A stretch of 64,000 nt of DNA from the NCBI RefSeq assembly GCF_020885975.1, contig NZ_AP025183.1, positions 2,108,001-2,172,000 of the forward strand, given 5' to 3'. Each line of letters opens with the position of its first letter. The first letter of the stretch is position 1. This document shows positions 1 to 64,000 of the stretch, one piece after another. The notes beneath the pieces were generated by a model, which made no database searches, was not told the DNA's origin, and was given only the letters and a program-made list of their open reading frames with translations. This DNA comes from Flavobacterium ammonificans. Its GTDB lineage: Bacteria > Bacteroidota > Bacteroidia > Flavobacteriales > Flavobacteriaceae. A program made the translations under genes and the position numbers.

Positions 1-149
1 ACTTTGTAGGACGTACTGAATTTGATAGCCCTGATGTAGATAATGAAGTGTTAATTGATGCGACCAAATATTATTTAAAAACTGGTGAGTTTGCTTCTAT
101 TAAAATTACAGAGGCTACCGAATTTGATTTGTACGGCGAACCTGCATAA
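1..149 (+). CDS. rimO: Ribosomal protein S12 methylthiotransferase RimO, C-terminal fragment
   Basis: The gene enters from the left edge, so only the last 48 codons are visible (frame starts at base 3, stop TAA 147-149). The fragment reads as the TRAM-domain end of RimO: the run GRTEFDSPDVDNEVLI followed by a short beta segment and EFDLYGEPA is typical of this radical SAM enzyme, which methylthiolates an aspartate of ribosomal protein uS12. The catalytic domains lie outside the window. The related MiaB also ends in a TRAM domain, but the DSPDVDNEV wording fits RimO better. Confidence 0.85.
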   Translation, partial: FVGRTEFDSPDVDNEVLIDATKYYLKTGEFASIKITEATEFDLYGEPA

Positions 150-164
150 TTTAATTTCTTTTTT

Positions 165-172
165 TATATTTG
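165..172 (+). promoter_or_regulatory. Bacteroidota -7 promoter box TATATTTG
   Basis: TATATTTG matches the TAnnTTTG -7 consensus of Bacteroidota sigma-A promoters. Transcription would begin near 179, just before the ATG at 188. No TTG -33 element is seen at the usual distance. The box contains the TTG at 170, so that codon cannot be the translation start. Confidence 0.5.
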
Positions 173-187
173 ATAAAACTATATACT

Positions 188-682
188 ATGAAGACACTAT
201 TTAAAATCGTTTATATATTGATTCTGATGCTTTCGTTTACAACCGCAAATGCTCAATTTGGTTTTGGAGGAAATGGTATGGGAAATGGTAGAATGAATCA
301 AATGGGTGGAATGGGTAGAATGAATCAGCAACAACCTATGACCCCAGATAAACCAAAAGAAATTCCAGTTGAAGTAACTGTAGGTCAAATTATGGAGCGC
401 TTAAAGCCTGATTTAGGCTTGGATGCACTTCAGGAAGTGGCAATTTCCAATATATTGACTCAAAGTATAAAAACGCAAACCGCTATAATCAAGCAAGAAA
501 TTAGTCAGGATAGTAAAATCAAGGAAATCCAAACGCTTTCAGAAATTACAGATTCTAAAATAAAACAACTTTTATCGCAATCCCAAAAGGAGAAATATAA
601 AATTATTCAAGAAGAGGCTAAAAATCCACCTAAAAAGAAAAAGAAAAAAAAGGAGGAAAAAGAAGAAAAAGAATCTAATTAG
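188..682 (+). CDS. Small secreted protein, Gly/Met/Asn-rich with lysine-rich tail
   Basis: I do not recognise a family. The 164-aa product starts with a clear Sec signal peptide (about 22 residues, cut near ANA-Q), followed by a low-complexity segment rich in Gly, Met, Asn and Gln (about residues 23-55, with two near copies of GRMNQMGGM), a predicted alpha-helical region (about 65-145) and a tail almost entirely Lys and Glu. ATG 188 was chosen over the in-frame TTG at 170, which lies inside the -7 promoter box. It is probably an envelope protein. The gene sits 14 bp before the amidase gene and may share its transcript. Confidence 0.75.
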   Translation: MKTLFKIVYILILMLSFTTANAQFGFGGNGMGNGRMNQMGGMGRMNQQQPMTPDKPKEIPVEVTVGQIMERLKPDLGLDALQEVAISNILTQSIKTQTAIIKQEISQDSKIKEIQTLSEITDSKIKQLLSQSQKEKYKIIQEEAKNPPKKKKKKKEEKEEKESN

Positions 683-696
683 TCTAAGATAATGAT

Positions 697-1500
697 ATGA
701 AAAAATTATTTCTTTATTCATTATTTTTTGGTGTATTGGTATCATGCAAAAGCAACATTTATAGAAATGAAAGTGATAGCATACGAAAACAATTTAGAAA
801 AGTAAAGAAAACAATCTTTCACAAGGAATCTGTCCCTCTATCGAATGGCAAAAATCCGGAATGGATCAATACGGTCAATTTCAATTTACGAAAACCTAAT
901 TTTATAATCCTTCATCATACCGCTCAAGACTCTTTAGAACAAACCATAAGAACATTTACGCTATCAAGAACACAAGTAAGTGCGCACTATGTAATTAGTG
1001 ATGATGGAAAAGTAGTTCAAATGCTTAACGACTATCTAAGGGCTTGGCATGGCGGAAATGCAATATGGGGAAAAAACACCGATATTAATTCAGCATCAAT
1101 AGGAATTGAATTAGATAATAACGGTTCAGAACCATTTTCTGAAGAACAAATAAGTAGTTTAATCGCTTTACTTACTCGATTAAAAAAAGAATACAATATT
1201 CCAACACCAAATATTATTGCTCACTCTGATATAGCACCCTCAAGAAAATCAGACCCTAGTGCCTTTTTTCCATGGAAAAGACTATCGGAATTAGGCTTTG
1301 GTATTTGGCCTGATGCCGCTATTGAAAATGCTCCTGAGAATTTTGATGCGATACTTGCTTTACGCATAATTGGTTATGATACTCGAAATTTATCAGCAGC
1401 CATAAGAGCATTTAAACTCCATTATATTCAAAATGAAGTGGACGATGTATTGAATGAAAAAACGATAAATACAATTTATTCTATTTACAAAAAACAATAA
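697..1500 (+). CDS. N-acetylmuramoyl-L-alanine amidase (Amidase_2), lipoprotein
   Basis: A 267-aa lipoprotein with lipobox LVSC (Cys17) and an Amidase_2/PGRP-type domain at about residues 65-200. Zinc ligands are visible as His73 or His74 (ILHHTAQ), His176 (IIAHSD) and Asp186 (RKSDPSAF); Glu138 is the likely catalytic residue. The RAWHGG and IGIEL motifs are typical of the AmpD/AmiD group, which cleaves the bond between MurNAc and L-Ala in peptidoglycan or anhydro-muropeptides. The last 65 residues look like a short peptidoglycan-binding helical domain. The lipobox points to an outer-membrane location, as for E. coli AmiD, and a role in wall recycling. Confidence 0.9.
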   Translation: MKKLFLYSLFFGVLVSCKSNIYRNESDSIRKQFRKVKKTIFHKESVPLSNGKNPEWINTVNFNLRKPNFIILHHTAQDSLEQTIRTFTLSRTQVSAHYVISDDGKVVQMLNDYLRAWHGGNAIWGKNTDINSASIGIELDNNGSEPFSEEQISSLIALLTRLKKEYNIPTPNIIAHSDIAPSRKSDPSAFFPWKRLSELGFGIWPDAAIENAPENFDAILALRIIGYDTRNLSAAIRAFKLHYIQNEVDDVLNEKTINTIYSIYKKQ

Positions 1501-1503
1501 AAA

Positions 1504-1541
1504 AACTGCTCAAAAACATATTGTAATTGAGCAGTCTTTTA
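1504..1541. terminator. Bidirectional terminator between amidase and porin genes
   Basis: Inverted repeat ACTGCTCA...TGAGCAGT (8 bp) with an A-run on the left and TTTT on the right, so it can end transcription of the converging genes on both strands. Confidence 0.8.
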
Positions 1542-1587
1542 CATTTAAAACACTCCATTTAAAAACAAAAAAACTTTTGTTTATATT

Positions 1588-2577
1588 TTAAAATCCATAA
1601 ACCATTGCCAAAGCAAACTGAGAAGCTGATTTTGTAGGATTACCATTAGCCAAATAAAAATCTTCTTCGGAAGCACTGTCTAATCGTATCTCAGGAATAA
1701 AAGTTAGCCCTCCTGATTTTAAGTTGGCTGACAAAGTGAATGCGGCAACAGAGGTATCGGTTGTCTTCGATTTAAAAGACTCAGCACGTAATCCTAAAGC
1801 AAAACTATCAGAAAGCGATAGAGAAGGATACAGTGCAATTCCAGAATAACCAGTTCCTGTTTCAACACCTGAATAATCTGCGCCATTTAATCCTAATTTG
1901 AATTTTGGTGATAGTTGATATGCGGCAGTCAGATCCACTATAGTGCCGCTTTGAGAACCAGTCAACAAATTGAAATAAGCAGTGAATCCTTCGGCTGGCG
2001 TAACTGATAATTGTGCTCCAAAAGCATTCAAACCAAATTCTGGAATAGCCTTGTAAGCGTTCCATTGATCGTTGAACAAACCAACCATAACTGAAACTTT
2101 ACTTGAAACTACATAGTTTGCTTTAATTCCTGCATTTTGAAATGGACCTGATGTAAATAAATACGAAGTAGAGTAATGAAAATTAGATACTGGAGAAATT
2201 AACTCATAACCTATAAAAGTTCCCATGTAACCTGCGGTTAAACTTAACTTATCAGTTGCTGCATAGGTCGCATATAAATTTTGAATATGAAAAGATTGTC
2301 CTTCAACATCTGGTATAGATTGTCCCGCGCCTCGAGGACCAAAAGAAACCTCTCCAACAAATGAAGTCTTTCCTGTTTTCTTTTTTAATACCAAGTCAAT
2401 CATTCCTAATGATAATGAATTATGATCTGTTGCAAAACTTGTTTGAATATTTTCAGTTTTGGCGAAATCATATTTCCAATACGCATCTACAGATCCTGAA
2501 AATTCAAGTGGAGTATCTTGAGCGAATAAATAACTACTTGTTAAAACTAAAACTAAAATGATAATTACTTTTTTCAT
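1588..2577 (-). CDS. Outer-membrane porin (OmpL-like beta-barrel, bbp2-type)
   Basis: A 329-aa protein with a Sec signal peptide (cut after LFA, residue 19) and a repeating beta-hairpin composition with alternating hydrophobic residues and aromatic girdles, ending in FALAMVYGF with the terminal Phe typical of outer-membrane barrels. It resembles the putative beta-barrel porin-2 (OmpL-like) family common in Bacteroidota. The transported solute cannot be told from sequence. It is monocistronic, with a 442-bp AT-rich region upstream containing two near-identical palindromes that could be operators. Confidence 0.8.
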   Translation of the reverse strand: MKKVIIILVLVLTSSYLFAQDTPLEFSGSVDAYWKYDFAKTENIQTSFATDHNSLSLGMIDLVLKKKTGKTSFVGEVSFGPRGAGQSIPDVEGQSFHIQNLYATYAATDKLSLTAGYMGTFIGYELISPVSNFHYSTSYLFTSGPFQNAGIKANYVVSSKVSVMVGLFNDQWNAYKAIPEFGLNAFGAQLSVTPAEGFTAYFNLLTGSQSGTIVDLTAAYQLSPKFKLGLNGADYSGVETGTGYSGIALYPSLSLSDSFALGLRAESFKSKTTDTSVAAFTLSANLKSGGLTFIPEIRLDSASEEDFYLANGNPTKSASQFALAMVYGF

Positions 2578-2825
2578 GTTGAAAGATTTTAATTTACTAA
2601 TTCGTTTGTTTAAGAAAAAGAAATAATTTTCAAAAAATACTATCTAAAGTTATTTCCTTTATCCGAAGCAAAACTATCAACTTTTATCAACGAAAATAAA
2701 AAATAAGTAAATTAAATTCAATAAAATAGTCATTTTTATGAAATTAGAATTAAAATTCATAAAAAAAAGATATTTAAAGCTAAAAATAGCATTAAAATGC
2801 ATTATTAATAACATTAAAATTTATT

Positions 2826-2849
2826 ATACCCTTTAAATTTTAGGGGTAT
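2826..2849. promoter_or_regulatory. Palindrome, copy 1 (possible operator)
   Basis: Imperfect palindrome with arms ATACCC and GGGGTAT around an A/T centre. Its sequence and centre closely match the palindrome at 2909-2933, and the centres are about 84 bp apart, close to eight helical turns. The binding factor is unknown. Confidence 0.4.
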
Positions 2850-2908
2850 TTTATTTTTTTGCATAAAAAAACTGTAAATTACTCTAAAATTATAAGTTAA
2901 AAAATAAT

Positions 2909-2933
2909 TTACCCCTAAAAAAATAAGGGGTAT
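2909..2933. promoter_or_regulatory. Palindrome, copy 2 (possible operator)
   Basis: Palindrome ACCCCT-N9-AGGGGT flanked by TT and AT. It lacks the following U-run of a terminator and lies beyond the terminator of the carboxylase operon, so an operator for the divergent porin gene is the more likely reading. Confidence 0.4.
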
Positions 2934-2970
2934 CAATTTTAAATTGTTTAAAAATAAAATTATAACCCAT

Positions 2971-3000
2971 AAAAAAACCACCTTAATAAAGGTGGTTTTA
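2971..3000. terminator. Terminator of the acyl-CoA carboxylase operon
   Basis: Perfect 8-bp stem ACCACCTT-AATA-AAGGTGGT with an A-run on the left (a U-run in the minus-strand transcript) and TTTTA on the right, 20 bp after the stop codon of the carboxyltransferase gene. Confidence 0.85.
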
Positions 3001-3019
3001 AAATTAGGCTTAAAAAATA

Positions 3020-4561
3020 CTATAAAGGAATGTTTCCATGTTTGCGTTTTGGCAATACACTTTCTTTATTTTCTAACATGCTAAAGGCTTTTATTAATTT
3101 TTTGCGTGTGTCTTGTGGTAAAATTACCTCATCAACAAAACCTCTCTGTGCAGCTGTATAAGGATTCGCAAACAAATCGGCATATTCCGCTTCTTTCTCT
3201 AACAACTTAGCCGCAGGGTCGTTTGCTTCATTAATTTCTTTTTTAAAGATAATCTCACTAGCCCCTTTGGCACCCATTACTGCAATTTCGGCTGTAGGCC
3301 AAGCAAAATTCATATCAGCACCAATGTGTTTGGAGTTCATTACATCATAAGCCCCTCCATATGCTTTTCGCGTAATCACGGTTACTCTTGGTACCGTAGC
3401 CTCACTTAAAGCGTACAACAATTTAGCCCCGTGCACAATAATACCATTCCATTCTTGATCAGTTCCTGGTAAAAATCCCGGAACATCTACTAATACTAAT
3501 AAAGGAATATTAAAACAATCGCAAAAACGAGTAAATCGTGCTGCCTTGATCGATGAATTCACATCCAATACACCAGCTAAAATCATAGGCTGATTAGCAA
3601 TAATACCAACACTACGGCCGCCAATTCGTGAAAAACCTACAATAATATTCTCTGCAAAGTTTTTATGAATTTCAAAAAACGAATCTTCGTCAATAATACC
3701 CGAAATTACTTCGTGCATATCATACGGCTTATTTGGATTATCTGGAATTATAGTCAATAATTTTTCTCTTACTTCATCATTAAGCTCATAAGCAAGATTT
3801 TTAGGCTTTTCTTTATTGGATTGAGGTAAATAACTCAATAATCGTTTTACATCTTCTAAACATTCTACATCATTCGCCGACGTACAATGTGCCACTCCAG
3901 ATTTGGTTGAATGGGTACTTGCCCCTCCTAACTCTTCTGAAGTTACGGTTTCATTAGTTACAGTTTTAACTACATTAGGCCCTGTAACAAACATATAGCT
4001 GGTATCTTCCACCATCATCGTAAAATCTGTCATCGCTGGCGAATAAACCGCTCCCCCAGCACATGGCCCCATAATCGCTGAAATTTGCGGAATTACTCCC
4101 GAAGACTGTACGTTTCTGTAAAAAATATCAGCATAGCCTCCAAGAGAACGAACCCCTTCTTGGATACGCGCACCACCTGAATCGTTTAAACCAATCATTG
4201 GCGCACCCACTTTTAGAGCCATATCCATTACTTTGCATATTTTCTCTGCATGGGTTTCAGACAATGAGCCTCCGAAAACAGTAAAATCTTGCGCAAAGAC
4301 ATAAACTAATCTACCATTAATATTTCCATAACCGGTAACCACTCCATCTCCTAAATACACCTCTTTCTCGATCCCGAAATCAGTTGTACGGTGTGTAACC
4401 AACATTCCGATTTCTTCAAATGTGCCTTCGTCCAACAAATAATCAATGCGCTCTCTAGCCGTTAACTTTTTATTTGAATGTTGTTTAGCAATTCTGTTCT
4501 TTCCTCCGCCCAAATGAGCTTCAGCAATTTTATCTTGTACTATTTTTATTTTTGATTCCAT
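3020..4561 (-). CDS. Acyl-CoA carboxylase, carboxyltransferase (beta) subunit
   Basis: A 513-aa carboxyltransferase of the propionyl-CoA carboxylase beta / methylmalonyl-CoA decarboxylase alpha family. Both crotonase-like halves are present, with acyl-CoA and carboxybiotin loop motifs such as [13 protein letters not shown] and [16 protein letters not shown] in the N-terminal half and [10 protein letters not shown] in the C-terminal half. It moves the carboxyl group from carboxybiotin to an acyl-CoA, most likely propionyl-CoA, giving methylmalonyl-CoA. It is the last gene of a three-gene operon, 3 bp after the biotin carboxylase gene and following the biotin carrier gene. The full length matches the family. 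Confidence 0.93.
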
Positions 4562-4564
4562 ACT

Positions 4565-6007
4565 TTATTGAATTGGTAAGCGTACGATTTTTTGATCTTC
4601 AAAATACTGTTGCAAGGCTACCATAGCAGCGATTTGAGCTTCTTTTTGGGTTTGCTCTTTTAGCTTTTCAACGCTGTAATATTTTTTTACAAAATGCGTA
4701 TCAAAGTTCCCCGAACGAAATGCCTCATGTTCAAAAACAAATTTTCCAAAAGGCAAAGTAGTCGAAACACCTTCTACCTTATAATTATCAATGGCCTGAA
4801 TCATCGTTTGAATCGCTTCTTCACGAGTTGCTCCGTAAGTAATCAATTTAGACAACATTGGATCGTAATAAATTGGAATGTCCATTCCTTGTTCAAAACC
4901 ATTATCAACACGAACTCCTACTCCAACAGGTAACTGATATACATCCAAATGCCCTACACTTGGCAAGAAATCATTTAATGGATCTTCAGCATATACACGC
5001 AATTCAACAGCATGACCTTTGATTTTTAAATCTTCTTGTTGAAGTGGTAAAACTTCACCTCTAGCCACTCGGATTTGCAATTCTACTAAATCTGTTCCGG
5101 TTATAATTTCGGTTACAGGATGTTCTACTTGCAAACGGGTATTCATTTCGAGGAAATAGAAATTATTGTTTTCGTCCAATAAAAATTCTACAGTTCCCGC
5201 TCCTAAATAATCACATGATTTAGCAACCAAAACAGCCGCTTCTCCCATTTGCTTGCGCAATTCTGGCGTTAACACTGACGAAGGCGCTTCTTCAATTACT
5301 TTCTGATGACGTCTTTGAACGCTACACTCTCTTTCAAAAAGATAGAGGATATTCCCATGACTATCCGCCATTACTTGAATTTCGATATGTCTTGGGGATG
5401 CTACATATTTTTCAATAAAAACAGAACCATCTCCAAATGCAGCAATAGCTTCACTAATCGCTCTGTCCATTTGCGATTCAAAATCAGCCTCTTTCTCTAC
5501 CACACGCATTCCTTTACCTCCACCTCCGGCAGAGGCTTTAATTAAAATTGGAAAACCTATTGAAGTAGCCACTTCTTTTGCTTTTTTTACATCTGTAATC
5601 GCTTGATCGTAACCAGGAACCATAGGGATATTGTAGTCTTTAACCGCATCTTTAGCGGCTAATTTACTTCCCATAATGCGGATTGCTTTGGATTTTGGTC
5701 CAATAAATATAATCCCATTACGTTCAGCTTCCTCAGCAAAATCGGCATTTTCACTTAAGAAACCATAACCTGGATGAATCGCATCTGCTCCTAATGATTT
5801 AGCCACTTCAATGATTTTACTTCCCAGTAAATAGGACTGGTTTGAAGGTGCTTCACCAATACAAACTGCTTCATCTGCAAATTTTACATGTGGGGCATTC
5901 CTGTCAATTGTAGAATACACTGCAACTGTCTTTATTCCCATTTTTCGAGCCGTTTTCATTACTCGAATGGCTATTTCGCCTCTATTGGCAACTACTATCT
6001 TCTTCAT
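4565..6007 (-). CDS. accC: Biotin carboxylase subunit (AccC type)
   Basis: A 480-aa ATP-grasp enzyme that carboxylates the biotin of the carrier protein using ATP and bicarbonate. The order is biotin carboxylase N domain (ANRGEIAIRV, HPGYGFLSENADFA), ATP-grasp with the glycine-rich loop KASAGGGGKGMR and the EMNTRLQVEHPVTE active-site motif, then the C-terminal domain. It is about 30 residues longer than E. coli AccC, with a C-terminal extension of low complexity. It lies 3 bp from the genes on either side, consistent with a heteromeric propionyl/acyl-CoA carboxylase rather than the fatty-acid ACC alone. Confidence 0.93.
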   Translation of the reverse strand: MKKIVVANRGEIAIRVMKTARKMGIKTVAVYSTIDRNAPHVKFADEAVCIGEAPSNQSYLLGSKIIEVAKSLGADAIHPGYGFLSENADFAEEAERNGIIFIGPKSKAIRIMGSKLAAKDAVKDYNIPMVPGYDQAITDVKKAKEVATSIGFPILIKASAGGGGKGMRVVEKEADFESQMDRAISEAIAAFGDGSVFIEKYVASPRHIEIQVMADSHGNILYLFERECSVQRRHQKVIEEAPSSVLTPELRKQMGEAAVLVAKSCDYLGAGTVEFLLDENNNFYFLEMNTRLQVEHPVTEIITGTDLVELQIRVARGEVLPLQQEDLKIKGHAVELRVYAEDPLNDFLPSVGHLDVYQLPVGVGVRVDNGFEQGMDIPIYYDPMLSKLITYGATREEAIQTMIQAIDNYKVEGVSTTLPFGKFVFEHEAFRSGNFDTHFVKKYYSVEKLKEQTQKEAQIAAMVALQQYFEDQKIVRLPIQ

Positions 6008-6010
6008 AAT

Positions 6011-6496
6011 TTACTCGAATTCAATTAATAATTGTCCTTTGTCTACAGCGTCTCCAACTGTTACCGAAATAGACTTAATTACACCATCACGAGGCGATAA
6101 AAAACTGTTTTCCATTTTCATGGCACCAAGAATAATTAAATTGTCGTTTTCTTTAACTTCCTGCCCTACTACTACACTAATTTCTAGAATTAATCCTGGC
6201 ATAGGTGCCTTGATAGCATTAACTTGTTTAGCCAAACCGGTTTCAAATCCCATTTCTTTAATTAAAATATCTAAAGGATTTGAAATAGCAACGGTATAAC
6301 TATTCCCATTAACTAAGACAGTATACTTTTTTTGATTAAAATCAGCCTCAACAATAGCTGCTTTGAAAGAAGTGTTTTCGTGTAAAATATGAAACTGATT
6401 CAATTCTGCACGAACAGCATCGAGTTGCAAAACACTTTGCGAATCCATATCAAAATGGAAGGTGTCGTTTACATTTACTTTATAACCAATACTCAT
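6011..6496 (-). CDS. Biotin carboxyl carrier subunit of acyl-CoA carboxylase
   Basis: A 161-aa protein ending in a biotinyl domain (about residues 92-161) with the biotinylation site AMKM, Lys127. The N-terminal 90 residues form a small beta-rich domain like that seen upstream of the biotinyl domain in Bacteroidota carboxylase carriers, possibly contacting the carboxyltransferase core. It is the first gene of the operon, followed after 3 bp by biotin carboxylase and then the carboxyltransferase, so the three subunits are made together. The carrier shuttles carboxybiotin between the two active sites. Confidence 0.92.
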   Translation of the reverse strand: MSIGYKVNVNDTFHFDMDSQSVLQLDAVRAELNQFHILHENTSFKAAIVEADFNQKKYTVLVNGNSYTVAISNPLDILIKEMGFETGLAKQVNAIKAPMPGLILEISVVVGQEVKENDNLIILGAMKMENSFLSPRDGVIKSISVTVGDAVDKGQLLIEFE

Positions 6497-6606
6497 AGGT
6501 GTATTTTTTAATTGGTAGTAAATGTATTTATTAATCTAAATTTAAAATGAAAAACGAGGTATATATTTGCTAAATTACTATACTTTTTATCAAAAAAATA
6601 ACAATT

Positions 6607-8805
6607 CTACAAAACTAAAAGTCCGAAATCTTGTAACATTTTCATCGATTTTGAATACCAAAACAATTCAAAATTTTCCATTTCGCTTTCAAAATCAGCT
6701 TTCAGTTCTTGAAATTGAGTTGTTCTTGAATTGGAAACTGAAATTATATCTAGGGTTTTAACAAGCCATTCTCCCTCTTTTTGATTGGCTTGAATAACAA
6801 CTTTTTCTTTTTTATCATGAAACGTTAATTCCATCATTTCCCAAGAATTTCCTTTTTTAGTTTTAGTAAAACTTCTTACTGTTGGCTTACCGCCTAGCCA
6901 GAGTACTTTAGCATTCGGTTTACTACTAAAATTAGTTTCCTCTTCAAGTGCATCAAAAATAAAATCGGGACGAATTGTTGTTTTTGGTATCTTAAAATCA
7001 AACCATTCTTGCAAGTCGTAATCCAAACAAATTCCGTGCATAAAGTTGAATAAGGATTTTTTTAGACCAAAACTAAATTGTTCGTGATCAATTCCTGTAC
7101 TGTCTATATAATTGAGGTCATTATTTGCAAAAGTACCAACTATATCTGATTCTTTAGTTACACCAAATTTTTCCGGATACATTCCCACTGGGCTGTGTGC
7201 CGTCATTGCAAATTGGTGCCAAAATCCGGATTGTAACACGCCGGCTTCAAACAATTGGCGTACCATTTCTAAACTATCTACCGTTTCTTGAATGGTTTGT
7301 GTTGGATAGCCATACATTAAATAAGCGTGTACCATAACTCCTGCTTCAGTAAAATTGCGCGTTACTTTGGCTACTTGTTCTACCGTGACTCCTTTGTCAA
7401 TCAATTGTAATAATCGGTCAGAAGCTACTTCTAGTCCGCCTGAAACGGCAATACAGCCTGAAGCTTTTAACAACAAACACAACTCTTTGGTAAAACTTTT
7501 CTCAAAACGAATATTCGTCCACCAAGTCACCGCTAATTTACGGCGCAAGATTTCTAGGGCAAGCTCTCGCATTAAAGCTGGTGGGGCTGCTTCGTCCACA
7601 AAATGAAAACCTGTCTGACCCGTTTGAGCAATCATTTCTTCCATTCGGTCACACAAAATTCCGGCTGCAATCGGTTCATAGACTTTAATGTAATCTAGAG
7701 AAATATCACAAAAAGTACATTTACCCCAATAGCAACCATGCGCCATGGTGAGTTTATTCCATCGACCATCACTCCACATACGGTGCATTGGATTCACTAT
7801 TTCAATTACTGAAATGTATTTATCTAAAAACAAATCCGAATAATCTGGTGTTCCAACATGAGATTGTTTGTAGTCGTGACGGGGAGAGTTATTTTTATAC
7901 ACTACTTTACCATTCTCTAACAAAAAAGTACGCTTGAATTCCGCATTTATTCCTGATTCAATATTCTCAATAATTAATTCAAGTGGCAATTCGCCATCAT
8001 CCAAAGAAATAAAATCGAAGAATTCAAAAACCCGTTCGTCTGAAAGGGAACGTAATTCCGTATTCGCAAAGCCGCCGCCCATCAATATCTTGATTTCTGG
8101 ATGATGCTTTTTCAACCATTGCGCAGAGCGAAAGGCAGCATATAAGTTTCCAGGAAAAGGAACTGAAATTAAAAATATAGTAGGTTGAATCGTTTCTATT
8201 TTTACTGCCAAAATCGAAAGCAAAATAGCATCTATATAAGTAGGTTCTTGTTGTAATGCTTGGTACAATTCATCAAACGAATTGGCAGATCGCCCTAAAC
8301 GTTCGGCATAACGACTGAATCCAAAATTAGGATCTACACATTCTACAATAAAATCTGAAATGTCTTCGAGATACAAAGTTGCCAAATGTTTGGCTTTATC
8401 TTGCGTTCCCATAGTCCCAAATGCCCAATCCAACTCTTCTAACTGTGCAAATCGTGAGGCTTCTGGTAAGAAATCTTCTTGACAAATTTGGAGTGCCAAA
8501 GTAGGATTTTTTCCATGCAAGAAAGCTATAACGGAATCAATGGTTTTAATGTACTCATCTTGCAAAGCAAAAATTCGTTGTGCATTCTCTGAAAGTTCCT
8601 CCTGTGGAAATTTGGAACTAGAAAATTCAAACAAATCTTGCAATCCTTTTCTTGAAAACAAAGCTAAAATAACTTCTATCCCCAGATCAGCTTGTACTGA
8701 GCTTCTATTTTTGGTATTCAAAAACCCTTTAATATAAGCCGTTGCTGGATACGGAGTATTCAGTTGAGTAAATGGTGGCGTTACAAGGAATAGTTTTGTT
8801 TTCAA
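6607..8805 (-). CDS. B12-binding-domain radical SAM protein
   Basis: About 732 aa. The N-terminal half has cobalamin-binding-like segments (LMGGGFANTELRSL, followed by DFISLDDGELPL), then a radical SAM core with the cluster motif GCYWGKCTFCD. The spacing is Cx4Cx2C instead of the usual Cx3Cx2C. The reaction is unknown. No ATG precedes the conserved region: TTG at 8826 and TTG at 8805 are both open, and I chose 8805 because the product then begins directly with KTKLFLVTPPFTQLN. It lies 47 bp after the MFS gene on the same strand, so the two may be co-transcribed. Confidence 0.8.
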   Translation of the reverse strand: MKTKLFLVTPPFTQLNTPYPATAYIKGFLNTKNRSSVQADLGIEVILALFSRKGLQDLFEFSSSKFPQEELSENAQRIFALQDEYIKTIDSVIAFLHGKNPTLALQICQEDFLPEASRFAQLEELDWAFGTMGTQDKAKHLATLYLEDISDFIVECVDPNFGFSRYAERLGRSANSFDELYQALQQEPTYIDAILLSILAVKIETIQPTIFLISVPFPGNLYAAFRSAQWLKKHHPEIKILMGGGFANTELRSLSDERVFEFFDFISLDDGELPLELIIENIESGINAEFKRTFLLENGKVVYKNNSPRHDYKQSHVGTPDYSDLFLDKYISVIEIVNPMHRMWSDGRWNKLTMAHGCYWGKCTFCDISLDYIKVYEPIAAGILCDRMEEMIAQTGQTGFHFVDEAAPPALMRELALEILRRKLAVTWWTNIRFEKSFTKELCLLLKASGCIAVSGGLEVASDRLLQLIDKGVTVEQVAKVTRNFTEAGVMVHAYLMYGYPTQTIQETVDSLEMVRQLFEAGVLQSGFWHQFAMTAHSPVGMYPEKFGVTKESDIVGTFANNDLNYIDSTGIDHEQFSFGLKKSLFNFMHGICLDYDLQEWFDFKIPKTTIRPDFIFDALEEETNFSSKPNAKVLWLGGKPTVRSFTKTKKGNSWEMMELTFHDKKEKVVIQANQKEGEWLVKTLDIISVSNSRTTQFQELKADFESEMENFELFWYSKSMKMLQDFGLLVL

Positions 8806-8852
8806 AGAGATGGTTTTGGAGGACAAATATCGTTTAATATTGTGTCTTTACA

Positions 8853-10130
8853 TTAAAACTGATGTTCTTTTTTACTAATTACCAAAAGAGAAATTACTGA
8901 AATGACAGCAGCAACAGAAAGATAATACCCTACAAAGTTCAAACCATAGTTAGTGGCAATCCATATAGCTATCATAGGGGCAAAAGCTGCGCCGATAATA
9001 CCTGCAAGATTAAAAGTCAATGATGCTCCTGAATACCGAACAGTTGTTGGAAACAATTCAGAAAGAAAAGTACCTAAAGGGCCATAGGTAAATCCAATTA
9101 ACATCATCCCAACACACAAAAAGAAAGTAACTTGAATACTGCTTCCCGAATTTAAAAATGGAGCAAAAAACAAACCGAAAACTGCAATTGCCAACGAGGC
9201 ATAAATCAACATTTTTCTTCGACCTATCTTATCTGCAATTAAAGCTGAAATCGGAATAAAACATGCAAAAAACAATACCGAAAACAACTGAATTAAAAGC
9301 GCTTCTTGATTCGAAAGTTGTAACTCATTGGTATTCCAATTCAACATAAAAACGGTCATCAAATAGAAAATTACAAAAGTAGTTACTGCGGCAAAAGTTC
9401 CGAAAAATAGTTCTTTTCGATATGACTTTAATAAAGTAACAAATGGCAGCTTCACTTCTTCTTGCTCTTTTTTAGCATTTTCAAAGGCCGATGTTTCGGT
9501 TATTTTTAAACGGATATAAAAACCTACCAAAACCAATAACGAACTAGCAATAAAAGGAATTCGCCAACCATAGTCCAAAAAATCTTGGGAATTCATACAA
9601 TTTGTCAATGCTAAAAAAGTTCCACCCGAAAGTATTAAACCGATTGGAGCTCCTAACTGCGGAAACATTCCGTACCAAGCCCGTTTGTGAGGTGGTGCAT
9701 TTTCAATGGCTAATAGTACCGCTCCTCCCCACTCACCTCCTAAACCAACACCTTGACCAAAACGACATAACATCAACAAGATAGGCGCCGCAATCCCAAT
9801 ACTCGCGTAACTAGGCAAAAATCCAATACAAACTGTTGAAATACCCATCGTTAGTAAAGCCACTACTAATGTTGTTTTACGTCCGATTTTATCTCCATAA
9901 TGTCCAAAAACTGCCGAACCAATTGGTCGTGCAAAAAAAGCGATAGAAAAGGTTGCTAAAGACTGTAAAACCGATGTGGCACTATCCGTTCCAGGAAAAA
10001 ATAATTGGGGAAAAACCAATACGGCTGCATTCGCATAGATATAAAAATCAAAAAACTCTATCGTAGTTCCAATTAAACTTCCGAAAAGAACATGACGTAA
10101 CGAATTTTGTGTTGGTACTTTAGAGCTCAT
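8853..10130 (-). CDS. MFS transporter, metabolite:H+ symporter type
   Basis: A 425-aa membrane protein with about 12 hydrophobic segments. The start (GSLIGTTIEFFDFYIYANAA) and the loop GHYGDKIGRK between helices 2 and 3, repeated as DKIGRRK in the second half, are characteristic of the ProP/ShiA/KgtP-like metabolite:H+ symporters. The substrate (an organic acid, betaine or shikimate-like compound) cannot be decided. It is divergent from bshC with a 114-bp gap and lies upstream of the radical SAM gene on the same strand. Confidence 0.88.
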   Translation of the reverse strand: MSSKVPTQNSLRHVLFGSLIGTTIEFFDFYIYANAAVLVFPQLFFPGTDSATSVLQSLATFSIAFFARPIGSAVFGHYGDKIGRKTTLVVALLTMGISTVCIGFLPSYASIGIAAPILLMLCRFGQGVGLGGEWGGAVLLAIENAPPHKRAWYGMFPQLGAPIGLILSGGTFLALTNCMNSQDFLDYGWRIPFIASSLLVLVGFYIRLKITETSAFENAKKEQEEVKLPFVTLLKSYRKELFFGTFAAVTTFVIFYLMTVFMLNWNTNELQLSNQEALLIQLFSVLFFACFIPISALIADKIGRRKMLIYASLAIAVFGLFFAPFLNSGSSIQVTFFLCVGMMLIGFTYGPLGTFLSELFPTTVRYSGASLTFNLAGIIGAAFAPMIAIWIATNYGLNFVGYYLSVAAVISVISLLVISKKEHQF

Positions 10131-10244
10131 ATACTTTGGTTTGTTGTTGTATCAATTGAGTATAAAAATGCTATTATTTTTCGAAAGCCACAACTATTTA
10201 GTTCCAATATTTTTTTAGTATTTTTACTCCAAACAAAACCCAAT

Positions 10245-11834
10245 ATGCCAACTGACTGTATACGCTATCAAAATTCAGGCTATTTCTCTTCTTTAATCGT
10301 AGACTATTTAGATCAAAAATCCAGTCTAAATTCGCTATACAATCGGTTTCCAACCATTGAAAACTTTGAAGCACAAATCACTGAAAAAGCAGCTTACTAC
10401 AATCAGGAAAATCGAAAACTATTGGTTGCTGCTTTGCAAAAACAATATCAAAATAGTACTATTTCTGAAGCTACTGAAAATAATATTTTAGCTTTAGAAC
10501 AAGCCAATACGTATACTATTACAACGGGACATCAATTGAATTTGTTTAGCGGACCCTTGTATTTTTTATACAAAATCATTTCTACTATCAATTTAGCTTC
10601 CGAGTTAAAAACGAAGTATCCTAAGTCGAACTTTGTACCCATTTATTGGATGGCAACAGAGGACCACGATTTTGAAGAAATCAATTATTTCAATTTCAAA
10701 GGCAAAAAATTTCGTTGGAACAAAGAAAGTACAGGACCGGTTGGTCGTTTAACTACTGAAGGATTAGATGCTGTTTTTGAAGTTTTTACAAAAGAATTAG
10801 GTTCCAATTCTAATGCGCAAAAAATAAAAGAACTGTTTCAAAAATCCTATTTAGAACACTCCAATTTGGCAGAAGCTACTCGATTTTTAGCGAATGAACT
10901 TTTTGGTCATTACGGTTTAGTAATATTAGATGCCGATTCTGCAGAACTAAAACGAACTTTAATTCCGTACATCAAAGACGAACTAGAAAACCAAACTTCG
11001 TTCAAGGAAGTTGCTGCAACTATTGAAAAACTAAATGAGTATTCCATTCAAGTTAACCCACGTGAAATCAATTTATTTTACATTGAAAACGACTTGCGAG
11101 AGCGAATTATTTTTGAAAGTGGAACTTATAAAGTAAACCATACCAACTTATCTTTTTCTAAGGAAGATCTATTTCGATTGGTAGAAACCAATCCAGAAAA
11201 GTTCAGTCCAAACGTTATTTTACGTCCTTTGTACCAAGAGGTGCTTTTGCCAAATCTATGCTACATTGGTGGCGGTGGCGAAATTGCCTATTGGTTAGAA
11301 TTACAGTCTTTTTTCAATGCAGCAAAAGTAAGTTTTCCTATGTTATTGGTTCGTAACTCTGTTGTATTAGCTACTGAAAAACAAATCAAAAAAGCAGACG
11401 CTTTACAGCTTTCTTGGGCTGATTTGTTTAGCAAGCAAAAAGATTTAGTCAACAACAAAACTAAAGCGCTTTCTGAAATCGACTTGGATTTATCTAATGT
11501 AAAAGAACAATTAAAAAAGCAATTTGAAGCACTTTATAACATTGCCAATCAAACAGATAATTCTTTCATTGGAGCACTAAAAGCGCAAGAAATCAAACAA
11601 ATTAAAGGAATTGAGCACTTAGAAAAACGATTACTAAAAGCACAAAAACGAAAATTGTCAGACGTTTTAGAACGCATTATTCAATTGCAAAACGATTTGT
11701 TTCCGAATCAAAGTTTGCAAGAACGACAAACTAATTTCTCTGAGTTTTATGAAGAAAATGGAGAGTTGTTGATTCAAACGTTAATAGAAAAACTACAACC
11801 TTTAGAGCAACGTTTTGAAATAGTTCAATTATAG
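10245..11834 (+). CDS. bshC: Bacillithiol biosynthesis cysteine-adding enzyme BshC
   Basis: A 529-aa protein matching the BshC family in length and layout: a Rossmann-like core with TITTGHQLNLFSGPLYFLYK and IYWMATEDHDFEE motifs (about residues 88-150), then a long coiled coil near residues 390-470. BshC joins L-cysteine to glucosamine-malate as the last step of bacillithiol synthesis. The start was set at ATG 10245, because an upstream in-frame extension would run back into the MFS promoter region and has no family-like sequence. It stands alone, divergent from the MFS gene. Confidence 0.93.
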   Translation: MPTDCIRYQNSGYFSSLIVDYLDQKSSLNSLYNRFPTIENFEAQITEKAAYYNQENRKLLVAALQKQYQNSTISEATENNILALEQANTYTITTGHQLNLFSGPLYFLYKIISTINLASELKTKYPKSNFVPIYWMATEDHDFEEINYFNFKGKKFRWNKESTGPVGRLTTEGLDAVFEVFTKELGSNSNAQKIKELFQKSYLEHSNLAEATRFLANELFGHYGLVILDADSAELKRTLIPYIKDELENQTSFKEVAATIEKLNEYSIQVNPREINLFYIENDLRERIIFESGTYKVNHTNLSFSKEDLFRLVETNPEKFSPNVILRPLYQEVLLPNLCYIGGGGEIAYWLELQSFFNAAKVSFPMLLVRNSVVLATEKQIKKADALQLSWADLFSKQKDLVNNKTKALSEIDLDLSNVKEQLKKQFEALYNIANQTDNSFIGALKAQEIKQIKGIEHLEKRLLKAQKRKLSDVLERIIQLQNDLFPNQSLQERQTNFSEFYEENGELLIQTLIEKLQPLEQRFEIVQL

Positions 11835-11919
11835 TTTTTTTTTAGATTAGAGTAACATTTTATTTAATTTAAGACTAATTATTTCCTATGGATACATATA
11901 TAATTGATTAGTATATAAA

Positions 11920-12837
11920 ATGAAAAAGTATTTTACCCTACAATTTAAAATGTTGAACAGACAACTAGCCGAGTGGGGAATTGAACCTATAATAGGTTAT
12001 ACTTTAGGATTATTTATATTTTGCATACTGTCTTTTCAATTATTTAATAAAACAAAATATGCAGATGTTATCTATATTGGGATTGCATTAAGTCAAATAA
12101 TAAAATCAAATGAAGTAGTACGAAATAACTTTCTAAAACTTACCTATTCTACTATTGATTATTTAAAACTGCGAATTATTGAAAATTGGATTATCTCCTC
12201 GCCGTTTGTTATATTTTTAGTTTACAAAGAAAATTATTTATTTGCTATTTCATTATTAGTTTTTTGTGGGTTTTCTGTATTGTTTGTTCTGAAAAGTAAA
12301 TCTAATTTTTACATCCCCACTCCTTTCTTCAAATATCCTTTTGAATTTACAATAGGTTTTAGAACTAATTTTATCCTCTACATATTTGCTTATTTCTTGA
12401 CAATTATGTCCATCGTTGTTTCCAATTTTAACTTAGGTATATTTTCTTTAATAGTAACTATAATGGGTTGTGCAGCCTATTTTACAAATTCTGAAAACAA
12501 GTTTTATATTTGGATCTATTCATTAAATTCTAAAGAATTTCTGTACACTAAAACTAAGATGATTGTTCTTTATACAACTATTTTGTGCTTACCAATACTG
12601 ATAAGTTTATCTATATTCTTTTATAATAAAATTGATATTATTTTAGGCATACAATGTCTTGGATATTTGTTTATCTATATGACTATGCTAGCTAAATATT
12701 CGATTTATCCTGAGAAATTAAATATTAGATTTGGAATTGTAATCGCCTTAACTATTTGGCTTCCACCCCTACTATTAGTAATAATCCCCTATCTATATAT
12801 AGAATCGACTAAAAAATTAAAAGTGCTTTTACAATGA
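11920..12837 (+). CDS. Putative ABC exporter membrane subunit
   Basis: A 305-aa, very hydrophobic protein with about seven to nine membrane segments, rich in Phe, Ile and Leu. I see no diagnostic motif. The function is inferred from its neighbour: its stop codon overlaps the start of an ABC ATPase gene by 4 bases (ATGA), the usual arrangement for a permease/ATPase pair. Base composition is more AT-rich than the flanking bshC and ndk. The substrate is unknown; small exporters of peptides or lipids have this organisation. Confidence 0.7.
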   Translation: MKKYFTLQFKMLNRQLAEWGIEPIIGYTLGLFIFCILSFQLFNKTKYADVIYIGIALSQIIKSNEVVRNNFLKLTYSTIDYLKLRIIENWIISSPFVIFLVYKENYLFAISLLVFCGFSVLFVLKSKSNFYIPTPFFKYPFEFTIGFRTNFILYIFAYFLTIMSIVVSNFNLGIFSLIVTIMGCAAYFTNSENKFYIWIYSLNSKEFLYTKTKMIVLYTTILCLPILISLSIFFYNKIDIILGIQCLGYLFIYMTMLAKYSIYPEKLNIRFGIVIALTIWLPPLLLVIIPYLYIESTKKLKVLLQ

Positions 12838-13514
12838 TTGATATTGAAAATTTATCAAAATCTTATGGAGATAAAACTGTATTAGAAAATATTACTTTAA
12901 ATCTAGTGAAAGGAAAGGTATATGGAATAGTTGGCGAAAATGGCGCTGGCAAAACTACATTATTTAATTGTATTTCTGGATTAGAAAAGTATCGCGGAAC
13001 TATTAATTGTGAATATGGAATTCCAAAAATAAGTCTTGGATATTTACAAACCGAACCTTATTTTTTTTCAAAAATAACAGGATTAGAATATTTGAAATTA
13101 TTATGTAACGCAAGAAACCTTGAACCATTAGATTTCATAGAAAAAAATATATTTGATTTACCATTGAACGAATATGCTATTAACTACTCTACTGGAATGA
13201 AAAAAAAGTTAGCTCTCACTGCTATACTTCTACAAGAAAATAAATTTTTCATTTTAGATGAGCCATTTAATGGAGTTGATATTCATAGTAATATGATAAT
13301 CACCGAAATCATTCAACAACTCAAGCGATTAGATAAAACCATTCTCATTTCTTCCCATATTTTTTCCACCTTAAACGAAACTTGTGATGAAATTTTTCTT
13401 CTGAAAAACAAAACAATATCTATGCGAGTTAAGAAAGAGCAATTTGGTATCTTAGAAAATGAAATGAAGGATTATTCTATTGGAAATAGAATTTCAAAAT
13501 TAAATCTCAAATAA
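12834..13514 (+). CDS. ABC transporter ATP-binding protein
   Basis: A 226-aa ATPase with Walker A GENGAGKTTLFN, a signature loop varied to YSTGMKKKLAL (the canonical LSGG Ser-Gly-Gly becomes Ser-Thr-Gly), Walker B FFILDEPFNGVD and switch His in ISSHIF. It belongs to the short-ATPase exporter type (drug, bacteriocin or gliding-type exporters). It overlaps the upstream permease gene by 4 bp, and the two probably form the whole transporter (a homodimer of each, inferred). The substrate cannot be deduced. Confidence 0.85.
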   Translation: MIDIENLSKSYGDKTVLENITLNLVKGKVYGIVGENGAGKTTLFNCISGLEKYRGTINCEYGIPKISLGYLQTEPYFFSKITGLEYLKLLCNARNLEPLDFIEKNIFDLPLNEYAINYSTGMKKKLALTAILLQENKFFILDEPFNGVDIHSNMIITEIIQQLKRLDKTILISSHIFSTLNETCDEIFLLKNKTISMRVKKEQFGILENEMKDYSIGNRISKLNLK

Positions 13515-13577
13515 TTTAACGCTTTATAAAATTATCGATTTTATTCTATTTCATTAATGAAATATCAAATAAAGCAG

Positions 13578-13585
13578 TATTTTTG
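13578..13585 (+). promoter_or_regulatory. -7 promoter box of ndk (TATTTTTG)
   Basis: TATTTTTG fits TAnnTTTG and lies 29 bp before the ndk start codon. No TTG is found at the -33 distance. Confidence 0.45.
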
Positions 13586-13614
13586 CATTCTAAATTTATA
13601 ATTACACAAAAAAG

Positions 13615-14034
13615 ATGGCAACAAACAGAACTTTTACTATGATTAAACCCGATGCGGTTAAAAATGGTCATATTGGAAACATACTTGCAATGATTAACAA
13701 TGCTGGTTTCAAAATTGTTTCTTTAAAACTTACACAATTAACAGTGGCTGATGCACAGGCTTTTTATGCAGTACACAGCGCACGTCCTTTTTATGGAGAA
13801 TTAGTTGAATTCATGTCAAGTGGGCCGATTGTTGCTGCTATTTTAGAGAAAGAGAATGCAGTAAACGATTTCAGAACTTTGATTGGTGCTACCAACCCAG
13901 CTGAAGCTGCAGAAGGTACCATTCGTAAATTATACGCTACTTCTTTAGGGGAAAATGCAGTTCACGGTTCAGATAGTGATGAAAATGCCGCAATTGAAGG
14001 TGCTTTTCACTTTGCAGGAAGAGAGCAATTTTAA
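13615..14034 (+). CDS. ndk: Nucleoside diphosphate kinase
   Basis: A 139-aa enzyme that moves the gamma-phosphate of ATP onto nucleoside diphosphates through a phospho-histidine. The family motifs are intact: [14 protein letters not shown] at the N-terminus, and the active-site stretch [20 protein letters not shown] containing the catalytic His (in AVHGSDS). The length equals the bacterial family norm. It is single-copy and monocistronic, with its own -7 box and a strong terminator after it. Confidence 0.97.
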
Positions 14035-14056
14035 TCTAGATAGTTAGATTTATTAG

Positions 14057-14090
14057 ACTTCTTAGACTTCTTAGACTTCTTAAATTTTTA
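14057..14090. repeat. Tandem decamer repeat (TTAGACTTCT x3)
   Basis: Three head-to-tail copies of the ten-base unit between the ndk stop codon and its terminator. On the other side of the terminator (14141-14196) are two TAACTTTC units and several AAATCTA units. They look like slippage-prone low-complexity DNA. Confidence 0.7.
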
Positions 14091-14098
14091 AATTTTAT

Positions 14099-14137
14099 AA
14101 AAAGAAACCCATTTCGATTGAAATGGGTTTCTTTTTA
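14099..14137. terminator. Bidirectional terminator between ndk and the DUF721 gene
   Basis: A 15-bp perfect stem (AAAGAAACCCATTTC / GAAATGGGTTTCTTT, loop GATT) with A-rich and T-rich shoulders, serving the converging ndk and minus-strand ftsY cluster. Confidence 0.9.
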
Positions 14138-14198
14138 TCTCTAACTTTCTAACTTTCTAAAAAAATCTAAAAATCTAGAAATCTAAAAATCTAAATGT

Positions 14199-14495
14199 CT
14201 ATCGCAAAACTACATCCTTAATTACCTCTCGTTGTAATTCTTCGTTAATCATGGCTATAATCTTTGATTTTCCGTGACTTAATTCTTCTCGTAAAACGGA
14301 TGAACTTAACTCCACATACAAAGTACTACCTCGCAATACAACATTTTTAGTATAACTATTGACTCCATTTCCCATAAGATTTTTCCAAGCCTCTTTCACA
14401 TCAATCTGATCCATTCCGGGCTGCAATTTATTCACTTGAATAATTTGCTTCAAAACATCGCCAACCGTACTTTGATTACTTAGTCTTTTTGCCAT
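14199..14495 (-). CDS. DUF721 domain protein
   Basis: A 98-aa protein of the DUF721 family, recognised by the DVLKQIIQVNKL opening, the Trp of EAWKNLMG and the SSVLREELSHGKSKIIAMIN end. Members of this family related to DciA help load the replicative helicase in bacteria lacking DnaC, but a short one-domain form like this is not proven to do so. Its start overlaps the end of the lipocalin-like gene by 20 bp in another frame, so translation is probably coupled. Confidence 0.85.
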   Translation of the reverse strand: MAKRLSNQSTVGDVLKQIIQVNKLQPGMDQIDVKEAWKNLMGNGVNSYTKNVVLRGSTLYVELSSSVLREELSHGKSKIIAMINEELQREVIKDVVLR

Positions 14496-14919
14496 CGCCC
14501 AAAATATTTATAGCCGTAGCTTTTTTGTAATGGAACTCTTTATTTTGCGCATTAGTTATGACTAATTCGTCAGCGGTCAATTCAATTACTTCTTCCGAAT
14601 ACTTCATATAAGGTGTGGAATAATCTAAATACACTTTTTCGTCTTGAAAACGAACACTAACATTCTCATAAGTATCGTTTACCATAAAAGTTCCATTTAA
14701 CTGAGGCGCAACTTTTTTTCGAATTCCTTTATTGTTGGACTCAATTTGAAAGTAATCATAATTTTGATTGGCTCCATATTCTTTATCTTCACCTTCATCA
14801 AAAACTACTTTTTCAATTTCCCAATAGCCGTTAATTTTAGCAATATCAGCAGGTTTGATTTGCTGTTTACAACTAGTAAAAAGCACAGAAAGCAGTACAA
14901 TAGTAATCAAGTTCTTCAT
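14476..14919 (-). CDS. Lipocalin-like lipoprotein
   Basis: A 147-aa protein with a lipobox (FTSC, Cys17) and a small beta-barrel-like body: INGYWEIEKVVFDEG near the N-terminus is the typical first strand of lipocalin-like Bacteroidota lipoproteins, and the rest is alternating beta strands. The ligand is unknown. The start codon ATG at 14919 lies 1 bp after the stop of the 58-aa membrane protein, and the 3' end overlaps the DUF721 gene. All belong to the ftsY transcription unit. Confidence 0.75.
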   Translation of the reverse strand: MKNLITIVLLSVLFTSCKQQIKPADIAKINGYWEIEKVVFDEGEDKEYGANQNYDYFQIESNNKGIRKKVAPQLNGTFMVNDTYENVSVRFQDEKVYLDYSTPYMKYSEEVIELTADELVITNAQNKEFHYKKATAINILGDGKKTK

Positions 14920-14920
14920 A

Positions 14921-15097
14921 TTACTCTTTTTTAGTTTTCACCCTTTTATACAATCCTAAGAAGAAAAAAACCAAACCTACTACTACAGCAATATAATAGA
15001 CCGTCAAATTTTGTTCCCGAATCACATTTGCCAAAACAAAACAAATTACACTTATAAAATAAAAAGCCATTGGGCTTAATTTTCCAAAAGAACTCAT
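14921..15097 (-). CDS. Small membrane protein, 58 aa
   Basis: A short ORF from ATG 15097 to TAA 14921. The product has two hydrophobic helices (about residues 10-25 and 34-50) and a basic tail, KRVKTKKE. It lies 6 bp after ftsY and 1 bp before the lipoprotein gene, which strongly suggests a real gene in this operon. The function is unknown. A place next to the SRP receptor gene does not by itself show a role in membrane targeting. Confidence 0.75.
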   Translation of the reverse strand: MSSFGKLSPMAFYFISVICFVLANVIREQNLTVYYIAVVVGLVFFFLGLYKRVKTKKE

Positions 15098-15103
15098 AGT
15101 ATA

Positions 15104-16084
15104 TTATTTAAAAAAACTGTCTACAAACTCCAATTTATTGAACACTTGTAAATCTTCAATTCCTTCTCCTACTCCGATATATTTAACTGGAATTTGAAAC
15201 TGATCTGAGATTCCAATTACCACACCGCCTTTGGCAGTTCCGTCTAATTTAGTTACAGCCAACGAAGTCACCTCAGTAGCTGCTGTAAACTGCTTGGCTT
15301 GTTCAAAAGCATTTTGACCTGTAGATCCGTCCAAAACTAATAAAACATCGTGTGGAGCGTCTCTTACTACTTTTTGCATAACACGTTTTACTTTGGTCAA
15401 TTCGTTCATCAAATTGACTTTGTTATGCAAACGTCCTGCCGTATCAATAATTACAATATCGGCATCTTGTGCCACTGCAGATTGCAAGGTGTCAAAAGCT
15501 ACTGAAGCAGGGTCACTTCCCATATTTTGTCTTACAATAGGCACTCCAACTCGATCAGCCCATATTTGCAATTGATCAATCGCTGCTGCACGAAAAGTAT
15601 CTGCTGCACCCAAGACTACTTTGTGTCCCGCTTTTTTAAATTGATATGCCAATTTTCCAATTGTGGTTGTTTTTCCTACTCCATTCACACCTACCACCAT
15701 TAAAACATACGGCTTGGTTTGTACTGGTGTCACAAATTCTGTTGCTTCACCTGAATTGGTCTCAGAAAGTAAACTTGCTATTTCTTCACGAAGAATCTGA
15801 TTCAATTCGCCCACGCCTAAATACTTATCAGATGCCACACGCACTTCGATACGTTGTATGATTTTTAATGTGGTGTTTACCCCTACATCAGAAGAAATAA
15901 GAATGTCTTCTAAATTATCTAGAACTTCATCATCTACTTTTGATTTTCCAGCTACTGCTTTGGATAACTTGGAAAAAAAAGTTGTTTTTGATTTTTCTAG
16001 GCCTTTGTCCAAGGATTGTTTCTCCTGTTCGTTTAGACTTTCGTCTTTTTTATCCGAGGAAAATATTCTTTTAAAAAAACTCAT
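15104..16084 (-). CDS. ftsY: Signal recognition particle receptor FtsY
   Basis: A 326-aa SRP GTPase. A short acidic/basic A domain (first 35 residues) is followed by the N domain and the G domain with P-loop GVNGVGKTTTIGKL, AADTFRAAAIDQL, DTAGRLHNK and TKLDGTAKGG motifs. It docks ribosome-nascent chain-SRP complexes at the membrane and hands them to SecYEG. The A domain is much shorter than in E. coli (497 aa), as is usual in Bacteroidota. It is the first gene of a unit continuing into the 58-aa protein, the lipoprotein and the DUF721 gene. Confidence 0.97.
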   Translation of the reverse strand: MSFFKRIFSSDKKDESLNEQEKQSLDKGLEKSKTTFFSKLSKAVAGKSKVDDEVLDNLEDILISSDVGVNTTLKIIQRIEVRVASDKYLGVGELNQILREEIASLLSETNSGEATEFVTPVQTKPYVLMVVGVNGVGKTTTIGKLAYQFKKAGHKVVLGAADTFRAAAIDQLQIWADRVGVPIVRQNMGSDPASVAFDTLQSAVAQDADIVIIDTAGRLHNKVNLMNELTKVKRVMQKVVRDAPHDVLLVLDGSTGQNAFEQAKQFTAATEVTSLAVTKLDGTAKGGVVIGISDQFQIPVKYIGVGEGIEDLQVFNKLEFVDSFFK

Positions 16085-16156
16085 AGTGTTAAAGTATTAA
16101 ATACGAATGTTGTAGTCTAAGAAAACTAATTCACTTTTATAATGGTAAATATAGAA

Positions 16157-16193
16157 AATAAAAAAGCTACTTCCGACTGAAAGTAGCTTTTCT
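16157..16193 (-). terminator. Terminator of the rpmB-rpmG-DUF4295 unit
   Basis: A 10-bp stem AAAGCTACTT / AAGTAGCTTT, with an A-run on the left giving a U-tract in the minus-strand RNA. It separates the ribosomal protein genes from ftsY. Confidence 0.85.
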
Positions 16194-16212
16194 ATATACT
16201 GTTTAGAGTAAA

Positions 16213-16365
16213 TTATTTCTTTTTCAAGAACTCATCAACTGCTTCAGGAGCCATAATAGATTCTACGAATGTATATGCGCCAGTTTTTGGAGATTTCACC
16301 ATTTTAATGGCTTTTGATAATCTTTTAGAAGCGGTTTGTAACGATGCTACGGTTTTCTTTGCCAT
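16213..16365 (-). CDS. DUF4295 small basic protein (probable ribosomal protein)
   Basis: A 50-aa ORF (ATG 16365, TAA 16213), very basic, beginning MAKKTVASLQTASKRLSKAI and ending in KKK. It matches the Bacteroidota-specific DUF4295 family. Position right after rpmB and rpmG suggests a ribosome part. The cryo-EM structure of the Flavobacterium johnsoniae ribosome reported a new protein, bL38, and I believe it corresponds to this family, but I cannot verify that here. Confidence 0.85.
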   Translation of the reverse strand: MAKKTVASLQTASKRLSKAIKMVKSPKTGAYTFVESIMAPEAVDEFLKKK

Positions 16366-16436
16366 GATTCAAATGTTATTTGAAATTAATACAACCTACA
16401 AATGGAAACATCAGAGGTTAATTAAATTTCTAATTA

Positions 16437-16619
16437 TTATTTAATTTCTTTGTGAACTGTTACTCTCTTCAAGATTGGATTAAATTTTTTAATTTCTAAT
16501 CTATCTGGAGTATTTTTTTTGTTCTTAGTTGTAATATATCTTGAAGTACCTGCAACACCAGTTGTTTTGTGCTCAGTACATTCTAAAATCACTTGGATTC
16601 TGTTACCTTTCTTTGCCAT
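16437..16619 (-). CDS. rpmG: 50S ribosomal protein bL33
   Basis: A 60-aa basic protein with the bL33 pattern: [15 protein letters not shown] at the N-terminus, [19 protein letters not shown] in the middle and the VTVHKEIK end. It has one Cys (ECTEH) where zinc-binding forms carry four, so this is a zinc-independent type. It sits between rpmB and the DUF4295 gene in a three-gene unit. Confidence 0.96.
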
Positions 16620-16646
16620 CTTGCTATCTATTTATTTAGGAAACGA

Positions 16647-16883
16647 TTATTTGATAAATCCTTGCGCTTGTGCTTTTTTCAAAACAGCAGCAATCCCATT
16701 TTTATTAATTGTTTTTACTGTAGATGCAGCTACTCTAAGAGTAATCCATCTATCTTCTTCTGGAAGATAAAAACGCTTTTTAACTAAGTTCACAGAAAAT
16801 TTTCTCTTAGTCTTGTTCATAGCGTGAGAAACGTTATTTCCTACCATCGCTCTTTTACCTGTAAGGACACAAACTCTTGACAT
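16647..16883 (-). CDS. rpmB: 50S ribosomal protein bL28
   Basis: A 78-aa bL28, beginning MSRVCVLTGKRAMVGNNVSH and carrying NKTKRKFSVNL and the RWITLRVAASTVKTI region, all standard for the family. It is the first gene of the rpmB-rpmG-DUF4295 unit, ended by the hairpin at 16157-16193. Confidence 0.97.
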   Translation of the reverse strand: MSRVCVLTGKRAMVGNNVSHAMNKTKRKFSVNLVKKRFYLPEEDRWITLRVAASTVKTINKNGIAAVLKKAQAQGFIK

Positions 16884-16956
16884 TATTCTTTATCTTTTAT
16901 CGTTATTCAAAATCAGGGTGCAAAGAAAAGAAAAATAAACGGATCAAACAAAAAAA

Positions 16957-18210
16957 TTAAAGCACATTTTTTAAAATTTCTTTTTGAAGCATTTCTAAAC
17001 TCTTAATCACCGCTCTATCAATGACTTTTTCTCGGGGTTGTCCAAAATTAAACTCCTCAACCACAATACCTTTTGGCGTTGCTAAAGCAATACATACAGT
17101 TCCTACTTCAGCATCTGCTTCTCCTTTCGTTGGACCAGCATTTCCCGTAGTCGCAATAGCATAATCGGTTTGCATCATTTTTTGAACATTCATAGCCATA
17201 GCTGAAGCGACTTCTTTACTAACCACTGTGCAAGCATCAATCAATTCTTTAGATACGCCTAAGACATTGATTTTTGCTTCGGTAGCGTATGAAACAACAC
17301 TCCCTTTAAAATAAGCCGAAGCACCAGGAACAGAAGTAAGTAGTTGTGCTATTTTACCACCTGTACAACTTTCTGCAGTAGCCAGTGTAAGCTGATTATT
17401 CTTTAAAATTCGACCAAGAACCACTTCAATTGTATCTTCTTCTTCAAATCCTACTATAATATCGTGAATGATCATATCCAATGATTTGACATTGGCTGCA
17501 ATCGCTTCTTCTAATAGTTGTTTATCTTTTCCTCTAGCCGTTAAACGCAAACGTACACGACCTGGACTTGGCAAATAAGCCAACTTAATGCATTCGGGTA
17601 ATTGGTTTTCCCAAGCCTCAATACGTTCTGCAACATGACTTTCTCCTTGACCATAAGTTAAAATCGTTTTGTGAAGTATATAAGGACGTTGGTATTCGTG
17701 AACCAATTTAGGAATGACTTGATTTTCTATCAAATATTTCATTTCGTATGGCACGCCTGGAAGCGAGATAAAAACAGTATTTTCTTTTTTAATCCACATC
17801 CCAGGCGCAGTACCCACTTGATTGTGAAGCACCGTGCACTTTGAAGGAACTAAGGCTTGGTCTTTATTAATTTGAGAAGCTGATTTACCCAAGGCACGCT
17901 CAATTAGTGCAATGACATGAAGTTCAACTTCAGCGTTTCTAACCAAAGTATCTCCAAAATATTCACACAATGTATGTTTGGTAATATCGTCTTTTGTTGG
18001 CCCTAAACCTCCGGTAATAAGTACTACTTCTACTTTATTTTGAAGCGATGCAAACGTATCTAAAATATGTTGTTTATCATCTGAGATAGACAGCATCTCG
18101 CGAGTTTCAATCCCAATTTTATCTAATGACTTGGCTATAAAACCCGAATTAGTATCTACGATTTGACCAATTAATATTTCGTCTCCGATAGTAACAACAG
18201 CTGCTTTCAT
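16957..18210 (-). CDS. cinA: CinA: competence/damage-inducible protein, nicotinamide-nucleotide amidase
   Basis: A 417-aa two-domain protein. The N-terminal MoaB/MogA-like domain (about residues 1-170, [14 protein letters not shown] and [12 protein letters not shown]) acts as an ADP-ribose/CoA-type pyrophosphatase in characterised members. The C-terminal PncC domain (about 260-415, [37 protein letters not shown]) deamidates NMN to NaMN in pyridine nucleotide salvage. The usual ATTGIAGP motif has Asn in place of Ile. The gene is followed by FAH and exonuclease genes upstream on the same strand, with the Hpt-like gene 12 bp away. Confidence 0.95.
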
Positions 18211-18222
18211 TATTGTTTTGAA

Positions 18223-18567
18223 TTACAAATTGAAATCTTTTTTAATTTCTTTGATCGCATCTTTCACCTGCGATTTAACGCTCTTATAGGTTTCTTTAAT
18301 GTTTTTTGTATTTCCTTCAGCTTTTGCCCAAGCCTCTATCAACACCATTTCTTCAAATGCCACATGCATTCCTAACAAATCAAGTGTAGGTTTGATTTTA
18401 AGAGCATAAGCAAATACTTCTTTATGTAATTCTGAATAGATTCCTGTCTTTATTTCTAATAAATCCTTTGGAATTTCATTTACAAATAAAACGAGAATTT
18501 GATTTACAAATTCAGAATCGTTATCTGAAAGTTGGTACACTTTAGATAAATTATAGTGTAGTGCCAT
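18223..18567 (-). CDS. Hpt-domain-like protein lacking the phosphorylatable histidine
   Basis: A 114-aa all-helical protein laid out like a histidine-containing phosphotransfer domain: the helix that normally reads A-H-x-(I/L)-K-(G/P) here reads YALKIKPTLDLLGM, with Leu56 (codon CTT at 18402-18400) where His (CAT/CAC) is expected. A single base change would explain it. The rest of the fold signature is kept. Phosphorelay by the usual route is therefore unlikely, so the protein may be a structural or inhibitory relic. It overlaps the FAH gene by one base (TAATG). Confidence 0.75.
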   Translation of the reverse strand: MALHYNLSKVYQLSDNDSEFVNQILVLFVNEIPKDLLEIKTGIYSELHKEVFAYALKIKPTLDLLGMHVAFEEMVLIEAWAKAEGNTKNIKETYKSVKSQVKDAIKEIKKDFNL

Positions 18568-19178
18568 TATTTTACTTGTATTCTAAATAGTTGTTGTCCT
18601 TCTAAGTATCCTTCTAACACATCATTGGGATTTACCGCAGCTACTCCTTCGGGTGTACCAGTAAATATAATATCTCCTATTTTCAAAGTAAAAAACTGAG
18701 AAACATATGCTACTAATTCGTCTATTTTCCACAACATCAAACTGGAATTTCCTTTTTGAGCAATTTCACCGTTTTTGAGCAATTCAAAATTAACATCTTC
18801 TAACGAAGCAAATTGATCTTTGGGAACAAATTCGCCTATTACTGCCGAACCGTCAAAAGCTTTTGCTTTTTCCCAAGGCAATCCTTTTGCTTTCAATTGA
18901 TCTTGTAAATCTCGAGCGGTAAAATCAATTCCTACACTAATTTCGTCATAATATTTATGTGCAAATTTAGGTTCGATATACTTTCCTACCTTATTGATTT
19001 TTACAATCAATTCAATTTCATGATGCACATCATTAGAAAACTCTGGAAGCACAAAAGGATGTTGCTTCAACAGCACCGCCGAATCCGGTTTCATAAAAAC
19101 TACCGGCTCAGTCGGGCGTTCGTTTTTTAATTCCGCTATATGATTAGTGTAATTTCTACCGATACAAATTATTTTCAT
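18567..19178 (-). CDS. Fumarylacetoacetate hydrolase (FAH) family enzyme
   Basis: A 203-aa single-domain FAH fold. It begins with CIGRNYTNHIAELKNERP, and the metal-binding motifs are HHEIELIVKI (paired glutamates), a downstream Asp region (GIDFTARDLQD) and the FTGTPEGVAAV loop. Proteins of this size include acylpyruvases and oxaloacetate decarboxylases (YcgM/FAHD1 type), so an acylpyruvate hydrolase or oxaloacetate tautomerase/decarboxylase activity is likely, but the substrate is unproven. It is co-directional with the Hpt-like gene and cinA downstream, and with the exonuclease gene upstream. Confidence 0.85.
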   Translation of the reverse strand: MKIICIGRNYTNHIAELKNERPTEPVVFMKPDSAVLLKQHPFVLPEFSNDVHHEIELIVKINKVGKYIEPKFAHKYYDEISVGIDFTARDLQDQLKAKGLPWEKAKAFDGSAVIGEFVPKDQFASLEDVNFELLKNGEIAQKGNSSLMLWKIDELVAYVSQFFTLKIGDIIFTGTPEGVAAVNPNDVLEGYLEGQQLFRIQVK

Positions 19179-19196
19179 GTCCTTAAAGTAATTACT

Positions 19197-19967
19197 TTAT
19201 TTAGTATTTAATTTTCTCAATTTAATTGCAGTCAATACTTTTTTAGTATACAAAGGGAAATCCGCATTTTGAATCCAACTGAAATAACCTGGCTCCGTTT
19301 CCAATACCTTTTCCACTTTAGCTCCTTTGTGTTTTCCAAAAGTAAAAATTTCTTCACCGTCTTTGTCAAATGCTATCATTCCTGCAAAATCAGCAATCTT
19401 TTTTCGCGTGGTAAATTCAGAAAGCGCTTTCATATCGTTTTCCAATTCAGGATATCGGTCCAACTGCGCTTTTAATATCTCATAGGTTGCCATAGTATCT
19501 GCTTCAGCTGAATGCGCATTTTCTAGATTTTTACCACAATAAAATTTAAAGGCAGCGCTCAATGTTCTTTCTTCCATTTTATGAAAAACCGTTTGCACAT
19601 CAACGGAAACTCTATTTTTCATATCAAAATCAACGCCGGCACGCAACATCTCTTCTGCTAACAAAGGAATATCAAAACGATCCGAATTGTATCCTGCCAA
19701 ATCGCTATCCTTAATCATGTTTTGAATTTGACTTGCTAATTGAGCAAATGTAGGTTCATTAGCTACTTTAGCATCATCAATTCCATGAACTGCGGTTGTT
19801 TGTGGAGGAATTGGAATAGTAGGATTTACTAACCAGGTTTTGCTTTCTTTATTCCCATTTGGGAATACTTTAAAAATTGAAATTTCAACAATTCGGTCCT
19901 TGCCTATATCGATTCCGGTAGTTTCAAGGTCAAAAAAGCAAATTGGTCTATTAAGTTTAAGTTCCAT
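19197..19967 (-). CDS. 3'-5' exonuclease (DnaQ/DEDDh) with C-terminal DUF3820-like domain
   Basis: A 256-aa protein. The exonuclease domain (residues 1-180) shows the DEDDh set: FFDLETTG (Asp13, Glu15), HGIDD, YNSDRFDIPLL (Asp of motif II) and HSAEADTMAT (His and Asp of motif III). The last 60 residues (FTFGKHKGAKVEKVLETEPG, then FSWIQNADFP) form a small DUF3820-type module often fused to such exonucleases in Bacteroidota. It may trim DNA or RNA 3' ends, and is not the pol III epsilon subunit by its architecture. It is the start of the unit continuing to cinA. Confidence 0.88.
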   Translation of the reverse strand: MELKLNRPICFFDLETTGIDIGKDRIVEISIFKVFPNGNKESKTWLVNPTIPIPPQTTAVHGIDDAKVANEPTFAQLASQIQNMIKDSDLAGYNSDRFDIPLLAEEMLRAGVDFDMKNRVSVDVQTVFHKMEERTLSAAFKFYCGKNLENAHSAEADTMATYEILKAQLDRYPELENDMKALSEFTTRKKIADFAGMIAFDKDGEEIFTFGKHKGAKVEKVLETEPGYFSWIQNADFPLYTKKVLTAIKLRKLNTK

Positions 19968-20024
19968 CTATTAATTTATAAGATTACAAATATATCAATT
20001 TGTAATGAATGAGCTTTAAAAAAG

Positions 20025-20060
20025 AAAACCCTTTCAAAGTCAAACTTTGAAAGGGTTAAT
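20025..20060 (-). terminator. Terminator of the E2 gene
   Basis: A 14-bp stem AACCCTTTCAAAGT / ACTTTGAAAGGGTT with a 3-nt loop, and an A-rich left shoulder that becomes the U-tract on the minus strand. Confidence 0.85.
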
Positions 20061-20079
20061 CATCTATTAACAAATTGGA

Positions 20080-21375
20080 TTAAATATCCGTATTGATATC
20101 AAAAGCCTCTAAATAATCCGCTACTCGTTTAACAAAACTACCACCAAGTGCACCATCTACAACTCTATGATCGTAGCTGTGAGATAGAAACATTTTTTGG
20201 CGAATCCCAATAAAATCACCTTCTGGTGTTTCGATTACTGCAGGCACTTTTCGAATAGCACCTAAAGCTAATATTCCAACTTGAGGTTGGTTAATAATTG
20301 GGGTTCCGAAAACACTCCCAAAAGTCCCCACATTAGTTACTGTATATGTACCACCTTGAGTATCATCTGGTTTTAATTTGCCATTTTTAGCTCGGTTACC
20401 TAAATCATTTACAGCTTTAGCCATTCCGACTAGGTTTAATTGATCCGCGTTTTTGATCACTGGAACAATTAAATTTCCGTTAGGCAAAGCGGCTGCCATA
20501 CCTAAATTAATATTTCTCTTTTTTATAATATATTCACCCTCAACAGAAATATTCATTCCCGGAAAATCTTTCAAAGCCTTAGCTACAGCTTGCATAAATA
20601 TTGGAGTAAAAGTCAATTTCTCTCCTTCTCGTTTTTCAAAAGTATTTTTTACTTTGTCTCTCCACTTAACAATATTGGTTACATCAACCTCTATGAAAGA
20701 CTGCACATGAGCTGAAGTTTGCAAAGAAGCCGTCATATAACCCGAAATCAACTTTCGCATTCGATCCATCTCTACAATTTCATCTTCGCCATTAACCGAT
20801 ACAGGTACTGCTTGAGTACTAGTATTACTTATTGGAGTTGGCGCAGATGTATTGGCAACAGGCGATTTTTGTCTTACTGCCACATAGGCTAAAATATCTT
20901 CTTTAGTCACACGACCTTCTTTACCTGAGCCAGAAATACTTTCTAATTCAGCAACAGAAACTCCTTCTTGTTTGGCAATATTTTTAACCAAGGGCGAAAG
21001 GAATTTTTCAGTTCCTTTAAAATCTACTGCAGTAGACACCATAGCTTGGGCTACTTCAACTGATTTTTCTATTTCAACAACAGCTTCAGGAATTGCTACA
21101 TCTTCTGTTATCGTAGTTGTGGTTTCTGATAAGGAATCAGTTTCAATAATAGCAATAGTTTGTCCTACTTGAACTAAATCGTCTTTGCCAAATAATTGTT
21201 CGACCAAAACACCTGAAACTTCACTTGGGACTTCGCTATCTACTTTATCTGTTGCAATTTCAAGAACTGCGTCATCTATTTCGATTGTATCTCCAACTTG
21301 CTTTAACCAATTAGTTATAGTTGCCTCAGCTACACTCTCTCCCATCTTTGGAAGTTTTAATTCAAATCTTGCCAT
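20080..21375 (-). CDS. 2-oxo acid dehydrogenase E2 (dihydrolipoamide acyltransferase)
   Basis: A 431-aa E2 component. Domains in order: one lipoyl domain (EIATDKVDSEVPSEVSG, lipoyl-Lys44), an E3-binding peripheral-subunit domain at about 130-165 (LSPLVKNIAKQEGV, then GSGKEGRVTKEDIL) and the catalytic acyltransferase domain ending in the active-site motif DHRVVDG (His403). A single lipoyl domain and the sequence style fit the branched-chain keto-acid dehydrogenase E2, which transfers acyl groups from lipoate to CoA, but an alpha-keto acid complex with broader range is possible. It is monocistronic here, with its E1 and E3 elsewhere. Confidence 0.9.
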   Translation of the reverse strand: MARFELKLPKMGESVAEATITNWLKQVGDTIEIDDAVLEIATDKVDSEVPSEVSGVLVEQLFGKDDLVQVGQTIAIIETDSLSETTTTITEDVAIPEAVVEIEKSVEVAQAMVSTAVDFKGTEKFLSPLVKNIAKQEGVSVAELESISGSGKEGRVTKEDILAYVAVRQKSPVANTSAPTPISNTSTQAVPVSVNGEDEIVEMDRMRKLISGYMTASLQTSAHVQSFIEVDVTNIVKWRDKVKNTFEKREGEKLTFTPIFMQAVAKALKDFPGMNISVEGEYIIKKRNINLGMAAALPNGNLIVPVIKNADQLNLVGMAKAVNDLGNRAKNGKLKPDDTQGGTYTVTNVGTFGSVFGTPIINQPQVGILALGAIRKVPAVIETPEGDFIGIRQKMFLSHSYDHRVVDGALGGSFVKRVADYLEAFDINTDI

Positions 21376-21510
21376 AATCTTAACGTAAAACGTGATTTTG
21401 ATTTTATGATTGCAAAATTAGGAAATATTTTTAGTTTTTGATACGATTAAATCAAAATTCCATGTTTACGAAAACGTTTTTTATGTCCTCTAAAATCAAA
21501 TTGAAAATGA

Positions 21511-21537
21511 TTGTTTCATTTCAAAAGAGTACTTTTG
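21511..21537 (+). promoter_or_regulatory. Promoter of the ABC-F gene
   Basis: TTG (21511-21513) and TACTTTTG (21530-21537) with a 16-nt spacer, slightly shorter than the usual 17-23. Transcription from here starts near 21544, so the GTG at 21553 is the likely start codon and the ATG at 21511 is not. Confidence 0.5.
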
Positions 21538-21552
21538 CAAAAAACTATAGTT

Positions 21553-23415
21553 GTGAATTATTTATCTGTTGAAAATATCTCCAAATCTTTTGGAGAACGC
21601 ACCCTTTTTGAAAATATTTCTTTTGGCATCAACAAAGACCAAAAAATAGCCTTTATTGCTAAAAACGGTTCTGGAAAAACTTGCATTATGAAAATAATCA
21701 ATGGCGAAGATGAACCCGATTCCGGACAAGTCGTGTTGCGAAAAGAAATCAAAATGGCGTTTTTGTCACAAGATCATAATTTACAAGATGAATTGACTAT
21801 TGAAGAAAGTATTTTTGCATCGGATAACGAAACGCTAAAAGTAATTGAACAATACGAAAAAGCCTTAGAAAATCCAGAAGACGAAGAAGCCTATCAAAAA
21901 GCATTCGATAAAATGGATCAACATAATGCTTGGGATTTTGAAACCCAATACAAGCAAATTCTGTTCAAGTTAAAACTAGAAGATTTCAAACTAAAAGTAA
22001 AAAACCTTTCTGGAGGTCAGAAAAAACGATTGTCGTTAGCCATCATTTTAATTAATCGTCCCGATTTATTGATTCTTGACGAACCTACCAATCACTTAGA
22101 TTTAGAAATGATTGAATGGCTAGAAAGCTATTTTGCCAAAGAAAACATTACCTTATTTATGGTAACGCACGACCGTTTCTTTTTGGAACGAGTTTGTAAT
22201 GAAATCATTGAATTAGATAATGGTAAATTATACCAATACAAAGGAAATTACTCGTATTACTTAGAGAAAAAAGAAGAACGCATTGCGTCTGAAAATGCGA
22301 GTGTAGACAAAGCCCAAAATTTATTCGTAAAAGAATTGGAATGGATGCGTCGTCAACCCAAAGCAAGAACGACCAAATCCAAATCCCGTCAAGATGATTT
22401 TTACGTCATCAAAGAAAAAGCGCAAAACCGACGTCGAGAAAATAAAGTGGAACTCGAAATCAATATGGAGCGCATGGGTAGTAAGATTATCGAACTGCAC
22501 AAAATCTCTAAAAAATTCAAAGACCACGTCATTTTAGACAATTTTAGTTTTGATTTTCAACGTGGAGAGCGCATCGGGATTATTGGTAAAAACGGAACTG
22601 GAAAATCGACTTTTCTGAATTTATTGACAGGCACTTTGCCTTTAGACGGCGGAAAAGTAATTAAAGGCGATACTATTAAAATAGGGTATTACACTCAAAG
22701 TGGTATCAATCCAAAACCGGGTCAAAAAGTAATTGACATCATCAAAGAATATGGCGAATACATTCCACTTGCAAAAGGAAAAATCATTTCAGCTGGACAA
22801 TTATTAGAACGCTTCCTTTTCGACAGAAAAAAGCAGCACGACTATGTAGAGAAGTTGAGTGGAGGCGAATTAAAACGTTTGTATTTATGTACCGTTTTGA
22901 TTCAAAATCCGAACTTTTTGATCTTGGATGAGCCTACCAATGATTTGGATATTGTTACTTTAAATGTATTGGAAAGTTTTCTTTTGGACTATCCAGGTTG
23001 TTTGCTAGTAGTTTCGCACGACAGGTATTTTATGGACAAAATTGTAGACCATTTATTTGTGTTTAGAGGCGATGGCGTTATCGAGGATTTCCCTGGAAAC
23101 TATTCTGATTTTAGAGCCTATGAAGACAGTGCTGATGTAGCCCAAAAAGAGGAAAATAAAGCCGAGAAAAAAGATTGGAAACAAAATAATCCAACTGGTA
23201 ATTTAAGCTTTAACGAACAAAAAGAATATCAGAAAATCGAGAAAGAAATCAAAGATTTAGAGAGTCAAAAAGTAGCTATCGAACAATTGTTTTCTGATGG
23301 AAAAGTTGCCGATGAAGATATTGAGAAAAAAGCAAAAGAATTGGAAGAAATCATCCAAAAAATAGAAACAAAAGAAGAACGTTGGTTTGAACTTTCAGCC
23401 AAAATTGAATCGTAA
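21553..23415 (+). CDS. ABC-F family ATPase, Uup-like
   Basis: A 620-aa soluble protein with two ABC cassettes joined by a linker: Walker A AKNGSGKT and GKNGTGKST, signatures LSGGQKKRLSL and LSGGELKRLYL, Walker B LLILDEPTNHLDL and FLILDEPTNDLDI. The C-terminal acidic coiled coil (about 560-620) matches Uup. ABC-F proteins bind the ribosomal E site and rescue or protect stalled ribosomes. GTG 21553 was taken as start because the longer ATG form would begin upstream of its own promoter. A degenerate methyltransferase gene follows 12 bp downstream. Confidence 0.9.
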   Translation: MNYLSVENISKSFGERTLFENISFGINKDQKIAFIAKNGSGKTCIMKIINGEDEPDSGQVVLRKEIKMAFLSQDHNLQDELTIEESIFASDNETLKVIEQYEKALENPEDEEAYQKAFDKMDQHNAWDFETQYKQILFKLKLEDFKLKVKNLSGGQKKRLSLAIILINRPDLLILDEPTNHLDLEMIEWLESYFAKENITLFMVTHDRFFLERVCNEIIELDNGKLYQYKGNYSYYLEKKEERIASENASVDKAQNLFVKELEWMRRQPKARTTKSKSRQDDFYVIKEKAQNRRRENKVELEINMERMGSKIIELHKISKKFKDHVILDNFSFDFQRGERIGIIGKNGTGKSTFLNLLTGTLPLDGGKVIKGDTIKIGYYTQSGINPKPGQKVIDIIKEYGEYIPLAKGKIISAGQLLERFLFDRKKQHDYVEKLSGGELKRLYLCTVLIQNPNFLILDEPTNDLDIVTLNVLESFLLDYPGCLLVVSHDRYFMDKIVDHLFVFRGDGVIEDFPGNYSDFRAYEDSADVAQKEENKAEKKDWKQNNPTGNLSFNEQKEYQKIEKEIKDLESQKVAIEQLFSDGKVADEDIEKKAKELEEIIQKIETKEERWFELSAKIES

Positions 23416-23427
23416 TTATTGCAAAAA

Positions 23428-23985
23428 ATGTTATTCCGCATCCAATCGTATTTACAATTCCTTTGGCACTCCAAAAATGAACACGGAGTCCACTCCCCTT
23501 TTGTATTTCTTTTGTTGACGCAAGGTTTATATAATAGAAAAATTAAATTACCAGTTGCCGATTTATCTACCTATAAAGGAGTAAATTCGAAAAAGAGTCG
23601 ATTGTTGTTCAAAATTGTTCACTATTTCAGTCCAAAATCCATTTTGACTGTTGGAGATACTACTCTCGAAAAAGAAGTTATGGCGTTAGCCAATCCAAAA
23701 GCTACTATTGATATTGCTCTTGACAGTGCCATTTACGACTGCATCTATATCCATTCGCAAGAATTCCAATTCATAACAAACGAAAGAATTGAGCAAATGT
23801 TAAACACAACAGAAAACGATAGTTTTTGGATTTTAGAAGACATTCACGCTAATCCTGATGCAGAAGCACATTGGGAAACCCTAAAACAAAATCCGAAAGT
23901 AACTGTAACCATTGATATTTATCATTTTGGATTGGTCTTTTTTAGAAAAGAACAAGCCAAAGAGCATTTCATCATTAGAGCTTAA
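23428..23985 (+). CDS. Degenerate class I methyltransferase-like protein
   Basis: A 185-aa protein whose start (FLWHSKNEHGVHSPFVF) and end (VTIDIYHFGLVFFRKEQAKEHF) match a Bacteroidota family of about 260-aa SAM-dependent methyltransferases. About 75 residues are missing, and the SAM-binding loop (normally I-G-x-G-x-G-like) reads VGDTTLEKEV, while the next acidic motif is also altered (YIHSQ). Catalysis is therefore doubtful. It may be a decaying paralogue or a binding-only protein. The reading frame is intact. A TTG at 23419 would add three residues. Confidence 0.6.
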   Translation: MLFRIQSYLQFLWHSKNEHGVHSPFVFLLLTQGLYNRKIKLPVADLSTYKGVNSKKSRLLFKIVHYFSPKSILTVGDTTLEKEVMALANPKATIDIALDSAIYDCIYIHSQEFQFITNERIEQMLNTTENDSFWILEDIHANPDAEAHWETLKQNPKVTVTIDIYHFGLVFFRKEQAKEHFIIRA

Positions 23986-24093
23986 TTAGATTTGTATGTA
24001 ACAAAATTCATTTTCCTACTACTTATGAATTTATTCAAAAGTCTTTCGTACTTTTAAATCCGAATTCAACGAATTTTAATTCCAACAGCAACA

Positions 24094-24780
24094 ATGGCAA
24101 ATCCATTAATTAAAATAACTAACATCAAACGTGATTTCGTTCTTGGCAACGAAATTGTTTATGTTTTAAAAGGCATTGATTTACAAATCAATAAAGGAGA
24201 ATATGTAGCGTTAATGGGACCTTCAGGTTCAGGAAAATCTACCTTAATGAATCTTTTAGGCTGTTTGGACACGCCTACTTCTGGAACTTATATTTTGAAT
24301 GGAAAAGATGTAAGCCAAATGCAAGACGATGAATTAGCCGAAATTCGTAACAAAGAAATCGGTTTTGTTTTTCAAACGTTCAACCTTTTGCCAAGAACAA
24401 CTGCTTTGGATAATGTAGCCCTGCCTATGATTTACGCTGGCTATTCCAAATCAGAACGAAACGAAAGAGCAACTGAAGTATTGAAACAAGTCAATCTTGC
24501 TGATAGAATGGACCACCAACCCAACCAACTTTCGGGAGGTCAAAGACAGCGTGTAGCCGTTGCAAGAGCTTTGGTGAACAAACCTTCGATAATTTTGGCT
24601 GATGAACCAACAGGAAACTTAGACAGTAAAACGTCTGTGGAGATTATGAAATTGTTTGGCGACATTCACGCCAGTGGCAATACCGTTATTTTGGTCACTC
24701 ACGAAGAGGAAATTGCTGCTTACGCCAATCGAATCATTCGTTTGAGAGACGGATTAATTGAAAGCGACACTTCAAAATAA
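24094..24780 (+). CDS. ABC transporter ATP-binding protein, LolD/MacB type
   Basis: A 228-aa ATPase with Walker [14 protein letters not shown]-loop [12 protein letters not shown], signature [15 protein letters not shown], Walker [14 protein letters not shown] and the switch His in LVTHEEE. The sequence style ([23 protein letters not shown]) belongs to the LolD/MacB/FtsE group that works with MacB-like permeases in lipoprotein release or substrate extrusion. No permease is adjacent, so the partner must be encoded elsewhere, which is common for Flavobacterium copies. It stands 15 bp before the adenosyltransferase gene, so the two may be co-transcribed. Confidence 0.93.
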
Positions 24781-24795
24781 ATTACAATAACGCTA

Positions 24796-25365
24796 ATGAA
24801 GATATATACGAAGACAGGAGACGGAGGAATTACAGCGCTTTTTGGAGGAACAAGAGTTCCAAAAGATCATGCGAGAATTGAAAGCTACGGGACTGTAGAC
24901 GAATTAAACTCTTACATTGGTTTAATTAGAGATCAAGAAATTGATGCACACTACAAAACCATCTTGATTGAAATACAAGATAGGTTATTTACTGTGGGTG
25001 CTATTTTAGCGACTCCGCCTGAAAAAGAAGTGCTCAAAAATGGAGAGCTTCGATTGAAAAATTTAGGTATTGTTGCAACAGATATTGAATTTTTGGAAAA
25101 TGAAATTGACAGTATGGAAGAATCGCTTCCGCCAATGACACATTTTATTTTACCTGGTGGGCATCCTACCGTGTCACATTGTCATATTGCGCGATGTATT
25201 TGCCGAAGAGCCGAACGTCTTGCGGTGCATTTAAGCCACAACGAGCCCGTTTCTGAAATTGCAATCCAATATTTAAACCGACTTTCTGACTATCTTTTTG
25301 TCTTGGCACGAAAGTTGTCTAAAGATTTAAACGCTGAGGAAATACAATGGATTCCTAGGAAATAA
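24796..25365 (+). CDS. Cob(I)yrinic acid a,c-diamide adenosyltransferase, PduO type
   Basis: A 189-aa enzyme that attaches the 5'-deoxyadenosyl group of ATP to cob(I)alamin. PduO-type hallmarks are present: KTGDGGITALFGGTRV with the ATP-binding TGDxG loop, GTVDELNSYIGLIRDQE (Asp/Glu pair) and CICRRAERLAVHLSHNE near the end. The window shows a possible use of B12 (propionyl-CoA route through methylmalonyl-CoA), but no mutase gene is in view. It lies directly downstream of the ABC ATPase gene. Confidence 0.92.
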   Translation: MKIYTKTGDGGITALFGGTRVPKDHARIESYGTVDELNSYIGLIRDQEIDAHYKTILIEIQDRLFTVGAILATPPEKEVLKNGELRLKNLGIVATDIEFLENEIDSMEESLPPMTHFILPGGHPTVSHCHIARCICRRAERLAVHLSHNEPVSEIAIQYLNRLSDYLFVLARKLSKDLNAEEIQWIPRK

Positions 25366-25461
25366 TCTCTTAGATTCTGTTATTTTTTCTTGGTCAAATT
25401 AAATTAACAAAACAGACAAAAAAACGTTCTTAACTTTTAATAAAAATAAATGATTTTTTAC

Positions 25462-25491
25462 TTGCCTTTTTCAGTAAAAAATTTATTTTTG
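25462..25491 (+). promoter_or_regulatory. Promoter of the DUF2795 gene
   Basis: TTG at 25462-25464 and TATTTTTG at 25484-25491 with a 19-nt spacer, an excellent match to the Bacteroidota sigma-A consensus. The start codon follows 22 bp after the -7 box. Confidence 0.75.
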
Positions 25492-25513
25492 CACTAAACT
25501 AAATCGACAAAAG

Positions 25514-25735
25514 ATGTATTGGACATTAGAATTAGCATCTTATTTAAGCGATGCGCCGTGGCCTGCTAACAAAGACGAACTTATTGACTACGCTATTAGA
25601 GCAGGAGCTCCATTAGAAGTAGTAGAAAACCTTCAATCTATCGAAGACGAAGGTGAGATATATGAATCAATGGAAGAAATTTGGCCAGATTATCCTACAG
25701 ACGAAGATTACCTTTGGAATGAGGATGAATATTAA
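25514..25735 (+). CDS. DUF2795 domain protein
   Basis: A 73-aa acidic protein with the DUF2795 pattern (WTLELASYLSDAPWPANKDE, AIRAGAPLEVVENLQ) and a strongly acidic tail rich in Glu, Asp, Tyr and Trp. The function is unknown. A good TTG-N19-TATTTTTG promoter and a terminator after it make it a separate unit just upstream of secA, an arrangement I recall from other Bacteroidota. Confidence 0.85.
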   Translation: MYWTLELASYLSDAPWPANKDELIDYAIRAGAPLEVVENLQSIEDEGEIYESMEEIWPDYPTDEDYLWNEDEY

Positions 25736-25740
25736 AAAAT

Positions 25741-25780
25741 AAACCAAAGAAAAAGTCTCAAAAGAGGCTTTTTTTTTGGT
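25741..25780 (+). terminator. Terminator of the DUF2795 gene
   Basis: Hairpin AGTCTC-AAAA-GAGGCT (one G-T pair) embedded in AACCAAA...TTTGGTT arms, followed by a run of T. Confidence 0.7.
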
Positions 25781-25822
25781 TAAATTAGACTTTTACAAAA
25801 ATACCGAAATACAAACAATATT

Positions 25823-28800
25823 ATGAGTTTCATAAATAGCATTATAAAAATCTTTGTTGGTGATAAATCCCAAAATGACGTTAAAGCATTACAACCTTAC
25901 CTAACGAAAATCAAAGGATTAGAGAGTAGCTTAATGTCATTATCGAATGACGAATTAAGAGCTCGCACCACTTATTTTAAAGATAGAATCAAGCAAGCAC
26001 GCGCTGATAAAGATGCTAAAATTGCATCCCTACAACAAGAAGTAGAAACTATTCAAGACATCGATCAAAGAGAAGATATCTATGTGGCTATTGATGCTTT
26101 GGAAAAAGAAGCTTACGATATTTCGGAGAAAACATTAATGGAAATTTTACCTGAAGCTTTTGCAGTAGTAAAAGAAACAGCAAGACGTTTCAAAGAAAAT
26201 ACTCAAATTGAAGTTACTGCTACTCCAAAAGACAGAGAATTCTCTGCTACTAAAACCTACGTTACTATAGAAGGAGAAAAAGCCGTTTGGGCTAATTCAT
26301 GGAATGCCGCTGGTAAACAAATTACTTGGGACATGATTCACTATGACGTGCAGTTGATTGGTGGAATGGTGTTGCACGAAGGAAAAGTAGCCGAAATGCA
26401 AACTGGAGAAGGAAAAACATTAGTTGCCACCCTTCCTATTTACTTGAATGCCTTAACTGGAAACGGAGTACACTTAGTAACTGTAAATGATTACTTGGCA
26501 AAACGTGATAGTACGTGGAAAGCGCCATTGTTTGAATTCCACGGAATGACAGTGGAATGTATTGACAATTACCAACCAAGTTCAGAAGAAAGAAAAAGAG
26601 CCTATGACGCTGATATCACGTACGGAACCAATAACGAATTTGGTTTTGACTACCTAAGAGATAATATGGCACATTCGCCAGAAGATTTAGTACAACGCAA
26701 ACACAACTATGCGATTGTCGATGAGGTGGATTCTGTTTTGATTGATGATGCTAGAACGCCATTGATTATTTCTGGACCAGTTCCGCAAGGAGACCGTCAC
26801 GAATTCAATGAGTTAAAACCAAAAATTGAAAACTTAGTTAGTTTACAACGTCAATTGGCGAATGGGTTTTTGGCAGAAGCCAAAAAATTAATCAAAGAAG
26901 GCAATACCAAAGAAGGAGGATTCCAATTATTGAGAGCCTACAGAAGTTTACCTAAAAACAAAGCCTTAATCAAGTTTTTATCTGAAGAAGGCGTAAAACA
27001 ATTGCTTCAAAAAACCGAAAACCAATACATGCAAGACAACAAACGCGAAATGCATTTGGTTGACGAAGCTTTGTACTTTGTAATTGAAGAAAAAAACAAC
27101 CAAGTAGAATTGACCGATAACGGAATCCAATTCTTATCTGGAGATACTGATGCTGATTTCTTTGTACTTCCAGATATTGGAACTGAAATTGCTGCTATCG
27201 AAAAACAAAAATTAGACGCCGATGCAGAAGCGGAAGCTAAAGAACGTTTATTCCAAGATTTCGGAGTAAAAAGCGAACGTATCCATACCTTAACTCAGCT
27301 TTTAAAAGCCTACACTTTATTCGAAAAAGATGTTGAGTACGTTATTATGGATAACAAAATCCTGATTGTCGATGAACAAACAGGTCGTATTATGGATGGA
27401 CGTCGTTATTCTGACGGATTGCACCAAGCTATTGAAGCCAAAGAAAATGTAAAAATTGAAGCGGCAACGCAAACTTTTGCTACCGTTACCTTACAAAACT
27501 ACTTCAGAATGTACAACAAACTGAGTGGTATGACAGGAACTGCGGTGACTGAAGCAGGCGAACTTTGGCAAATCTATAAATTAGACGTAGTTGAAATTCC
27601 GACTAATAGAGGAATAGCAAGAATTGATAAAGATGATTTCATCTATAAAACTACTCGTGAAAAATTCAACGCGGTTATCGAAGATGTAACGGAATTATCA
27701 AAAGCTGGAAGACCCGTTTTAATTGGAACAACCTCAGTTGAAATTTCGGAATTATTGAGCCGAATGTTGAAAATGAGAGGCATCACACACAATGTGTTGA
27801 ATGCTAAAATGCACAAACAAGAAGCGCAAATCGTTGAAGAAGCAGGTAAACCAGGTGTAGTAACTATTGCTACCAATATGGCGGGTCGTGGAACGGATAT
27901 TAAATTATCTCCCGAAGTAAAAGCGGCTGGAGGTTTAGCTATCGTTGGAACAGAGCGTCACGATTCACGTCGTGTAGACCGTCAGTTACGAGGTCGTGCA
28001 GGACGTCAAGGAGATCCAGGAAGTTCTCAATTCTACGTTTCGTTAGAAGACAACTTGATGCGTTTGTTTGGTTCTGAAAGAGTAGCCAAAGTAATGGACA
28101 GAATGGGATTACAAGAAGGAGAAGTGATTCAACATTCGATGATGACCAAATCTATTGAACGTGCGCAGAAAAAAGTAGAAGAAAACAACTTTGGAGTGCG
28201 TAAACGTTTGTTGGAATATGATGATGTTATGAACGCACAACGTGAAGTCGTGTACAAACGTCGTCGCCATGCCTTGTTTGGAGAGCGTCTAAAATTAGAC
28301 ATTGCCAACATGCTTTATGATACTTGCGAACTAATTGTATCCGAAAACAAAGCCGTTAATGATTTCAAAAACTTTGAATTCGAATTAATTCGTTATTTCT
28401 CAATCACGTCACCAGTTACAGAAGCTGATTTTGCTAAATTATCAGACGTTGAATTAACAGGTAAAATTTACAAAGCCACTTTAGAATTTTATACCGAGAA
28501 AACAGAACGAAGTGCCAGAGAAGCCTTCCCTATTATCAAAGGAGTTTACGAAGACAAAAACAATCAGTTTGAGCGCATCGTAGTGCCTTTTACAGACGGA
28601 ATCAAAACCTTGAACGTAGTAACTGACTTGAAGAAAGCCTACGAGACACAAGGAGCGCAATTAGTAGCTGATTTTGAAAAGAACATCACTTTATCTATTG
28701 TGGATGAAGCTTGGAAAAAACACTTGCGCAAAATGGACGAATTGAAACAATCGGTTCAATTAGCCGTTCACGAACAAAAAGATCCGTTGCTAATTTACAA

Positions 28801-29167
28801 ATTAGAAGCCTTCAACTTGTTCAGAGCCATGCTCGACAATGTGAATAAAGACGTGATTTCGTTTTTATTCAAAGGCGATTTACCTGCGCAACAAGCACCA
28901 AAGATTGAAGAAGCAAAAGAAGTTCGTCAAAAAGAAAACTATAAATTAAGCAAAGACGAATTGCCAAACAGCGAAAACCTAAACCACGAGGCGGCGGATA
29001 CTCAACAACGTCAAGTAACCGAAACTATCGTGAGAGACATGCCAAAAATCAATCGTAACGATACCGTAACGATTCAGGAAGTCGCTACTGGAAAAACAGA
29101 AACCATGAAGTACAAAAAAGCCGAAAATTTAGTAACTTCAGGTCAATGGGTAATTGTGAACGACTAA
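25823..29167 (+). CDS. secA: Preprotein translocase ATPase SecA
   Basis: A 1114-aa SecA that pushes preproteins through SecYEG using ATP. Walker [35 protein letters not shown], the preprotein cross-linking domain and [10 protein letters not shown] and [11 protein letters not shown] motifs are intact. It is about 210 residues longer than the E. coli protein, with extra segments at about 325-480. The end reads as a small beta domain ([15 protein letters not shown]), and no Cys-rich zinc (SEC-C) tail is present. Both features are usual in Bacteroidota, where SecB is often missing. A composite terminator follows at 29194-29267. Confidence 0.97.
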
Positions 29168-29193
29168 TCGTTTAACCGTTCTATAAATACTGA

Positions 29194-29267
29194 GTGTCTA
29201 AAAAGATCATATTTGTCATGCTGAACTTGTTTCAGCATCTATAAATAACTTTTTAGACACTTTTTTT
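29194..29267 (+). terminator. secA terminator with an embedded hairpin
   Basis: A 12-bp outer stem GTGTCTAAAAAG / CTTTTTAGACAC encloses a second hairpin ATGCTGAA / TTCAGCAT (29218-29238) and is followed by seven T. The inner hairpin with CATGCTGAACTTGTTTCAGC resembles a dispersed Flavobacterium repeat that may have inserted into the terminator. Confidence 0.75.
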
Positions 29268-29306
29268 GTGCTTTACTTTTTAGTAGCAGCAGTTCTACTT
29301 CCTTGA

Positions 29307-29362
29307 CACGACTTGTCCCGCTATCCGCGCTACATGGTAGCTTGCTTCTATCGGGGCTAGAA
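29307..29362 (-). repeat. REP-like dispersed element, copy 1
   Basis: Read on the minus strand, it has GCCCCGATAGAAGC at one end and GCGGATAGCGGGACAAG at the other. The same two ends (GGATAGCAGCG and AGAGCGAATAGCCCGA), in the other orientation, occur at 40012-40105. Such elements recur in Flavobacterium genomes in my memory; a genome-wide count is needed. Confidence 0.5.
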
Positions 29363-29611
29363 TAGACGTTTATTTTTTTATAAATAACACTTACTTGTAT
29401 ATTTTAAATTAATATTTTTTAGATTTATATCTACTCCATTTATTCTGTCAGAAATAAATCATTCTCACAAAATAGAACGCACGAAGCTATCAATAAGTTG
29501 GAATGCAAAATAACCTAAAGTACCATTAGAGATAACTTAAAATAAAATACAACTTAGATAATAACCTGAATTATTTTCTAATAGTAACTCAATTTTAACC
29601 TATATATTATT

Positions 29612-29619
29612 TATATTTG
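29612..29619 (+). promoter_or_regulatory. Candidate -7 box of the DpnI cassette
   Basis: TATATTTG matches TAnnTTTG, about 67 bp before the remnant ATG. No TTG lies at -33 spacing, so the call is weak. Confidence 0.3.
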
Positions 29620-29685
29620 GAGAACCAGTATCTATAGACGTATCTATTAAAATAATTTAAAGTCAAACTTAAAATAAATACACAA

Positions 29686-29856
29686 ATGAATCCCCTAATT
29701 GCTAAACCTTTCTTAAAATGGGCTGGAGGTAAATCCCAGTTGATTGCAGAAATACAAAAAGCAATACTTAATGAGTTTATTTCTCAAAAGTTTACTTATG
29801 TGGTGCCATTTATAAGAAGTGGTGAGGTTTTGTTTAAAAATAATTATCAAATATGA
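29686..29856 (+). pseudogene. Remnant of a Dam/DpnM-type adenine methyltransferase (56 codons)
   Basis: ATG to TGA, 56 residues. The first part is the N-terminus of a GATC-type adenine methyltransferase: KPFLKWAGGKSQL is motif X, followed by TYVVPFIRSGEVLF, where intact enzymes read YVEPFVGGGAVLF (motif I). The GGG is already changed to RSG, and the DPPY catalytic motif plus the remaining 200 or so residues are absent, so it is nonfunctional. Its TGA overlaps the next ATG (ATGA) so the DpnI-type gene is translationally coupled to it. Confidence 0.7.
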
Positions 29857-30620
29857 ATCTTCAATTTGATATCAAATTAGCTAATAAATATAATAGTAAT
29901 TCTCAAATTGCAAGAGTGTTAACTGAAAATTGGGTATTGAACAATTCATATTGTCCAAGCTGTGGAGAATTACCATTAAATGAATTTGAAAACAATCGTC
30001 CTGTTGCTGATTTTTATTGTAAAAAATGTAACGAAGAGTTTGAATTAAAAAGTAAAAAAGGAAAATTGAGTACCATAATTAATGATGGTGCTTATGAAAG
30101 TATGATAAAAAGGATTACTTCAGATACAAACCCAAATTTTTTCTTTTTGACCTACGATAAAAACACAGTGAATAATTTTTTAGTAATTCCAAAACAATTT
30201 TTCACTCCAGAAATTATTATCAAACGAAAACCTTTATCTATTACCGCTAAACGAGCAGGTTGGGTTGGTTGCAATATAGATATTTCAAAAGTTCCGGAAA
30301 GTGGAAGGATTTTTATAGTTGAAAATTCAAAAATAATAGAACAGGAAAAAGTACAAATAAAATTAAAAAGTACTGATTTTTTAAGATCTAAAAGTTTAGA
30401 AGCTAGAGGGTGGATATTGGATATATTAAATTGTGTTGAAGAAATTAAAAAGCAATCTTTTACGTTAGATGAATTATATGCTTTCGAAAATAAATTGAAA
30501 ATTAAATATCCTAACAACAATCATATCAAGGATAAAATTCGTCAACAATTACAGTTTTTAAGAGATAAAGGGTTAATTGAATTTAACGGAAGAGGAAATT
30601 ATAAAAAAATTGAAATATGA
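29853..30620 (+). CDS. dpnC: DpnI-type restriction endonuclease (cuts methylated GATC)
   Basis: A 255-aa protein that matches R.DpnI of Streptococcus pneumoniae along its whole length. Zinc Cys34, Cys37, Cys56 and Cys59, catalytic Asp53, Glu64 and Lys66 (VADFYC, FELKSKKG) fall at the same residue numbers as in DpnI. The C-terminal winged-helix domain with ITAKRAGWVGCNI, which reads methylated GATC, is also there. It is expected to cleave double-stranded DNA with N6-methyladenine in GATC, so it should defend against Dam-methylated phage and the host should lack such methylation. ATGA overlaps join it to the remnant upstream and the small gene downstream. Confidence 0.9.
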   Translation: MNLQFDIKLANKYNSNSQIARVLTENWVLNNSYCPSCGELPLNEFENNRPVADFYCKKCNEEFELKSKKGKLSTIINDGAYESMIKRITSDTNPNFFFLTYDKNTVNNFLVIPKQFFTPEIIIKRKPLSITAKRAGWVGCNIDISKVPESGRIFIVENSKIIEQEKVQIKLKSTDFLRSKSLEARGWILDILNCVEEIKKQSFTLDELYAFENKLKIKYPNNNHIKDKIRQQLQFLRDKGLIEFNGRGNYKKIEI

Positions 30621-30820
30621 AAAAATATATATTTATTTCACCTGAAGGTTCTACTGTAGCTCCAAATAGTTCATACGAAGTTAATAATATGCAAGTTATT
30701 GGAGTTGTTGAAGATGTTACAAATGAAAATGAAGCATTAAAAAAACTATTAATTGAAAATGAATGGATAATAGATGCTGAATTCAATATTGCTAAATTTA
30801 TTTGCTACGAAATCTATTAA
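30617..30820 (+). CDS. Small unknown protein coupled to the DpnI-type gene
   Basis: A 67-aa protein whose ATG overlaps the DpnI-type stop (ATGA), so it is made with it. It reads as an alpha/beta mini-protein (YIFISPEGSTVAPNSSYEV, then VIGVVEDVTNENEALKKLL) with no recognisable motif. S. pneumoniae also has a second gene (dpnD) after DpnI; I could not see sequence similarity to it, so equivalence is only positional. It could tune the nuclease, but nothing in the sequence proves that. Confidence 0.65.
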   Translation: MKKYIFISPEGSTVAPNSSYEVNNMQVIGVVEDVTNENEALKKLLIENEWIIDAEFNIAKFICYEIY

Positions 30821-30825
30821 GCCTA

Positions 30826-31086
30826 TTATTTAAATTCTAAATATTTTCCTTCAATTCCTGAGTTTTTTAATGCCTCTGCATTTTCTTTTCCATAAGCGAT
30901 GAATACACTTGGAGCGCTTGGAGTACCTCCTTGTATACCTGATACATGATAAAATTTTATTCTACCTTTTACAAATAAAACTGCATTTGCCCAGCTAGCA
31001 CGATTACCTTGCTCGTGCGTTAAGTAACTTAAATAACTCAACAAAACTATAATACCGTAGGAATGGCATAATTGTAATACAACCAA
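30826..31086 (-). pseudogene. Fragment resembling a phage-type DNA adenine methyltransferase C-terminus
   Basis: An open reading frame of 86 codons on the minus strand, facing the DpnI cassette. Residues from about 35 on (AVLFVKGRIKFYHVSGIQGG, APSVFIAYGKENAEALKNS) resemble the C-terminal end of phage-type adenine methyltransferases. The first 34 residues come from a dispersed repeat (30991-31057) and carry no domain. The catalytic part is missing. The identification is by memory of the family only; the truncation itself is clear. Confidence 0.4.
30991..31057. repeat. Dispersed palindromic repeat, copy A
   Basis: Begins CCAGCTAGCACGATTACCTT and continues with GCTCGTGCGTTAAGTAACTT. About two thirds of its bases match the copy at 33276-33340. 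GCACGA...TCGTGC can form a hairpin near the left end. It overlaps the 5' part of the ORF at 30826-31086. Confidence 0.6.
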
Positions 31087-31093
31087 AAACTAA

Positions 31094-32707
31094 TTATACA
31101 AATGATTTTTTAAACTCAGGTTTAACCCTATGTTTTGATGCTTGCTCATAAGCAAAAGCAATTGCAATTAGTTGCGCCTCGCTGTAAGCCGTTCCAAAAA
31201 AGGATAAACCAACAGGTAAATCATATACTTTTCCAGCTGGAACGGTAACATGCGGATAGCCACTAACCGCAGCTGGCATGGTTAACGAATAGCCGCCCCA
31301 ACGATCCCCATAAATCATATCGATACTACATGATGGTCCCATTGTTATTCCGCAAATGGCATCAAGTTGGTGTTCCTGAAATACAGAGTCCAAAATCTTT
31401 TTACTGCCGTTATAACTTGTTTGTAAAGCCTCTTGGTATTTTTTATCGTCAAGTCCAAGTTTTAAATTGGAACTTTCTAGCGTTTCTTGTTTAAAATACG
31501 GCATTGATCTATCTTCATTGGCTATATTAAAATCAATGACCTCCTTCAACGATTTAACCTTTGCGTTTGCGGTAGCTAAATAGTTGTTCAACCCATCTTT
31601 AAACTCATATTGCAACACCTCAAATTCAGCATCGCCTAATGCATAAATTTTCTCTACGTAGTCAATTTCAATAATGGTAGCTCCTTTTTGTTTTAAAACA
31701 GTAATAGCTTGATCTAAAAGTTCATTAATATATTTGTTTTGACCTTGAGGTTTCTTTTCAATACCAATTCGTTTGCCTTTCAAAGCATTTAAATCCAAAA
31801 ACTGGGTATAATCAGTATGGCTTTTTCCTTTACTTTCATTGGTTATCACATCTTTGGTATCGATACCTGCAAGTACGCCTAATAAAATAGCCGCATCTTT
31901 TACAGTTCTAGCCATGGGTCCAGCTGTATCTTGAGTTTTTGATATAGGAATAATTCCGGAACGACTTACTAGTCCAACCGTAGGTTTAATTCCAACAATA
32001 CCATTTACAGAAGCGGGACAAACAATTGACCCATCTGTTTCCGTACCAACAGCGACTACACATAAATTAGCAGAAACCGCCACTCCTGATCCAGCACTAG
32101 AACCACAAGGATTATGATCTAAAATATAAGGGTTCTTCGTCTGACCGCCACGACCGCTCCAACCAGAACTTGAATGCGTTGAACGGAAATTAGCCCATTC
32201 ACTTAAATTAGTTTTTCCAATAATTATTGCACCAGCATCTCTTAATCTTTTTACAACAAAAGCATCGCTAGATGATATATTTCCTTCCATTGCTAATGAT
32301 CCAGCTGTAGTTTGCATTTTATCTGCTGTATCAATATTATCTTTTATGAGCACAGGTATACCGTGTAATGCTCCTCTACTTTTCCCATCTTTTCGCTCCT
32401 TATCCATTTGACTAGCAATTGAAAGAGCTTCTGGATTAATTTCAATTATTGCATGTAAGCCAAGACCGTTCTTATCTATCGATTCAATTCGTTGTAGATA
32501 CAATTCGACTAATTGTTCTGAAGTATATTGTCCTGAAGACAACTTTTCTTGTAAACTAGTGATTGTTTCTTCATCAAGTTCAAAATCTAATTCAGAATCT
32601 AAAGATTCTTCTTTATTGCTTTTACTAGTATCACAACCTTGAATAAAAAGAGTTGATATTCCTACAGTTGCCAAAGTTGTTCTGGTAAAAAAATCTCTTC
32701 TTTTCAT
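31094..32707 (-). CDS. Amidase-signature enzyme, Tat/lipoprotein-targeted
   Basis: A 537-aa amidase-signature protein. The N-terminus has twin arginines (KRRDFFTRT) and a lipobox (IQGC, Cys25), so it may be exported by Tat and lipidated. The Ser-cisSer-Lys triad is visible: Lys122 in VLIKDNID, CGSSAGSG with Ser203/204, and nucleophile Ser227 in TETDGSIVCPAS. Family members hydrolyse amides, including peptide or aryl amides; a secreted amidase is more likely than a GatA subunit. The substrate is unknown. The gene is monocistronic and sits in an AT-rich neighbourhood with repeats. Confidence 0.85.
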   Translation of the reverse strand: MKRRDFFTRTTLATVGISTLFIQGCDTSKSNKEESLDSELDFELDEETITSLQEKLSSGQYTSEQLVELYLQRIESIDKNGLGLHAIIEINPEALSIASQMDKERKDGKSRGALHGIPVLIKDNIDTADKMQTTAGSLAMEGNISSSDAFVVKRLRDAGAIIIGKTNLSEWANFRSTHSSSGWSGRGGQTKNPYILDHNPCGSSAGSGVAVSANLCVVAVGTETDGSIVCPASVNGIVGIKPTVGLVSRSGIIPISKTQDTAGPMARTVKDAAILLGVLAGIDTKDVITNESKGKSHTDYTQFLDLNALKGKRIGIEKKPQGQNKYINELLDQAITVLKQKGATIIEIDYVEKIYALGDAEFEVLQYEFKDGLNNYLATANAKVKSLKEVIDFNIANEDRSMPYFKQETLESSNLKLGLDDKKYQEALQTSYNGSKKILDSVFQEHQLDAICGITMGPSCSIDMIYGDRWGGYSLTMPAAVSGYPHVTVPAGKVYDLPVGLSFFGTAYSEAQLIAIAFAYEQASKHRVKPEFKKSFV

Positions 32708-32962
32708 AATTACAATTTTATCGAAGTTGGTACAATTATTTTTTATAAATATATACTTTTTTTCAATTAGTAAAGTACAAATGAATTTAATGAGAAATAA
32801 GATTGCTAAAATACTACGCCTAAATTCAATCTATTAGGGAAGGTATATTGAAAAACCCACCATTAGTAAGGACTATTAATCCAAAAATTAAGTTAAAACA
32901 GTAAATAAAAACAAATAAATAAGTTTAACTTTAAACAAAAATAATCACCCAAAAAGTAAACT

Positions 32963-33253
32963 ATGAAGCTTCATTCTAAACCATTTATCCTAATTGTTGT
33001 AATGTTATTTGTATTAACTGCTTGTGGCAAATTAAGCAATGAAGTTGAAAAACTTAATGAATTAAAAACCAAAGTAGAGTCTATAGATTCTCTAGTTGAT
33101 AATGAAATTAATAAAGTTAAAAAACTCGACACCATTATTAAAAAAGAAAGTGACAAAGTTAAAAAACTGGATACTTTGATACGTAAATCAACATCACAAA
33201 TCGATTCAATATCACAAAAGGGCAATAACTTATTAAAAAAAATCACTAACTAA
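32963..33253 (+). CDS. Coiled-coil lipoprotein, 96 aa
   Basis: Signal peptide with lipobox LTAC (Cys21) followed by a continuous amphipathic helix. Heptad spacing of Leu and Ile is visible throughout, and residues about 48-75 hold two tandem 14-residue repeats built on VKKLDTIIKK and VKKLDTLIRK. The size and shape recall Lpp-like outer-membrane lipoproteins, but no sequence similarity is proven. No transmembrane segment beyond the signal peptide. Confidence 0.7.
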   Translation: MKLHSKPFILIVVMLFVLTACGKLSNEVEKLNELKTKVESIDSLVDNEINKVKKLDTIIKKESDKVKKLDTLIRKSTSQIDSISQKGNNLLKKITN

Positions 33254-33275
33254 TTATTGTTTTTTAATACGTTAA

Positions 33276-33340
33276 CCAACTAGCGCGAGTATCTTGCTCG
33301 TGCCTTAAGTAACTTAAATTATTCTCCAAAACTATAACCT
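33276..33340. repeat. Dispersed palindromic repeat, copy B
   Basis: Starts CCAACTAGCGCGAGTATCTT and continues CTCGTGCCTTAAGTAACTT, matching the copy at 30991 in order and orientation. GCGCGAG/CTCGTGC forms an imperfect hairpin. Both copies stop at the same CCA(G/A)CTAG edge. Confidence 0.6.
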
Positions 33341-33481
33341 CGTCCCTACGGGACTTATTTTCTTTGTCTTTTATAGGATTTTACCAAAATACAACTCCTT
33401 GCGGAGTTAATAAAAAGATAGTAAAACGTCAACCTATTACGAAGTGATTCAATAGTGGTAAACCTGAGTTAAATCCCTTAG

Positions 33482-33534
33482 ATTTGAGATTAAGAGGAGG
33501 AAGCCCGGTGGGCTTCAGGTATAAAACAAAAAAC
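33482..33534. repeat. 53-bp direct repeat, copy 1
   Basis: Runs from ATTTGAGATTAAGAGGAGGA to the A-tract before ACTCG. It is identical over 53 bp to 33890-33942 (offset 408). It contains an AGCCCGGTGGGCTT palindrome. Confidence 0.8.
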
Positions 33535-33633
33535 TCGAGGCTTTAGCCGAATAGGCGAAGCAAACCTGTCGGTAGACAGGCAGAGGCGACGAACCGAGCC
33601 CGAAGGGCGAACACGTCTATCCTATAAACAAAA

Positions 33634-33661
33634 AAACTCCAACTTTTTCAAGTTGGAGTTT
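33634..33661 (-). terminator. Outermost rRNA-operon terminator
   Basis: A perfect 12-bp stem AAACTCCAACTT-TTTC-AAGTTGGAGTTT with an A-run on the left (U-tract in the minus-strand RNA), standing just after the 5S-like copy as in the intact order. Confidence 0.7.
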
Positions 33662-33668
33662 CATAAAG

Positions 33669-33774
33669 AAAGGCGACGACTCCCGATAACTATCGGGACT
33701 CCCTCATAACTGCTTCCGAAGTTTCGGAACCCGAAGCGTCGGGACGCAGGCGGGCTTAACTACTCTGTACGGGC
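33669..33774 (-). pseudogene. Partial, rearranged 5S rRNA copy
   Basis: The start AAAGGCGACGAC, the middle ATAACTGC and the stretch GCAGGCGGGCTTAACTACTC with CGGG all match the intact 5S (33974-34081). The middle is replaced by short palindromes (CCCGATA/TATCGGG, TTCCGAA/TTCGGAA, CCCGA/TCGGG), and the 5' third of the 5S is lacking. It lies in the same orientation as the real gene, in front of its own terminator. Confidence 0.75.
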
Positions 33775-33812
33775 TAAATTTTATCTTATTTTTTCTAAAA
33801 ATATATAAAACA

Positions 33813-33844
33813 AAAAACCCCGTTTCGTTAGAAACAGGGTTTTT
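33813..33844 (-). terminator. Duplicated rRNA terminator
   Basis: AAAACCCCGTTTC-GTTA-GAAACAGGGTTTT, the same hairpin sequence as at 33938-33967, one C-A mismatch in the stem. Confidence 0.75.
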
Positions 33845-33889
33845 AAAAGATTTAAGGGCTATGCCCGACTGAGCGAAGCTAAAGGCGAC

Positions 33890-33942
33890 ATTTGAGATTA
33901 AGAGGAGGAAGCCCGGTGGGCTTCAGGTATAAAACAAAAAAC
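33890..33942. repeat. 53-bp direct repeat, copy 2
   Basis: Identical to 33482-33534. It lies directly beside a 10-base relic of the 5S 3' end (33881-33890) and runs into the terminator hairpin. Confidence 0.8.
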
Positions 33943-33967
33943 CCCGTTTCGTTAGAAACAGGGTTTT
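33938..33967 (-). terminator. rRNA operon terminator after 5S
   Basis: Hairpin AAAACCCCGTTTC / GAAACAGGGTTTT directly 3' of the intact 5S gene, with the A-rich side (U-tract) leftwards. Confidence 0.8.
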
Positions 33968-33973
33968 CAAAAG

Positions 33974-34081
33974 AAAGGCGACGACATACTCTCCCACATA
34001 ACTGCAGTACCATCTGCGCAGGCGGGCTTAACTACTCTGTTCGGGATGGGAAGAGGTGAGCCCCGCCGCAATAACCACCTT
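33974..34081 (-). rRNA. rrf: 5S ribosomal RNA
   Basis: On the minus strand the RNA starts AAGGTGGTTATTGCGGCGGG, continues with the CCAUCCCGAACAG loop typical of 5S (CTTCCCATCCCGAACAGAGT) and ends GTCGTCGCCTTT. About 108 nt, last gene of the operon, 182 bp after the 23S. Ends estimated from helix I pairing. Confidence 0.95.
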
Positions 34082-34177
34082 AAGATTATTGTTGGCGGTT
34101 GTTGGTTTTTGGTTGTTGGTGTTTCCATCAACTACCAACCATCAACTATCAACTGCAGCTTCGCTGCAAATATCTTA

Positions 34178-34198
34178 ACATACTGAGATAAAGAAAAG
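34178..34198. repeat. 23S processing-stem arm, 3' side
   Basis: ACATACTGAGATAAAGAAAA pairs, with one mismatch and one bulge, with the reverse complement of 37217-37235, on the other side of the 23S gene. It would form the long stem that RNase III-type processing cuts to free pre-23S rRNA. Confidence 0.55.
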
Positions 34199-34263
34199 TA
34201 ATTAGAAAATTTCTCCCCTCCTTCCCCTGAGGTGACTCGAAGGGAGGAGGGAAAACGTACATA

Positions 34264-37140
<2,877 letters not shown>

Positions 37141-37216
37141 CAACTTATTACTTAAAATAAGCCGTTTCTTTTACTTGTCTAATGATAAACAAGTAAAAAT
37201 GTTTTCTACTTTATTA

Positions 37217-37235
37217 TTTTCTTATCTCAATATGT
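37217..37235. repeat. 23S processing-stem arm, 5' side
   Basis: TTTTCTTATCTCAATATGT, complementary to the sequence at 34178-34198 across the whole 23S gene. The adjoining TCAATATGTC (37227-37236) is repeated in the 16S leader. Confidence 0.55.
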
Positions 37236-37324
37236 CAATGAACGTTAAACTAGTGTGCAGTATTCAGATTTTAGTATTCAGTTACTACTGATCACTAAGT
37301 CCTGTGGACTGTCCACTGTTTTTG

Positions 37325-37398
37325 TGGAGAATAACGGAGTCGAACCGTTGACCTCCTGCGTGCAAGGCAGGCGCTCTAGCCAGCTGAGCTAATCCCCC
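37325..37398 (-). tRNA. tRNA-Ala (TGC)
   Basis: A 74-nt cloverleaf on the minus strand: acceptor GGGGGAT / ATTCTCC with discriminator A, D-arm GCTCAGCTGGCTAGAGC, anticodon loop CTTGCAC, T-arm GGTTCGACTCC. The CCA end is not encoded. It sits in the 16S-23S spacer after tRNA-Ile. Confidence 0.96.
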
Positions 37399-37501
37399 GT
37401 GTTTTAGTTGTCAGTTATCAGTCGTCTGTTGACAGTATAATGATAAAGACAACATCCATCGGATGACTCAACTTCTAAAATTTCCATAAGTTAAAAAATA
37501 G

Positions 37502-37575
37502 TAGTCCCGCCCAGACTCGAACTGGGGACCCCTACATTATCAGTGTAGTACTCTAACCAGCTGAGCTACGAGACT
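37502..37575 (-). tRNA. tRNA-Ile (GAT)
   Basis: A 74-nt cloverleaf on the minus strand: acceptor AGTCTCG / CGGGACT, discriminator A, D-arm GCTCAGCTGGTTAGAGT, anticodon loop CTGATAA, T-arm CAGTTCGAGTCTG. CCA not encoded. Standard spacer position between 16S and tRNA-Ala. Confidence 0.96.
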
Positions 37576-37702
37576 CTGTTTTTTACTTATTTGTATTATT
37601 TGAACTAACAGCAAGAGTAATATTATCATGAAATTCAATCCCATGTCGATCTATCGTCTTCTTTCTTGAAAGTGTTACCAAAGTAACTAACATTCAAGCT
37701 CT

Positions 37703-39220
<1,518 letters not shown>

Positions 39221-39313
39221 ATATTATGCGAAGCAAATAAATTTACTTCTATGTATTATGACAATGATCTAATGGTCTTTTTCGAATCTTACGATTCTAT
39301 TACTCTTTAATTT

Positions 39314-39335
39314 GTTTTGAGATCTCTCTCAAAAC
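39314..39335 (-). other. 16S leader hairpin
   Basis: GTTTTGAGA-TCTC-TCTCAAAAC, a perfect 9-bp stem in the leader between the nearest promoter and the 16S start. It could take part in processing or antitermination. Confidence 0.5.
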
Positions 39336-39401
39336 GGCTGTCAATTCAATATGTCTAGGAACGTGTCTTTTTTATTTGTCGCTTATCTCTCAAAGCGGGT
39401 G

Positions 39402-39431
39402 CAAAAGTACAACTTCTTTTTTATCTCGCAA
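39402..39431 (-). promoter_or_regulatory. rRNA promoter P1
   Basis: On the minus strand: TTG-N19-TACTTTTG (-33 at 39431-39429, -7 at 39409-39402). The start point is expected near 39395, giving a leader of about 175 nt before the 16S. Confidence 0.8.
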
Positions 39432-39529
39432 GTATTATTAAAAGTTTTTTTAAGAAAAATTACTTTCGTTTTACTTACTCAATATATTCAAGAACTTGTC
39501 CCCTTTTCGGCCCCGAATTAATCGGGGGG

Positions 39530-39559
39530 CAAAGATAATTACTTTTTTATCTATAGCAA
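39530..39559 (-). promoter_or_regulatory. rRNA promoter P2
   Basis: Minus strand TTG-N19-TATCTTTG (-33 at 39559-39557, -7 at 39537-39530), with the same spacing as the two neighbours. Confidence 0.75.
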
Positions 39560-39641
39560 ATTTTTTAAAGTAAAATTTCTTTTATCTTATTTAGGTTTGC
39601 TTTTCAATATTGAAGTAAGAACGTCTGCTTTATTGCGGGTG

Positions 39642-39671
39642 CAAAAGTACAACCTAAATCCGCTTTGGCAA
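39642..39671 (-). promoter_or_regulatory. rRNA promoter P3
   Basis: Minus strand TTG-N19-TACTTTTG (-33 at 39671-39669, -7 at 39649-39642). The 19 bases GCGGGTGCAAAAGTACAAC (39635-39653) are identical to those around P1, pointing to duplication. Confidence 0.8.
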
Positions 39672-39840
39672 GCTTTTCTACACTTTATTTTTGTTCTTTT
39701 TCTTAACTCGCTGATAACCCGTTTTCTATAAATGAAAGTTTTTTTGAATTCAATAGTTGTAAAGAGTATTTATTGAAATTTACCGCAGATTCGCAGATTT
39801 TTTAAACATTTAAGTCATTGAAGTTTTGTTGCAATTGAAA

Positions 39841-39940
39841 TTGCATTTAACCGTATAAGAAATAAAAGGTTTGTGAATTTTGAAATTGCATTTAACCATA
39901 TAAGTAATATAAGAGAATATAAGGTTTGGGAAATTTGATA
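39841..39940. repeat. Imperfect tandem repeat (TTGCATTTAACC units)
   Basis: Two adjacent units of about 45-55 bp: TTGCATTTAACCGTATAAGA...AAGGTTTGTGAATTTTGAAA and TTGCATTTAACCATATAAGT...AAGGTTTGGGAAATTTGATA. They share order and spacing with several changes. Confidence 0.55.
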
Positions 39941-40011
39941 TTGTTATTGAACTTGGAATGTTGAATAACGAATTTTCAATTTTGAACTTTGAAATTATTA
40001 TTGAAGTTCAA

Positions 40012-40105
40012 CCCGCGTTAGGGATAGCAGCGACATCCTTTTTAAAAGGAGACCGAGGAACTCGAAGTCACATTTTAAAAAGATAGAGCGAATAGCCCGA
40101 CCTGA
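40012..40105 (+). repeat. REP-like dispersed element, copy 2
   Basis: Ends GGATAGCAGCG and AGAGCGAATAGCCCGAC correspond to those of the element at 29307-29362 in the opposite orientation, with a different middle (ATCCTTTTTAAAAGGAGACC). Typical of short dispersed elements with conserved termini. Confidence 0.5.
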
Positions 40106-40173
40106 AAGGGAACGCCCCACTTCGACAAGCTCAGTGTAAACAATTATTTATTCGAAGTGAATGAATTAGTAAA

Positions 40174-41298
40174 CTAGACGGCAGCCAAAACCTCAATTAA
40201 ATAATCGATATCTTCCTTAGTATTATAATGACTGAAAGAAATGCGTAAACTTGGCTTTGCCAAATCATCTGAACAAAGAATTTCTGTTAAGACATGGGAA
40301 GTACTAGTACTCCCTGACTGACAAGCACTTCCGCGCGAAACAGCTATCCCTTTCATATCTAAATGAAACAACAACATAGCTGCCTTGTCATCTGGAAGCG
40401 GCAGAACAACATTAATAATATTATAAAAACCATTTTCTGAACCAATAATTTTAGATTCAGGAAATACTTGAGCCAATTGACTAACACAATAGCGCTTTAA
40501 ATCTAAAATAGCCGCTCTCTCGACCTCTAAACTTGCATACGCCATCTCCAAAGCTTTTGCCATTCCTGCAATTTGGTATACCGATTCGGTACCTCCACGC
40601 ATTCCCTTTTCTTGTTCACCACCAAAAAGCAAGGGCTGTAATCCAGAATTTTTACGAATGAAAGCAAATCCAATTCCTTTTGGACCATGAAACTTATGGG
40701 CACTGGCAGAAATAAAATCAATAGGCAAAGCTTTTAAATCAATTTCCGTCTTACCAACAGATTGAACGGTATCCGAATGAAAAAGGGCATTGTGTTCTTT
40801 GCAGATAGTTACAACTCGTTCTAAATCCAACACCACTCCTACTTCATTGTTCACATGCATCAAACTCACTAAAGTTTTAACCTCTTGCGAAAGCAATTCG
40901 GCTAAATGCGTCATATCAATGCTGCCATCCGATTTTATGTTTACAAAATCAACTTGGATGCCAAATTCATTTTGCAAAGCCAAAACAGGATACAATACTG
41001 CATGATGTTCTATTTTAGTGGTAATAATTCGCTTAACCTTTAAATCTCTTACCGCTGAACGTAAAATCCAGTTGTTAGCTTCAGTTCCCGAAGATGTAAA
41101 AAAGATTTCTGAACCTACCACATTAAGTTGTTTTGCAATTGACTTACGAGCAAGTTCCAAAGCACTTTTGGCATTACGCCCAAAACTATGTGTAGAGGAA
41201 GGATTTCCGTAATCTTCAGTCATTAATCTTGTAATCTCTTGGATTACTTCGGGGCGAATTGCAGTGGTAGATGCGTTGTCTAAATATACTTTCTTCAT
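40174..41298 (-). CDS. Cysteine desulfurase (NifS/IscS family)
   Basis: A 374-aa PLP enzyme that takes sulfur from L-cysteine, giving alanine and an enzyme persulfide. PLP-binding Lys202 in ASAHKFHGPKGIG and the persulfide Cys326 in SACQSGS are present, and the start is MKKVYLDNASTT. I set the start at ATG 41298, as the upstream extension lacks family sequence. It is single in its unit and no iscU or sufBCD gene is adjacent, so the sulfur recipient cannot be read from context. Confidence 0.92.
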   Translation of the reverse strand: MKKVYLDNASTTAIRPEVIQEITRLMTEDYGNPSSTHSFGRNAKSALELARKSIAKQLNVVGSEIFFTSSGTEANNWILRSAVRDLKVKRIITTKIEHHAVLYPVLALQNEFGIQVDFVNIKSDGSIDMTHLAELLSQEVKTLVSLMHVNNEVGVVLDLERVVTICKEHNALFHSDTVQSVGKTEIDLKALPIDFISASAHKFHGPKGIGFAFIRKNSGLQPLLFGGEQEKGMRGGTESVYQIAGMAKALEMAYASLEVERAAILDLKRYCVSQLAQVFPESKIIGSENGFYNIINVVLPLPDDKAAMLLFHLDMKGIAVSRGSACQSGSTSTSHVLTEILCSDDLAKPSLRISFSHYNTKEDIDYLIEVLAAV

Positions 41299-41365
41299 GA
41301 AGGCAAATTTATAAAATATCTTTATAAATAGTACGAAGGCAATCATTAAATATCGATTTTTTGAC

Positions 41366-41373
41366 TAATTTTG
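41366..41373 (+). promoter_or_regulatory. -7 box of the lipoprotein gene (TAATTTTG)
   Basis: TAATTTTG matches the consensus and lies 17 bp before the start codon. No -33 TTG at the right distance. Confidence 0.4.
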
Positions 41374-41390
41374 AACCAAATTTTTGAATA

Positions 41391-42353
41391 ATGAAAAAAA
41401 TATGGTCTGGGATTTTAATCGCTCTTCTGTTCAGTAATTGCAGCGATGGTGATTTATCTCAAGAGGTAATTAGTTTTGATTCAGTTGCGACTCAGAGTTG
41501 TACAAATAATGGAATTATATACAAAATAAAAGGACAAGAGGCTTTATTGATTCAAATTCCATCTACCTCTTTCACAAATGAACCTACTGCGACAGGAAGC
41601 CCAACAATTATAGATATCAATACTACAAATCGTGTGGTATACCGCTTTTATAATGGCGCTATTTCTAGTACTATGTTTTGCGAAACAATTCCACCTTCTT
41701 CCCCAACAGTTAGTGACGAATGGATTGCTACTGCAGGAAAAATCCATATAACTACTACCGCTGTAAAAACTACCAATGCTAGTACAGGACGAACATCAAT
41801 TACTGGTTACAACCATAATATAGTATTTAAAAACATCACATTTGCTAAACAAAATGGAACCCAAGTTTATGAAACTTTTGCGTTTGGAGATTACGGCCAG
41901 GTAATCAGTCCATTGACTTTAGGTTTCGATGAAACTTTAGAACAATGCACAATAACAAAACAAATCTACAATTATAATAGTGGAGAAGCCATTACACTTG
42001 ATAATATAGACTCTAATTTGATTCAAAATCAAATTACTCCACTTAACAGTCCGCGAACTGCACTTCTTGGAACCACAAACAACAAACTAACCTATCGTTT
42101 ATATACTAACGGAGTGCTAACCCCAAGCTATTTTTGCTCACCCACTCTACCAACAGTTCCGGCTATTAGTCAAGAATGGATTGCAGAGGCTGGCGTTGCC
42201 AATGTGAAAGGAATAATAGAGGTGACAACTACCAATGTATTAAATTCTTTCACCCATCGTATCGTTTTAAAGAAAGCTACTCTTGTAAAAGGACGTAATA
42301 ATTTTACCCTTGGCGACAGTCACCTATTAGGAGAATTAATTACCACCAATTAA
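41391..42353 (+). CDS. Lipoprotein with two duplicated domains
   Basis: A 320-aa lipoprotein (lipobox FSNC, Cys17). The rest splits into two halves of related sequence: each starts with a Cys segment, then a strand YRFYNGAIS or YRLYTNGVLT, then SDEWIATAGKIHITTT or SQEWIAEAGVANV, and ends with a HNIVFKNITF or HRIVLKKATL strand. Each half keeps one further Cys pair-like position (MFC, YFC). I do not recognise a named family; surface exposure is likely. It stands alone with a -7 box before it and a terminator after it. Confidence 0.75.
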   Translation: MKKIWSGILIALLFSNCSDGDLSQEVISFDSVATQSCTNNGIIYKIKGQEALLIQIPSTSFTNEPTATGSPTIIDINTTNRVVYRFYNGAISSTMFCETIPPSSPTVSDEWIATAGKIHITTTAVKTTNASTGRTSITGYNHNIVFKNITFAKQNGTQVYETFAFGDYGQVISPLTLGFDETLEQCTITKQIYNYNSGEAITLDNIDSNLIQNQITPLNSPRTALLGTTNNKLTYRLYTNGVLTPSYFCSPTLPTVPAISQEWIAEAGVANVKGIIEVTTTNVLNSFTHRIVLKKATLVKGRNNFTLGDSHLLGELITTN

Positions 42354-42382
42354 CCTTTTTCTATAAATTAAAAGTAACATTT

Positions 42383-42421
42383 AAAAAACGCCTGTATTTT
42401 AATTAAAATACAGGCGTTTTT
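42383..42421. terminator. Bidirectional terminator
   Basis: A perfect stem AAAAACGCCTGTATTTT / AAAATACAGGCGTTTTT around AATT, serving the lipoprotein gene and the converging Smr gene. Confidence 0.9.
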
Positions 42422-42451
42422 CATTAGTAATTGAAAACTAAAAACTTCCGA

Positions 42452-43006
42452 TTATTGTTTCGTATTTTGTTTTATATAAACCTCTGTTGCACCCAAACCA
42501 TATTTTTGATAATTGGCATCTTGGAACGAAATTGTATCATAACGTCCAAACAAAAAATCCAATTCTGCTTTCAAAACTCCTTCACCTACACCGTGTATAA
42601 AAACGATTTTTGGTATTCTATTTCGAATAGCAAATTCAAGATGTCGTTTGGCAGTTTCTGATTGCAAAGTTAAAATATCATAGTTTGACATTCCGCGTTT
42701 GTTTAGCACTAATTTTTCAATGTGCAAATCAAACTCTGGAACGCCAATTTCGCGTTTTTCTTTACGCTCTTTGACAAAACTTCTTGGTTTTGACTCCTCT
42801 TTTTCTTTTTTGATTTCATTTGAATTAAAACTTCTAATAGAATTCATTAAGTTACTGGAATCGTTTACTTTAATTATTTCATTGACAAAAAATGTCATCA
42901 CAAATCCGTCTGTAGATTCAATAGTAACTTGGTTCCCATTGACTGATAACACTACTCCATTTACAGCTTCATCTAAAACTGAAACTTCATCTCCTTTACT
43001 GAACAT
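42452..43006 (-). CDS. Smr-domain protein with N-terminal beta domain
   Basis: A 184-aa protein with a short beta domain (FSKGDEVSVLDEAVNGVVLS) and a C-terminal Smr domain (PEFDLHIEKLVL, IPKIVFIHGVGEGVLK, DANYQKYGLGATEVYI). Isolated Smr domains act as nicking or RNA endonucleases in DNA recombination or ribosome quality control. ATG 43006 was chosen, as an upstream GTG would overlap the previous gene deeply. It overlaps that gene by 11 bp, so the two are coupled. Confidence 0.85.
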   Translation of the reverse strand: MFSKGDEVSVLDEAVNGVVLSVNGNQVTIESTDGFVMTFFVNEIIKVNDSSNLMNSIRSFNSNEIKKEKEESKPRSFVKERKEKREIGVPEFDLHIEKLVLNKRGMSNYDILTLQSETAKRHLEFAIRNRIPKIVFIHGVGEGVLKAELDFLFGRYDTISFQDANYQKYGLGATEVYIKQNTKQ

Positions 43007-43184
43007 TTTCTTCGTTTTTATCTTGACTTTTACTTGGCGTTTTAGCACTCAAACGCATCATCCCATACATAAAAATAACGATGGCTCCAGCCATAATATA
43101 GACATTTCCATCTGTCTTTTGTTGCTCAAAAAAGGCAATCAAAATGGCAACAAGCATCATCGGAATAATAATTTTTTTCATCAT
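42996..43184 (-). CDS. Small membrane protein, 62 aa
   Basis: A 62-aa protein with two hydrophobic helices (about residues 4-19 and 28-45) and a polar tail SAKTPSKSQDKNEE. Its 3' end overlaps the Smr gene by 11 bp in another frame, and a TTG-N18-TACTTTTG promoter precedes it (43201-43229). The function is unknown. Confidence 0.7.
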   Translation of the reverse strand: MMKKIIIPMMLVAILIAFFEQQKTDGNVYIMAGAIVIFMYGMMRLSAKTPSKSQDKNEENVQ

Positions 43185-43200
43185 AATTAATTTGGCTATT

Positions 43201-43229
43201 CAAAAGTAAACAATTTAAAATAGCATCAA
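43201..43229 (-). promoter_or_regulatory. Promoter of the small membrane protein/Smr unit
   Basis: Minus strand TTG (43229-43227), an 18-nt spacer, TACTTTTG (43208-43201). The start codon follows 16 bp later. Confidence 0.7.
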
Positions 43230-43284
43230 ATTATTTCCTCAAGCATTGTGTTTTTTTTTGTAAAATTGTAAAAAGAAATTTGTT

Positions 43285-43566
43285 TTGGATATAGAAAGTT
43301 TTATGATTCCGTGTATCAGTAAAACACTCTTCGGATTAGAGTGTTTGGGTTGTGGTTTTCAGCGTGCCTTATTACTTCTTGTTCAAGGAAATTATAGAGC
43401 GGCATTTGAAATGTATCCAGCTATTTACTCTTCACTTATTCTTATATTCTTTATTGGATTACACTACATTGATACAAAGAGAAATTATAAATCAGTACTA
43501 CTTACATTTGTTACAATAACTATTCTATTTATGATTGGAGGTTATTATTACAAACACTTTTATTAA
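43285..43566 (+). CDS. DUF2752 membrane protein
   Basis: About 93 aa. The motif CLGCGFQRALLLLVQGNYRAA is the DUF2752 hallmark (Cys-x2-Cys-Gly followed by an Arg and a hydrophobic stretch), and two transmembrane helices follow. A TTG at 43285 or ATG at 43303 may start it; the TTG adds residues that fit the family length. The function is unknown. Confidence 0.75.
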   Translation: MDIESFMIPCISKTLFGLECLGCGFQRALLLLVQGNYRAAFEMYPAIYSSLILIFFIGLHYIDTKRNYKSVLLTFVTITILFMIGGYYYKHFY

Positions 43567-43728
43567 TAACGTTACTAAAAATTAAGTTTTGCCAACTAAA
43601 CTCTAAATCAATTTTAGAACTAATCCATAAAAAAATCACAATTACTCCAATAAAGCAGTAGAAATTATTCAATATTCTTCAGTAAAACAACTACTTTTAC
43701 ATCACAATAACAGAATCCATTATTAGTT

Positions 43729-44520
43729 GTGATACACAATCAGATTATACAAAACATACAGCTGTTGAAAAATGATTTTTCAACTAGCTATAGTATTAAA
43801 ACGAAAACAGAGATTTTCACAGAAAAGCTATTTTACACCTTGTTTGATGGCAACGCTTCGCTTGAGGAAAGTATTGCTGAACTTGAAATTCTATTCAAAG
43901 AAATCTCTTCAATAGCTTGTCATAAACCAAATGATTTGTGTGATAGCATTTGGGAAAAATACCTTGCATCCTTGCCATCTGTTCTTGAAAAGTTGAATCA
44001 AGATGCGCGCTATATTTTGGAAAATGATCCTGCTTCAAATAGTTTGGAAGAAGTATATTTGGCATATCCAGGCTTTTATGCTATTGCAATTTATAGATTA
44101 AGTCATGAATTGTATGCATTAGACTTACTATTGTTTTCGCGCTTAATGAGTGAATATGCACACCGAATTACAGGAACTGATATTCATGCAGGCGCGACAA
44201 TAGCATCGCCTTTCTTTATAGATCATGCAACTGGAATTGTGATTGGAGAAACCACAGTAATTGAAAAAAATGTTAAAATTTACCAAGGAGTAACACTCGG
44301 TGCATTGAGCATAACGAAAGAAATGAAAAATTCAAAGCGACATCCTACTGTCGAAGAAGACGTTTGCATTTATGCTAATGCCACTATTTTAGGCGGTACT
44401 ACAATTATTGGAAAAGGGAGTATCATTGGAGGAAATTCATGGGTAACCAAGTCTATACCTGCTAATTCAATTGTGACCAATACCACTACCACAGAAGTTA
44501 AAGTTAAAGAGAAAAAATAA
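43729..44520 (+). CDS. cysE: Serine O-acetyltransferase
   Basis: A 263-aa hexapeptide-repeat acetyltransferase that converts L-serine and acetyl-CoA into O-acetylserine. The helical N-terminal part precedes the left-handed beta-helix with DIHAGATIASPFFIDHATG, IGETTVI and GGTTIIGKGSIIGGNSWV. The catalytic Asp/His pair lies in the DIHAGATI-IDHATG region. It starts at GTG 43729, with no better ATG. It is 1 bp from the cysteine synthase gene, a complete cysteine pathway from serine. Confidence 0.9.
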   Translation: MIHNQIIQNIQLLKNDFSTSYSIKTKTEIFTEKLFYTLFDGNASLEESIAELEILFKEISSIACHKPNDLCDSIWEKYLASLPSVLEKLNQDARYILENDPASNSLEEVYLAYPGFYAIAIYRLSHELYALDLLLFSRLMSEYAHRITGTDIHAGATIASPFFIDHATGIVIGETTVIEKNVKIYQGVTLGALSITKEMKNSKRHPTVEEDVCIYANATILGGTTIIGKGSIIGGNSWVTKSIPANSIVTNTTTTEVKVKEKK

Positions 44521-44521
44521 T

Positions 44522-45409
44522 ATGGAACCAAAGCAACTTATCGAATTAATTGGTAACACTCCTTTAGTTATTAGTAGAAATTTGATCCAAAATCCCAATG
44601 TACAATTATTATTAAAACTTGAAGGAAATAATCCTGGCGGGAGTGTAAAAGATCGTGCTGCCTACAATATGATAGCTTCGGCGATAGAGCGTGGCGAAAT
44701 AAAAAAAGGAGACAAATTAATCGAAGCAACTAGTGGTAATACGGGAATTGCCTTAGCTATGATTGCTCAACTTTTTGACATAGAAATCGAATTGGTTTTA
44801 CCTGAGAATTCGACTAAAGAGCGCACTCAAACCATGTTAGCTTACGGGGCTAAAGTGACTCAAACACCCGCTAGTACAGGAATCATTGGTTCGCGAGATT
44901 ATGCACTTAAAAAAATGGAAGAAGGTGGCTATGTCATGCTTAATCAGTTTGCCAATGAAGACAATTGGAAAGCACATTATAAAACGACTGGTCCAGAAAT
45001 TTGGAGAGATACTAATAAAACCGTAACTCATTTTGTAGCTACAATGGGAACCACCGGAACCATTATGGGTACTTCAACTTATTTAAAAGAACAAAATAAC
45101 AACATTCAAATTATTGGTGTTCAGCCAAGTGAAGGTTCGCAAATTCCCGGTATTAGAAAGTGGCCGCAAGAGTATTTACCAAAAATTTATGACGCTTCAA
45201 AAGTGGATACCATAATGGAAGTAAGCGAATTGGAAGCCCGACAAATGACTCAACGCCTTGCCAAAGAGGAAGGTGTTTTTGCAGGAATGAGTAGCGGAGG
45301 ATCTGTTGCTACAGCAATTAAAATTGCCAATCAATTAGAATCCGGTGTTATAGTAGCAATAATTTGTGACCGTGGCGATCGTTATTTGTCATCCGATTTA
45401 TTTGATTAA
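44522..45409 (+). CDS. cysM: Cysteine synthase B (O-acetylserine sulfhydrylase)
   Basis: A 295-aa PLP enzyme that makes L-cysteine from O-acetylserine and sulfide or thiosulfate. Lys43 in PGGSVKDRAAY binds PLP, and EATSGNTGIALAM and GTTGTIMGTS are the phosphate-binding and substrate loops. The length and KWPQEYLPKI region suit the CysM type rather than CysK. It sits directly after the serine acetyltransferase gene, so both steps are co-expressed. Confidence 0.93.
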   Translation: MEPKQLIELIGNTPLVISRNLIQNPNVQLLLKLEGNNPGGSVKDRAAYNMIASAIERGEIKKGDKLIEATSGNTGIALAMIAQLFDIEIELVLPENSTKERTQTMLAYGAKVTQTPASTGIIGSRDYALKKMEEGGYVMLNQFANEDNWKAHYKTTGPEIWRDTNKTVTHFVATMGTTGTIMGTSTYLKEQNNNIQIIGVQPSEGSQIPGIRKWPQEYLPKIYDASKVDTIMEVSELEARQMTQRLAKEEGVFAGMSSGGSVATAIKIANQLESGVIVAIICDRGDRYLSSDLFD

Positions 45410-45422
45410 CTTTTGAAAGCAA

Positions 45423-46121
45423 ATGAAAATTAAAAAATTAGTTTCACATTATTTACTTTTTTTATTACTAATTGGTATGACAGAAAAATCAATCGCTCAA
45501 GATTGGGCCAACTTATCCAAATACGAAACAGAAAACAAAAGTTTACAACCAAAGAAATCGGGAGAAAAAAGGATTGTTCTTATGGGGGATTCAATAACTG
45601 AGTTTTGGTTGAAAATTCAACCTGAATTTTTTAGTAACAAACCTTATTATATTGGTAGAGGCATTAGTGGACAAACTACACCGCAGATGTTGGTGCGTTT
45701 TAGACAAGATGTCATCAATTTACAACCCGATGTGGTGGTAATCTTAGCTGGGGTAAATGATATTGCTGGAAATACAGGACCTACAACCAATGAAAAAATT
45801 GTGGAAAATATTATTTCGATGATTGAATTGGCTCATGCCAATAAAATAAAAGTAATCCTTTGTTCTGTTTTACCTGCAGCTAATTTTAATTGGAGACCTA
45901 ATGACAAAGCGGCACAAACCATAGTGGAATTGAACCAGCTTCTTGCTAGTTATGCCAATACAAATACTATTCCTTATGTTGATTATCATACCATTATGGC
46001 TGACACTCAAAATGGCCTTCCAAAAGAATATTCTGAGGATGGTGTTCATCCTAATTTGAAGGGCTACCAAACGATGTCGCCTTTGTTAGAAAAAGCAATA
46101 AATGATACTTTAAAAAGTTAA
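45423..46121 (+). CDS. Secreted SGNH/GDSL hydrolase
   Basis: A 232-aa protein with a signal peptide (cut near IAQ, residue 26) and the SGNH blocks: GDSITEFW (Ser57), GRGISGQTT, GVNDIAG and the DGVHPN motif holding Asp and His of the triad. The substrate is likely an ester, perhaps acetylated glycans or lipids. It is 13 bp after cysM and may be read through from it. Confidence 0.88.
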   Translation: MKIKKLVSHYLLFLLLIGMTEKSIAQDWANLSKYETENKSLQPKKSGEKRIVLMGDSITEFWLKIQPEFFSNKPYYIGRGISGQTTPQMLVRFRQDVINLQPDVVVILAGVNDIAGNTGPTTNEKIVENIISMIELAHANKIKVILCSVLPAANFNWRPNDKAAQTIVELNQLLASYANTNTIPYVDYHTIMADTQNGLPKEYSEDGVHPNLKGYQTMSPLLEKAINDTLKS

Positions 46122-46147
46122 TTTCAGTATAATATTAAATTTATATT

Positions 46148-46181
46148 AAAAAAGCGAAATTTTAAAGTTTCGCTTTTTTCT
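46148..46181 (+). terminator. Terminator after the SGNH hydrolase gene
   Basis: Stem AAAAAAGCGAAAT...AAAGTTTCGCTTTTTT (AAGCGAAA/TTTCGCTT core) followed by T-run. Confidence 0.8.
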
Positions 46182-46232
46182 TTATTCGAACCTTGTGTAA
46201 CAAATGTTACTGTAGCTGTTTACAACACATTC

Positions 46233-46240
46233 TATATTTG
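46233..46240 (+). promoter_or_regulatory. -7 box of the rhodanese pair (TATATTTG)
   Basis: Fits TAnnTTTG, 38 bp before the start codon. No -33 TTG found in range. Confidence 0.4.
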
Positions 46241-46277
46241 CATTAAAATTAAAATTACTTTATTTAAGTTTAATAGC

Positions 46278-46556
46278 ATGACTTTAGAAAAAATCATTAA
46301 AGAAACGAATTGCACTATTGTAGATGTGCGTTCTCACGAAGAATTTATGGGCGGACACGTTGCCAATTCAATCAACATTCCGTTACAAACGATACCGGCA
46401 CGAATCGAAGAATTGAAAGGTTTAAATACTCCTGTAGTTCTTTGTTGTGCTTCAGGAAATAGAAGTGGTCAAGCGCAATATTTTCTTTCTCAACATGGGC
46501 TAGATTGCCATAATGGAGGTTCTTGGCTCGAAGTAAATTACTATCAATCAAAATAA
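46278..46556 (+). CDS. Rhodanese-like protein, single domain
   Basis: A 92-aa sulfurtransferase fold, with the active-site loop CCASGNRS (Cys57) and the start DVRSHEEFMGGHV. It can carry a persulfide and donate sulfane sulfur, for example in thiol or cyanide detoxification or cofactor sulfuration. It lies 5 bp before a second rhodanese gene. Confidence 0.88.
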   Translation: MTLEKIIKETNCTIVDVRSHEEFMGGHVANSINIPLQTIPARIEELKGLNTPVVLCCASGNRSGQAQYFLSQHGLDCHNGGSWLEVNYYQSK

Positions 46557-46561
46557 GAAAT

Positions 46562-46876
46562 ATGATCTCATTATTAAAAAAGATTTTCGGATTAGGACCA
46601 ACTGTAAATTATGCTGAGTTGGTACAACAAGGTGCTATTATTATAGACGTCCGTTCAAAAGCTGAGTTTACAGGCGGACATATTAAAGGCGCAATCAATA
46701 TTCCAGTAAATGTTTTGAGCAATCAACTAGGTCAATTGAAAGACAAAAACAAAACGATTATTACCTGTTGTGCTTCTGGTATGCGCAGTGCTTCGGCAAA
46801 AAGCATTTTAAAGTCAAATGGATTTACATCGGTACATAACGGTGGCGGTTGGTCTAGTTTACGTTCTAAATTATAA
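46562..46876 (+). CDS. Rhodanese-like protein, second copy
   Basis: A 104-aa protein with a hydrophobic N-terminal stretch (MISLLKKIFGLG) and a rhodanese domain (DVRSKAEFTGGHI, catalytic loop CCASGMRS, Cys70). ATG 46562 was preferred to a longer reading starting inside the first gene. The tandem pair probably arose by duplication. Confidence 0.88.
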   Translation: MISLLKKIFGLGPTVNYAELVQQGAIIIDVRSKAEFTGGHIKGAINIPVNVLSNQLGQLKDKNKTIITCCASGMRSASAKSILKSNGFTSVHNGGGWSSLRSKL

Positions 46877-46897
46877 CCCCTTATTTTTACAATTAAT

Positions 46898-46927
46898 AAA
46901 GCTTTCCATATTGGAAGGCTTTTTTTG
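46898..46927 (+). terminator. Terminator after the rhodanese pair
   Basis: AAAGCTTTCCATATTGGAAGGCTTTTTTT: stem AAGC(C)TTCC / GGAAGGCTT with a T-run. Confidence 0.8.
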
Positions 46928-47007
46928 TGTTTTTTTTATACATTTTGATTTTTGTTAATAATTATCCATTATTCTTGATAAAACAAGGTGAACAATTCAT
47001 AAAAACG

Positions 47008-47039
47008 TTTGTAGCAACCCTAAATTAAAATTACATTTG
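47008..47039 (+). promoter_or_regulatory. Promoter of the transketolase genes
   Basis: TTTG (47008-47011) and TACATTTG (47032-47039) with a 20-nt spacer after TTG, an excellent consensus match; the start codon lies 25 bp after the -7 box. Confidence 0.75.
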
Positions 47040-47064
47040 CAATAGTTTAACTTTTACACATCAA

Positions 47065-47913
47065 ATGAAGCCTAACACACAACAATTAAACGATTTAACT
47101 ATCCAAGTTAGAAGAGATATTCTTCGAATGGTACACGCTGTCAATTCAGGTCATCCTGGAGGATCTTTAGGCTGTACTGAATTTTTAGTAGCCTTGTACC
47201 AAAATTTAATGGAACGTAAAGAAGGTTTTGATATGGACGGAATTGGAGAAGATCTTTTCTTCCTTTCTAACGGACATATTTCTCCTGTTTTTTATAGCGT
47301 TTTAGCTAGAAGTGGATATTTCCCTGTAGCTGAATTAGCTACTTTCCGTTTAATCAATTGCAGATTGCAAGGTCACCCAACCACTCATGATGGCTTACCT
47401 GGTATTCGCATGGCATCTGGCTCTCTTGGACAAGGATTATCAGTTGGTATTGGTGCGGCTCAGGCCAAAAAACTTAACAATGACAAACATCTGGTTTACA
47501 CACTGCACGGAGATGGTGAATTACAAGAAGGACAAAACTGGGAAGCTATAATGTATGCTTCTGCTAAAAAAGTAGACAACCTTATCGCTACTATTGACGT
47601 TAATGGAAAACAGATTGACGGTACTACCGATGAAGTGTTGTGTATGGGTAGTTTGAAAGCTAAATTTGAAGCTTTTGATTGGGATGTACTAGAAATCAAA
47701 GAAGGAAATAATCTAGAAGCAATTATTGCGGGTATGAATGATGCAAAATCTAGAACTGGAAAAGGAAAACCGGTTTGTGTTTTATTGCATACCGAAATGG
47801 GGAATGGCGTTGATTTTATGATGCATACACATGCTTGGCATGGAAAAGCTCCAAATGATGCCCAATTAGAGCAAGCATTAGCTCAAAATACTTCAACACT
47901 AGCTGATTACTAA
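47065..47913 (+). CDS. Transketolase, N-terminal (thiamine diphosphate) subunit
   Basis: A 282-aa subunit equal to the first part of a classical transketolase. It carries the substrate loop GHPGGSLGCTEF and the Mg/TPP motif GDGELQEGQNWEA (GDG-x26-N type). It transfers two-carbon ketol units in the pentose phosphate pathway. The Pyr domain is encoded by the next gene, 14 bp downstream; this two-gene form is known in many bacteria and is not a broken gene. Confidence 0.93.
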   Translation: MKPNTQQLNDLTIQVRRDILRMVHAVNSGHPGGSLGCTEFLVALYQNLMERKEGFDMDGIGEDLFFLSNGHISPVFYSVLARSGYFPVAELATFRLINCRLQGHPTTHDGLPGIRMASGSLGQGLSVGIGAAQAKKLNNDKHLVYTLHGDGELQEGQNWEAIMYASAKKVDNLIATIDVNGKQIDGTTDEVLCMGSLKAKFEAFDWDVLEIKEGNNLEAIIAGMNDAKSRTGKGKPVCVLLHTEMGNGVDFMMHTHAWHGKAPNDAQLEQALAQNTSTLADY

Positions 47914-47927
47914 TAACTACACAACAA

Positions 47928-48881
47928 ATGAAGAAATATACAAATACAGGAAGTAAAGATACTCGTTCAGGTTTTGGAGCAGGAATGACTGAACTAGGTC
48001 AAAAAAATGAAAATGTTGTGGCACTTTGTGCGGACTTAATTGGATCATTAAAATTTGACGATTTCAAAAAGAATCACCCAGAACGTTTTTTCCAAATTGG
48101 AATTGCAGAAGCTAATATGATTGGAATTGCAGCGGGATTAACCATTGGAGGTAAAATTCCTTTTACAGGAACTTTCGCAAGTTTCTCTACAGGACGTGTT
48201 TACGATCAAATTCGTCAATCAGTAGCGTATGCAGATAAAAATGTGAAAATTTGTGCTTCACATGCTGGATTAACTCTTGGGGAAGATGGTGCAACTCACC
48301 AAATATTAGAAGATATTGGATTAATGAAAATGTTGCCTGGAATGACTGTAATCAACACTTGTGATTACAACCAAACGAAAGCAGCTACATTAGCTTTAGC
48401 CGATCATCATGGCCCTGCTTACTTGCGTTTTGGACGTCCAGTAGTACCTAATTTTACTCCTGCTGATGAACCATTTGTTATTGGCAAAGCTATACTTTTA
48501 AATGAAGGTACAGATGTAACTATTGTAGCAACAGGTCACTTAGTTTGGGAAGCATTAGTTGCAGCTGAAGCTTTAGAAGCTAAAGGTATTTCAGCTGAAG
48601 TAATCAACATTCATACAATTAAACCATTAGATGAAGAAGCGATTTTGAAATCATTGGCTAAAACAAAATGCATTGTAACTGCCGAAGAGCACAATATTTT
48701 AGGCGGTTTAGGAGAAAGTGTTTCTAGAGTCTTAGCCTTACACCACCCTGCTCCACAAGAATTTGTAGCCGTAAATGATAGTTTTGGAGAATCAGGGACT
48801 CCTGAGCAGTTAATGGAAAAATACAAGTTAAACAATCAAGCTATCGTTGCTGCTGTTGAGAGAGTGATCAAGAGAAAATAA
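47928..48881 (+). CDS. Transketolase, C-terminal (pyrimidine/ketol) subunit
   Basis: A 317-aa subunit with the pyrimidine-binding domain (ERFFQIGIAEANMIGIAAG, catalytic Glu in IAEANM) and the transketolase C-terminal domain. It works as a complex with the product of the gene in front. Both come from one promoter at 47008-47039 and end at the hairpin near 48904. Confidence 0.93.
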   Translation: MKKYTNTGSKDTRSGFGAGMTELGQKNENVVALCADLIGSLKFDDFKKNHPERFFQIGIAEANMIGIAAGLTIGGKIPFTGTFASFSTGRVYDQIRQSVAYADKNVKICASHAGLTLGEDGATHQILEDIGLMKMLPGMTVINTCDYNQTKAATLALADHHGPAYLRFGRPVVPNFTPADEPFVIGKAILLNEGTDVTIVATGHLVWEALVAAEALEAKGISAEVINIHTIKPLDEEAILKSLAKTKCIVTAEEHNILGGLGESVSRVLALHHPAPQEFVAVNDSFGESGTPEQLMEKYKLNNQAIVAAVERVIKRK

Positions 48882-48901
48882 ATTAATCCCATTTATATTT
48901 A

Positions 48902-48932
48902 AATCCCTAGTTAAATCAACTAGGGATTTTTT
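48902..48932 (+). terminator. Terminator of the transketolase genes
   Basis: AAATCCCTAGTT-AAATC-AACTAGGGATTT stem followed by T-run. Confidence 0.85.
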
Positions 48933-48961
48933 TTGTATTTTTAATTACAAATAATTTTAAA

Positions 48962-49750
48962 ATGAAACTCGAACTTTACCAAATAGATGCTTTTACCAAT
49001 CAAATTTTTGGTGGAAATCCAGCCTGTGTAGTCCCCTTACAAGAATGGTTACCAGATACTATACTATTACAAATTGCAAAAGAGAATGCGGTGGCTGAAA
49101 CTGCTTTTTTTATTCCGAAAGACAACCAATTTCAATTACGTTGGTTTACTCCTGATATCGAAATGGATTTGTGTGGACACGCTACTTTGGCAACTGCCCA
49201 TGCATTGAAAACTATTTTAAATCATAAAGAGAATAGCATTGTATTTGAGACATTAAGTGGAGACTTAACAGTAACGATTGAAGGAGAGTTTTACACCTTA
49301 GATTTCCCTTCCAGAATGCCTATCCCTGCTGAATTACCTCAAATTATTTCTCAATCGTTAAGTATACAACCTAAGGAAGTTTTAAAATCAAGAGATTATG
49401 TATTAGTGTTTGAATCGGAAGAAGATATTAAAAACATCCATATCAATCGTTCCATTATTGACCAAATTAACTTGGATCCAGGAGGACTAATTATAACAGC
49501 CAAAGGAACAAATTCTGATTTTGTATCACGATTTTTCACGCCTCAATCTACGCATTTTGAAGATCCTGTAACAGGATCGGCACATTGTAGTTTAATACCT
49601 TATTGGGCTAAAGAATTGAATAAAACAAATTTAGAGGCATTCCAACTATCAGATCGGGTTGGACATTTGTATTGCGAATACCATGGAAATCGAGTAAAAA
49701 TAAGCGGTCAAGCCAAGACGTATTCTGTGGGCCATTTCTGGATAGACTAA
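48962..49750 (+). CDS. PhzF-family isomerase/epimerase
   Basis: A 262-aa protein of the PhzF fold: DAFTNQIFGGNPACVV, catalytic Glu46 in AVAETAFF, and DLCGHATLAT and DPVTGSAHCSL motifs. PhzF itself isomerises a phenazine precursor, but most bacterial members have other, unknown roles, so no phenazine pathway should be inferred. It stands alone. Confidence 0.88.
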   Translation: MKLELYQIDAFTNQIFGGNPACVVPLQEWLPDTILLQIAKENAVAETAFFIPKDNQFQLRWFTPDIEMDLCGHATLATAHALKTILNHKENSIVFETLSGDLTVTIEGEFYTLDFPSRMPIPAELPQIISQSLSIQPKEVLKSRDYVLVFESEEDIKNIHINRSIIDQINLDPGGLIITAKGTNSDFVSRFFTPQSTHFEDPVTGSAHCSLIPYWAKELNKTNLEAFQLSDRVGHLYCEYHGNRVKISGQAKTYSVGHFWID

Positions 49751-49752
49751 TA

Positions 49753-49795
49753 AAAAGGCTAAGATTATTACTCTTAGCCTTTTTATTTTTAAGTA
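49753..49795. terminator. Bidirectional terminator
   Basis: AAAAAGGCTAAGA-TTATTAC-TCTTAGCCTTTTT, a perfect stem with T-run on both strands; it separates PhzF and the peroxiredoxin gene. Confidence 0.85.
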
Positions 49796-49796
49796 T

Positions 49797-50249
49797 TTAC
49801 TTCAATATTTGCGCAGCATGCGCTTTGGTTTTAACCTCAGAAATTACATCTTTGATAATACCATTTTCATCAATAACAAATGTAGTTCTGTGAATTCCAT
49901 CATATTCTTTACCCATAAATTTCTTTGGACCCCAAACTCCAAAAGCTTGAATTACTGATTTATCTTCATCAGCTAAAAGCGGAAATTGAAAATCATATTT
50001 TTCTTTGAATTTAGCCTGTGCTTTCTGAGCATCAGCACTAACTCCCAAAAGAGCATAATTATTGGCTTGAAAACGTTCAAAATTATCTCTCAAATCACAA
50101 GCTTCAGCTGTACAACCTGGTGTATTGGCTTTTGGATAAAAGAAAACTACTAATTTTTTACCTTTATAATCTGTTAATTGATGTGATTTCCCATCTTGAT
50201 CTACACCAGAAAACTGTGGTGCTTGATCTCCAATCTTTAATGTTGTCAT
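49797..50249 (-). CDS. bcp: Thiol peroxidase, Bcp/PrxQ type
   Basis: A 150-aa peroxiredoxin that reduces hydroperoxides. The peroxidatic Cys46 (TPGCTAEAC) and resolving Cys51 are five apart, typical of the PrxQ group. Thioredoxin is the likely reductant. It diverges from nth with a 58-bp gap. Confidence 0.93.
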   Translation of the reverse strand: MTTLKIGDQAPQFSGVDQDGKSHQLTDYKGKKLVVFFYPKANTPGCTAEACDLRDNFERFQANNYALLGVSADAQKAQAKFKEKYDFQFPLLADEDKSVIQAFGVWGPKKFMGKEYDGIHRTTFVIDENGIIKDVISEVKTKAHAAQILK

Positions 50250-50307
50250 ATTTAATTGTGTTGAATAATTCGAATTGTGTTATTTTTACAGGAATAAAAG
50301 TACAAAA

Positions 50308-50949
50308 ATGAACAAACAGGAAAGGGTAACATTTGTTATAAATACGTTAAAAGAATTATATCCAACAATTCCAATTCCGCTAGATCATAAAGATCCTTAC
50401 ACTTTATTAATAGCCGTTTTACTTTCAGCACAATGTACAGATGTTCGGGTAAACCAAATCACGCCTCTTTTATTTGCAAAAGCAGATAATCCTTACGATA
50501 TGGTGAAATTAACTGTAGAAGAGATAAAAGAAATCATTCGCCCTTGCGGCTTATCACCTTTGAAATCTAAAGGGATTTATGGCTTATCGCGAATACTAAT
50601 TGAAAAACATAACGGACAAGTCCCTAAAAGTTTTGAAGATTTAGAAGAGCTCCCAGCTGTTGGACACAAAACAGCTAGTGTAGTGATGTCTCAAGCTTTT
50701 GGTGTACCAGCATTTCCTGTGGACACACACATTCATCGCTTGATGTACCGTTGGAATTTAACCAACGGAAAAAATGTAGTACAAACGGAGAAAGATGCCA
50801 AACGTATTTTCCCTGAGGAATTATGGAATGATTTGCATTTACAGATTATTTGGTATGGTCGAGAATATTCGCCTGCAAGAGGTTGGGATATCGAAAAAGA
50901 TATCATTACTAAAACTATTGGACGTAAATCCTTATTGAGTAAAAAGTAA
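50308..50949 (+). CDS. nth: Endonuclease III
   Basis: A 213-aa DNA glycosylase/AP-lyase. The helix-hairpin-helix LEELPAVGHKTA holds the lysine nucleophile (Lys121) and the Asp in PVDTHIHR is Asp139. The C-terminus reads REYSPARGWDIEKD and lacks the four Cys that hold the 4Fe-4S cluster in E. coli Nth. ATG 50308 was chosen, since a longer start would lack family sequence. It excises oxidised pyrimidines. Confidence 0.93.
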   Translation: MNKQERVTFVINTLKELYPTIPIPLDHKDPYTLLIAVLLSAQCTDVRVNQITPLLFAKADNPYDMVKLTVEEIKEIIRPCGLSPLKSKGIYGLSRILIEKHNGQVPKSFEDLEELPAVGHKTASVVMSQAFGVPAFPVDTHIHRLMYRWNLTNGKNVVQTEKDAKRIFPEELWNDLHLQIIWYGREYSPARGWDIEKDIITKTIGRKSLLSKK

Positions 50950-50986
50950 AAACACTTTTACTATTGTATTCGTAAAAGTGTTTTTA
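50948..50986. terminator. Bidirectional terminator
   Basis: AAAAACACTTTTAC / GTAAAAGTGTTTTT with a T-run, between nth and the 47-aa gene. Confidence 0.85.
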
Positions 50987-50988
50987 AT

Positions 50989-51132
50989 TTAGTTAGCTAT
51001 AATTTCAAAAGCAAGCTGCTCCGTTTGGATAACTTTTAAAGCTTTTGAGTAGTTCAACAAGAAAGAAATTACTTCTTTCTTTGGTTTCATTTTTGGAGCA
51101 ACAAATGTTTTTTTAGAGTAGATTTTTGCCAT
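50989..51132 (-). CDS. Conserved-looking small basic protein, 47 aa
   Basis: ATG 51132 to TAA 50989. The sequence begins MAKIYSKKTFVAPKMKPKKE and ends EQLAFEIIAN, basic in the first half and amphipathic helical in the second. The close fit between the terminator and the sigma-factor gene, and an uninterrupted frame with an ATG at the end of a 50-bp gap, suggest a real gene. The function is unknown. Confidence 0.55.
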   Translation of the reverse strand: MAKIYSKKTFVAPKMKPKKEVISFLLNYSKALKVIQTEQLAFEIIAN

Positions 51133-51182
51133 AGTTTACATTTACAATTTAATATATAACGACAAAAACCACTAAATAGTAT

Positions 51183-51767
51183 TTAGTTGGTCAAAATAAT
51201 TTGATGTTTATCGATGACTTTTCGCAAATTAATTACCGCATACCGCATTCTTCCTAAAGCGGTATTAATACTCACTCCAGTGGCTTCTGAAATTTCCTTA
51301 AAACTCATATCTTGGTACAAACGCATCATCAAAACTTCTTTTTGATCATCGGGTAGTTCCTCTACTATTTGACGTAAATCTTTTGTAACCTGATCTGAAA
51401 TCAACTTATTCTCTATTGTTAATGAATCGTCTGTCATTACTGAAAAAATAGAAAACTCTTCTGTCTCTCTATACAACGGCATTTTTTTATTATGACGAAA
51501 ATGATCTACAATCAAATTGTGAGCAATTCGCATCACCCAAGGAAGAAATTTACCTTCTTCGTTGTAAGCATTCGATTTCAAAGTTCGAATCACTTTAATA
51601 AATGTATCTTGAAAAATGTCGTCAGCTAGATCTCGATCTCCAACTTTGGAATAGATAAAACCAAAAATTCGAGATTGGTGTCTTTTAATTAGTGTTTCTA
51701 AAGCAGCTTCATTGCCAGAAATGTAGGAATTGACCAATGCAGCATCATCAATAGTGGGAATAGCCAT
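51183..51767 (-). CDS. ECF-type RNA polymerase sigma factor
   Basis: A 194-aa sigma-70 family factor with regions 2 (DLADDIFQDTFIKVIRTL) and 4 (QDMSFKEISEATGVSINTA) and no region 3 or extended N-terminus. It directs polymerase to a regulon not defined here. No anti-sigma gene is next to it, so the control is not visible; the 47-aa gene 50 bp downstream is the only neighbour in its direction. Confidence 0.9.
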   Translation of the reverse strand: MAIPTIDDAALVNSYISGNEAALETLIKRHQSRIFGFIYSKVGDRDLADDIFQDTFIKVIRTLKSNAYNEEGKFLPWVMRIAHNLIVDHFRHNKKMPLYRETEEFSIFSVMTDDSLTIENKLISDQVTKDLRQIVEELPDDQKEVLMMRLYQDMSFKEISEATGVSINTALGRMRYAVINLRKVIDKHQIILTN

Positions 51768-52021
51768 ATTTTAACTTTTAGATGGTTTGTAATTTTATAA
51801 AATGTTCTAAAAAGTAAAATTGTTAAATAGGCGTTTTGTTTTATCAATGATTTAATTTTCAAATTTAATTTATTTTTGTCAGAATATCCAAATAAAAAGG
51901 TGATAATTTAAAAAGTAGCTTTCCAAGAAGGCGTTTAAATCTGATAAAACTATTGCATTATTGCTCATTAAAATTGCTAATTAGCTCTAGTGGAAGTAGT
52001 ATTACTAAGTTGAAAAATGCT

Positions 52022-52029
52022 TACTTTTG
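52022..52029 (+). promoter_or_regulatory. -7 box of uvrA (TACTTTTG)
   Basis: Consensus match 18 bp before the uvrA ATG; no TTG at -33 distance. Confidence 0.45.
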
Positions 52030-52046
52030 TTGAAATTTAAAGTCGT

Positions 52047-54830
52047 ATGCCAATTGACATTGCCAAACTAGATCCAAAGAAAAATATCATCATAAAAGGA
52101 GCTCAAGTACATAATCTCAAAAATGTAGATGTTGCTATTCCACGAAACAAATTAGTAGTAATAACAGGGCTTTCCGGATCTGGAAAATCAAGTTTAGCAT
52201 TTGATACTTTGTATGCAGAAGGACAACGTCGTTATGTAGAAAGTTTATCTTCTTATGCACGTCAATTTCTTGGTCGATTGGACAAACCTAAAGTTGAATA
52301 CATCAAAGGCATTGCACCCGCTATTGCTATCGAACAAAAAGTTAACACAACTAATGCCCGATCTACTGTTGGGACCTCTACAGAAATTTACGATTACATC
52401 AAATTGCTGTATGCACGAGTAGGACGAACATTCTCCCCTGTTTCAGGTCAAGAAGTCAAAAAAAATTCGGTAACTGATGTTGTTTCAGATGTTAAACAAT
52501 TTGATTTAGACACCAAATGGCTACTCCTTGCTCCTATTCATTTAGAAAAAGGCCGAAAACTAGAAGATAAACTGAATATCTTGTTACAGCAAGGTTTTGC
52601 TCGAATTTTAGTCGATGGCGAAATGGTTCGTTTAGACGATTTACCAAAAGGTTTAAACAAAAAAGACCTTTTTCTTATAGTTGATCGAATTGTAGTTAAA
52701 GACGAAGAAGAGTTTTATAACCGATTAGCCGATGCGGTTCAAACGGCATTCTTTGAAGGCAAAGGTATTTGTTATTTACAAGAATTAAACTCAGATAAAC
52801 GTTTTACCTATTCCAATAATTTTGAGCTAGACGGCATTTCTTTTTTAGAACCCAATGTGCATTTGTTTAGCTTCAATAACCCTTACGGAGCTTGTCCGGT
52901 ATGCGAAGGTTATGGAAACATTATTGGTATTGACTCCGAATTGGTTGTGCCCAATACTAGCCTTTCTATTTTTGAAAATGCTATTTTTCCTTGGCGAGGC
53001 GAAAGTATGAGTTGGTTCAGAGATGAATTAGTCAAAAATGCTTACAAATTTGACTTTCCAATCCACAAACCTTTTTTCGAATTGACCGAAGAGCAAAAAG
53101 AAGTAGTTTGGACAGGGAATCAATATTTCCAGGGACTTAATGACTTTTTTAAAGAATTAGAAGAGAAAAATTATAAGATTCAAAATCGCGTGATGTTGTC
53201 ACGTTATAGAGGAAAAACCAAATGTAATTCTTGCAAAGGAAAACGATTACGAATTGAAGCTTCCTATGTTAAAATCAACAGCAAGACTGTTGCTGATTTA
53301 GTAGATTTACCTATTCGCCATTTGGTTGAATTCTTTAAAAACATCGAACTCAACGAATACGAAAAACAAATTGCCAAACGACTTTTAATCGAAATCAATA
53401 ATCGTTTGTCTTTTTTAACTGAAGTTGGTTTGGATTATCTAACGCTAAATAGAAATTCAGCAACCCTTTCTGGTGGAGAATCGCAGCGTATTAATTTAGC
53501 AACTTCACTAGGAAGTAGTTTGGTAGGATCTATGTATATATTAGATGAGCCAAGTATTGGTTTACATCCTAAAGATACAGAACGCTTAATTAAAGTTCTG
53601 TTGTCTCTTCGAGATTTAGGCAATACAGTAATCGTTGTAGAACACGACGAAGATATTATGAAAGCTGCAGATATGATAATCGATATCGGACCAGAAGCTG
53701 GAACACATGGAGGAAATTTAGTGGCAGAAGGAACGTATAATGAAATTCTACAATCAAATTCTTTAACTGCTCAATATCTGAATGGAAATTTAGAAATTTC
53801 GGTTCCCAAAAAACGCAGACCTTTTAAGAATTTCATCGAAATCAAAGGTGCACGAGAAAATAATTTACAAAACATAGATGTTACTTTTCCACTTGATGTA
53901 TTAACTGTAATTACAGGGGTTTCTGGTAGTGGTAAAAGTACTTTGGTTAAAAAGATTTTGTTTCCTGCAATGCAAAAGAAGCTAGATAATATTGGTGAAA
54001 AAGCTGGGCAATTTACCGAAATGACAGGTTCGTTTTCGCATATCAAACATATTGAATATGTAGATCAAAATCCCATAGGAAGAAGTTCGCGTTCGAATCC
54101 TGTGACTTATATCAAGGCTTATGATGACATTCGGGATTTGTATGCCAAAGAAAAACTTTCTAAAGTTAGAGGATACCAAGCCAAACATTTTTCTTTCAAT
54201 GTAGATGGTGGTCGTTGTGAAACTTGTAAAGGAGAAGGTACAATTAATGTAGAAATGGTTTTTATGGCCGATGTGCAATTGCATTGTGAAACTTGCAACG
54301 GAAAACGTTTCAAAAAAGAAGTATTGGAAGTGGCTTTTGAAGGCAAAAATATCCACGATATTTTAACAATGACAATTGATGATGCCATTGCCTTTTTTGC
54401 AAAATACAATCAGAATAAAATCAATCAAAAATTACAACCCTTACAAGATGTTGGATTGGGATATGTTCAGTTAGGACAGTCTTCTTCTACTCTCTCTGGT
54501 GGTGAAGCACAACGTATTAAATTGGCCTCCTTCTTAGTTAAGGGGGCTACTAAAGACAAAGCGCTGTTTGTATTTGATGAGCCAACTACGGGATTGCATT
54601 TTCACGATATCAAAAAATTATTAGCTTCTTTCGACGCTTTAATCGAAAAAGGACACTCAATTATTGTTATAGAACACAACTTAGACCTTATCAAATGCGC
54701 GGATTGGGTAATTGATTTGGGGCCAGAGGGTGGTGAAAATGGTGGAAAATTACTTGGTGCAGGAACACCTGAAGACTTGGTGAAAATGAAAAAATCTAGT
54801 ACAGCAACCTACTTACAAGAGAAATTATAA
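52047..54830 (+). CDS. uvrA: UvrABC excinuclease subunit A
   Basis: A 927-aa damage sensor of nucleotide excision repair. Two ABC halves: Walker [13 protein letters not shown] and [12 protein letters not shown], signatures [13 protein letters not shown] and [13 protein letters not shown], with the DNA-binding zinc modules (CPVCEGYG...[18 protein letters not shown]...CETCNGKRF). The length equals the usual 930-950. It binds lesions as a dimer and loads UvrB. Confidence 0.97.
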
Positions 54831-54839
54831 AACGAATAA

Positions 54840-55133
54840 TTAGTAGCATGTTTCTTCAAATGTTTTACCATCTTCGTCAATAGAAATTAGGATTCGTTTT
54901 TCTCTTCCATAAGAAAGGGTTTGATAAATCCAAATGATGGACCACAAGCCAAAAGTGAGGCAACATAAAACTAAGTTAAAGGAGTGATTCACTATTTTAG
55001 GTTCTCTTGTTAAAATAGCAAATGGAAGCTTGTCATTTTTTTCTTTGACTATAAATCCTGAGCGAATTCGGCTACTTATTCTGTTGTAAAAATCTTGAAG
55101 ACTTTTTTCTGTAATTACATAATTATTATTCAT
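54840..55133 (-). CDS. Unknown protein with one membrane segment
   Basis: A 97-aa protein with a hydrophobic segment near residues 55-72 (FNLVLCCLTFGLWSIIWIY) and a soluble tail (RILISIDEDGKTFEE). ATG 55133 gives a plausible start. No family is recognised. It converges with uvrA 9 bp away. Confidence 0.55.
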   Translation of the reverse strand: MNNNYVITEKSLQDFYNRISSRIRSGFIVKEKNDKLPFAILTREPKIVNHSFNLVLCCLTFGLWSIIWIYQTLSYGREKRILISIDEDGKTFEETCY

Positions 55134-55239
55134 ACGATATTGGGATCTGAGGTTTATGTTTAACAAAATTAAACCTAATAACAAATACCTACAATACCAA
55201 CATTTAGTGATTTTGAACTAAAAATATCACTTTGATGAA

Positions 55240-56703
55240 TTATTTAATTATTTTCACTACATATTTAGTAATAATTTGATTTATTTCTTTTGAAATAGCA
55301 AACCTATAATTTAAATATAAATAAGAAATTGAAACTAGAAATGATTTCAACACTATTCCAATCATTGGATGAAAAGGGAACTCCCAAAAATAAAATAAGC
55401 AAAACAAAAAAGCTGTAATAGCAATTGAATATACTGTTTGAATGGTAAAAGGATACAAATGCATGCGTTTAACCACAAACATTAATTTAGCAACACTGTA
55501 AATAGTAATTGATAATAATGTTGCAATTGCTGATCCCGTAATTCCATATAAAGGAATAAATATCGCATTCAATACAATCGTAAAAAAAACGAGCATTAAA
55601 CCAAGGAACAATACCATTCGATAGTACTTCGAATTAAAAATTATCGCATTATTGTTACCTAGAATTAAATCAAAATATTTGGATATCCCAATGATGAAAA
55701 CAATCCAAATACCACCAGCATATTCTTTAGGCAACATATCATATAACTGATTAATATTAACAAAAATACATAGCATCACAAAACCACCAACAATTTGAAG
55801 ATTGATTGATGTTTTCTTGTATAAATCGTTTAATTCATCGTATTTGTTATCGTGCATTAGTTTTGCAGTAATGGGATATACGATTTGATGCATAGCACGA
55901 CTTGGTACTGAAATTACTAAGGCAATGTAAGTTGCAACAGAATAAAACGCTATGTTACCAATATCCATATACTGGTTTAACATTATTTTATCTCCATCTA
56001 AAAGTAAATTAGCTACACTTCCAGATAAAATGATATAAAAAGTATATTCTAAGATTCCCTTGACATTGTGTGGAAGTGAAAGTTGAAAATCAGGCTTTTT
56101 TACCCTGAAAGCATACAACATAGTAATTAACAAAGCGAAAAAATAAATACCCGCCGTTAAGTAAACAAATTCAACCGCAGTAATCCAACCAAAATACATT
56201 CCTACTAAAGCTACTAGTGAAAACAAACGCAGTCCTACTTCTTTAATAAAATTTCCAAACACTGAATGCATATGTACTCTTGCCCAAGCATAAAAGATTT
56301 CAAAGTAGGCCATACATAATCCAATAAACGGAATTAAATAAATAAACTCTTTAACAATTGGATTTTTCTTAGTAACGAAAAAACTAATTTCATCATAAAA
56401 AAACAAACCTAAAAGTAAAATCGGAATTGTAAATACTAATGGAAAAATTACTGAAAAAGAAAGAAATTGATTTTGTTCTTTCTCGGTTTTACATTGCGAA
56501 TAAAATTTAACCAACGAATTTTGCATACCAATAGCAAACAAGGGCATAATAACATTAGCGCAAGACAAAATATAATTAGATAAACCATAATAGGTTTTTC
56601 CTAAAATGGAAGGGAATAAAAAAATCGTACTAATACCACCAATTCCAAAACCAATGTAGGTAATGATAGTATTTTTCAAAGACTGATTTAAAACAATTCC
56701 CAT
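55240..56703 (-). CDS. Polysaccharide flippase (Wzx-like)
   Basis: A 487-aa membrane protein with about 12-14 hydrophobic segments, of the MOP superfamily polysaccharide-export type: long helices alternating with short loops, and the pattern IYFFALLITMLYAF. It probably flips lipid-linked glycan units across the inner membrane. It is the last gene of a minus-strand operon after YfhO, the small pair and the glycosyltransferase, 15 bp from it. Confidence 0.85.
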   Translation of the reverse strand: MGIVLNQSLKNTIITYIGFGIGGISTIFLFPSILGKTYYGLSNYILSCANVIMPLFAIGMQNSLVKFYSQCKTEKEQNQFLSFSVIFPLVFTIPILLLGLFFYDEISFFVTKKNPIVKEFIYLIPFIGLCMAYFEIFYAWARVHMHSVFGNFIKEVGLRLFSLVALVGMYFGWITAVEFVYLTAGIYFFALLITMLYAFRVKKPDFQLSLPHNVKGILEYTFYIILSGSVANLLLDGDKIMLNQYMDIGNIAFYSVATYIALVISVPSRAMHQIVYPITAKLMHDNKYDELNDLYKKTSINLQIVGGFVMLCIFVNINQLYDMLPKEYAGGIWIVFIIGISKYFDLILGNNNAIIFNSKYYRMVLFLGLMLVFFTIVLNAIFIPLYGITGSAIATLLSITIYSVAKLMFVVKRMHLYPFTIQTVYSIAITAFLFCLFYFWEFPFHPMIGIVLKSFLVSISYLYLNYRFAISKEINQIITKYVVKIIK

Positions 56704-56718
56704 AGGTAAATTTGAATA

Positions 56719-58014
56719 TTAGTGTTGATTAAGCAATTCAACGAGTTGTTGAGTAAGATTTTTTCGAGAATATTGTTGAAGCCCTACTCCTTGAGATTGC
56801 AACTTCCCTTCCAAAAATAGGTCATAATAATTTTGAATGGTATTCTTTAATTTCACTTTTTCAGAATAGTCAAAAAATACACCCGTATTAGTATTCGTAA
56901 TAATCTCTTCAAAATCAGAGTCTTTTGGACCAATAGCTATAATAGGTCGCTCTGAAACCAGGTATTCAAACAATTTCCCAGGAAGAATACTTTTGGTATC
57001 CTCAGAATTTATTTCAATTAACAATAAAACTTGAGATTTTCGTTGATGTGAAACTGCTTCTGCGTGTGAAACATAACCTAGATTATTCAAATAGGAATTC
57101 AATCCAAATGCTGAGATTGTTTCCAATACTTCTTGACTTACTGCACCAATTAATTTAATTTCTAAATGCGATTTAAATTCCGGTATTTCTGAACAAAGTT
57201 CAACCAAACATTCCCATAAAATTCTAGGATTTCGTTCAGACAAAAAGGAACCGATGTGCGCTAGACTAAATTTGGTGTCTACAATTTGTTTTTCTACCTT
57301 TTCTACATCAAATCCATTCGTAATTACCGCAATTGGTTTATTGGTTAAAGCTTGAAACTCTAACTTTGTTGTTTTACTTGTAACAATAATGGTATCTGCC
57401 GAATTTAAAACTTGACTCTCCAGTTTTTTATGCTTTTTTGCAGCGTAATCCGATAGTCGCAATGATTTATGATAACCAATCGTTGTCCATGGATCGCGAA
57501 AATCAGCCAACCACTTTAAATTCATTTTTTGCTTTAACTCCAATCCGATTAAGTGCAAACTATGAGGTGGCCCTGAAGTTACAATAGTATCAATTTCATT
57601 CTCTCGAATGTATTTCTCCAAATAGGAAACGGAAGGTTTTACCCAAAAAACACGCGCATCTGGAATGAATAAATTACCGCGTACCCAAAGCATAACCTTT
57701 TCTAAAAAGGACTGCTTTTTCTGATTTGGAATAATTCCAGAACTGATTTTTTTGGTTTTATTTTTAGATAAAAAAGAAGCTAATTGATACGGTTCAAATA
57801 TTGGATTTTTTAGAATAATGGCTTTATTTGAAACCTCACTTTCTAAATGTTGGTCAATAATTGGATAAGTTGGATTTTCAGGCACATAGACAATAGGTTG
57901 TACATCAAAATCTGGTAAATACTTCACGAACTTCAACCAACGTTGCACCCCTGGCCCACCTGCTGGCGGCCAATAATAGGTAATGATTAAAAGTTTTTTG
58001 TGATTTAATTTCAA
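56719..58014 (-). CDS. Glycosyltransferase, GT4-like
   Basis: A 431-aa GT-B enzyme: LLIITYYWPPAGGPGVQRWLK at the N-terminus, and the nucleotide-sugar site in the C-terminal half (LPGKLFEYLVSERPIIAIG). The donor and acceptor are unknown. Position between an NTase pair and a flippase suggests surface-glycan assembly. Confidence 0.87.
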   Translation of the reverse strand: MKLNHKKLLIITYYWPPAGGPGVQRWLKFVKYLPDFDVQPIVYVPENPTYPIIDQHLESEVSNKAIILKNPIFEPYQLASFLSKNKTKKISSGIIPNQKKQSFLEKVMLWVRGNLFIPDARVFWVKPSVSYLEKYIRENEIDTIVTSGPPHSLHLIGLELKQKMNLKWLADFRDPWTTIGYHKSLRLSDYAAKKHKKLESQVLNSADTIIVTSKTTKLEFQALTNKPIAVITNGFDVEKVEKQIVDTKFSLAHIGSFLSERNPRILWECLVELCSEIPEFKSHLEIKLIGAVSQEVLETISAFGLNSYLNNLGYVSHAEAVSHQRKSQVLLLIEINSEDTKSILPGKLFEYLVSERPIIAIGPKDSDFEEIITNTNTGVFFDYSEKVKLKNTIQNYYDLFLEGKLQSQGVGLQQYSRKNLTQQLVELLNQH

Positions 58015-58018
58015 AATA

Positions 58019-58483
58019 TTAATTGATTTTAGAATTGATTTTTTCTAATTCCTCAATATCTAAAATATCTTTTGGACGATTTGATGCCTTCTTAGCTTTA
58101 ATTAAACTATTATAATCTAAAAAATAGACGGGTGTTTCGCTAATCTCAACAACATAAGCTTGTTCAAAAAGTTGGTTAAAAGAACTATTTTCTAAACCTT
58201 TAACAGAGGTCATAATATCCAATCGTAAATTAAAATTTAAAGTAATATCTGTCCAGCCTGGAATAAATTGCATTGTATTAATTGCTTCAAAATCTCCAAT
58301 CCCAAGTTGTTTTAATGCTTCCCTTAAATTTCTCCTATTATCAATTGAGTCTTCAATAAATATATCTATATCGCCTGTATTTCTTCCATAACCATATATA
58401 CTTACAGCAAACCCTCCAATAGTCAAATACTTTACATTATTCAAAGCGAGGTACTTCCATATTTCTATTATTTGACTATCCAT
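58019..58483 (-). CDS. Nucleotidyltransferase-fold protein
   Basis: A 154-aa protein with the NTase signature IGGFAVSIYGYGRNTGDIDIFIED (Gly23-Gly24 and the Asp38/Asp40 metal pair). The style resembles AbiEii/MNT-type NTases. It is 3 bp after the 52-aa helical gene and 4 bp before the glycosyltransferase, so it is part of the operon. Whether it acts on RNA, protein or a nucleotide is unknown; a toxin-antitoxin reading is only a guess. Confidence 0.75.
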   Translation of the reverse strand: MDSQIIEIWKYLALNNVKYLTIGGFAVSIYGYGRNTGDIDIFIEDSIDNRRNLREALKQLGIGDFEAINTMQFIPGWTDITLNFNLRLDIMTSVKGLENSSFNQLFEQAYVVEISETPVYFLDYNSLIKAKKASNRPKDILDIEELEKINSKIN

Positions 58484-58486
58484 ACA

Positions 58487-58645
58487 TTAAATAGATTTCT
58501 GTTTGGCCGTTTTTAAAATATAGGAAAGCTGAATTATTGCCATCAATTTTTCATAACGTTGCTGTGGAGTCATTTTTTTGACTTCATTAATGTAACGGGC
58601 TTCCATTTGGGAAGGGTCGTCATGATTTAATTTTGATTCATTCAT
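58487..58645 (-). CDS. Small helical protein paired with the nucleotidyltransferase
   Basis: A 52-aa ORF, ATG 58645 to TAA 58487, almost entirely helical (DPSQMEARYINEVKKMTPQQ, then LMAIIQLSYILKTAK). The NTase ATG follows 3 bp after its stop. The two-gene layout is like a small helical partner with an NTase, as in some antitoxin/toxin pairs, but no direct match is seen. Confidence 0.6.
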   Translation of the reverse strand: MNESKLNHDDPSQMEARYINEVKKMTPQQRYEKLMAIIQLSYILKTAKQKSI

Positions 58646-58684
58646 TACTTACATCAATTTACAATCAAATTTACAAATTAATTG

Positions 58685-61099
58685 CTACAATTGGGTTTCT
58701 TTCTTTCTCTCAAAATAAATTCCAGCTACTAACAACAAAACCATTCCAATGGAGCTTAGTAATGCAATAGTACTTCCGGTTTTAACAACTTCTGGCTCAA
58801 ACTTAAATTCAATTGTATGTTTTCCTGCAGGAATTGGCAGCGCTCTTAATACATAATTAGCTCGAAGATGTTCTACTTTATTTCCGTCAACATAGGCATT
58901 CCAACCATTTTTATAATACATTTCAGAAAAAACTGCCAAACCATCACTTGTATTTGTGGATGTGTATTTCAAATGATTGGGTTGATACAAATCTAAAGTT
59001 ATTGAAGCCAAACTATCTTTCACAAAAGCGGTTTTTCTAAACTTAAATTCTTTCGAATTAATTACCGCTACTTTTTTAGAATCAAGTTTATCTAGGGCTT
59101 TCATCTCTTCATCAGCGGTACTAACTAATTGTATTTGATTTACAAACCAAGCATTTCCATTCGCTTCTGGATTGGCAATTGGGAATTCTTTGCCTTCTTT
59201 ATCGGTTTGAATTAAATATTTTACATTTAAAAAATTCAAAGGTTCTAAATTATTTTTGGCAATTTGATAATCAAACAGTTGTTGCATACGCCTTGGTTTA
59301 GCCGCATGATAACCCCCAATTGATTTATGAAAGAATGAAGCTCTTGCACTCGATAAATTACCATTGATTTCGAAAACTCTATAGTTACTACTGTCCTGCA
59401 AAATTTGCAAATCAACTGGAGTTGCCTGAAAAGGGACTTCAATCTCTCTTTTACTTACAAAATCTTTAGATGAGACGTATTTTTTATCTACTAAGAATAA
59501 GTCAAAAATCATTACTAAACCAATGAGAATGATCGTAGTATTTTGGGCGAATTTATTTTTGATATATAACCATAAAGCCCCTGCTACAATAAGAATAAAG
59601 AAAGCTGAACGTAATAAATCAGCGCTGTACATTGTTTTTCTATCTGATTTCAATGCATCCACAAAAGCAGGACCATAGTTTTTAATAAAATAGTCATCAC
59701 TAGCAGCCGAAAAGTTAAAAGTTCCTTTAAACAAAAATAAAATTAACATGACTCCTACTCCAAACAAAGTAGATTGTAACAAGGCTTTCTTTTGTTGAAT
59801 TTGATCCAGTTGAAAAAAAGATTGCAATCCCATTACTGCCAATACTGGAAAACACAATTCTAATAGGACTTGTATTGAGGAAACTGCTCTAAATTTATCA
59901 TACAAAGGAATATAATCAATAAAGAAGTTAGTAACTGTTGGAAGATTCTTTCCCCAAGAAAGCACTAAAGCAATCAAAGCACCTCCAAAAAACACATATT
60001 TTATTCTTCTTTTGTCTATCAATAATGCCAAAAAAGCCAAAAAGAAAACAACAGCTCCAATATATGCTGGAGCAGCAACTATGGGTTGGTCGCCCCAATA
60101 CGTCGGCATTCCTTGTACGTAATCCTCTGCTTGAGTTGCCGGCACTCCTTGACTAATCATGAATTGGTACATGCTACTTTCAGTTCCTAAAGTTTCATTA
60201 TTAGAACCTCCAAAAAGTCTTGGCGCAACTAAATTGAAACTTTCAGCTATACCATAACTGTATTCCGTAATATAGTCTCTAGATAATGCAGTGTTTTCAG
60301 TTAATTTGGAACCATCCGCACTAAAGGTCAATTCTCCTTTACCTCGCGTACTGAATTTGGTATATTCAGTTGTAGCTAACAAATTAGTAGCATTGGCTCC
60401 AATAGCAAAAATTCCCGCTACAGCAAGTGATCCAAAAGCAAATCCTAATCCCTTAAAGTCTTTTTCTTTGATAAATTGATAGGTGAAATAACCAACTAAT
60501 AGTAATAAGAAAATCAACAGATAATAGGTCATCTGAAAGTGGTTGGCATTAATTTCTAAAGCAGTAGCAAACAAAGTGAGTAAACCACCCCAAATAAATC
60601 TTTTTTGAAAAACCATCAAAAAACCTGCAATGACTAACGGCATATATCCAATAGCGTGTGCTTTAGAATTATGTCCAACACCTAAAATAATAATCAAGTA
60701 AGTCGAAAATCCAAATGCAATGGCGCCAAAAAAGGCCTTCAATGGGTCAATTTTTAGCACCAATAATAAACCATAAAAACCTAAGAAATATAAAAATAAG
60801 TAATCTGCTGGTCGTGGTAAAAAACGCAAAACATCATCCAATGCACCAATATAATCATGAGGGTATTTTGCTCCTAATTGGTAGGTTGGCATTCCCCCAA
60901 AAGCGGAGTTGGTCCAATACGGTTCTGTGTCCGTTGCTGCGCGAAAATCAATTTGCTCTTTTGCCATACCAGTATATTGGGCAATATCGGATTGAAAGAT
61001 TTGCTTTCGCTGTAAGACCGGATAAAAATAAATTAATGATACAAGAACAAAACCTACTAGTGCCAGTAAGTGAGGATATATAGATTGGAGTTTTTTCAA
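58685..61099 (-). CDS. YfhO-family membrane protein
   Basis: An 804-aa membrane protein with about 12-14 hydrophobic helices and a C-terminal extracellular beta domain. The opening AQYTGMAKEQIDFR segment near residue 40 and the LYFLGFYGLLLVLK region are typical for YfhO proteins, which resemble glycosyltransferase-type or lipoteichoic acid glycosylation proteins. It is the first gene of the glycan operon. Confidence 0.85.
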   Translation of the reverse strand: MKKLQSIYPHLLALVGFVLVSLIYFYPVLQRKQIFQSDIAQYTGMAKEQIDFRAATDTEPYWTNSAFGGMPTYQLGAKYPHDYIGALDDVLRFLPRPADYLFLYFLGFYGLLLVLKIDPLKAFFGAIAFGFSTYLIIILGVGHNSKAHAIGYMPLVIAGFLMVFQKRFIWGGLLTLFATALEINANHFQMTYYLLIFLLLLVGYFTYQFIKEKDFKGLGFAFGSLAVAGIFAIGANATNLLATTEYTKFSTRGKGELTFSADGSKLTENTALSRDYITEYSYGIAESFNLVAPRLFGGSNNETLGTESSMYQFMISQGVPATQAEDYVQGMPTYWGDQPIVAAPAYIGAVVFFLAFLALLIDKRRIKYVFFGGALIALVLSWGKNLPTVTNFFIDYIPLYDKFRAVSSIQVLLELCFPVLAVMGLQSFFQLDQIQQKKALLQSTLFGVGVMLILFLFKGTFNFSAASDDYFIKNYGPAFVDALKSDRKTMYSADLLRSAFFILIVAGALWLYIKNKFAQNTTIILIGLVMIFDLFLVDKKYVSSKDFVSKREIEVPFQATPVDLQILQDSSNYRVFEINGNLSSARASFFHKSIGGYHAAKPRRMQQLFDYQIAKNNLEPLNFLNVKYLIQTDKEGKEFPIANPEANGNAWFVNQIQLVSTADEEMKALDKLDSKKVAVINSKEFKFRKTAFVKDSLASITLDLYQPNHLKYTSTNTSDGLAVFSEMYYKNGWNAYVDGNKVEHLRANYVLRALPIPAGKHTIEFKFEPEVVKTGSTIALLSSIGMVLLLVAGIYFERKKETQL

Positions 61100-61145
61100 A
61101 GTGAAATGGTTAAGTTAGGATATATAAAAACTTTAAAAAACAAAT

Positions 61146-61427
61146 TTACTCTATTTCTTCGTAATCCACATAGTCGCCCACTTTTTTGGTTTCACGCGGA
61201 TTTTTAGATACTGTTTCTTTGTAAATTATTTCATCATTATGCTGCGCTTTTTTCCAAGCCGCATCTTGAGCATATTGTTGTTGCTTTTGAAAATTTTCAC
61301 CTGCTTTTTCTACTGCTTTTTTTACAAGCATTGGTAAAAATAAACGTGCCAAAAATTTAAATAAATAATAGAACATTAAAATGTAAAAAACTGTTCGTAT
61401 GAAACTAGAAAAAGAGGCTTCTTGCAT
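61146..61427 (-). CDS. DUF4834 family membrane protein
   Basis: A 93-aa protein with a membrane helix near residues 10-34 (TVFYILMFYYLFKFLARLF) and a hydrophilic tail (NFQKQQQYAQDAAW). It fits DUF4834, a Bacteroidota family of unknown role. It lies directly upstream of the YfhO gene on the same strand, 46 bp away. A possible -7 box TATTTTTG lies at 61451-61444 on the minus strand. Confidence 0.75.
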   Translation of the reverse strand: MQEASFSSFIRTVFYILMFYYLFKFLARLFLPMLVKKAVEKAGENFQKQQQYAQDAAWKKAQHNDEIIYKETVSKNPRETKKVGDYVDYEEIE

Positions 61428-61517
61428 AATTCAAATATTTTTCCAAAAATAATAAATTCATCCCGAAGTTTAAGGACAAAATAAAAATATCAATCTTAAA
61501 ATAATAATAAAATATAG

Positions 61518-61525
61518 TACTTTTG
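61518..61525 (+). promoter_or_regulatory. -7 box (TACTTTTG)
   Basis: Consensus -7 box 38 bp before the outer-membrane protein ATG; no -33 TTG in range. Confidence 0.4.
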
Positions 61526-61562
61526 AGATATCAATTTATTTAGTAATTCAAGAAAGTAAATT

Positions 61563-62516
61563 ATGTTTAAATCCAAACTAATATTGGTGCTATTTATTTT
61601 AATGGTTTCATTGACTGTTAATGCGCAATATACTGATCAAATAAATTCAAATAGACCTGGAGAATCAATGTCTGCATTTTCAGTAGGAAAAACAGTAATC
61701 CAGGTAGAGTCTGGAGCTTATGGAATAGCACAAAAACATCATTTACTTAATTATGTCGCAAATGGTTATGGTGTTGATTTAACCATACGATATGGGGTAT
61801 TTAAAGAAAAGCTAGAATTTTTAGCAGATATTCAATACCAAGATCAATTGTATGAATCAAGATTTATTAAACAACAACAAAGCGCCTTAAGACAAAGTAG
61901 CATTGGAGCAAAATACCTATTATATGACCCGTTTAAAAGTGTAGAAACTAAAATTAACGTATACAGCTGGAAGGTGGATAAATCTTTCAAATGGAAACAA
62001 TTAATACCAGCAGTTTCTGTATTTGCTGGAGCCAATATCACTTCTGCAAATAATCCGTATCACTTTTCACCCAACGCGAGCATTTCGCCAAAGGTAATTT
62101 TAATCACTCAAAACCACTTTGGAGATGGAAGTTGGGTATTGGTAACCAATACTATTGCTGACTATATTGGCACTGAATTTCCAAGTTATGGCTATGTAGT
62201 AACTTTGACCAAAGGACTCAATGAGAAATGGTCCGGATTTGTTGAAAATCAAGGATATATAAGTGATTTTTACAGTGATACTATTGCAAGAGCTGGATTA
62301 GCTTATTTAATTTCTGACGATTTTCAAATTGACGCAAGTGCAAGTGGAAGTATTAAAAACACACCCGCTATTTTTTATGGTGGATTGGGTTTTTCATACC
62401 GTTATGATGGTAATTACAAAGAAATTAAAACTCCAATTGAAGAAGATCCAAATATTTTAAAAGCTCAGAAAGGTGCCAAAAATGGCAAAAAGAAAAAGAA
62501 ATTCTTGATTTTCTAG
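61563..62516 (+). CDS. Outer-membrane beta-barrel protein (MetA-pathway-like transporter)
   Basis: A 317-aa protein with a signal peptide (cut after VNA, residue 21) and a barrel-like beta pattern. The opening TDQINSNRPGESMSAFSVGK matches the Phenol_MetA_deg-type barrel family in Bacteroidota. A KKKKK-rich C-terminus is present. The substrate is unknown. It is 10 bp upstream of the GNAT gene. Confidence 0.75.
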   Translation: MFKSKLILVLFILMVSLTVNAQYTDQINSNRPGESMSAFSVGKTVIQVESGAYGIAQKHHLLNYVANGYGVDLTIRYGVFKEKLEFLADIQYQDQLYESRFIKQQQSALRQSSIGAKYLLYDPFKSVETKINVYSWKVDKSFKWKQLIPAVSVFAGANITSANNPYHFSPNASISPKVILITQNHFGDGSWVLVTNTIADYIGTEFPSYGYVVTLTKGLNEKWSGFVENQGYISDFYSDTIARAGLAYLISDDFQIDASASGSIKNTPAIFYGGLGFSYRYDGNYKEIKTPIEEDPNILKAQKGAKNGKKKKKFLIF

Positions 62517-62526
62517 ATTCAAAATT

Positions 62527-63645
62527 ATGATTCAAATTAAAGAAGCGGTTACCAAAAGTGAATTAACTGATTACATTAAATTCCCTTTTTCCTTATACAA
62601 AGACAATCAATATTGGGTTCCACCCATCATTGCTGACGAGTTAGAAACTTTTGACAAAACTAAAAACCCTGCTTTTGAAAATGCAGAAGCGTATTTTTAT
62701 TTAGCCTACCGCCAAAATACAATTGTTGGAAGAATTGCCGCTATCATCAATTGGGAAGAAGTCAATAACCAACAAAAAAAGAAAGTTCGTTTTGGCTGGT
62801 TTGACGTAATTGATGATGTGGAAGTAACCAAAGCTTTATTAGATAAAGTCTACGAATTAGGGCGAAAAAACAGTTTAGAGTATGTGGAAGGTCCGATGGG
62901 TTTCTCTAATCTAGACAAAGTTGGCGTATTAACCGAAGGATTTGAAGAAATTGGCACTATGATTACCTGGTACAACCATCCGTATTATGCTAGTCATTTT
63001 GAGCAATTGGGATATGTTACCGAAAAAGAATATTTGGAAAATAAATTCCCTTTTGAAAACGTTAAATTAGAGTATTTTGACAAAGCGCAAGAACTTATCA
63101 AAAGACGTTACCAACTCAAAGCAGTTAATTTCAAGAAAACCAAAGATGTATTGCCTTATGTAGATAAAATGTTTGATTTATTCAATGCATCCTATGCTAG
63201 TCTATCATCATTTGTAGCTATATCTGATATTCAAAAAGAATATTTCAAGAAAAAATACATTAGCTTCATAAATCCAGAATACATCAAATTTGTAGAAGAT
63301 AAAGACGGCAATTTAGTAGCATTTGCCATTGTAATGCCTAGTTTTTCCAAAGCATTGCGAAAAGCTAAAGGGAAATTGTTCCCCTTTGGATTCTTACATT
63401 TGCTAAACGCAAAAAACAATAGTAAAGACGTGACTTTTTATTTAATTGGAGTTCATCCTGAATACCAAAACAAAGGAGTACACGCAATTATTTTCAAAGA
63501 ATACCATACGACATTTACCGAAAAAGGAATTCAAAATTGCATCCGTACACCAGAATTGGCAGACAATCAAGCGATTCATTTACTATGGAAAAATTTTGAT
63601 CCCAAAATCATTTGTCGCAGAAAAACATTTCGAAAAGAATTATAA
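62527..63645 (+). CDS. GNAT-fold acetyltransferase
   Basis: A 372-aa protein with a GNAT-like C-terminal domain (LIGVHPEYQNKGVHAIIF, the acetyl-CoA pyrophosphate loop) and an N-terminal part with YFYLAYRQNTIVGRIAAI. The substrate is unknown. It follows the barrel gene closely and is ended by a terminator. Confidence 0.8.
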   Translation: MIQIKEAVTKSELTDYIKFPFSLYKDNQYWVPPIIADELETFDKTKNPAFENAEAYFYLAYRQNTIVGRIAAIINWEEVNNQQKKKVRFGWFDVIDDVEVTKALLDKVYELGRKNSLEYVEGPMGFSNLDKVGVLTEGFEEIGTMITWYNHPYYASHFEQLGYVTEKEYLENKFPFENVKLEYFDKAQELIKRRYQLKAVNFKKTKDVLPYVDKMFDLFNASYASLSSFVAISDIQKEYFKKKYISFINPEYIKFVEDKDGNLVAFAIVMPSFSKALRKAKGKLFPFGFLHLLNAKNNSKDVTFYLIGVHPEYQNKGVHAIIFKEYHTTFTEKGIQNCIRTPELADNQAIHLLWKNFDPKIICRRKTFRKEL

Positions 63646-63652
63646 ATTTTCA

Positions 63653-63692
63653 ATCAAAAAAAATCCATTCTTTCGAATGGATTTTTTTATTA
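63653..63692 (+). terminator. Terminator after the GNAT gene
   Basis: AAAAAAATCCATTC / GAATGGATTTTTTT around TTTC, a perfect stem with T-run; also usable from the converging gene. Confidence 0.85.
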
Positions 63693-63707
63693 AAGTCAGT
63701 CTATAAA

Positions 63708-64000
63708 TTAAGCATCTAAATCTACTTTAGTTTGCTCAGCAATTTGTCTATATGTTCCGTTTATTAATTTCTCACGAATCGCTTCAAAAGCTGACAAAGT
63801 TTCATCAATATCAGCCAAAGTGTGCGAAGCAGTTGGAATCATACGCAATAAAATAATTCCTTTTGGAATAACAGGATACACTACAATCGACAAGAAAATT
63901 CCGTAATTTTCTCTCAAATCGTTCACCATCACCATCGCTTCCGGGATCGATCCTTCCAAATACACTGGCGTAATACACGTATTAGTATCACCAATATTAA
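63708..64000 (-). CDS. Alpha-oxoamine synthase, serine palmitoyltransferase-like (partial)
   Basis: The C-terminal 97 codons of a PLP-dependent alpha-oxoamine synthase; the gene continues beyond the right edge. NDLRENYGIFLSIVVYPVIP and LLRMIPTASHTLADIDETL are typical of the Bacteroidota serine palmitoyltransferase/KBL group that joins serine (or glycine) with an acyl-CoA; sphingolipids are common in Bacteroidota. The PLP lysine is outside the window, so the choice between SPT and KBL is by style only. Confidence 0.75.
   Translation of the reverse strand, partial: NIGDTNTCITPVYLEGSIPEAMVMVNDLRENYGIFLSIVVYPVIPKGIILLRMIPTASHTLADIDETLSAFEAIREKLINGTYRQIAEQTKVDLDA

Follow-up and report, generated by a model that had tools for sequence, protein, structure and literature searches.

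Putative tandem stable-RNA promoters, each followed by a boxA-like site, in an rRNA leader of Flavobacterium

Does the DNA upstream of this 16S rRNA gene hold three consecutive promoters, and are these promoters of a general kind or of a kind belonging to stable RNA genes? We addressed this question in the window (the whole 64,000-nucleotide stretch analysed) together with the rest of the genome, its relatives and a sample of the phylum; the observations concern sequence, copy number, genome-wide specificity, conservation and covariation. The operon is complete and lies on the minus strand, in the order 16S-tRNA-Ile-tRNA-Ala-23S-5S with both tRNAs between 16S and 23S, and is one of three rRNA operons in the genome. 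A pattern drawn from its P3 leader matched three named records, each of them Flavobacterium, in support of that genus. Its upstream neighbour at 40174-41346 (-) encodes a class-V aminotransferase family protein (PF00266, E 6.5e-76), presumably a cysteine desulfurase. A Flavo-1 RNA (RF01705, 50.8 bits; 40007-40106, +) is encoded on the opposite strand, just upstream of the rRNA promoters; a study of F. psychrophilum came upon no real clue as to what it does (PMC9723704).

The explanation that we favour, and consider probable, is that the leader carries tandem stable-RNA promoters, each followed by its own boxA-like site. The 300 bp would then contain three sigma-A promoters in succession, all serving the rRNA operon and termed P1, P2 and P3 from distal to proximal.

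Promoters and RNA elements of the leader

The three exact matches to TTG-N19-TAnnTTTG that an earlier note had read on the minus strand, with -7 boxes at 39409, 39537 and 39649, are present as described, and so are the 19 bases (GTTGTACTTTTGCACCCGC) common to P1 and P3. From box start to 16S start the distances are 429 nt (P1), 317 nt (P2) and 189 nt (P3). All three rRNA operons of the genome have the trio with its 19-nt spacers, and every site has the -7 box and the TTG near -33 of Bacteroidetes sigma-A promoters. The absence of G from positions 3 and 4 of all three boxes agrees with the revised form TAHHTTTG (PMC6847099). The sites recur in 3/3 operons, and most relatives have one to three such promoters. 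Their description as a Flavobacterium trio of rRNA promoters, tandem and of the Bacteroidetes sigma-A type, is upheld. P1, P2 and P3 are almost certainly rRNA promoters; that at least one of them works is a near certainty, and that all three do is very likely.

Table 1. Features of the rRNA operon and its leader, in positions of the window
Feature	Position	Strand	Remark
Promoter P1 (distal)	39642..39671	(-)	TTG 39671-39669, N19, -7 box TACTTTTG 39649-39642; same in 3/3 operons
P1 GC-rich predicted discriminator/start region, CACCCGC	39635..39641	(-)	
boxA-like element 1, GTTCTTACTTCAATATTGA	39604..39622	(-)	after P1
Promoter P2 (middle)	39530..39559	(-)	TTG 39559-39557, N19, -7 box TATCTTTG 39537-39530
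P2 longer GC-rich stretch, CCCCCCG	39529-39523	(-)	directly after -7 box
Hairpin near expected 5' end of P2 transcript	39511..39527	(-)	z -0.30, no better than GC-rich-segment shuffles
boxA-like element 2, GTTCTTGAATATATTGA	39479..39495	(-)	one mismatch to pattern; present in 3/3 operons
Promoter P3 (proximal)	39402..39431	(-)	TTG 39431-39429, N19, -7 box TACTTTTG 39409-39402
P3 GC-rich predicted discriminator/start region, CACCCGC	39395..39401	(-)	
Predicted hairpin, expected 5' end of P3 transcript, CGCTTTGAGAGATAAGCG	39380..39397	(-)	z -1.93; 10/200 shuffles fold as well
boxA-like element 3, GTTCCTAGACATATTGA	39346..39362	(-)	exact match to pattern
Leader strand a of leader-trailer helix, TTGAATTGACAGC	39337..39349	(-)	overlaps end of boxA-like element 3
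Leader hairpin 2, GTTTTGAGAGAGATCTCAAAAC	39314..39335	(-)	helix kept while sequence changes in relatives
Leader strand b of leader-trailer helix, AGAGTAATA	39298..39306	(-)	
16S rRNA gene	37705..39220	(-)	RF00177
Trailer strand, TATTACTCTTGCTGTTAGTTCAA	37600..37622	(-)	complementary to leader strands a and b; read by eye
boxA-like element in spacer before 23S, GTTCATTGACATATTGA	37227..37243	(-)	
23S rRNA gene	34257..37137	(-)	
5S	33973-34082		in same operon

The earlier note did not mention the boxA-like element that follows each promoter. GTTCTT...ATATTGA, or a close form of it, stands 27 nt from the box start at P1, 42 nt at P2 and 47 nt at P3. The pattern GTTCNTNNACATATTGA has six exact matches in the genome, three in the leaders and three in the spacers before 23S, which is the distribution looked for in a boxA: a conserved element in both places. 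One mismatch adds the three P2 elements and two other sites, one at 76514 over an ORF on the opposite strand and one at 640264 in a 701-bp piece without a complete ORF of at least 100 codons. At two mismatches 36 more matches appear, largely background (the reversed control gives 12 in all). Element 1 is missed by the pattern because it is two bases longer than the others.

The pattern was also found in relatives. Nine other genomes yielded 14 matches, in six of them, and 12 of the 14 precede 16S or 23S. Across the phylum sample of 99 genomes the spacer form matched 23 times, in 15 genomes, against 1 match for the control; 17 of the matches lie within 217 nt before 23S, two are cut short by contig ends and four were left unassigned. 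No exact match was found in the other 84 genomes. Of the 64 distinct box sites, 53 have a GTTCNT in the 90 nt that follow and 11 have none there; shuffles give 3.0 such sites on average and 9 at most. We report this count as an enrichment and attach no p-value to it, because neighbouring boxes can share an element and the species are related. The genome encodes a NusB family protein (PF01029 match above cut-off).

Position and resemblance suggest a boxA function, and we judge it probable that the GTTC elements are boxA. The RNA element after each promoter (GTTCnT...ATATTGA) would recruit NusB-S10, so that the polymerase becomes resistant to termination soon after entering the untranslated operon. 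The further copy before 23S would renew that resistance. The last leader copy overlaps, at its end, the strand on the leader side of the 16S leader-trailer helix.

That helix and leader hairpin 2 were followed in the relatives. The hairpin has 7-10 pairs in 15 genus leaders, and at each of ten positions between 3 and 6 kinds of pair occur. The 15 were chosen from 23 distinct leaders for having the hairpin form (L015, L025, L027, L028, L053, L055 and L056 are without it, and L043 is close to L010), and the stem taken was the best with a 4-base loop, a choice that leans towards pairing. The leader GAGTAA was present in 16/16 genus loci examined; at 15 of these an automatic match, whose pattern admitted loosened forms, found the complementary trailer strands, and those of L041 were read by hand. 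In L028 the leader strand has changed to TTAACAAA and the trailer has changed with it, to TTTGTTAA. It is on these conserved complementary strands that the helix rests, in place of long-range duplex prediction, which was abandoned: it returned diffuse pairings mixed with tRNA sequence, at energies near those of shuffles in several genomes (L014, L016 and L022 among them). With the covarying hairpin and the leader-trailer helix, the pre-16S leader is an ordinary one. Of the hairpins at the expected 5' ends, considered as candidates for boxB, only that of P3 is suggestive (z -1.93), against z -0.30 at P2 and none evident by eye after P1.

It is conceivable that the GTTC...ATATTGA repeats are RNA-processing or r-protein contacts, or just the leader strand of the leader-trailer helix, given that the P3 copy overlaps the strand that pairs with the trailer. 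We think this unlikely: similar elements follow P1 and P2 and precede 23S, the leader-trailer pairing of 16S does not include GTTCnT, and placement in the leader and the pre-23S spacer agrees with that of boxA in E. coli (PMC10250234).

GC-rich stretch and stable-RNA promoters

P1 and P3 share the GC-rich CACCCGC, which we loosened to CANYCGC after inspection of relatives. In the whole genome TAnnTTTGCANYCGC has 18 matches, against 1 for the reversed control. Six of them, the P1 and P3 copies of the three operons, are there by construction, since the motif was derived from them; the other 12 form an independent test, and all of them lie directly before tRNA genes or clusters, with none elsewhere. 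The genome has 28 tRNA clusters outside rRNA operons: the strict motif precedes 12 of these (11 with TTG at 19 nt) and was not found at 16, while some TAnnTTTG lies within 130 nt of 22 clusters and none within that distance of 6. The -7 box of strict-motif promoters reads TACTTTTG in 6/6 rRNA P1/P3 and TATATTTG in 8/12 tRNA promoters of this genome.

P2 falls outside the strict motif. Among distinct rRNA-leader TAnnTTTGC sites with TTG, 53/55 have at least five G/C among the 7 nt that follow the box. The first of the seven, a C, is set by the search pattern itself, and the window background is 35% GC. The 5 nt after 17 candidate mRNA boxes in the window are 22% G/C; these boxes were discarded as a promoter set, being probably mostly chance, and 0/17 have TTG at 19. 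The earlier note had proposed the trio as a good reference set for the general sigma-A consensus. It is not a good one for that purpose, because it stands for a special, stable-RNA class: the promoters have TTG at 19 nt, and P1 and P3 also the CANYCGC stretch, which in this genome follows the box only at rRNA and tRNA genes (18/18).

Seven relatives gave 97 matches to TAnnTTTGCANYCGC against 1 in the control. Thirty of these loci were fetched, and 27 lie before stable RNA genes (13 rRNA and 14 tRNA). The three that do not are L147:1501-1515 (-), L152:1501-1515 (+) and L157:1501-1515 (-). L157 has a terminator-like ACTCAGTCATTATTTGACTGAGTTTT about 94 nt from the motif start and could therefore be a short unannotated RNA; a second Flavo-1 RNA lies near this motif match.

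We then looked at 99 genomes of the phylum, this one included. Nine of the same family have 15-26 matches each (control, 0-2), and G038, of another family of the order, has 18; genomes outside the family mostly have 0-3, with 6-11 in five (G053, G076, G129, G094, G121). In the 27 phylum-sample rows examined, stable RNA follows the motif in 7/8 of the family, 5/12 of the class outside the family (with the order counted in) and 0/7 beyond the class; L187 and L194 fell outside the position filter of the locus classification. On these per-genome counts and stable-RNA fractions we place the motif signature at family level, fading outwards, and reject the strict motif as a phylum-wide rule. Order-level relatives (L031-L038) have other GC-rich stretches after their rRNA-leader boxes.

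The start sites of P1-P3 are predicted places. The gap between box and start in probable F. johnsoniae promoters is 4 or 5 nt (PMC6847099), so the expected start lies 5-6 nt after the box and not 6-8 nt, as the earlier note had it. With such a gap the GC-rich stretch, which occurs between box and predicted start at both rRNA and tRNA promoters, would cover the discriminator and the first bases. P1 and P3 would belong to a stable-RNA promoter class that also serves many tRNA genes. Its members combine a TAnnTTTG -7 box with a TTG placed about 19 nt away, near -33, and with CANYCGC over the discriminator and first transcribed bases; P2, whose GC-rich stretch is longer, would be a sister form. 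We lean towards the GC-rich stretch being a functional discriminator, and by analogy with discriminators elsewhere it may confer sensitivity to growth state. A DksA/TraR-type zinc-finger domain has a single match in the genome (G000:C1:807899-807985), in a 128-aa open frame, and the protein is a candidate partner for discriminator control.

Alternatively, the CANYCGC stretch might serve the RNA, through a 5'-end hairpin or stability, and not promoter opening or growth control. Folding does place a hairpin at the expected 5' end of P3 transcripts in the window copy, and single-sequence folding, run without a control, predicts it in the leaders folded. We doubt this alternative, as CANYCGC also occurs at 12 tRNA promoters and at P1, which has no clear 5' hairpin by eye, and, with the F. 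johnsoniae gap, the start should come only after its first four bases (PMC6847099).

Tandem arrangement, spacing and chance

For loci of the genus and the order we collected as much as 900 nt of sequence preceding 16S, several loci being cut by contig ends; no promoter is visible for this reason in L011, L021, L029 and L030, L013 shows none, and L047 was left out of the comparison for want of a 16S anchor. Most relatives have one to three promoters of the TTG-N-TAnnTTTG kind in the rRNA leader. In 36 leaders with 520 nt available, four loci being entered twice, there were three promoters in 15, two in 12, one in 7 and none in 2 (L013 and L035). Tandem promoters of the same orientation are conserved between operons (3/3) and between species (27/36 leaders with two or three).

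The earlier note had treated the equal 19-nt spacing as a notable fact and an argument against chance. However, 19 is the usual value of the class, found in 11/12 strict-motif tRNA promoters, and it varies in relatives. The genus, with this genome counted in, gave 42 distinct rRNA promoters that have a TTG 15-24 nt ahead of the box, and the spacing is 19 in 28, 20 in 10 and 21 in 4 of them; seven further box sites have no TTG in that range. It is 19 in 24/30 promoters with a short GC-rich stretch and 20 or 21 in 8/11 with a longer one, typically the middle promoter, and two of the three exceptions are this genome's own P2; the one remaining promoter fits neither form. On these counts the equal spacing here is the common value together with a middle promoter that also happens to be at 19, and we dropped it as evidence in itself. 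Middle promoters have a longer putative discriminator and, in relatives, a spacing that is mostly 20-21 nt; they may form a second class under different regulation.

The tandem arrangement could also have arisen by duplication of a promoter-leader block, with only one or two boxes initiating and the rest relics. The 19 bases common to P1 and P3 and the varying promoter number in the leaders would suit such a history. A recent duplication is nevertheless unneeded, and was rejected as the source of the common bases, because their core recurs at unlinked tRNA genes. Moreover, the -7 boxes, TTGs and GC-rich stretches of all three promoters are intact in 3/3 operons, and distal promoters retain box and GC-rich stretch in many relatives. 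We consider relics quite improbable.

The pattern scan found TTG-N19-TAnnTTTG seven times in the window on both strands, against a mean of 2.26 per 64 kb in 100 window shuffles, of which three reach seven. This total is only mildly above chance. Three of the seven lie on the rRNA strand within 270 bp upstream of 16S, and chance is not expected to give three same-strand matches there; the other four are scattered. Single pattern matches mean little, because the genome has 170 against 74 for the reversed pattern, but chance sites in AT-rich DNA can hardly account for the trio, with its clustering, its recurrence in 3/3 operons and in relatives, its GC-rich stretch and its conservation.

Implications and comparison with known systems

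Tandem stable-RNA promoters with boxA-like sites thus remain our preferred reading. A tentative extension, quite possible in our view, is that Flavobacteria have a CANYCGC-discriminator class common to rRNA and tRNA genes, and leaders built of repeated promoter-plus-boxA cassettes. If this were true, polymerases from every tandem promoter would be termination-resistant within about 50 nt of the start. Within the genus a short motif finds the promoters of rRNA and tRNA genes with few false matches, which makes them a direct experimental target; the promoter-boxA leader is a plausible handle on the control of ribosome production in these bacteria, and the boxA-like elements would bring antitermination within experimental reach in Flavobacterium. 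In the literature searched, with most subscription journals outside its coverage, we found neither an rRNA/tRNA-specific discriminator nor an rRNA boxA in Flavobacterium, and no description of a boxA-like element after every tandem promoter. The link of ribosome synthesis to growth in Bacteroidetes, which have an unusual sigma factor, was not covered by the literature found.

Stringently controlled stable-RNA promoters of E. coli have GC-rich discriminators between the -10 box and the start. The promoters described here are like them in having a GC-rich stretch between box and predicted start that is common to rRNA and tRNA promoters, and unlike them in its letters and in the sigma factor; the likeness is one of sequence. 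The letters of the E. coli boxA, GCTCTTT, also differ from the GTTCnT of the boxA-like elements here.

Compared with other Bacteroidetes sigma-A (sigma-ABfr) promoters, for which the -33/-7 consensus is TTTG/TANNTTTG, the -7 boxes of the trio fit and the TTG is near -33 (PMC6847099, PMC7366714). The -33 motif is described as 'much less evident' in the F. johnsoniae promoter set (PMC6847099), whereas the trio has TTG at 19 nt. P1 and P3 further differ from that set in carrying CANYCGC, here restricted to stable RNA genes. A start-site study of F. psychrophilum discusses sigma-A motif subtypes SM1-3 (PMC9723704).

The boxA of E. coli, found downstream of rrn P2 and again ahead of 23S, is sufficient for recruiting antitermination factors (PMC10250234). 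The Flavobacterium leader resembles E. coli rrn P1/P2 in its tandem promoters and in a boxA-like element in the leader and before 23S, and again in that a strand of the leader-trailer helix comes shortly after that element (PMC10250234). The two differ in boxB, which is unproven here, the 5' hairpin being variable and not evident after P1. E. coli rrn has one boxB-boxA-boxC leader set, after P2, whereas here an element follows each of the three promoters.
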